Source: Opitutia bacterium (GTDB lineage Bacteria > Verrucomicrobiota > Verrucomicrobiia > Opitutales > UBA2995). From it: a DNA stretch of 35,097 nucleotides. Below the pieces are notes generated by a model. That model worked only from the letters and a program-made list of their open reading frames with translations, made no database searches and was not told the origin of the DNA. The translations under genes were made by a program, and so were the position numbers. The stretch is from the NCBI GenBank assembly GCA_014529615.1, contig JAABVD010000009.1, positions 1 through 35,097 of the forward strand, given 5' to 3'. This document shows, piece after piece, positions 1-35,097 of this stretch; positions within the stretch are counted from its first letter, which is position 1, and each line of letters starts with the position of its first letter.

Positions 1-74
1 AAATAAGTGGCGTTCGGGTCATCCGCCTTCGCCGTGGCAGGGAAGAGGGAAAGTTCGTCAAGATTGCAAGGCAT
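1..74 (-). CDS. possible N-terminal fragment of a CDS running off the window edge (MPCNLDELSLFPATAKADDPNAT...)
   Basis: Open minus-strand frame from ATG at 74-72 to the window edge, with AGGATC just upstream; too short to identify. Confidence 0.2.
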   Translation of the reverse strand, partial: MPCNLDELSLFPATAKADDPNATY

Positions 75-122
75 GATCCTGACAGGGCTTCTGTCGCATT
101 CGCTTGGCAGGGAAAATGCGGG

Positions 123-875
123 TTAGAAGGACACGAATTTGCCCAATTCCTCGGGATCGTGGGTGACCAGCAAGTAGTGTCGGTCCTCCTCCGTCCAATA
201 TGCGGTTGTGGCGTAGGCGGTTTGCTCCAGAACGGGTTTTTCCCTGTGGGGAAGTTCGGGAAAATCCCCGGTATCGACCACGAAAATGTGAGACTCGCTG
301 TTTTTCCCAAAACAGATGACTCCCACCGGTTTACCCTGATATTCAAGGGTCATGCAACCCTTGGCCGGCATTTGGTCCATTCGGTCGGGAAGGTTGATTG
401 GCGCGGGTATGTTCCGTTCCCCGAGATAGGATACCAATTCGGTCCAGTCGCTCGATTTAGCGGCGAACCTGGATGGGCCCTTCAGGGCCTGGTTGGCGAA
501 TTCCTGCAGGACCGGGATGGTTACCGGACCGGGCTCGACCCAGATTCGGCCGGGAATGAGGACCAAGCCAAGGACCAGAGCCATGGAAGCCACTGCTCCC
601 CATACGGAGAACTGTTTCCACCAGGGAAATTCCACCACCTTGTTTTCTCTGACAATGACCTGGGAGAAGATGGTGTCGGCCAGGCCATGGGGCGGTTCTA
701 TTCGGGCCAGCTTGGCGGAAAAGGCTTCATCAAAGGCCTGTTCCATCCGAAACCATTTCTGTAGCCCGGCATCTTTACGCAGCAGGTCGAACGCTTCTTC
801 GAGGTCGGGGTGGGCGGAGGCGCCCTCTCCTTGCCGGAAGGCTTGCAGAATAAATTTTGCCTGATCCTTGGTCAT
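123..875 (-). CDS. putative membrane-anchored anti-sigma factor-like protein
   Basis: 250 aa ORF directly downstream of an ECF sigma gene; one central TM segment (WGAVASMALVLGLVLIPG) between a cytoplasmic N-terminus and a C-terminal domain. Confidence 0.6.
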   Translation of the reverse strand: MTKDQAKFILQAFRQGEGASAHPDLEEAFDLLRKDAGLQKWFRMEQAFDEAFSAKLARIEPPHGLADTIFSQVIVRENKVVEFPWWKQFSVWGAVASMALVLGLVLIPGRIWVEPGPVTIPVLQEFANQALKGPSRFAAKSSDWTELVSYLGERNIPAPINLPDRMDQMPAKGCMTLEYQGKPVGVICFGKNSESHIFVVDTGDFPELPHREKPVLEQTAYATTAYWTEEDRHYLLVTHDPEELGKFVSF

Positions 876-899
876 CTTGGGTTGAGGGTTGGTCAGGTC

Positions 900-1430
900 T
901 CAGGAAAGGGGGACGGTGGTTTTAGTGAGAATTTTTTTCAATTGGGCTTTACCCCTGGACAATCGCGACATGACGGTGCCGATGGGAATGTCGAGTGTCT
1001 TGGCGATTTCTTTGTAAGACAGGTCTTTCAGGTAAAACAAGGCCAGGGGAGCACGGAAGGTCTCGTCGATTTGGCCGAGAGCTTCCACCGCGCTTTTCGC
1101 ATCGAGCCGGTTTACAATCCCAGGTTCGATGGGGGGCAGTTCGTGTTGGATAACCTCGGCGCTGATATGGGGGAAACGGGATGATCTCCGGCGCGTTCCC
1201 AGAAATTCCCTGTAGAGAATGGTAAACAGCCAGGATTTCACCTTGGTCTTGTCCTTGAGAGTGGACCCCTTTTTTGCCCATATGAGGAAGACCTGCTGGG
1301 TGAGGTCGGATGCCTCCTCGACATTGTGGGCCAAGGAATAAGCGAATCGATAAAGGGGCTGGTAGTAGTTGTTCACCAGTTCTTGGAAGTCCAACTCCAG
1401 GTTACTCGGGATGTCAGTTGGAGAATTCAC
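900..1430 (-). CDS. ECF-family RNA polymerase sigma factor
   Basis: 176 aa with sigma-70 region 2 (YRFAYSLAHNVEEASDLTQQVFLIWAKKG) and region 4 (LSYKEIAKTLDIPIGTVMSRLSRGKAQL). Confidence 0.93.
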   Translation of the reverse strand: MNSPTDIPSNLELDFQELVNNYYQPLYRFAYSLAHNVEEASDLTQQVFLIWAKKGSTLKDKTKVKSWLFTILYREFLGTRRRSSRFPHISAEVIQHELPPIEPGIVNRLDAKSAVEALGQIDETFRAPLALFYLKDLSYKEIAKTLDIPIGTVMSRLSRGKAQLKKILTKTTVPLS

Positions 1431-1438
1431 CTTAAAAC

Positions 1439-1918
1439 TTATTCCTTATTTATTCTTTGTCCCCGGGCCGGGAGGAGGGGAAATGGCAGGCCCAAATGCC
1501 TCCACCAGAGAAATCCGGCCAACCCCAGCAGGGACAAGTCGCGGGCCACGTAATAGACATACCTTCCGGTGCTCTCGGCCGAGGCTTGGGAAAAACAACC
1601 GCAAATGATATTCAGGCCTCGCGCCCAAGCCTGAATAAGGGCGATGAGGAAGACGACGAGCAAGGCTGCGACCAGGAACAGGCTTCCCGGGTAGGCCTTC
1701 CGCAACAGGATTCCCAGCCCCGCCAGAACTTCCACCCAGGGAAGATATAGCGCCAGCCAATAGCTCCAGTGGTAGGGAATAATCTGGTAGGTTTCGGTAG
1801 CGGCAAGTAGAGAACCCGGATCCAGGATCTTCAGAATCCCCGCCACCAGAAAGACCCCTCCCAGCGCCATTCGGGCCAGGAACTCAATCCAATTCAACGT
1901 TCCCGGTAATCCAGCCAC
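1439..1918 (-). CDS. MauE/DoxX-like redox-associated membrane protein
   Basis: 159 aa, four hydrophobic segments, CGCF motif typical of the MauE-type family. Confidence 0.8.
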   Translation of the reverse strand: MAGLPGTLNWIEFLARMALGGVFLVAGILKILDPGSLLAATETYQIIPYHWSYWLALYLPWVEVLAGLGILLRKAYPGSLFLVAALLVVFLIALIQAWARGLNIICGCFSQASAESTGRYVYYVARDLSLLGLAGFLWWRHLGLPFPLLPARGQRINKE

Positions 1919-2328
1919 GTTTGCCAGCCTCCCTTCAGTACGTAAACGGAATCGATCCCGAGCGACTCTCTCAAACGAACGGCCACACTTTTACTGGCCG
2001 AGCAATTGCGGTTGTCGCAATAGACCACCAAGGTCGTGTCTCCCGACCATTGCAAAATGAAGGCTTCGAAGAGCCGGTCCCAATCATCTTCGTTCAATAA
2101 GATGGCGTCGCCTATGTGGTCCGCAGCATAAGCTTCTTCAGTTCTGGCATCGATCCAGGTGACCTCGGCCAGGGCCAGGGCATTTTCCAACAGGATTTCT
2201 CCCTCCTCCAGTTCCATGGGGTCTCTTGGGGGCAACTGTGGATGGAGCAACCATGTGGCTCCCATGCCGACCAGACTCAGGGCCAGAATTCCAATCCCCT
2301 GTAAACCGGCTTGCCGAAGAAGTTTCAA
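1894..2328 (-). CDS. rhodanese-like domain protein
   Basis: WIDARTEEAYAADHIGDAI...VVYCDNRNCSASKSVAVRL...VYVLKGGWQTW is a rhodanese fold signature; N-terminal TM. Confidence 0.88.
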   Translation of the reverse strand: MKLLRQAGLQGIGILALSLVGMGATWLLHPQLPPRDPMELEEGEILLENALALAEVTWIDARTEEAYAADHIGDAILLNEDDWDRLFEAFILQWSGDTTLVVYCDNRNCSASKSVAVRLRESLGIDSVYVLKGGWQTWLDYRER

Positions 2329-2339
2329 TGGACCGAAAG

Positions 2340-3248
2340 CTACCGAACGATAGCGTAGATTTTCTTGGTGGATTTCATCGGATTGGGAATGCTGGTCTTC
2401 ACCAGGAAGGTGCCTCGCATTATCCCTTCGATCTCCGAAACATCCGGAGGCCGGATGGTAAGGGAAAACTTTTTTCCTTTTTCCAAAACTTCAAGCTCGT
2501 GATCGAAGCGTTCATTGCTGGAGACGATTTCGAGTACATCCACCTCATACTCCAGATGGGATTCAATAATGGCGGTCCTGGCCTGAACCGGTTGTTCACT
2601 TGCCATGTTCCAAATAATCACCCCCGGGGTTGCCACCAGCGTTTTGGGAATCGTCACTTCCAGAGTCAAAACAATGTCGGGGTTGTCCGCCTGGGTGGTT
2701 TTGACCAGGATGGATTTCACCTGTTTCCCCTCCCGTGAACCATAATCGAAAGTGGCGGAGATCTCACCCGACTCCCCGGGCTCGAATACCCGTTGGTTGG
2801 GCACGGCGGTGGTGCATCCGCAACCGGAGCTGACTTCGAGGATTTCAACCGCTTCCCCCCCCTTGTTGGTAAAGGGAAACTCCACCTTGTATTCCGTTTC
2901 CTCCACCGTGGCCCGATGGCTGATCTTGTTCACCTCAAAGGATAGGGCGGCGCTCACCCCGATGGGAAGCGGGAGGCAGCCGAGGACAAGGGCTAGCCCG
3001 CATATCTTAAAAAATTCGTCGCGAGCGAACGGAGATCGAATGCTGGTGTGGGTTTCGCGCAGATGAGCGGGTGAAGCTGGGTCAGTCCGGCCGTAGCCCT
3101 TGGGCGAAGCCGGGTCGACACCCTGCAAAGTCGCGAATCCGACGAAGTCCGCACCAGTGCCGGCCTTGTCACGCCGTAATACATGAAGGCGGAGATTCCG
3201 GAGCGCAGTAGAAAATTTGTGAGATATGCGGGCTAGGATGGTCTTCAT
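2340..3248 (-). CDS. DUF1573-family exported protein carrying an in-frame 80-codon mobile-element insertion in its signal peptide
   Basis: C-terminal part has the DUF1573 pattern (FTNKGGEAVEILEVSSGCGCTTA...). Residues about 6-85 are encoded by repeat copy A (2993-3236). Confidence 0.88.
   Translation of the reverse strand: MKTILARISHKFSTALRNLRLHVLRRDKAGTGADFVGFATLQGVDPASPKGYGRTDPASPAHLRETHTSIRSPFARDEFFKICGLALVLGCLPLPIGVSAALSFEVNKISHRATVEETEYKVEFPFTNKGGEAVEILEVSSGCGCTTAVPNQRVFEPGESGEISATFDYGSREGKQVKSILVKTTQADNPDIVLTLEVTIPKTLVATPGVIIWNMASEQPVQARTAIIESHLEYEVDVLEIVSSNERFDHELEVLEKGKKFSLTIRPPDVSEIEGIMRGTFLVKTSIPNPMKSTKKIYAIVR
2993..3236 (-). mobile_element. palindromic ORF-bearing element, copy A (CTAG direct repeats at both ends; 240-bp insertion)
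   Basis: CTAG|CCCGCATATCT...(TIR)...AGATATGCGGG|CTAG; internal sequence closely matches copy C. Strand is the direction of the MSHK(F/Y)STALRN frame. Confidence 0.9.
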
Positions 3249-3273
3249 GATGCTTGTCGATTTTCAGTCCGGA

Positions 3274-5223
3274 TCAAAGAATTTGTCGAACCTTTTCCAC
3301 CACACCGGGATCTGCCAGGGTGGTCACGTTGCCCAGGGCGCGTCCCTCGGCAATGTCGCGCAGGAGGCGCCGCATGATTTTGCCGCTGCGGGTCTTGGGC
3401 AAATCGGCTGAAAAGATAATTTTTTCGGGCAGGGCGAATTTTCCTATTTTTTTGGCCACCAGATCGTTCAACTCCATTTTCAAGGCATCGTTCGGCTCAA
3501 TTCCCTCTTTGAGGGTGACGAAGGAAACCAGGCACTGCCCTTTGATTTCGTGTTTTACCCCGATCACGGCCGATTCCGCGGTGGCCGGATGCTCCACGTA
3601 AATGCTTTCCAACTCGGCCGTTCCTATCCTGTGGCCCGATACATTCACTACATCGTCTACGCGTCCCAGTACCCAGAAATAACCGTCCTGGTCCACCTTG
3701 GCCCCGTCTCCCGGAAAGTAATAATCACCGCCCCATTTGCACCAGTAGGTATCGAGGTATCTTTGCGCATCCCCATGAATGCCCCGGGTTATGGACGGCC
3801 AGGGCTTGCGTATGGTAAGCAGTCCTGCTTCGGCCGGCTCTGCCGCTTCCGTTACCACGGCCGCATCGACCCCGAAAAAGGGCAGGGTGGCGCTTCCCGG
3901 CTTGGTGGAGGTGACTCCGGGCAACGGGGTCAGCATGATGCCTCCGGTTTCGGTCTGCCACCAGGTGTCCACGATGGGACATTTCCCGGACCCGATGGTA
4001 TTGTGGTACCACATCCAGGCTTCCGGGTTAATGGGTTCCCCCACCGTTCCCAGCAGACGCAGGGAACTGAGGTCGTGGGCCGTTGGCCACTGGTCTCCCC
4101 ATTTCATGAAGGCCCGTATGGCGGTGGGAGCGGTATAGAAGATGGTGGCGCCGTATTTTTCCACAATCTGCCAGAACCTCCCGTTGTCCGGGAAATTGGG
4201 GGCGCCTTCGTACATGACACAAGTAGCGGCGTTGGCCAGGGGTCCGTAAACCAAATAGCTGTGCCCGGTAATCCACCCGATGTCCGCCGTGCAGAAGTAG
4301 ACATCCTCGGGCTTGAGATCAAAGACGTATTTGGCGGTCAAATAGGTGTAGACCATATAGCCGCCCTGAGTATGGATGATGCCTTTCGGCTTGCCCGTTG
4401 TGCCACTGGTGTAGAGCAGGAACAACCTGTCCTCGCTGTCGAGTTCCTCGGGCGGGCAGTTCATGGACTGATGCTCTACCACGGCGTGGTACCAATGATC
4501 GCGTCCCTCCCGCATGGTCGCGGGCATGGGCTGTTGCGCCGGTCGTTTGACCACCACCACGTTTTCCACGCAATCGACTCCCTCGATGGCTTGGTCGACT
4601 ATGTCCTTCAATCGAAGGATCTTTCCCCGGCGCCAACTGCCGTCCCCCGTAATAACCATCCGGGCCTGGGAATCCAGGATGCGGTCGCGAATGGAATCGG
4701 CCGAAAACCCGGCAAATATTACGGAGTGCACGGCGCCGATTCGGGCGCAGGCCAGGAGGCTGATGGGCAGTTCGGGGATCATGGGCAGGTAAATGGCGAT
4801 GCAATCCCCTTTCCTGATGCCCAGTTCCTTGAGCGCGTTGGCAAATTTGCTCACCTCACGGTGGAGGTCCCAATAGGTGAGCACGCGGCTGTCCCCTGGT
4901 TCACCTTCCCAAATCAAAGCCGCCTTGCTGCGGTTGGGGCCCTTCAAGTGGCGGTCCAGGCAGTTGTAGGAAAGATTGGTTGTGGCGCCGGTGAACCATT
5001 TGAAGAAGGGTTTTTCGGAGTCGTCCAACACCTTGTCCCAGGGCTTGTACCAATGCAGTTCCCGTGCCGCCGCCGCCCAGAATCCTTCCGGGTCGTCCAT
5101 GCTTTTGCGGTACATCTCCCGGTAGGCCCGCATACCGGAAATATGGGCCTTATCCCGAAATTCCCGGCTCGGAGGAAAGGTGCGGTTTTCGTGCAATACT
5201 ACCTTCATTTTCTGCGTATCCAT
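3274..5223 (-). CDS. acs: acetyl-CoA synthetase
   Basis: 649 aa; AMP-binding motif [20 protein letters not shown], and C-terminal [11 protein letters not shown] around the acetylatable Lys. Confidence 0.96.
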
Positions 5224-5343
5224 TTTCCTGCAGCCGATGTTAATCCCTGGAAAGGCTCAGACAGGGCATAAGATGGGTTAATACCCGAATCCTGGTCAAT
5301 ATGAGAATTGAGGGGATCCTCCCCCGCGGAGGGCCCGGGGGAA

Positions 5344-5419
<76 letters not shown>

Positions 5420-5533
5420 CCCGTTTTGAAGGATCAAAGTGTGCCATTATTCTGATTTGTAAAGCCAATTGCCCATGGAGAACCATCTCTGGAAGTATAT
5501 CCGGCGGGTGGCTCGGGCGTCCATCCCGTTTCA

Positions 5534-5992
5534 TTGGTTTTTCCCATTGATTCTCCGGTCGGCTTGCCCAAGGTTTCAGCCCTTATGAGTAAGGCGCTGG
5601 AAGAGGGTTGCGAGGTGATGCTCGACTTTGAAAAACTGGCAAAAGTGGCGTCCACCGCTGCCGCCGTGCTGCCAGCCGTAGCTCAGGATGTCGATTCAGG
5701 GGAGGTGCTATTTATCGGTTACGTCAACGAATTGGCTCTGCAAACAGCAATGCGAGAGCGGCTGGCCACCTTCTGGAGCACTTCACGCGACGAATTGTGG
5801 ATCAAGGGTAAGACTTCAGGGGATTATCTGGAGTTGGTGGATGTGCGGGTAAACTGCGAGCAGAATTCTCTCCTCTACCGCGTGCGCTCGAAAGGAGCGG
5901 GGGCCTGCCATACCAAAGGGCCGGATGGAAAGGCGCGATCGGGTTGTTATTACCGTAACCTTCGGGCTGACGGAACCCTGGAATTCTCCTGA
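5534..5992 (+). CDS. hisI: phosphoribosyl-AMP cyclohydrolase
   Basis: GEVLFIGYVNELAL...TFWSTSRDELWIKGKTSGDYL...GAGACHTKGPDGKARSGCYYR. The true start may be an internal Met (MLDFEKL). Confidence 0.92.
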   Translation: MVFPIDSPVGLPKVSALMSKALEEGCEVMLDFEKLAKVASTAAAVLPAVAQDVDSGEVLFIGYVNELALQTAMRERLATFWSTSRDELWIKGKTSGDYLELVDVRVNCEQNSLLYRVRSKGAGACHTKGPDGKARSGCYYRNLRADGTLEFS

Positions 5993-6021
5993 ACCAATCC
6001 CATGCCCCTTTTGGCCCAGTG

Positions 6022-6037
6022 TGTCACAGGTGTGACA
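6022..6037. promoter_or_regulatory. TGTCACA-GG-TGTGACA inverted repeat upstream of groES (possible operator)
   Basis: Perfect 7-bp arms with a 2-bp spacer, about 180 bp upstream of the groES ATG. Confidence 0.35.
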
Positions 6038-6217
6038 GTTTGAGCCATTTATCAGCCTTCCATCGAGGTGGCTGGCCTGTAATATATTTGGCAACCTGTT
6101 GTAATGTAAATGGTTATGTGGTTTTTTCCACAGTGGCACCGGCATTGCTTCACTTGCTATCGCAAAAGTTTCAAATTTACTTCAACAAAAATCAATTCAA
6201 CCAAAATCAGTACGGAA

Positions 6218-6508
6218 ATGAGTCAGATCAAACCTCTTGGAAACCGTGTTCTCCTCAAGAGAATTGAGGAGGATGAACAAGTAAAAGGCGGGATCATTAT
6301 CCCCGACACCGCCAAGGAAAAACCACAGGAAGCCGAAGTGGTAGCGCTAGGCACCGGGAAAAAGGGTGAAGACGGAAGCGACCACGCATTTTCCGTAGCA
6401 GCCGGCGACCGGGTTCTCACCAGCAAATATGGCGGAACTGAAGTCAAGCTCGATGATATCGATTACATCCTCGTGGAGGAGGATGACATCCTCGCCATCG
6501 TCTCTTAA
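6218..6508 (+). CDS. groES: co-chaperonin GroES
   Basis: [47 protein letters not shown]...; start taken at the internal Met (ATG 6218). Confidence 0.96.
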
Positions 6509-6519
6509 CCAATCCATAA

Positions 6520-8175
<1,656 letters not shown>

Positions 8176-8198
8176 CCCGGTCATTCCCATATTCTTTG

Positions 8199-8230
8199 AA
8201 AAGGCCCTTTCGTTTGGAAGGGCCTTTTTC
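8199..8230 (+). terminator. Rho-independent terminator after groEL
   Basis: AAAAGGCCCTT-tcgtttgg-AAGGGCCTTTTT: GC-rich stem with flanking A/T runs. Confidence 0.85.
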
Positions 8231-8427
8231 ATATCCCCTGGGCAACGAGTCGATCCTGAAAAAGTCATTCCACACTTCATCCTGATCCTGATCGGAAAAG
8301 GCCAAATCCCGATTTATGAATGATCCGATCAGGATCACGATCACGATCATGATCACGATAGATCTCAACATCTCAGCATCGTATCTGCGCTCATCCAGGT
8401 ATTCTGCGGTTCATATCCCCTGGGCAA
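8228..8427. repeat. spacer flanked by 18-bp direct repeats (TTCATATCCCCTGGGCAA) with an internal inverted repeat and GATCAC-type repeats
   Basis: Direct repeats at 8228-8245 and 8410-8427; 13-bp perfect inverted repeat TGATCCTGATCGG (8283-8295)/CCGATCAGGATCA (8325-8337); GATCACGATCACGATCATGATCACGAT follows. Confidence 0.75.
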
Positions 8428-8434
8428 TCCATTA

Positions 8435-9115
8435 CTATTGCGGGACGGACAAGGATTGGCCGTTGTGCCGGGGGGTGAGCGATAACAGGTAGGGAACGGC
8501 CCGTTTAGCCCACGCCTCGGCATCGGGATAGTGGGATGCCTGGGAACCAAAGCAAATGCGCAGCATATCCGTATCGATAATGCCCGGATTCAAGGGAACA
8601 CAGGCCATTCCGGTGGGCAGTTCCTGAGCCATGGACTTGCTCAGCCCTTCCATGGCCCACTTGGAAGCGCAGTAGGGCGCCACGTGGGGAGAAGTGCCGC
8701 GCCCCCAGCCCGAGCTGAGGTTGACAATTATTCCCGACTGACGTTGCACCATGGCCGGAACGAAGGCCCTGATACAGTGAAAGACCCCTTGGATATTGGT
8801 GTCGAAAAGCTTTTTTACCGCCTCCACCTTCAATTCCCAAAGCGGGAGAGAGGGATTGATGACGGCCGCGTTGTTAATCAAGAGATCGGGAGGGCCGAAC
8901 TGGCTTATGACGTCCTCTGCCCAATTTCCCACCTCGCGAAAGTCGCTCACGTCCACCCGGTCGAATATGTGCTCGGGGAATTGTCGAGCCAGGTTTATGA
9001 GATCCCGCTTTGAGCGACCGCAGCCGAACACCTGATTGCCGCGTTTTACAAAACCTTCCGCCAGGGCCCGGCCGAGCCCCCGTGTCACCCCTGTCACCAC
9101 GATTTTCTTACTCAT
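8435..9115 (-). CDS. SDR-family NAD(P)-dependent oxidoreductase
   Basis: TGVTRGLGRALAEGF, LINNAAV, NLSSGWGRGTSPHVAPYCASKWA (YxxxK). Confidence 0.9.
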   Translation of the reverse strand: MSKKIVVTGVTRGLGRALAEGFVKRGNQVFGCGRSKRDLINLARQFPEHIFDRVDVSDFREVGNWAEDVISQFGPPDLLINNAAVINPSLPLWELKVEAVKKLFDTNIQGVFHCIRAFVPAMVQRQSGIIVNLSSGWGRGTSPHVAPYCASKWAMEGLSKSMAQELPTGMACVPLNPGIIDTDMLRICFGSQASHYPDAEAWAKRAVPYLLSLTPRHNGQSLSVPQ

Positions 9116-9212
9116 GGAGCTGAGTTTAGAGATAGCTGCGCGGCATGGATAGTTTAAACCGGTTTGAAGTGGAATTTAGTCAGTTGGGCCTTGTGCAGAA
9201 TGCGGTTTTCCC

Positions 9213-10013
9213 ATGGCATTCAGGGCAATGGAAATCTGTTTTTTGGGTACGGGAACTTCCCAAGGTGTTCCCATGATCGGCTGTGAATGTGAAACTTGCC
9301 GAAGTGCAAATCCCAAAAACAAACGGGGCCGCACTTCCATTCACGTCAAGGCGGGTGGTTATGGTCTGCAGGTGGACGCGGCGCCTGAATTTCGCCTGCA
9401 ATGCATTGAAAATGATATCGATCGCATCGACTGGGTCGTCCTTACCCATGGACATGCCGACCACATTGCCGGGATGGACGACCTGCGGAGATTTGTCGAT
9501 TTTCGCCAGGGAGAAGGGCTGCCCGTTTACGGTTCCCGGCCCACTTTGGAACGATTGAGGCAAATGTACCCCTACGCGGTGCGGGACCGTCCCGAATTTC
9601 CCGGTTATCCAGCCTTTGTGCCCCATGCGGTGCGGGCTCCACAAACCTTGGAGTTTCCCTGGGGGACCCTCCACACCACAAATTTACCCCATGGACGGTT
9701 CGAGGTCCTGGGACTTGTTTTTACGGAAAGGGAAAGCGGTAAAAAATTTACCTACTACACGGATTGCAAAACGGTCAAGGCATCGCAACGCGCTTTGGCC
9801 GCGGGGTCCGATGTCGTCGTGCTGGATGGGTTGCGCGACCGACCTCACCCCACCCACATGACCATTGGCGAGGCCGTTGATGTGGCTGCCTCGATAGGCG
9901 CTGCCCAGACCTATCTCATTCACATGGCCCATCTCGTGGAACACGACCGGGTCGACAGAGGACTCCCCTCCGGGGTCAATCTCGCCTATGACGGGCTGCG
10001 CCTGGTCCTTTGA
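9213..10013 (+). CDS. MBL-fold metallo-hydrolase (PhnP-like)
   Basis: FLGTGTSQGVPMIGCECETC, LTHGHADHIAGMDDLR; possible start at ATG 9228. Confidence 0.87.
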   Translation: MAFRAMEICFLGTGTSQGVPMIGCECETCRSANPKNKRGRTSIHVKAGGYGLQVDAAPEFRLQCIENDIDRIDWVVLTHGHADHIAGMDDLRRFVDFRQGEGLPVYGSRPTLERLRQMYPYAVRDRPEFPGYPAFVPHAVRAPQTLEFPWGTLHTTNLPHGRFEVLGLVFTERESGKKFTYYTDCKTVKASQRALAAGSDVVVLDGLRDRPHPTHMTIGEAVDVAASIGAAQTYLIHMAHLVEHDRVDRGLPSGVNLAYDGLRLVL

Positions 10014-10019
10014 GGGAGT

Positions 10020-11819
10020 TTAATTAAACGGCCAGATCATCGGTATGAGGAAAATGCTGCCACTGAAATAGGTCAGGTTCAGAGGCAGGCCGAATTTCAG
10101 GAAATCGCTGAAGCGGTAACCGCCGACCCCGTAGACAAACGTGTTGGTCTGGTAACCGATGGGAGTAGAGAAACTGGCTGAAGAAGCGATGGCGGTGACG
10201 ATGAGGAAGGGTCGGGGATCGACCCCTATGGTGGCGGCAATGCTGATGGACACCGGGGCCAGGAGAGCGGCGGTGGCGTTGTTGGACAATACCTCGGTCA
10301 TGAACGAACACATCAAATACATGACCGCCAACATGACGTAGGGCTGCCACTCCGGGGAAACCAGGTGGCTTACTGCTGCCACGGCATTGTCGGCCAGGAG
10401 GGTCGAAGCTCCGGTTTCCTGCATGGCCAATCCCAGAGCCAGCATTCCGTAGATCAGAAAAATTATGTTCCAACCCACGGCAGAAAATGCTTCCTCGGAA
10501 TTGATGCAACGGGTGACCAGAAGCACCGCCACCCCCATGATAGCCGATGCCACAATGGGGAAGTTGGTGAAGGTGGTTGTCCCCACGATTCCCAGGATAA
10601 CGGCGACCACAATGGGTATTTTATCGCGGCGACTTTTGGAGGCCACATGGGGTTGGTCCAATAAGATTATATCTTCGGATTTTCGCAAGTCTCCAATGGC
10701 CTGATCGGTCCCCATCATCAGCAGGGTATCCCCGAATTCGAGCGGCAGGGTGGCCAATTTATCCCGAACGTTTCTACCCCGGCGGTGCATGGCCAAAATG
10801 ATCATTCGGTATCTTTGGCGGAAATCGATTTACGCCACGGTTTTTGCGGCGATGGATGAACTGGGGCCGATGAAACCTTCCACGATTGAACCCTCCGAGG
10901 CGGCGATTTGTTCGAGACCCTCCCCGATTTCGCCGAGAAAATTCACCCCTTCAATGGAGCGGGCTTCCGCAATACCGTGGGGCTTGCAAGCCAACACGAG
11001 CCGGTCACCCGCCTCGAGGACGATCTCGTTCAGCTTATCGACCATAGTCCTGCCCCCGCGAAGGATTTCCAGGATGCGCACCCCGGGAGTTCTCAGGATT
11101 CCGGAATCCAACACCCCCTTCCCCACCAGGGGCGAGTGCGGATGGATTAAAGCTTCGGTGAAAAATTCCCTGCGCTCTTCCGGCGAGAGGATTTGGGTGA
11201 GGGTCTCCCGAACGGGCAGCCGTCTCCAGGAAAAAACCAGCAGGTAAAGGGATCCCAGGACCAACAAGGGCAGGCCCACCATCCCCAACTCGAACATGCC
11301 CAGTGGGGGTTGTTCATAGGTTTCGGCGATTCCGCTGATGATAATGTTGGTGCTGGTGCCGATCAAGGTGCAGGTTCCACCGAAAATAGAGGCGTAGGAA
11401 AGCGGAATCAGAAGTTTGGAGGCTGGAATATCCATCTTGCGTGCCAAGCTGAGAAGCACGGGCATGAAGATGACCACTACCGGGGTGTTATTGACGAAGG
11501 CGGAAAGAAAGGCCACGAACAGAATGATAATCAGCAGCAATGGGATATATCCCGCTTTGGCCAGACGGTCGAAATAGCCGCTAATCATATCGATCGCTCC
11601 GCATTTTTCCAGGCCGGCGCTGACAATAAACATGGCGCCCACCGTAACCGGCGCGGGATTGGATAATACGGAGAGGGCTCCTTCCACTTGTAGCAGGCCC
11701 AGAACCGGAAGCAGGGCAAATACGGAAATGGCGGTGACCTCAACCGGTACCTTTTCCCAAATGAAACTGGCCAGAGCCAGTCCCAATATTCCGAACACCA
11801 TTGCTATCTCCAGGGTCAT
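10020..11819 (-). pseudogene. SLC13/DASS-type permease with TrkA-C domains, interrupted by an in-frame TAA (10830-10832)
   Basis: ORFs 10830..11819 (N-terminal TMs plus first TrkA-C) and 10020..10805 (rest of second TrkA-C plus C-terminal TMs) are in the same frame, with only ...IAAKTVA*IDFRQRYRMIILAMHR... between them. Confidence 0.8.
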
Positions 11820-11844
11820 GGGGGGCTAGATTGCAGAGTGTTGG

Positions 11845-12777
11845 CTAAAAAATCCAGCGATCAATTGCCAGAATTACAAAGAGCAGGGGCAAATGAACAA
11901 TGGAGGCGGTAAAGAGATTTCGCGCCGGTTTGTTCTTGTCCCTGGCCCGAAAGAATTGCCAGGCCCTCCATCCCATTAATGCCGACACCAGGGTGGATCC
12001 GATGGCGTATATCCAACCGGTTAAGGCGAGAAAAATGGGTAGGACCGTAATGACGATGAGCAACAGGGTGTAGAGGAGGGCGCTCCAACTGATTTTTTTC
12101 GCCCCCCCTTTTTCCAGGGCCAAAACGCGGAATCCACCCTTGCGGTAATCCTCCCGGTAGATCCAGGAGATTGCCATGAAGTGAGGCATTTGCCAGGTGA
12201 ACAACACCCCGAATATAATCCACCCCAGGGCCGAAACCGAGCCCTCTGCCGCCATCCAACCCATTAAGGGTGGAATGGCTCCCGGCAACGCCCCGATTTC
12301 CGTGGCCAAAGGGGTAACTTTTTTTAGCGGAGTGTACAGGGTAATGTAGATGAGCATGGTGGCCAGGGCCAATAGGCCGACGACGGGGTGTGTCCCCAAA
12401 CAAAGCACAGCCACACCCCCGGTGGAAAAAATCAGGCCCATCCACAATGCCGTAGGCATACCGATCGCGCCCCGGGGCAGGGGCCGGTTCCGGGTGCGCA
12501 TCATCTGGTTGTCTTCGTCCCGTTCCCACCACTGATTCAGGATGGCGGAACCGGCCGCAGTTAAAGTTGTGCCCGCCACCAGACTCAGAAAAACGGCAAT
12601 GTCCTGGGGGGTGCGGGCCGCAAAATATCCCAGCAGGGCAGTGATGATCGACATCGTGCTCAGCTTGGGCTTGGTCAGTTCGACATATTCCATCCAGCGC
12701 GACTTTGCCGCCCCCGATTCGGATACCAGGGGTGACGATGGTTTGATGTGCACGGAATTGGTTTCTGCCTGGCTCAT
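11845..12777 (-). CDS. ctaB: protoheme IX farnesyltransferase (heme O synthase)
   Basis: ELTKPKLSTMSIITALLGYFA, NQWWERDEDNQMMRTRNRPLPRG, multiple TM segments. Confidence 0.94.
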   Translation of the reverse strand: MSQAETNSVHIKPSSPLVSESGAAKSRWMEYVELTKPKLSTMSIITALLGYFAARTPQDIAVFLSLVAGTTLTAAGSAILNQWWERDEDNQMMRTRNRPLPRGAIGMPTALWMGLIFSTGGVAVLCLGTHPVVGLLALATMLIYITLYTPLKKVTPLATEIGALPGAIPPLMGWMAAEGSVSALGWIIFGVLFTWQMPHFMAISWIYREDYRKGGFRVLALEKGGAKKISWSALLYTLLLIVITVLPIFLALTGWIYAIGSTLVSALMGWRAWQFFRARDKNKPARNLFTASIVHLPLLFVILAIDRWIF

Positions 12778-13778
12778 GCGGATGGTTTATCCAAGGAAGC
12801 TTCCCCCATGCCCAGCCCGGCGGGAGCACGAGAGGCCGCTTCGGCTCGAACAGGTTGCGAAGGTTGAAACTGAAAGAATGTTATGATCCATGAGGTAGCC
12901 AGAAAAAATGCCCCGATCAGGACGTGGGCCGTAGTGATGACGGGATTTCGGATGGTCCATATGATGTAGGCTCCAAGGACAACCTGACAGGCCAGAAGAG
13001 CCAGACCAACCCCTCCCAGAAGGCGGATTCGCCCGTCCATTTTCCTGTGCAGGATCAGCGGGATGGCCCAAACCAGATAAACGGCAAATATGATCAGCGC
13101 CATCAATCGGTGAGCAAAGTGAAGGACGACCCCGAAATTCCAATTCTGGGGAAAAATACCGCCCTCCGGGGTGAGGGGAAAGGTGGGAATGGCCAAACCG
13201 GCCCCGATGTGGCGCATGACGGCTCCGATAATGAGCTGAACGAAAATCAGCCCGCAAACGATGAGACCCCCGGTTTTGAGCCTATGGTTTGCCCGGGCCG
13301 GGAACCCGTGCCCATCCCTGAACCACCAGGAGGATTGAGCGGCTGCAATGGAAGCGATCAGGCAAACAAAGGTTTGGGCCAGGCAGCCGTGGATTATGGC
13401 GAATTGCAGGCTGTTAAACAAGATGCGCATACCGCCCACCAAACCCTGCAGTATAACCAGGGCCAGAGCCGCGAGGGCCAGATGACGCACCCATGCCCTA
13501 TCTTCTCTGAGCCAGATCCACACCGTTAGAACCATGATCAGGAGTCCTATGAGGGCGCCGAGCAGTCGGTGACTGTGCTCGGCCAGCATGGCCCGGTCTT
13601 GCAGCCAACCTTCGGGGTTGAGGGAACCATCGGACAGCGGCCAATCCGGAAACACCATCCCGGCCCCGATCGAGGTGGTAAACCCACCGGCAAAGAGCAG
13701 AAAGGTCATGACAAAAAGCACCACCAGGCTGAACCATGCCAGCTTGGGCTTGTAGTGGGCTGTTCTCCTCCTTTTCAA
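12774..13778 (-). CDS. ctaA: heme A synthase (COX15/CtaA family)
   Basis: FAGGFTTSIGAGMVFPDWPLSDG, EHSHRLLGALIGLL, VVLHFAHRLMALI; overlaps the ctaB start. Confidence 0.92.
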   Translation of the reverse strand: MKRRRTAHYKPKLAWFSLVVLFVMTFLLFAGGFTTSIGAGMVFPDWPLSDGSLNPEGWLQDRAMLAEHSHRLLGALIGLLIMVLTVWIWLREDRAWVRHLALAALALVILQGLVGGMRILFNSLQFAIIHGCLAQTFVCLIASIAAAQSSWWFRDGHGFPARANHRLKTGGLIVCGLIFVQLIIGAVMRHIGAGLAIPTFPLTPEGGIFPQNWNFGVVLHFAHRLMALIIFAVYLVWAIPLILHRKMDGRIRLLGGVGLALLACQVVLGAYIIWTIRNPVITTAHVLIGAFFLATSWIITFFQFQPSQPVRAEAASRAPAGLGMGEASLDKPSA

Positions 13779-13828
13779 AGCGGGTCCGGGACAGGAAAAT
13801 TTTGGCTAAACAGATAGGCGTTGCCCAA

Positions 13829-13884
13829 ATGGGGTCAAATGTTGATTTTTTTGCTTAAGCAGAAAAATCAACATTTGACCCCAT
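13829..13884. repeat. 56-bp near-perfect palindrome (REP-like hairpin)
   Basis: ATGGGGTCAAATGTTGATTTTT-T-TGCTTAAGCA-G-AAAAATCAACATTTGACCCCAT; only one non-Watson-Crick (T/G) position. Confidence 0.9.
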
Positions 13885-13900
13885 CCCGGCAAATTTTCTT

Positions 13901-14446
13901 ATGACTTCCCCGGCACGGCCCAATATTTACCTGGTCGGTTTCATGGGAACCGGAAAATCCATTCTGGGGCGGCTCTTGGCCAGGGAACTGGATTATTCCT
14001 TTGTCGACAGCGATGAACAGATCGAGGAGAGCACCGGTTTGACCATCCCGCAGATATTCCAATCCAGGGGGGAAAAAGCCTTTCGGGACCTGGAGCGCCG
14101 TTTTGTGGAATCAGGTCATCCCGGAGGGCGGTGTGTGGTCTCATGTGGGGGCGGGATGATTCTGCAGCCGGGAATTCTGGAGTCATTGCAGGAAAAGGGG
14201 TTGGTAATTTCCTTATTTGCCTCGCCCGAAACGATTTATGAGCGAACCCGCGGCAACGAGAACCGGCCCTTGCTCGATGTGGAGGATCCCCTGGCCCGTA
14301 TTCGCGAACTCCTGGAGGAACGGTTGCCGGTTTACCGAAAGGCGGGCATTGGTGTGCTGACCGACGGGCGAAACCCAATGGAAATCGTCCATCACATCAA
14401 GCGGATATACCGGGGCGCGAGGCCGGGCCTCAGCCCGCATGATTAG
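13901..14446 (+). CDS. aroK: shikimate kinase
   Basis: VGFMGTGKSILGRLLARELDYSFVDSDEQIE; SCGGGMIL; NRPLL. Confidence 0.93.
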   Translation: MTSPARPNIYLVGFMGTGKSILGRLLARELDYSFVDSDEQIEESTGLTIPQIFQSRGEKAFRDLERRFVESGHPGGRCVVSCGGGMILQPGILESLQEKGLVISLFASPETIYERTRGNENRPLLDVEDPLARIRELLEERLPVYRKAGIGVLTDGRNPMEIVHHIKRIYRGARPGLSPHD

Positions 14447-14468
14447 CCCGGGGATCCCCTGGTCCGGA

Positions 14469-14906
14469 TCACCTTGCATGGCTGGGGTCTGGTCCGGGGA
14501 TGCCATTGCGGAGGGCCGCCTTCATGGTGTTTAGAAACCTTTGGGGAGGTCGGATAGGTTTGGCTGATTTGTCGATAAAAGCGTGTGCGGATGATCCGGT
14601 GGCCAAAAGCGTCTCCCCGCGTCGCACCTCGTATTCGATGTAAAACCGAACTCCGGGCTGTTCCTTGACCATGCAGGCGACAGTGAGGCGGTCATCAAAA
14701 AAGGCGGGGCGGCGATAGCTCACTTTCACCTCGAGGACCGGTATGAAATAGCCCGATGCCTCAAGATCGCGATAAGCCATTCCGATCTGGTCGAGCATTT
14801 CGATACGCGCCTTTTCAAACCAGGTCACGTAATTGGCGTGGTGGGCAAATCCCATGGCATCGGTTTCGCTATAACGTACCCGAATCCTGCTTTCGGTGTG
14901 GATCAT
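14469..14906 (-). CDS. acyl-CoA thioesterase (YbgC/4HBT hot-dog family)
   Basis: RVRYSETDAMGFAHHANYVTWFEKARIEML. Confidence 0.88.
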   Translation of the reverse strand: MIHTESRIRVRYSETDAMGFAHHANYVTWFEKARIEMLDQIGMAYRDLEASGYFIPVLEVKVSYRRPAFFDDRLTVACMVKEQPGVRFYIEYEVRRGETLLATGSSAHAFIDKSAKPIRPPQRFLNTMKAALRNGIPGPDPSHAR

Positions 14907-14934
14907 GTTCCCGTCCGGTAAAATTTTTGGGAGA

Positions 14935-16125
14935 TCATGATTCCATGACCGCGTCTCGCAGGCCGAACAATCGATCGACCGAAGCGCCCCAACTCTTCTG
15001 GTTGACCCATTTCCGGCCAGTTTCTCCCAATTGCCGCCGCAACCGCCGATCGGAAATAAGGGCGGAAAAGGCGTCGGCCAGGGCCTTCCGGTTGCCGGGT
15101 TCTACCAACAGGCCCGTCCGCTTGTCTAGGACCGCCTCGGCCACGCCTCCGACCCGATGCGCCACTATGGGCAACCCGTGAGCGGACGCCTCCAGATAGA
15201 CCAATCCAAAACCTTCTACGCTCTTTTTGTAGTTTATGCTGGTCATGGCGAAGATGTCGGCCCGTTCATAAGCCCACCGGAGCCCATCGTCGTCCAGTTG
15301 GCCCCACATCTTGACCGGAAAATCGCACTTCTCGGCCAGCCGTCGCACCTCTCGCTCATAGGGATCGTGGCGGCTCTCCCCAACGATCCAGCACTCCACC
15401 GTCGCTCTCTCATCCCGGGGAAGGAGGTTCAGCGCCTGCAATATATTATTCTGGCCTTTGCGCGGGTGGAGGCGGCCGACGGTAAGGATGACCACCTTCC
15501 GATGGTCGACCCCTTTGGAGTGGTCGATTCCGACAAATCCTGCAGGCAGGGCGTTGGGGGTGAGCACCGTCTTGTGCTCGGCATCCGGAAACCGGGAAAC
15601 GAGCAAGCGGCGGGTAAAGGTGGATACAACGCCGATGCGTTCCGCCTTCTCAATCAACTTTTTCAGGAGCAGGCGATGGTGCAGTTTTCCGTGGTATTTC
15701 AATATCTCCGAACCGTGAAAGGTGAGGTAGAGTTTTCCGGGTAGGAAGGCTTTAAAGAATTGCAGGTAGAGCATGGCGGAAATCGGACCGGGTTCGGGCA
15801 GGTAAACGGTGGATTGGCGCAGATGCTTTCGCTTGGACATGATTTCCTTGGAGAGGGTAAAGAGGCAGGAAAGATTCTGACTGCCTTTCATGCCCAGCCT
15901 CCGGACCGTAAATGGCCACGGTTTCTCGGAATTATTCCCTCCGCCACCGGGAGCCCAGACTTCAACTTGAAACCCCGACTCGCTACTGGCCAGGGCCATT
16001 TCCTCGGCAAAAGTGGCAATCCCTCCCTTCCGGGGATGAAATTCGTGGGTCAATATCAGAAGGGGAAGCTTGCCATTCTCGTCATTTTGAGGGTAACGCG
16101 GATGCATACTTTCCCAATTTAGCAT
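14935..16125 (-). CDS. glycosyltransferase family 4 protein
   Basis: HPRKGGIATFAEEMA, VGRLHPRKGQNNILQAL, EGFGLVYLEASAHGLPIVAHRVGGVAEAV. Confidence 0.9.
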   Translation of the reverse strand: MLNWESMHPRYPQNDENGKLPLLILTHEFHPRKGGIATFAEEMALASSESGFQVEVWAPGGGGNNSEKPWPFTVRRLGMKGSQNLSCLFTLSKEIMSKRKHLRQSTVYLPEPGPISAMLYLQFFKAFLPGKLYLTFHGSEILKYHGKLHHRLLLKKLIEKAERIGVVSTFTRRLLVSRFPDAEHKTVLTPNALPAGFVGIDHSKGVDHRKVVILTVGRLHPRKGQNNILQALNLLPRDERATVECWIVGESRHDPYEREVRRLAEKCDFPVKMWGQLDDDGLRWAYERADIFAMTSINYKKSVEGFGLVYLEASAHGLPIVAHRVGGVAEAVLDKRTGLLVEPGNRKALADAFSALISDRRLRRQLGETGRKWVNQKSWGASVDRLFGLRDAVMES

Positions 16126-16165
16126 TTACATTTTCCATGAAGCGAAAATAGTTGGCTGTTTACAA

Positions 16166-17038
16166 ATGAATTCTGGGACAGAAATAGACACTGTTGCGGT
16201 TAACCCGCTTACCCTGGAGGAGCGGGCTGATCTTGAAGAAAGTCTGAAGCGATGTAGTGAAGAAACTCGAAACGCCGTGTTTGAATTTCGGGAAACGGGT
16301 CGGGTTGGCCTTCTCCCCGGTATCGTCATCGGGTTGATCGAACGATTTTTGGAACCTGAGGTCCGTCCTCAATTGCGAAGCTCGGACGACTCGATTCGTC
16401 TGGTCGACGATTTGAGGATAGATTCTCTCACCATGATGGAGATCGTCGTCCTGGTGGAAGAGGCCCTGGACATATCGATCGATAACCAGGAGTTGCGCGA
16501 CCTGCGGACTTTGGACGATGTCAGTTGTTTTATCGATGCCAAGACGAAGGGGCTTCCCCTTCCCCAACGGGGGCGGCTATTCGGGATTGAAGCCATCGGC
16601 GCTGCCGTGCCGCACCGTCCCCCATTCCTCTTTTTGAATGAAGCGAGGGTGGAGAAGGACACCGCCATCGGCACTTACACCATTACCGGGGAGGAAGATT
16701 TCCTAGGCGGCCACTTTCCCGGTAATCCGATTATGCCGGCCAGCATCATGCTGGAGGCCCTGGGTCAGTTGGCCGTATTTCATTTGGTGACAACTCAGAA
16801 GAATGGAACGGGCTCGGTAGTCGATTCCAGCAAGGTTTTATTTACCTCGGTCGAGGCGGTCCGTTGCCAACGGATTTGCCTTCCGGGTGAGACCTTGACC
16901 CTCCGTATCAAACTCAAGCATATGCGCCATCCATTGGCCATGTTCGAGGGCAAGATAACGGTCAATGGAGAGAGTGCGGCCTGGGCCGAAGAAATCAGTT
17001 TGACGTTCGATTGGGTGGGTGTCCCGGGCGCTCACTGA
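16166..17038 (+). CDS. ACP domain fused to a FabZ/FabA-like 3-hydroxyacyl-ACP dehydratase
   Basis: N-terminal DDLRIDSLTMMEIVVLVEEALDISI (phosphopantetheine Ser) followed by PHRPPFLFLNEA...GGHFPGNPIMPASIMLEALGQLA (hot-dog dehydratase). Confidence 0.85.
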   Translation: MNSGTEIDTVAVNPLTLEERADLEESLKRCSEETRNAVFEFRETGRVGLLPGIVIGLIERFLEPEVRPQLRSSDDSIRLVDDLRIDSLTMMEIVVLVEEALDISIDNQELRDLRTLDDVSCFIDAKTKGLPLPQRGRLFGIEAIGAAVPHRPPFLFLNEARVEKDTAIGTYTITGEEDFLGGHFPGNPIMPASIMLEALGQLAVFHLVTTQKNGTGSVVDSSKVLFTSVEAVRCQRICLPGETLTLRIKLKHMRHPLAMFEGKITVNGESAAWAEEISLTFDWVGVPGAH

Positions 17039-17112
17039 TTTTGGAAAGGTCAAACAATATGATTGCTTGTCCCTTTGCCCCAAAAGGACAATAAAGCAAG
17101 TTTTGCCCCTAC

Positions 17113-18372
17113 ATGGCGCGCGTATTTATAACAGGCTTGGGTTATATTTGCAGCATCGGGAATGATCAGGAAACTGTGGTGCATAACCTCCGTAACCTGA
17201 AACATGGCATGGCCTTGTTTCCCCCGGTGAACGTTCCGGATTCTCCGGTCAGGGTGGTCGCCCCGGTCAGGGAATTCGAGGTGGATTCCCTGGACCAGGA
17301 GGATTGGACCTATCCCGCCCGCTACAAAATCCGTCGGCAAACCATTCGCAGTTTTTCCCCTCATGTCCTCTACGCCTATTGCTCGTTATTACAGGCCATT
17401 GAGAATGCCGAGCTCAAGGAGGTGGATATCTCCAATAAGGAAACGGGCATTTATACGGCTTCAGGCGGGTCCATTCGCTTTATCTACCACCACCTGCGGC
17501 GAATGGAAAAGCGGGGTGTCATGCGTTGCAATCCCCTAAACATCATTTCCTCCATCGCCGGGACCCTTTCCTTCAATCTCGTCTCTCATTTCAAGATCCA
17601 AGGGGCCTCCACGGGGTTTGCCTCAGCTTGCGCCTCTTCGGGGCATGCCATGGGTTTTGCCTACGACGAGATTCAACGGGGTCGGCAGAAGCGGATGTTC
17701 GTGGTGGGGGCTGAGGATTGTAACTTTGAAAGCGTGGTGCCGTTTTGCGGCATGCGGGCTTTGAGCCTTTCCCTGGTCCCGGACCGGGCCTCGCGGCCCT
17801 TTGACCAAACCAGGGACGGATTTGTTTCCTCGGGCGGAGCAGTTACCGTGGTGCTGGAATCGGAGGAAGAGGTGGAGCGCCGCGGTGTTCCCGTCTATGG
17901 TGAAATGGTGGGTTGGGGACAAGCTTCGGACGGCCACAACGTAGCCATATCGCATCCGGAGGGCCGCGGACTGGAATCGGCCATGTTGCGGGCCTTGGGG
18001 GATGCCGGCATCCAACCCGCTCAGGTTGAGTATATCAACGCTCATGCTCCTTCCACTCCCATCGGCGATCGTTCCGAGGTCCAGGCCATTCGCCGTGTCT
18101 TCAACCCGGGGGAAACCAGGCCCATGATCAGCAGCACCAAGGCCTTGACGGGTCATGGGCTTTCCCTTTCCAGTGTGTTGGAAGCGGCCCTTTGCCTGAG
18201 CGCTCAAAGACAAGGATTCGTGCCTGGGTCCGCCCATATCCAGCAGCTCATGTCGGAAGCAGAGGGTTTGAATATCATTCGCCAAACCGTGAACGCTACA
18301 CCCACCTATATCTTGAGTAACAGTAGTGGTTTTGGAGGCGCCAATACCTCACTTGTTTTCAGGCATGTCTGA
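17113..18372 (+). CDS. beta-ketoacyl-ACP synthase (FabF-like)
   Basis: Cys active site STGFASACASSGHAMG; NAHAPSTPIGD; STKALTGHGLSLSS. Confidence 0.9.
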   Translation: MARVFITGLGYICSIGNDQETVVHNLRNLKHGMALFPPVNVPDSPVRVVAPVREFEVDSLDQEDWTYPARYKIRRQTIRSFSPHVLYAYCSLLQAIENAELKEVDISNKETGIYTASGGSIRFIYHHLRRMEKRGVMRCNPLNIISSIAGTLSFNLVSHFKIQGASTGFASACASSGHAMGFAYDEIQRGRQKRMFVVGAEDCNFESVVPFCGMRALSLSLVPDRASRPFDQTRDGFVSSGGAVTVVLESEEEVERRGVPVYGEMVGWGQASDGHNVAISHPEGRGLESAMLRALGDAGIQPAQVEYINAHAPSTPIGDRSEVQAIRRVFNPGETRPMISSTKALTGHGLSLSSVLEAALCLSAQRQGFVPGSAHIQQLMSEAEGLNIIRQTVNATPTYILSNSSGFGGANTSLVFRHV

Positions 18373-19177
18373 ATTGAGCTCTCGCTACGCCCGGGCGTTG
18401 GTGACGGGGGCTCGTTCCGGGTTGGGGAAGGCCTTCGCCCTCAGGTTGATGGCGGAGGGGATCGAGGTGTGGGGATCTTCCAGAATGCCGGATGCTTTTG
18501 AGAACCTCCCGGGAATTAATCCCGTCCTGGTCGATTTGAACCGGGAGAAGGAGTTATCCAAGTGGTACCAAGACCTGGATAGACGGGCCGGTGGTTTCGA
18601 CCTCCTGGTCAACAATGCCGGATTTGGGGCCTTTGGGAAGTTTGGTGATTTCCGGGATGAGGATATCCAAAGCCAGTTGCGTGTTCTCCTGACCTCCCCC
18701 ATGCAGTTGGCCCTGGGAGCGATAAAGTGCATGAGGGCCCGGAAGCGGGGTTGCATCGTCAACATATCTTCGATGGCGGGAAGTTTGTGGATTCCATTTT
18801 TCAGCAGTTACAACGCGGGCAAAGCCGGATTATCCGCTTTTAGCCAGAGCCTGATGCTGGAGGCCCCCGCGACCCCCCCCTGGATCATCGATTTTTGCCC
18901 GGGAGATTTAGCGACTCCCTTCAATCGATCCACCGTGCGGCGGGGTGAGCCATCGGGAAGGTTGCAAAGGGTCTGGCGTCGGATTGAACAAAATACCGAA
19001 GCTGCCCTTCCTCCGCAACGGGCAGCAGAAGATCTGATGGGCGGGTTGAAGCGGTTTCGGCATTGCACCTTGCACAGTGGATCCTTCTTGCAAAGGATAA
19101 TGGCCCGATTGGGGGCGCGACTTGTCCCGACTGGATGCAAGCGCACGGCTCTCCGTCGCTACTTCGATCTCCATTGA
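18365..19177 (+). CDS. SDR-family oxidoreductase
   Basis: ALVTGARSGLGKAFALRLM, LVNNAGFGAFG, NISSMAGS...YNAGK; ATGTCTGA overlap with the preceding stop. Confidence 0.88.
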   Translation: MSELSSRYARALVTGARSGLGKAFALRLMAEGIEVWGSSRMPDAFENLPGINPVLVDLNREKELSKWYQDLDRRAGGFDLLVNNAGFGAFGKFGDFRDEDIQSQLRVLLTSPMQLALGAIKCMRARKRGCIVNISSMAGSLWIPFFSSYNAGKAGLSAFSQSLMLEAPATPPWIIDFCPGDLATPFNRSTVRRGEPSGRLQRVWRRIEQNTEAALPPQRAAEDLMGGLKRFRHCTLHSGSFLQRIMARLGARLVPTGCKRTALRRYFDLH

Positions 19178-19200
19178 AGGACAATCGTCAATTGAGGATT

Positions 19201-20352
19201 ATGGTATTGACCTCCGCCACGGGTGGGGGGCATGACGCCCGCGCCTCGGCCTTTGCCGCCTGGTGTCGCAAGCTCTACCGGGACGGGGTGGTCCTGAGAA
19301 TCGTTCGGCCCTTGGAAAGCTCCACCCGGATTACCCGTTTTGGCGTGGGACTCTACAATGTTATTCAGAAGTGGGCTCCCCTGTTACACCATCCCTATTG
19401 GTGGTTCGTGGAAGGGCTCGGTTATCTGCAGCGGAACAGGGTGAAATTGGGCAAACAATATTACGAATCACTCCTCAGGGAGTTTGCCCCGCACCTGATT
19501 TTGAGCGTGCATGATTTTCTCAATCGGGGTTATTTTCAAACCGCCAAATCCATTCTGGGCCACCGGGTGAGGTGCTCGACTTACTGTGGCGAATTTTCCG
19601 GTGGATTCGGCTACAGTAGAAATTGGGTGGAGCCAACCGTCGATTTATTCTTTTCCCGAACTTCCATGGCCCAGGACTATGCCGTGCAGATGGGAATCTC
19701 TCCTCAAAAGTGTCGCGTCCGGGGTCATCTCATGCACCCCAAGGTCTACGACCAGATTCTGGACGATGGGGCACGCCGGAATCTTCTGGTCGACCATCTC
19801 GGGCTATCCCCGGGCAAATTTACCCTCTTGCTGGCCGCAAGTGGGATGGGCGCCAACAACCACTTGAGGATTTTGCAAATCCTCAAGCGATACGCCAGTC
19901 GTGTGCAGGCAATTGCGGTATGTGGAAGAGATGGAAATACCGAGGAAAAAATTCTGCAATGGAAGGAGCGAAACCCCGGTTTTCGGGTCCATGTGGAAGG
20001 ATATTCCCAGCGCATGCATCACCTGATTCAGGTCAGCGATGCAGTGGTCGGTCGTGGAGCCACCACTTGTGCGGAGGCTTTGTTTTTTAAGGTTCCCGTC
20101 ATCTTCAACGGCATCGGCGGCCTGATGCCCCAGGAGCGGTTGACCTGCAACTATTTTTGCCGGGCCGGGGCCGCGGTTAGGATGTCCAGCCTCAAGGACC
20201 TCGATGGTCATCTGGGATTGTGGCTCACCCATGAATCTGCCTACGCCCGCCTGCGGGAACGTTGCCGGGAAATTGCCGTGGTGGAAGATCCGACCCTCCT
20301 GATCCGGGAGTTGCATGGCCTGGCCATAGAAGCGATAGAGGAAGGGCCATGA
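19201..20352 (+). CDS. MGDG-synthase/UgtP-like glycosyltransferase
   Basis: MVLTSATGGGHDARASAFAAW..., VVGRGATTCAEALFFKVPVIF; GAGG before ATG 19201. The true start could be slightly upstream. Confidence 0.75.
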   Translation: MVLTSATGGGHDARASAFAAWCRKLYRDGVVLRIVRPLESSTRITRFGVGLYNVIQKWAPLLHHPYWWFVEGLGYLQRNRVKLGKQYYESLLREFAPHLILSVHDFLNRGYFQTAKSILGHRVRCSTYCGEFSGGFGYSRNWVEPTVDLFFSRTSMAQDYAVQMGISPQKCRVRGHLMHPKVYDQILDDGARRNLLVDHLGLSPGKFTLLLAASGMGANNHLRILQILKRYASRVQAIAVCGRDGNTEEKILQWKERNPGFRVHVEGYSQRMHHLIQVSDAVVGRGATTCAEALFFKVPVIFNGIGGLMPQERLTCNYFCRAGAAVRMSSLKDLDGHLGLWLTHESAYARLRERCREIAVVEDPTLLIRELHGLAIEAIEEGP

Positions 20353-21593
20353 AGTTGAGGGTTCTCTACATTTGCGCCACCTTTCCCAAACAAAGTGAAC
20401 AGTTCATCATGCGGGAGGTCGATGCCCTGTCCGAGCAGCCGGTCGACCTGGAGATCGTCACCTTGTGGGGAGGGGACTCCTTTTATAAGGGGTTGCCCGT
20501 AAGGCGGTTCTCAAAATTGAAGTTGTTCAGGTTGTGCTGGGTTTTGCCCCTGGCCTTTTTCCTGAAGCCCCGCGTAATGTCGGGGAACCTGAAATGGTTC
20601 CTGGCCCGGCGACCGCCTTCCCTTCTCAATTTTTTGGAAAACCTGCTCGGGTACGGGTTCGCTCTCGCCCAATGGTTCGAAGTGGAGAAAAACAAACCGG
20701 ATCTGATCCACGGGACCTGGGCCACTTCACCCGCCTCGGCCGCCTTACTTTTGAGCATATTGACGGGGATTCCCTTCTCCATGGGAGCGCACGCCTACGA
20801 TGTTTTTGAAAATGGGGGAGACTGGCACCTGGCTGAAAAACTCCGCCGGACCTCCCTGCTGCATACTACCAGCCAGAACACCTGCCAAGCCTTGTTGGGG
20901 AGAGGCTCTGATCCAAAAAAGACCCGTGTGATACTATCGGGGTTGATGGGGTTTCCTTCCCTCAATTCATTGCGGTCCCCCCGAAATCCGATTCGGGTGC
21001 TTTATGTGGGTCGTCTGGTGGAGAAAAAGGGTTTGTTTTACCAGATTGACGTGCTCCAATCCCTGAAAGGGTCCGGGGTATCCTTCCGGGCCCGCATAGT
21101 GGGCAGCGGGGAGTTGGATGGGAGATTGAAGGGTTACCGCGACCGGTCCGGCCTTCAGGATGAACTGGAGTTTTTGGGAGAACAGACCTTTGCCGCCGTG
21201 CAAGAGCAATTTGATTGGGCCGACCTGTTCCTTTACACGGGAACAGTTAGCGCGAGAGGGGACCGTGACGGGTTGCCCAATGTAATAGGGGAGGCCATGG
21301 CCCATGGGGCGGTAGTCTTGACCACCGCGGTGGGCGCTACCACCGAAGCCGTTGAACACGGGGTCACGGGCTTGGTATTGCCGCCCGACGACACCCAGGC
21401 CTGGGTCGACCAGATGCTCCGATTACAACGGGACGATGCCCTCATGGAAACCCTCCGAGGAAACGCCCGCGCCTGGGTGGAAGAGCATTTTGATGCACGA
21501 AGAAACTCCCGGGAACTTTACCTGGCGCTTCTGAAGGTAGCTGAAAAGAATGAGAGCCCCAATCCTGAAGCATGCCACTCTATTTCGATGTAA
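20349..21593 (+). CDS. glycosyltransferase family 4 protein
   Basis: ATGA overlap with the previous CDS; YVGRLVEKKGLFYQIDVL, DGLPNVIGEAMAHGAVVLTTAVGATTEAVEHGVTGLV. Confidence 0.9.
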   Translation: MKLRVLYICATFPKQSEQFIMREVDALSEQPVDLEIVTLWGGDSFYKGLPVRRFSKLKLFRLCWVLPLAFFLKPRVMSGNLKWFLARRPPSLLNFLENLLGYGFALAQWFEVEKNKPDLIHGTWATSPASAALLLSILTGIPFSMGAHAYDVFENGGDWHLAEKLRRTSLLHTTSQNTCQALLGRGSDPKKTRVILSGLMGFPSLNSLRSPRNPIRVLYVGRLVEKKGLFYQIDVLQSLKGSGVSFRARIVGSGELDGRLKGYRDRSGLQDELEFLGEQTFAAVQEQFDWADLFLYTGTVSARGDRDGLPNVIGEAMAHGAVVLTTAVGATTEAVEHGVTGLVLPPDDTQAWVDQMLRLQRDDALMETLRGNARAWVEEHFDARRNSRELYLALLKVAEKNESPNPEACHSISM

Positions 21594-22636
21594 CCCTTGC
21601 CGGGCGCCACAGGCATTTATCGGGTCTGCAACGGGTTTCCGACCAGTTGAGAAGGGCCCTTCGGAAAAAGATTGGGGATGAGTTGGTCCCGGTGCGGTGG
21701 AGGGCACGGGGGCGAGGGTTTTGCCGCGGGGACACCCGTGCCCCGGTCACACTCACCCGCGAGGATCACTTCATCAGCCCCGAAGTCTTTTCTCCGGGAG
21801 AAAGGCCGGGGTTTTTCCATGGGTTGGAGGAAAGCGGCTGTTGCAGCGCGATCATATATCACGATGCCATTCCCCTGAAGTGGCCGGAAATAACGTGGCC
21901 CGAAAGTGTGGCCAGGCATCCATCCTATATGAAGGCGCTGGCGCGCTTTCATCACATTTTCGCGGTTTCCCAGAGCAGCGCCGGGGAATTGGAGATTTAT
22001 TTGGATTGGCTGGATATAGCAGCCTCTCCACCCATTTCAGTTTTGCCCTTGGGGGCTGATTTTGCCGATCTCTCTGCCAGGAACTGGAGGCATTCCCCGG
22101 GCAACCCCCCCCTCATCCTTTCCGTCGGCATTCTCGAACCCCGCAAAAACCAGAGCCAGGTACTGGCCCTGGCCAAGCGCCTCTGGGATGGAGGATTGGA
22201 ATTTGAACTCCATTTCTGTGGCCGGGTAAATCCCCATTTTGGCAAACCGGTGGCTGCGGAAATAAAGCGGGCCCAAAGGCTGGGCTATTCCGTTTTCCAC
22301 CACTCCCGCCAAAGTGATGAATTGCTTTTGAATTGTTATGCCAAAGCCCATTTCAGCGTTCTCAATTCCAAAGCCGAGGGATTTGGCCTGCCTTTGCTGG
22401 AATCCCTCTGGCTGGGAGTTCCCTGCCTTTGTTCCGACCTGCCCTCCCATGCGGCCATGGCGCGGAGGGGTGGATGCCGGATCGTATCAAGCGAGGAAGA
22501 GATGGAAGAATCCTGGATGACCTGGCTTTGCCAGGAAACCGAATTGGAAGCCGCAACCCGGGAAGCCAGGGAGAGGACGGTGCCCCTCTGGGCAGACACC
22601 GCGGAATCCGTTCTCAGGTGGATGCGAGAAAAATGA
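21572..22636 (+). CDS. glycosyltransferase family 1/4 protein
   Basis: SVGILEPRKNQSQVLALAKRL, EGFGLPLLESLWLGVPCLCSDLPSHAAM; overlaps the previous CDS. Confidence 0.88.
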   Translation: MPLYFDVTLAGRHRHLSGLQRVSDQLRRALRKKIGDELVPVRWRARGRGFCRGDTRAPVTLTREDHFISPEVFSPGERPGFFHGLEESGCCSAIIYHDAIPLKWPEITWPESVARHPSYMKALARFHHIFAVSQSSAGELEIYLDWLDIAASPPISVLPLGADFADLSARNWRHSPGNPPLILSVGILEPRKNQSQVLALAKRLWDGGLEFELHFCGRVNPHFGKPVAAEIKRAQRLGYSVFHHSRQSDELLLNCYAKAHFSVLNSKAEGFGLPLLESLWLGVPCLCSDLPSHAAMARRGGCRIVSSEEEMEESWMTWLCQETELEAATREARERTVPLWADTAESVLRWMREK

Positions 22637-23850
22637 GTGCTTTGCCTTGCCTGGTTTTTTCCAATTCCTTTCCCCCGGATCATGCGGGAGGGTACGAGCT
22701 TGGCGCCGGAAACCTGGTGGACGCCTTGCGGCGATTCTGCGGGTGGAAAATTCGGGTGTTTTCCTCCGTGCGCAAGCAAACACCGCCGGGTATTTTGAGT
22801 CCGCCGCTCACCGGTTTTTTCCCTGGCCGGCTGGGGCCGGCCTATCGGCGGCGCCTCGTCAAAAGGGAACTGGTTGCCCGACACGAAGGGATTTGCGCGG
22901 CCATCGACCGGGAAGCGGAACGGGCGGAGGTAATCCTCGTATTCAACCCGAGGCGGTTGATATACCCCCAATGGGTCCGCCTGCTCGATTCCCCCACCCC
23001 GGTGGTATTTTTTGTCTCGGATTTCTGGCCTCAGGATCCCCTTGGGGCTGACCTGTTTTATGCGGGTTTGGCCAAGAGAAGGCATTCCCTGCGCCCCCGG
23101 GACCCGGCATTGGACGTGATTTATAATCCTTTCCTGCAAGAGGAAGCCATCTTTTCCCGAGCCAAAGGTGTGATTTTCTGCAGCCGGTTTCTTCAACAAA
23201 CGCACCGCGAGACCTTCGACGGATTGGAACATCAGACGGTGATTCATTGGGGGACAAATCCGGAGCGTTTCCCGAAATCGGCCAAAGATGGTGAACACTT
23301 GAAAGTGTTTGGTTTTTGTGGCCGCGCCGTTCCGGAAAAGGGCCTGGATAGGGCTTTGCAGGCATTTTCCGAGCTGTTGCGGCGTGATGCGCGCTTGAAA
23401 CTGTTGGTTGCATCGGATCTGACCACTTCCCACGGCCGCCTCCTTCGGCGCCAAATTTCCCGAAACCGCAGGCTTGAACACTCGGTTGAACTTTTGGGAC
23501 AGGTGCCCCATGAGGAGATGCACGAGAAATTCTTTCGTCGCATAGGTTGGCTCATGTTTCCCAGTGTCTGGGAGGAGCCTTTCGCCTCGACCGTGGTGGA
23601 AGCCATGGCTTCGGGGGTGGTGGTCATCGGCTCCTTCACCGGCGGAACCCCCGAGATTTTGCATGAGGCTTGCGGTTATCCCTATGATCCAAGCGACTCC
23701 GCCGCTCTGTTGGAGGCTTGCCGAAAAGCATTAAACAGAGCCGACCACCATGGGATTTTGGCGGACCGGGCCCATCAACGGATTTTGGGGCAGTTTAATT
23801 TGCCGGTCATGGCCGAAAAATTGGACAAATTTGTCCGCGGCCTCCTTTAA
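22633..23850 (+). CDS. glycosyltransferase family 4 protein
   Basis: Start at ATG 22633 (ATGA overlap): MSALPCLVFSNSFPPDHAGGYELGAGNLV...FGFCGRAVPEKGLDRALQAF...VVEAMASGVVVIGSFTGGTPEIL. Stop TAA lies in the TTAA end of repeat copy B. Confidence 0.88.
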   Translation: MSALPCLVFSNSFPPDHAGGYELGAGNLVDALRRFCGWKIRVFSSVRKQTPPGILSPPLTGFFPGRLGPAYRRRLVKRELVARHEGICAAIDREAERAEVILVFNPRRLIYPQWVRLLDSPTPVVFFVSDFWPQDPLGADLFYAGLAKRRHSLRPRDPALDVIYNPFLQEEAIFSRAKGVIFCSRFLQQTHRETFDGLEHQTVIHWGTNPERFPKSAKDGEHLKVFGFCGRAVPEKGLDRALQAFSELLRRDARLKLLVASDLTTSHGRLLRRQISRNRRLEHSVELLGQVPHEEMHEKFFRRIGWLMFPSVWEEPFASTVVEAMASGVVVIGSFTGGTPEILHEACGYPYDPSDSAALLEACRKALNRADHHGILADRAHQRILGQFNLPVMAEKLDKFVRGLL

Positions 23851-23988
23851 CCCGCATGTCTCACAAATTTTCTACTGCGCTCCGGAATACCGGCGCTGAC
23901 GCGGACTTCGTTGGATTTGCGGCTTTGCACCGCGCCAGCACTCGGTCTCCATTCGCTCGCTACGAATTTTGTGAGACATGCGGGTTAA
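23847..23988 (+). mobile_element. palindromic ORF-bearing element, copy B (TTAA direct repeats; 138-bp insertion, internally deleted)
   Basis: TTAA|CCCGCATGTCTCACAAATTTTCTACTGCGCTCCGGAAT...ACGAATTTTGTGAGACATGCGGG|TTAA; inverted relative to A and C. Confidence 0.92.
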
Positions 23989-24008
23989 GGGAAAATCGAA
24001 CCTCCCGA

Positions 24009-24818
24009 TCAGGGCTGTGTTTCGATGGTTTCGATGACCTCAATCTCTCCGATCTTCACTTCCCCGGTGTCGACGCCGGCGCGCTCCTTCTCCAGCCCAT
24101 CCAAATCTTTCCCAAAGTAACCCCCTGCCGCATTTACGAGATCCTCATGGGCAATTTCGAAATTTGTTCCCGGGGACCGGGTGCTGAATCTCGTGGTCCA
24201 AAGCAACCTGACCTCCCCGGTACCTTGCAGTAGCTGGTAGTCAAAGGCATTCACCACGATAAAATACCGGGAATCGCTGAGCGATTCTCTCAGTTCTGCC
24301 TCCTCCCAAGGGGCCGGGCGCCGCTTTCCGTAGAGCACTTTGTCAAAACCGGTGAGGGCCGCGTTGAGCCTCCGGGTATTGAAGTTCCAGCTATTCATGG
24401 TATTGACCAGGTCGACATCCAAATTCCCCTCCGCGTCCTGCAAACCACCCGGGAAAAAAGACTCCAAGTCATCTTCCCAGTCCGTAGCGCCCCAGTGAAT
24501 AACCAGCAGGAAGTCGCCCTTCTGCTGTTCGATGTGCGGAAACATGTTCCGTCTTTTCAGTTGGTTGCCGATAGTGAGGATGATGTCTTCAAATTCCACG
24601 TTTGTCAGGCTGTCATCGCGGACATTTCCCCCGAAGAAGACCCCCTCGGCCACTTGGAAGAACCAGATCTTATCGGGGTCCTGACTCATTTGGGTGAACT
24701 CGGGCGAGGCGGTGGCGCTGATAACAATGCGCGATTTGGCCATCAGGACCGGACCGGAAAATCCGAAAAACAAGAGTATCCCCAGAAGAATTCGGGGTAC
24801 TACTGGCTTCATCGGCAT
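24009..24818 (-). CDS. hypothetical exported protein
   Basis: 269 aa with signal peptide-like N-terminus (MKPVVPRILLGILLFFGFSGPVLMA); no recognised domain. Confidence 0.75.
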   Translation of the reverse strand: MPMKPVVPRILLGILLFFGFSGPVLMAKSRIVISATASPEFTQMSQDPDKIWFFQVAEGVFFGGNVRDDSLTNVEFEDIILTIGNQLKRRNMFPHIEQQKGDFLLVIHWGATDWEDDLESFFPGGLQDAEGNLDVDLVNTMNSWNFNTRRLNAALTGFDKVLYGKRRPAPWEEAELRESLSDSRYFIVVNAFDYQLLQGTGEVRLLWTTRFSTRSPGTNFEIAHEDLVNAAGGYFGKDLDGLEKERAGVDTGEVKIGEIEVIETIETQP

Positions 24819-24834
24819 GAAGGGTTGGGCTCGT

Positions 24835-27800
24835 TCAACCCCTTACCCTGCTCGGAACCCTCTTCACTTCATCCGTGAGAAGTGCGGCCCCCTTTTCCCA
24901 TACCTCGTCGCGGGTTATTTCTCCGCTCCGGATCTTGGCCAGAATTTGTTTCTGGGTGCCGTAGTCGATATTCTTCTGCCCGGCGCGCGATTGCATCATG
25001 CGCCAAGCCTTGCGGCGTTCCACCACGAAGAGCACCATCTGCCGGGAAAGGCTCATGTAGACCAGATTTTTTCTGGCGTCTTCCACCAGGATGTAGACCC
25101 CGAAGTCCGGCACGTAGGCGCGGGCGTCGCTCCTCAGATAGCGTTTATTGACCACATCCTTTTGCTCCACGCACCAGATCAGGTTATCCAGGAAGATGAG
25201 GTCCTTGCTCTGTTCTTCCGTTATGCGTTTGAGGTGGCGCCGGAAGCGGCCCTCGGTGGCGGCCCAATGGGCCGTGGTGAAATTGTATCGCTGCTTGTTG
25301 GACTTGTACCGGGCTATCATCCAATCCCGGTTGGGATTTCGGTTGCCTTTGATACTGAAGGATTCCTCGTAGGTTTCTCCCAGATCGGGATTGAAGACAA
25401 ACTCGGGAAGGCCGCGGCTATCCCGAATCCATACGGCCTGGCGGGTAGCCATGTCGTCACCCACTCCATGTTCCGGCTGACAGGTGGTGAAGCAGAGATG
25501 AAAAGAAGTTCCCCTGTATTCCAGGCCTTCCAGGATGGAACTGTACAATTTGGGAACGTCCGCCATGGAAACCTGTGAAACGTAGGGTGAACCGTGGCCA
25601 CTGACAAAGGATTCCGCCACGTTCTTCATTTCGACCAGTTTTCCCTGGGAGGCTGCCCCCAGTTGGTTCATGTCGAACCCGCCCGTCATGGGGGAGGAGT
25701 CGGAATTTTGACCACCCGTGTTGGAATAGACCTGGGTGTCCAGCATGAGCATTTTCACATTGGGGCGGTTTTGCAGGATGACCTTGGATACGTTCTGGTA
25801 GCCTATGTCCCCCATGGCCCCGTCGCCTCCCACACACCAGACTTTGGGCATTTCCCTGATTTCCCGATCGGTCATCAGAGTGTCGCTGAAGTGAGTGTAG
25901 TCAAAGTGGTCCACCTCGGTGAGCCGGTCGTCCTCCAACAAATGATCGGTGAGACGTTCGGGAATAACCGAGGTTCGAGCGTTATCCAGAATAAAGCTTT
26001 CCCCCATGAGCCAGGAAATGGTGGCTCCGTCCTGGAACAGAGAATTCATCCAGGGGTAGGGATGTGGATTATTGGGAGGGGTGGAACCGTAGACGGTATT
26101 GCAACCGGTGTGCGCCCCCATTGCCATGACGGACATGCCGTTGTCCAGACCTCCGTCAAGAGTCTGGATGTGCTTGTGGTTGAAGGCGTCCTGGCGCATT
26201 ACCGCCACTATGGCGTCGACCGTCTCCTTATCCGAAATTTCCCCATGCCGGGCGAGCCGCGCATCGGTATCTTCATCGCTGTCACCACCCAGCCCCATCA
26301 AAACATGGGCCGTGGTCCGCTTGAAAAATTGATAGGCTTCTTCGTCTTCAGCCTTCAGGGCGGCAAGCCGCTCTTCCCCTTCCTTTTCAAGTCGGCACGC
26401 CTTGTTCATCAGGCGGTCCGATTTGGAGTGGTAGAGGGGTCGCATGTAAGCTTCCGTGACGGAGGCCAAGGCGTGGAGCACCGATTTTTCTCCACAACCG
26501 GCGCAGGCGCCATCTCCGGATGCCAGGGCCTTGTAGGCGCCGGTCATCATCATCAAATTCCGCAGGGTGGCGGGACGGGACTCCTTGGGGGCGTCCACGT
26601 TGTAAAAACCCAGGTATTTTTCGTTGGTTTCGGGCAGGATATCGAGGAAAGCCGAGGCCGTCAGGACACGGGCATTGTTGACTTCGGTGTCCGGTTGCAT
26701 GCGCAAGGCATCGTGATCTCCACATTCGGTGACGCATTCACCGCAACCCTTGCAGAGGTCGGATACAAAAATGGAAAAGATCCCCCCTTCACCGGGAGAC
26801 TTGCGTTCCCTGGTGCCGAAGATGGCGTTGACTTTGTTGTAGGCCAGGGGGAGTTGCTCTACTATGGCCTGGAATTCCCCCTTCGATGGCTCGGAAATGT
26901 CGGCAATTCGGTTCACCTCCCGGGTCAGGATGGAAGGCAGGGGTGTCTTCTCCTTGGCTTTGATGGAGTTCCGCATGATTTCCCGGGCCGCCGCGTCAAT
27001 GCCTGGAATGGCTTCGATCATTTTGGCGCGGTCTTCCTCGTTGGAAACATAATTGTTGAATGCGGTTTCCAGGATGGTTCCCAGTTCCTGGGTGGTGGTC
27101 GGAAGTGCGGTATCGGGGCAGGCCGTTATACAGGCCATGCATTGGGTGCAATTCTCGGCTATGAAGACCGGTGTTTCCCGGCGCGCTCCGTACTTGGATG
27201 CGGTAGCGCCCGTTGCGGCCGCCATCACCCCGACTGAGGCCAAGGGGGAGGCCGGTTGGTTATAGCCCAGGCCCGAACGGTATTCCGCGTCGAAGGTTTC
27301 CGTTTTGTACATCGGAATACGCTCCTCCTGTCGGGCCGGTTTCGGGGTGGAGCATCCGAGCGGACCACAATCCCCGGAGGAATCGACGTTGGGGATGAGG
27401 ACCTCCCCGCGCATCTGGGAACGGTCGGGAGCCCCCAAATCGCCGTAGGTCACCTCCATCAGGCGCTCCCCTCCCTGGGTCATCACCTGCATGTTGGATT
27501 CTACCACGGCTTGCCCGAAACGACCGAACTTCTTCACATATTGGGCCCGCACGATTTGGCGGTAATGTTCTTCCGTAATGTCAAAATCGGCCAGCAGAGA
27601 GGAAAGTTTAAAGAAGGCTCCGAGGAAGGAATTGCCCTGCATGCGGAGCTGCAGTTCCGGCCGGGATGTAGCTCGTTTGGCAATATCGAAGCCGGGCAAT
27701 ATGAAGACGCGGATCTTTTTTTCGATTATGGTCTGGCGGGCCCGTGGAGGGATACGCTCCCAGGCGGTGGCCGGATCTTCATCCGATTCCCAGACGAATA

Positions 27801-29523
27801 TCCCGCCCTCCACCATTCCTTCCAGAGGATCGATGTGGGTAAAAGCTTTGGGGTCGCAGCAAAGGACGACATTGACATGGCGCAGGTCGCAGTTGACCCG
27901 GGCTCGGTCGGGGCTGGCCACGAGGAAAAATTCCGTCGGCGCGCCCTTCTTTTCCGAACCGTATTTGGGATTGGCCGAAATGTGGATGGTTTCCTCCGGG
28001 AGACCGTCTTCGTTTACGGTACCTTTCTTCTTCGACACCACATCGCCGATTTCACTGATAATTTCCGACAGGTTTTTGCCGGTGGTTATCATGCCCCAAC
28101 CCCCGATGGAGTGGAGGCGCACCGCAATGGATCCTTCCGGCAGCAGGGAGGGGGTTTCTTTGGAAACGACCCGGTAGGGATGGTCGATGCCCAAGGTGAA
28201 AAACGACTCGCCGTCGTCCCTGTGTTTTCCATCCTGGCGGGTGATTCTGCCAGTGGCATATTGCCAAGCCCCTAAAATGTCCTCCGGGCGGAAATCCCGC
28301 GAACCCAATCCATATATTCCGGAGAAAACGCGCGGCATTTTCTCCAAAATGATGTCTCCGAGGTGTTGATGGGCAAATTCGTCCTGGTTTTCCAGCGCTT
28401 TGGCCAGGGCTGTGCGGACGTCCCGGGCCAATGGGTTATCCCCGGCCATGGGCTCGTCGGTTCTCTCCAGGATTATGACGTTCTTTTTCCCGGCCAGGGC
28501 CTTGACCACGGCCGCCTCGGGGAAGGGCCGAATGACGTTGACGTGGATGACGCCCATTTCTTCCCCGTATTCCTCCTTCACGTAGTCGATGGCCGCCTCG
28601 ATATTCTCGGCGGAAGAGCCCAATGTGACGAATACGGTGTCCGCTTCGGCGGTGTTGTATTCGCTGACAAATCCGTAATAGCGTCCGGTCAAACGGGCGA
28701 ATTCGTCGTAAGCCTCCTGCAGGAAATCGAGGATGGGTTCAACGAAGTTGTTGCGGCGGGCCGCCACCCCGTTCATGTAGTGTTCCTGGTTTTGCACCGG
28801 CCCGATGAGGGCGGGATTCTGAAGGTCGATTACCTTGGGCACACGGCGACGCGTAGGACCGAAAAGTATCTTCTGCGACTCGGTCGGGCACTCGATAATA
28901 TCGTCGGGGGCTCCGAGGAACTCCCTCAGCAGTTCCGATTCGTGCTTGAAGAAAGATCTTTCCAGGTGGGTGGTGAGGAATCCGTCCTGGATATTGATCC
29001 CGGGTGTGAGTGAGTTCTCCGTGACCTTTCTTAAAATGAGAGCCTGGTCTGCCGCCTGCTGGGCATCCTTGGCGAACAACATGGTCCACCCCGTATCGAG
29101 GGCGGCATAGATGTCGTCGTGACCGCAGTGAACATTGAGGGCGTGTTTGGTCAAGGCCCGGGCTCCCACTTCCAGTATCATGGTGGAAAGTTTTCCCGGG
29201 GCGTGGTAAAATTGCTCGATGCCGTAAACAATGCCTTGGCCGGAAGTGAAATTGACCGTTCTTTTGCCGGTTATGGAGTAGGCAATCGCTCCCCCCTGGG
29301 CGGCGTGTTCCCCTTCGCATTCGATGGCAATCTTGGGCCGGCCGAAAACGTTCAGCATCCCCTCGGCGTAGGATTGCTGGTACATTTCTCCCTGTTCGGT
29401 GCTAGGGGTGATGGGATAGAAAATTCCCCCATCGGTAATACGGGCTTCCGTGAAGTAACTCACCAACTGGTTTCCGTTGGTGGTAACTCTGATTCCGGGA
29501 TATTTCGGTTTCGAAGCGATCAT
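24835..29523 (-). CDS. nifJ: pyruvate:ferredoxin/flavodoxin oxidoreductase-family protein (large, 1562 aa)
   Basis: ITDGGIFYPITPSTEQGEMYQQSYAEG; CTQCMACITACP and CKGCGECVTECG clusters; GDGACAGCGEK; VGGDGAMGDIGYQNVSKVI...DTQVYSNTGGQNS (TPP domain). Confidence 0.9.
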   Translation of the reverse strand: MIASKPKYPGIRVTTNGNQLVSYFTEARITDGGIFYPITPSTEQGEMYQQSYAEGMLNVFGRPKIAIECEGEHAAQGGAIAYSITGKRTVNFTSGQGIVYGIEQFYHAPGKLSTMILEVGARALTKHALNVHCGHDDIYAALDTGWTMLFAKDAQQAADQALILRKVTENSLTPGINIQDGFLTTHLERSFFKHESELLREFLGAPDDIIECPTESQKILFGPTRRRVPKVIDLQNPALIGPVQNQEHYMNGVAARRNNFVEPILDFLQEAYDEFARLTGRYYGFVSEYNTAEADTVFVTLGSSAENIEAAIDYVKEEYGEEMGVIHVNVIRPFPEAAVVKALAGKKNVIILERTDEPMAGDNPLARDVRTALAKALENQDEFAHQHLGDIILEKMPRVFSGIYGLGSRDFRPEDILGAWQYATGRITRQDGKHRDDGESFFTLGIDHPYRVVSKETPSLLPEGSIAVRLHSIGGWGMITTGKNLSEIISEIGDVVSKKKGTVNEDGLPEETIHISANPKYGSEKKGAPTEFFLVASPDRARVNCDLRHVNVVLCCDPKAFTHIDPLEGMVEGGIFVWESDEDPATAWERIPPRARQTIIEKKIRVFILPGFDIAKRATSRPELQLRMQGNSFLGAFFKLSSLLADFDITEEHYRQIVRAQYVKKFGRFGQAVVESNMQVMTQGGERLMEVTYGDLGAPDRSQMRGEVLIPNVDSSGDCGPLGCSTPKPARQEERIPMYKTETFDAEYRSGLGYNQPASPLASVGVMAAATGATASKYGARRETPVFIAENCTQCMACITACPDTALPTTTQELGTILETAFNNYVSNEEDRAKMIEAIPGIDAAAREIMRNSIKAKEKTPLPSILTREVNRIADISEPSKGEFQAIVEQLPLAYNKVNAIFGTRERKSPGEGGIFSIFVSDLCKGCGECVTECGDHDALRMQPDTEVNNARVLTASAFLDILPETNEKYLGFYNVDAPKESRPATLRNLMMMTGAYKALASGDGACAGCGEKSVLHALASVTEAYMRPLYHSKSDRLMNKACRLEKEGEERLAALKAEDEEAYQFFKRTTAHVLMGLGGDSDEDTDARLARHGEISDKETVDAIVAVMRQDAFNHKHIQTLDGGLDNGMSVMAMGAHTGCNTVYGSTPPNNPHPYPWMNSLFQDGATISWLMGESFILDNARTSVIPERLTDHLLEDDRLTEVDHFDYTHFSDTLMTDREIREMPKVWCVGGDGAMGDIGYQNVSKVILQNRPNVKMLMLDTQVYSNTGGQNSDSSPMTGGFDMNQLGAASQGKLVEMKNVAESFVSGHGSPYVSQVSMADVPKLYSSILEGLEYRGTSFHLCFTTCQPEHGVGDDMATRQAVWIRDSRGLPEFVFNPDLGETYEESFSIKGNRNPNRDWMIARYKSNKQRYNFTTAHWAATEGRFRRHLKRITEEQSKDLIFLDNLIWCVEQKDVVNKRYLRSDARAYVPDFGVYILVEDARKNLVYMSLSRQMVLFVVERRKAWRMMQSRAGQKNIDYGTQKQILAKIRSGEITRDEVWEKGAALLTDEVKRVPSRVRG

Positions 29524-29795
29524 TATCTAATGTTCAGGGCGCCTTTTATTGTGCGGGGTTTGCCTTTAAGGTGCGGCTCTGGGAAGGGCTGGGAGACTAA
29601 GATAAGTAAACTAAGTAAACAAAGTTCCTCAATATTGCGGCAAAGTCCAGCAAAATTGCCATTTCTCGCCGCCTGTAAGGTTAAATTCAGGTTAAAAAAA
29701 GCATTTTATGTTTCAATTGTGTCTCTCGTGTCCAATGGAAATGAAGCCTGACATTTGATGTGTGCCGGGCTGTCGGGGTCAAGCCAGGAATGGCC

Positions 29796-30743
29796 TTACC
29801 TGATTCCGGAGGCCAGCAAGGTTTCAAAAAACGGTTCGGTTGTTTCCTGGGCCACGACCGACACCTCGACCTGTTCAAACCCGGCGTCTTTCAACCAACT
29901 GTAAATCTGGTTTTGGGAAAATCCCAGCCACCGATCGGCGTACATCTCCCTGGCTTTTTCGAACTGGTGTTCCAGGAGGTCGAGGACGATGATCCGCCCC
30001 CCCGGTTTCACAATACGGAAGGCTTCCTTCAGGGCGGTAAGGGGATGGTTGGCGTGGTGCAAGGCTTGGCTGAAGAGGGCCAAATCGACCTCCTCGTCGG
30101 GCAGGGGCACTTTTTCGATATCCCCGAGTTTGTAGAACAGGTTGGTAAACCCGTTTTTTTCGGCCAGGGCCGCCCCCACTTCCACCATGCGCCGCGAGTT
30201 GTCGATGCAATATACTTTTTCAGCCCGCCGGGCCAGGAGTTGGGAGAGGAATCCTTCCCCCGCTCCCAGATCGGCGATGGTTATGGGAGGGGCAATTTTC
30301 AAGAGAAAGTGCCCGATGGCCTCCCAGGAACGTCCGGGGCATTTGTATTTGTCGATGTTTCCCGCCACCGCGTTAAAAAATGCTTCCGATAATTTTCGGC
30401 GTTCATCCAGGACCCGACCGAGGTTCTGTAAATCGGTCTTGGCCTGATCCTGCTGGGCGAAGGATTCACAAACCACTTGTAGCAGTTTTCGCCTCTCCCG
30501 GGGCATGGAACGGTTCAGAACGTAAAAACTTTTCTTGCCGTCCTTCCGGTCGATGACCAATTCGCCTTGTCGGAGCAGTCCCAGGTGAGAGGAAATGCGC
30601 GACTGCCCCATGCCGAGAATATCCTGCAACTCGGCCACGGACAGTTCTTCTTTTTCAAGTAAACCAAGCAGTCGGAGGCGGGTCGGGTCGGCTAATAACT
30701 TTAAGGTATCGGCTGTGTCCACTTGGTGGAGCGGGGTGAACAA
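29796..30743 (-). CDS. ArsR-type HTH regulator fused to a class I SAM methyltransferase
   Basis: LLADPTRLRLLGLLEKEELSVAELQDILGMGQSRISSHLGLLR followed by ADLGAGEGFLSQLLARRAEKVYCID...LALFSQALHHANHP. Confidence 0.9.
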   Translation of the reverse strand: MFTPLHQVDTADTLKLLADPTRLRLLGLLEKEELSVAELQDILGMGQSRISSHLGLLRQGELVIDRKDGKKSFYVLNRSMPRERRKLLQVVCESFAQQDQAKTDLQNLGRVLDERRKLSEAFFNAVAGNIDKYKCPGRSWEAIGHFLLKIAPPITIADLGAGEGFLSQLLARRAEKVYCIDNSRRMVEVGAALAEKNGFTNLFYKLGDIEKVPLPDEEVDLALFSQALHHANHPLTALKEAFRIVKPGGRIIVLDLLEHQFEKAREMYADRWLGFSQNQIYSWLKDAGFEQVEVSVVAQETTEPFFETLLASGIR

Positions 30744-30782
30744 ATTACCTGGCCCCCATTTCTCGCCAGTGAGATTTGGGGG

Positions 30783-31023
30783 TTAGCCCGCGTGTCTCAC
30801 AAAATGCGTAGCGAACGAACGAAGATCGAGTGCTGGTGTGGGCTTCGCGCTGATGAGCGGATGAAGCTGTGCCTGTCCGGTCGTAGCCCTTGGGCGAAGC
30901 CGGATCGACACCTGCAAAGTCGGCCTGCAACTGTGCGAAGCACGGGCAGGCGAATCCAACGAAGTCCGCGCCAGTGCCGGAATTCCGGAGCGCAGTAGAA
31001 TATTTGTGAGACATGCGGGTTAG
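30783..31023 (-). mobile_element. palindromic ORF-bearing element, copy C (TTAG direct repeats; 237-bp insertion)
   Basis: TTAG|CCCGCGTGTCTCACAAAATGCGTAGCGAACGAAC...GCGCAGTAGAATATTTGTGAGACATGCGGG|TTAG; near-collinear with copy A. Confidence 0.93.
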
Positions 31024-32867
31024 AGGTCAATGTAGCGGGAAATGGATTTGAGGTTCCATTTTTCAGAATGTCCCTCCACTTCAACTTCCACCTCCGAGTC
31101 GGCTGATCGACCGATGAGTTGCTGGGCCAGGGGCGTCTTATAAGAGAGGATATTAGCCTGGGGATCGCTGTCCCATGCACCCAGGATATGGTAAGTGGAC
31201 GATTTCCCTGTGCGCCCTTCCACCACCACCACGGTGCATCCTATGCCCACCACGTCGGTGGGAGCTTGGGTGAAATCGGTCACTCTGGCCGTGGACAGTT
31301 CGCGCTCCAATAGGGTCTTGCGAGCCAATAGGGTGAATTGGTCCTGCCGCGCCATCTTGAATTCGGCGTTTTCGGTCAGGTCGCCGTGTTCCCGGGCCGC
31401 GGCAATGGCCAGCTTGTTTTCCGGGATCTTTTCCTTGACCAGAACATCGTACTCCTTCTTGCGGACATCGTAGCTATTTTGGGATACATATACGATGCTG
31501 TCCTCAGGGGGTTTCACCGAGCTGTCGACCAGGCTTTGCACGTTGGGGAAAAGTTTAATGATGCGGGCCAAAATCGATTTTTTGGTCAACTCCTCGAATC
31601 CCTGATTAATGAGGAGGGAGTTGGCCAGGTCCCTTGCCGTTTCGGGATCGGCTTCGGCCAGGAGGTCACCGATCAGTTCCCGGTCCTCCGATAAACGGTC
31701 AGCCAATGGCACCCGGCGGGTTCCGGAGGATTGCAGGGACTCGTAATCAATGGAAAAAAGAATGGCCACAAAGAGCCGTGGGTTGATCAGGTCGGCCAAA
31801 AGCTTGGAAAATTTGCGCGAGTTCCGGTTTTTTATGATCCATATCAGGACCGGGGCCTTGAGCTTCTGTTCAACCAACCAGCGTTCGAGCATTTCCTTTA
31901 TTTCCTGCAAGGATGCTTTTTCATACAGGAAATTGATGCTCTCATTGGTGAATTTTCCTTTGCTGCTTTTGAACAGATCCAGAACGGTCCCCGTCCAGGA
32001 ATCGGGTTGGTTCGATTCAATCAATTCCAGGAGCTTGGTCTGATAGGGGCCGGGCAATTCATTGGCCAAGGCATCCAGGGCGGGAGCTTCCTCCACCAAT
32101 TTTTCCGGCAGGGGTTCGATGTTGGTTTCCCGGCCCAGGAGGGTCAGAACCTCATCTCTGACCCAGGCGGCGTGGAGTTTTTCCAGCAGGTTCAACTGGT
32201 GAGTTTCCTCCAGGAACCGCGAAAAGTCCTCAATGAGTTCCGAAAGGTGCACCTTGACCGCCGAGTTTGTTCGAGCCGAGGCAACCAATTCCTCGACCAG
32301 TTTTAATTTTCGCGATGCGGAGTTGGTTTTAAAGTAGGCATCGAAAACTTCGTCCTCCCGGTTGACCGGTTCGTCGCGAATGAAATAGGGGTCGGTCCGA
32401 CGAACGGGCATGCCGATACGCGAGTCCTTGGCCACCTGTTTTTTCGCGGCCGTCCACCACCTTTTGGCCTTGGGCATACCCAAAAGGAGTTTTAGGATTT
32501 TGTTGATTTCCTGGTCGGACCCCTTCTGGTCGGGCAGATGGGCCAGGATTTCAAAGACGATATCCGTCCGTTTTTTGGCAATCATGTGCTTGACCGTATC
32601 CGGCTCCATCCTTTGGCGGGCCAGGATGTGATTATCCGGCAATACTTGCAAGGTATTGACACAAAATGCGGGATCCATGGGGTGTCCCTCTTTTTCCTCG
32701 AAGTTTATAATGAGCCGATTATCTTCAGCCCTATAAGCCTCGATTTGGCCAAAACCCCAACTGCGATGAATGCAGAAGCGGCCAGGCTGCATGGCAAGCA
32801 ATTTTTCCTTTGCATGCTTTAGCCCCGGGCTTTGTTGGATCAGCGCTTGAACCGCCTCTTCGTTCAT
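31020..32867 (-). CDS. greA: GreA/GreB-family transcription elongation factor with a long N-terminal extension
   Basis: C-terminal Gre coiled coil IAAAREHGDLTENAEFKMARQDQ plus FKBP-like domain; about 450 aa N-terminal extension. ORF could start at 32930; MNEEAVQAL at 32867 is more likely. Confidence 0.82.
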   Translation of the reverse strand: MNEEAVQALIQQSPGLKHAKEKLLAMQPGRFCIHRSWGFGQIEAYRAEDNRLIINFEEKEGHPMDPAFCVNTLQVLPDNHILARQRMEPDTVKHMIAKKRTDIVFEILAHLPDQKGSDQEINKILKLLLGMPKAKRWWTAAKKQVAKDSRIGMPVRRTDPYFIRDEPVNREDEVFDAYFKTNSASRKLKLVEELVASARTNSAVKVHLSELIEDFSRFLEETHQLNLLEKLHAAWVRDEVLTLLGRETNIEPLPEKLVEEAPALDALANELPGPYQTKLLELIESNQPDSWTGTVLDLFKSSKGKFTNESINFLYEKASLQEIKEMLERWLVEQKLKAPVLIWIIKNRNSRKFSKLLADLINPRLFVAILFSIDYESLQSSGTRRVPLADRLSEDRELIGDLLAEADPETARDLANSLLINQGFEELTKKSILARIIKLFPNVQSLVDSSVKPPEDSIVYVSQNSYDVRKKEYDVLVKEKIPENKLAIAAAREHGDLTENAEFKMARQDQFTLLARKTLLERELSTARVTDFTQAPTDVVGIGCTVVVVEGRTGKSSTYHILGAWDSDPQANILSYKTPLAQQLIGRSADSEVEVEVEGHSEKWNLKSISRYIDL

Positions 32868-32930
32868 AAATGAATGGATTTTAGGAGTATACCAGGATTT
32901 GAAAGCTATTGTGCGACACCCTTCCATCAA

Positions 32931-34232
32931 ATGTCAAAGTTAGATCATCATTCATCTTCCCGGTCTTGGCAGGTATCCGTTCAGGTCATTGAGCGCTTTC
33001 TCAAATCTTCCCCCAAACTCGATGAACTCCTCTCCGGGGGCGCACGGCATTTGCCCGAGGGGCAGGTGGCCCGGGTCCATTTCCTGTCCTATGGAGTGGT
33101 TCGCCATCTCGGGCGCTTGAAAGCGCTCATCGCCGAGGTGGCCCGACGTCCCCCCAAACGCATGTGTCAGGCCCTCCTGCTCGTAACCATCTGGGAATGG
33201 TTGCAGTCGGACGACATCTTAAAACCCAAGGTTGTGCACCATGCCGTAGAGCGTGCCAAAGCCCTTCTGGGCGAGCCGGAATCAGCCTTTGTCAACGCGG
33301 TATTGCGACAGTTGCCCAAAGCTGTGGCAAGGGAGCCGGATTCCCGGAAGTCCCTGCCGGCCCTGGCCCGGATTAACAGTCACCCGGAATGGCTCTTGCG
33401 CCGCTATGGACAGCGCTACGGGCAAAGGGCCACTGCCAAGTGGAGCCAATGGAATCAGCGCATACCCAAGATTTACTGTCACATTTTGGGGGATCCCACG
33501 GGGCTGCCGGAGGAATTAATTCCGACCGACTGGCCCGGTTTCTATCGGGTTTCGGGAAATTTGCGCAATGCCGCAGGAAATCTTCTCCGGGATGGAAGGG
33601 CTTATATTCAGGATCCCTCCACCCGGTTGGGACCATCCCTCATCTCTGGTGAGCGGGTCAGGAGCATCCTCGACCTGTGTGCGGCGCCGGGCGGAAAAAG
33701 CATTCACTTGTTGAAATGCCTGGAGGCTTCGGGTGGCCTGCTCGTTTCAGTGGACCTGCCCGGACCTCGCTTCGATCGAATGAAAATGAATCTGGCCCGC
33801 TACGGCGTGGAGGGCGTCCGAAAGCGGCAGATTCCGGCCGATGTCTTGCAATTGAAGGGGAAAGACCTCCCCCTGGAACAGTTTGATTGCGTTTATCTGG
33901 ATGTGCCCTGCTCCAATTCCGGAGTTTTTCAACGTCGGCCCGATGCCAAATACCGGATGGGGCAAGATTCCCTGACCCGACTCATCGCCCTACAGGAAAA
34001 GCTGATTGGGGCCGCGGCCCGATTTGTCGGTCCGGAAGGGCGGTTGATTTACAGCACCTGCAGTATCGATTTCGAGGAGAATGCTGGAGTGGTCTCCCGT
34101 TTCCTGGATCGGCATGGGGATCGATTCCGGGAAGTCGGCCGGATTATTTCCCTCCCCTGGGAAAGTGGGCACGATGGTTGCGGCGCCTTTGCCCTGCAGC
34201 GTCTTAACCCGCATGTATCACAAAATGCGTAG
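32931..34232 (+). CDS. rsmB: RsmB-like 16S rRNA m5C methyltransferase (NusB domain plus Nol1/Nop2/Sun domain)
   Basis: LDLCAAPGGKSIHLL, LDVPCSNSGVFQRRPDAKYRM, IYSTCSIDFEEN; last residues NPHVSQNA are encoded by repeat copy D. Confidence 0.87.
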   Translation: MSKLDHHSSSRSWQVSVQVIERFLKSSPKLDELLSGGARHLPEGQVARVHFLSYGVVRHLGRLKALIAEVARRPPKRMCQALLLVTIWEWLQSDDILKPKVVHHAVERAKALLGEPESAFVNAVLRQLPKAVAREPDSRKSLPALARINSHPEWLLRRYGQRYGQRATAKWSQWNQRIPKIYCHILGDPTGLPEELIPTDWPGFYRVSGNLRNAAGNLLRDGRAYIQDPSTRLGPSLISGERVRSILDLCAAPGGKSIHLLKCLEASGGLLVSVDLPGPRFDRMKMNLARYGVEGVRKRQIPADVLQLKGKDLPLEQFDCVYLDVPCSNSGVFQRRPDAKYRMGQDSLTRLIALQEKLIGAAARFVGPEGRLIYSTCSIDFEENAGVVSRFLDRHGDRFREVGRIISLPWESGHDGCGAFALQRLNPHVSQNA

Positions 34233-34265
34233 CGCAGTAGAAAATTTGTGAGACATGCGGGTTAA
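34204..34265 (-). mobile_element. palindromic element, copy D (TTAA direct repeats; minimal 58-bp derivative)
   Basis: TTAA|CCCGCATGTATCACAAAATGCGTAGCG fused to CAGTAGAAAATTTGTGAGACATGCGGG|TTAA; left and right ends joined with the interior missing. Confidence 0.92.
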
Positions 34266-35097
34266 ATCGGGCCCTTGATCCTTTCCACTCCCACAGGTGG
34301 CAGGAAGAAGCACCGGTAGAAGGGCACAACAATAACAATGCCCGCCAACAGATAGGCCGCTTTTGCCCCGAAGTACCAATACACCGCTGCTGCGAGCAAG
34401 GGTCCGACGGCCCGGGCGAAGGATCCGGACGAGCGGAACAGGCCGAGGTGGACCCCCTGTTTTTCCTCTGTTGAATACAAAGACACCAGACTTGTCAGGC
34501 TGGGATTAACCAGTCCCCCGGCCAAGGCCATCATGGTCAGGGAGGCGTAAAAGAGCGGGATGGTATCGGAATGGCTCAGCAACAGAAAAGCCAAGACCCC
34601 ACACCCCAGACCGTAAAGAGCCATGCGCTTCTCCCCGAATTTCGCCGACAATCGACCCACCAGCGTACCCTGAATCAGGACCAGAAAAAATCCGACGTAG
34701 AGGAAGATAAATCCGTTTTGGGCCGGGGTGTAGTTGAACCGCTCCACCGCCAGAAAGGTCAAGGTAAATTCCATGCCGCTGAAGGCCGCAATGAAGATCA
34801 GGAACAAACCGTTTACCTGGCGTATCCCGGGATGTTCGACCCGGAGCAGCGCCACCAGGGATCCCCATGCTCCCGTGGGAGGGGGCTTGTGCCGGTTTTT
34901 CTCGGTCAGGGATTCCTTGAAACGTACTTGAAACCAAAAAAAATTGGCCAGAGAGAGGATGAGGGCCACCAGGGCGGGCGCGGAAAAGGGATTAATGCCT
35001 ATGCGGGCCAAGCCGGGTGCCAGATCCAGGATATTTACCTTGGAAAGCACAGCTCCCAAGACCGGCCCGACGATAAAACCCAGGCCAAAAACCGCCC
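34262..35097 (-). CDS. MFS transporter (partial, runs off the window edge)
   Basis: AVFGLGFIVGPVLGAVLS... and multiple TM helices; frame stays open to 35097. Confidence 0.85.
   Translation of the reverse strand, partial: AVFGLGFIVGPVLGAVLSKVNILDLAPGLARIGINPFSAPALVALILSLANFFWFQVRFKESLTEKNRHKPPPTGAWGSLVALLRVEHPGIRQVNGLFLIFIAAFSGMEFTLTFLAVERFNYTPAQNGFIFLYVGFFLVLIQGTLVGRLSAKFGEKRMALYGLGCGVLAFLLLSHSDTIPLFYASLTMMALAGGLVNPSLTSLVSLYSTEEKQGVHLGLFRSSGSFARAVGPLLAAAVYWYFGAKAAYLLAGIVIVVPFYRCFFLPPVGVERIKGPI

Follow-up and report, generated by a model that had tools for sequence, protein, structure and literature searches.

A MITE with IS1380-type ends inserted in frame into the leader of a DUF1573 gene of an Opitutia bacterium

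The window analyzed here is a stretch of 35,097 nt from an Opitutia bacterium (GCA_014529615.1, contig JAABVD010000009.1; its genome is labelled G000). Near one end it carries a DUF1573 gene, with rhodanese-like, MauE/DoxX and sigma factor genes on its downstream side and an acetyl-CoA synthetase gene on its upstream side. A mobile palindromic element is inserted in frame into the Sec-type leader of the DUF1573 gene. The features of the locus and further copies of the same element family in the window are given in Table 1. The window also harbors a 36-nt inverted repeat with directly adjacent arms, 89% complementary (13821-13892), which is apparently unrelated to this family.

Table 1. Genes, parts of the inserted element and further family copies in the window
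Feature	Coordinates	Strand	Basis or remark
Sigma-70 family (ECF-type) sigma factor	900..1430	-	PF04542, PF08281
MauE/DoxX gene, downstream of the DUF1573 gene	1439..1918	-	PF07291
Rhodanese-like gene, downstream of the DUF1573 gene	1894..2328	-	PF00581
DUF1573 gene with 80-codon insert, 302 codons, ATG at 3248	2340..3248	-	Pfam PF07610, 2.8e-18
Original leader, remainder	2946..2996	-	LALVLGCLPLPIGVSAA
CTAG target-site copy, downstream side	2993..2996		sequence
Terminal inverted repeat, downstream side	2993..3016		carries TGTGAG to TTTAAG (C to F, E to K in frame)
MITE copy, 236 bp between target duplications	2997..3232	-	with one CTAG, 80 in-frame codons
Terminal inverted repeat including CTAG, start-codon side	3213..3236		
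CTAG target-site copy, start-codon side	3233..3236		sequence; family-wide target is YTAR
Original leader, first four codons (MKTI)	3237..3248	-	
Predicted peptide from the insert of the DUF1573 fusion			AGTGADFVGFATLQGVDPASPK
Acetyl-CoA synthetase, upstream of the DUF1573 gene	3274..5223	-	3' flank collinear in G001
Second family copy, TTAA repeats	23847..23988	+	at stop codon of gene 22333-23850
Third family copy, same subfamily	30783..31023	-	at stop codon of gene 31020-32930 (minus)
62-bp family copy	34204..34265		between two convergent genes

On the minus strand the DUF1573 ORF reads ATG AAG ACC ATC CTAG/CCCGCATATC...ATATGCGGG/CTAG CCC TTG, where the slashes mark the ends of the element. 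Codons 5 and 6 of the gene are split, and the element plus one CTAG adds 240 bp with no stop in the DUF1573 frame. This is, base for base, the structure described in the first-pass annotation, an element with CTAG on both sides that adds 80 codons and keeps the frame. The element ends in 24-nt inverted repeats that are 88% complementary. The combination of C to F and E to K produced by the altered downstream repeat is unique among the copies read.

That annotation had also held that excision of the element would leave a canonical leader. Such a leader really exists in G001, an uncultured Opitutales genome that represents a sister species of the same genus. Its DUF1573 orthologue starts with ATGAAGACCATCCTCACCCTTGTCCTC, which encodes MKTILTLVLGCLLLPLGASA, and constitutes the empty site, which favors insertion. 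Window positions 119-2992 align with 16472-19344 of G001, and 3235-3291 with 19347-19403, at 89-91% identity; collinearity continues across window positions 3235-6809, and the sole part missing from G001 is the element. A hydrophobic leader is likewise found at the start of DUF1573 in five genomes of a second genus of the family (G002-G006). Outside the insert the gene is 87% identical to that of G001 and carries no lesion. The dN/dS of the host gene between the two species is 0.23, which corresponds to purifying selection, a value that is uninformative on selection after a recent insertion.

The terminal inverted repeat (TIR) of the family has 307 matches in this genome and 89 in G001, against 0 for a reversed control pattern, and BLAST in other genera of the order detected essentially no family copies. 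Copies are flanked by 4-bp YTAR duplications (TTAA, CTAG, CTAA or TTAG). Most full-length copies measure 173 bp without the target; modules of about 24, 27 and 33 bp may be present in addition, and a class of shorter copies lies near 130 bp. The family, which spans roughly 60-270 bp and has no transposase, thus combines the properties of a MITE: short length, lack of a transposase, terminal inverted repeats, target duplication and high copy number. An Rfam search with the element gave no match at E<=1, so by that test it is not a catalogued structured RNA or intron, and a search for a promoter supplied by the element gave nothing convincing. A full-length relative was found in a Kiritimatiellae genome (L194:7688-7859, E 2.7e-12), which suggests transfer between phyla or mis-binning.

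Most family copies lie outside genes or at stop codons. Many are placed exactly at the stop codon of a gene, with TAA or TAG within the YTAR target, and since the duplicated TAR restores the stop, the gene is left unharmed. Inside the 62-bp copy of the window lies the end of a 452-aa gene (32874-34232), and the convergent gene opposite stops at the TTAA of this copy. Placement at stop codons is also seen in other phyla (L194 and L200).

The terminal repeat CCCGCATRTCTCACAAA occurs in identical form beside IS1380 transposases in Spirochaetaceae (L198; NF033539, 3.8e-116) and in Dadabacteria (L195; 7.2e-76), so that these ends are common to IS1380 elements that bear a transposase. In G001 an IS1380 gene (L212) lies near a contig end, and the adjoining TIR-like end is alike at about 12 of 17 positions. 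The genome studied here yielded only a fragment of an IS1380 gene, and not an intact transposase of this type with matching ends. Because the inverted repeats and the 4-bp YTAR target match IS1380 ends in other phyla, we infer that an IS1380-type transposase is the best candidate for the mobilizer. IS5 also targets YTAR; an IS5-type origin was therefore considered, and was dropped given the IS1380 TIR matches. Compared with the insertion sequences of the IS1380 family, which are relatives of the piggyBac superfamily, the MITE has the same terminal repeat and a YTAR-type target, but is a short element without transposase. Its target duplication is 4 bp, whereas IS1247, of the IS1380 family, was reported with a 5-bp duplication (PMC3281130).

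In-frame insertion recurs in other genes. Across the two species, the homology-supported in-frame loci comprise six in the sense direction of the element and one antisense. A second polymerase gene, of DnaE type, has a 43-codon in-frame insert inside its finger domain (L111:1739-1871). Both G001 and G002 have the precise empty site, and the sequence on either side of the insert is 93-95% identical to that of G001. At the N-terminus of YidD the insertion, with the frame kept, is common to both species (L154 and L142) and therefore predates their split; its target duplication is perfect in this genome and decayed in G001. The dN/dS of the element part of YidD is 1.05 and that of the rest is 0.37, so the element segment seems to be tolerated rather than conserved. 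Further in-frame insertions are found just after the leader of a PSCyt1/PSD1 protein, near the C-terminus of a GH39 protein, for which G001 and G002 have no orthologue, and in an AraC regulator. No clear orthologue of the latter was found in this genome, G002 or G004, which leaves its empty site unproven. The antisense case is a sulfatase of G001 with an element inside its signal peptide, and insert-free orthologues are present in this genome and in G002. A random insertion keeps a frame in 63 of 504 cases (0.125), and compared with this chance the loci found look filtered by selection; the excess is biased in part, as open frames were the reason for picking some of the loci. Some forty further regions of this genome contained 25 more full copies and no new homology-supported in-frame case. 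Several long ORFs that span copies (L133, L072) were rejected as in-frame cases, as Pfam gave no hit for them and they resemble antisense shadows.

These data may be explained as follows. A non-autonomous IS1380-type MITE would have transposed into the DUF1573 leader, using the CTAG at codons 5-6 as its target and duplicating it. As the net addition of 240 bp is open in frame, ribosomes that start at the original ATG would read through the element, and the product would have an 80-residue, mostly polar N-terminal extension followed by an intact hydrophobic core and signal-peptidase region. Insertions that break genes would have been removed by selection, which would explain why copies in the interior of genes are nearly all in frame. 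The hydrophobic core ICGLALVLGCLPL is kept at residues 82-94, and the mean hydropathy of the 13 residues from residue 82 is 2.47 in the native gene versus 2.53 without the element. The first-pass annotation placed a polar insert ahead of the hydrophobic core. The insert is indeed mostly polar, but it ends in codons for ICGLA that restore the start of the core, which thereby survives. With this core and the signal-peptidase region intact, the DUF1573 fusion product is probably still membrane-targeted or exported. We consider it likely that the element is a MITE of this type which is read through in the DUF1573 leader, with a product that probably still reaches or crosses the membrane.

An n-region of 80 residues is far outside typical Sec leaders. 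In addition, the element RNA is predicted to fold into a strong hairpin immediately downstream of the start codon (-101.5 kcal/mol, z -6.3), which could lower translation. The gene may then be an allele that is null or blocks export but has not yet acquired stops, its protein either not made or cytoplasmic, and two substitutions in the right repeat, which suggest that the insertion is not brand new, would agree with this, as would the length and polarity of the n-region and the lack of in-frame ATG or GTG codons inside the insert. We find such an allele rather unlikely, since the frame was kept against the odds of random insertion, the hydrophobic core was kept as well, the remainder of the gene shows no lesion relative to G001, and the YidD insertion shared by both species shows that such fusions can survive speciation. 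Translation might also start inside the element, at TTG codon 41 or the rare CTG codon 63, the only internal starts present in frame, which would reduce the n-region to about 20-44 residues. This is improbable, for the predicted hairpin includes both codons, and G001 has conserved the native ATG.

A reversible switch, in which precise excision at the 4-bp target would return part of the population to the short leader, is suggested by the YTAR targets and by the related piggyBac superfamily, which excises seamlessly (PMC7351741). It is very improbable, because an intact transposase with matching ends was looked for in this genome and not found, and because there are two changes in the right repeat.

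Of 44 long copies, 38 are open in the frame used in DUF1573 and 34 in another frame. In the former frame, third-position excess is absent (p 0.88) and the observed/expected NS/S ratio over the 44 long copies is 1.23, values that rule out family-wide coding selection on the element ORF. That the frame is open comes from the sequence itself and does not reflect selection on the peptide; given this lack of family-wide coding selection, the in-frame state of the DUF1573 copy is a matter of luck plus filtering. A coding palindromic element of the Rickettsia type, with the peptide itself selected across the family, would fit the many copies with an open frame and the common length steps of 24, 27 and 33 bp, all multiples of 3; however, the 44 copies were picked for length, which weakens this support, and the absent third-position excess, the NS/S ratio, the second open frame and the location of the majority of copies outside genes make it most improbable. 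Least credible of all is a chimera at 2993-3236 from assembly or binning: although the assembly is fragmented and several contigs end in or near copies of the family, the target duplication is intact, both flanks are collinear with G001 and the DUF1573 copy differs in sequence from all other copies.

Read-through of the MITE in DUF1573 and other genes may have left traces in the inserts. Cys53 is lost in 5 of 7 in-frame copies compared with 19 of 145 other copies, and the CxxC pair is broken in 6 of 7 compared with 35 of 145 (one-sided p about 0.001-0.002 in each case, post hoc). For cysteine loss, p was 0.0001 in the first set and 0.001 after copies were added, and it fails correction for 57 codons. 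The loss of cysteines in in-frame copies hints that the fusions are expressed as protein, and the C to F and E to K changes before the core hint that the DUF1573 fusion is made. It is possible, though doubtful, that the fusions are expressed and their element segments reshaped by selection at the protein level, with the CxxC pair lost and the C to F and E to K changes yielding a working n/h-region. If true, a MITE would be a source of novel segments for proteins, leader extensions among them, in a phylum that is distant from Rickettsia.

Protein extension by mobile repeats is known mainly from Rickettsia, and the first-pass annotation had likened the element to Rickettsia palindromic elements (RPEs). 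The likeness is right in kind and extends to other genes: both are short palindromic mobile repeats found in frame in unrelated protein genes. However, the element is an IS1380-type MITE and not an RPE. It occurs in another phylum, has IS1380-type ends and a 4-bp YTAR duplication, and is free of family-wide coding constraint. While nearly half of the RPE copies of R. conorii lie in frame in ORFs (PMC10969869), the count here is about seven loci for the roughly 109 full-length copies that were read. The element thus acts like an RPE without being one, set apart by its ends and its target. The bacterial MITEs ERIC, BOX and QMITE1 have incidental ORFs able to fuse to host genes (PMC10969869). The likeness to our case lies in incidental ORF fusion, but the hosts differ; moreover, with empty sites the order of events is proven here.

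A 2024 review of prokaryotic MITEs regarded RPE-like remodelling of proteins outside Rickettsia as only 'conceivable' (PMC10969869). The two related genomes described here provide empty-site cases in several proteins, two of them within signal peptides and one kept through speciation. Whether random inserts of mobile DNA are tolerated by proteins, exported with them and refined later is now directly testable. The IS1380-type ends tie this in-frame insertion behavior to a transposon superfamily with seamless excision.
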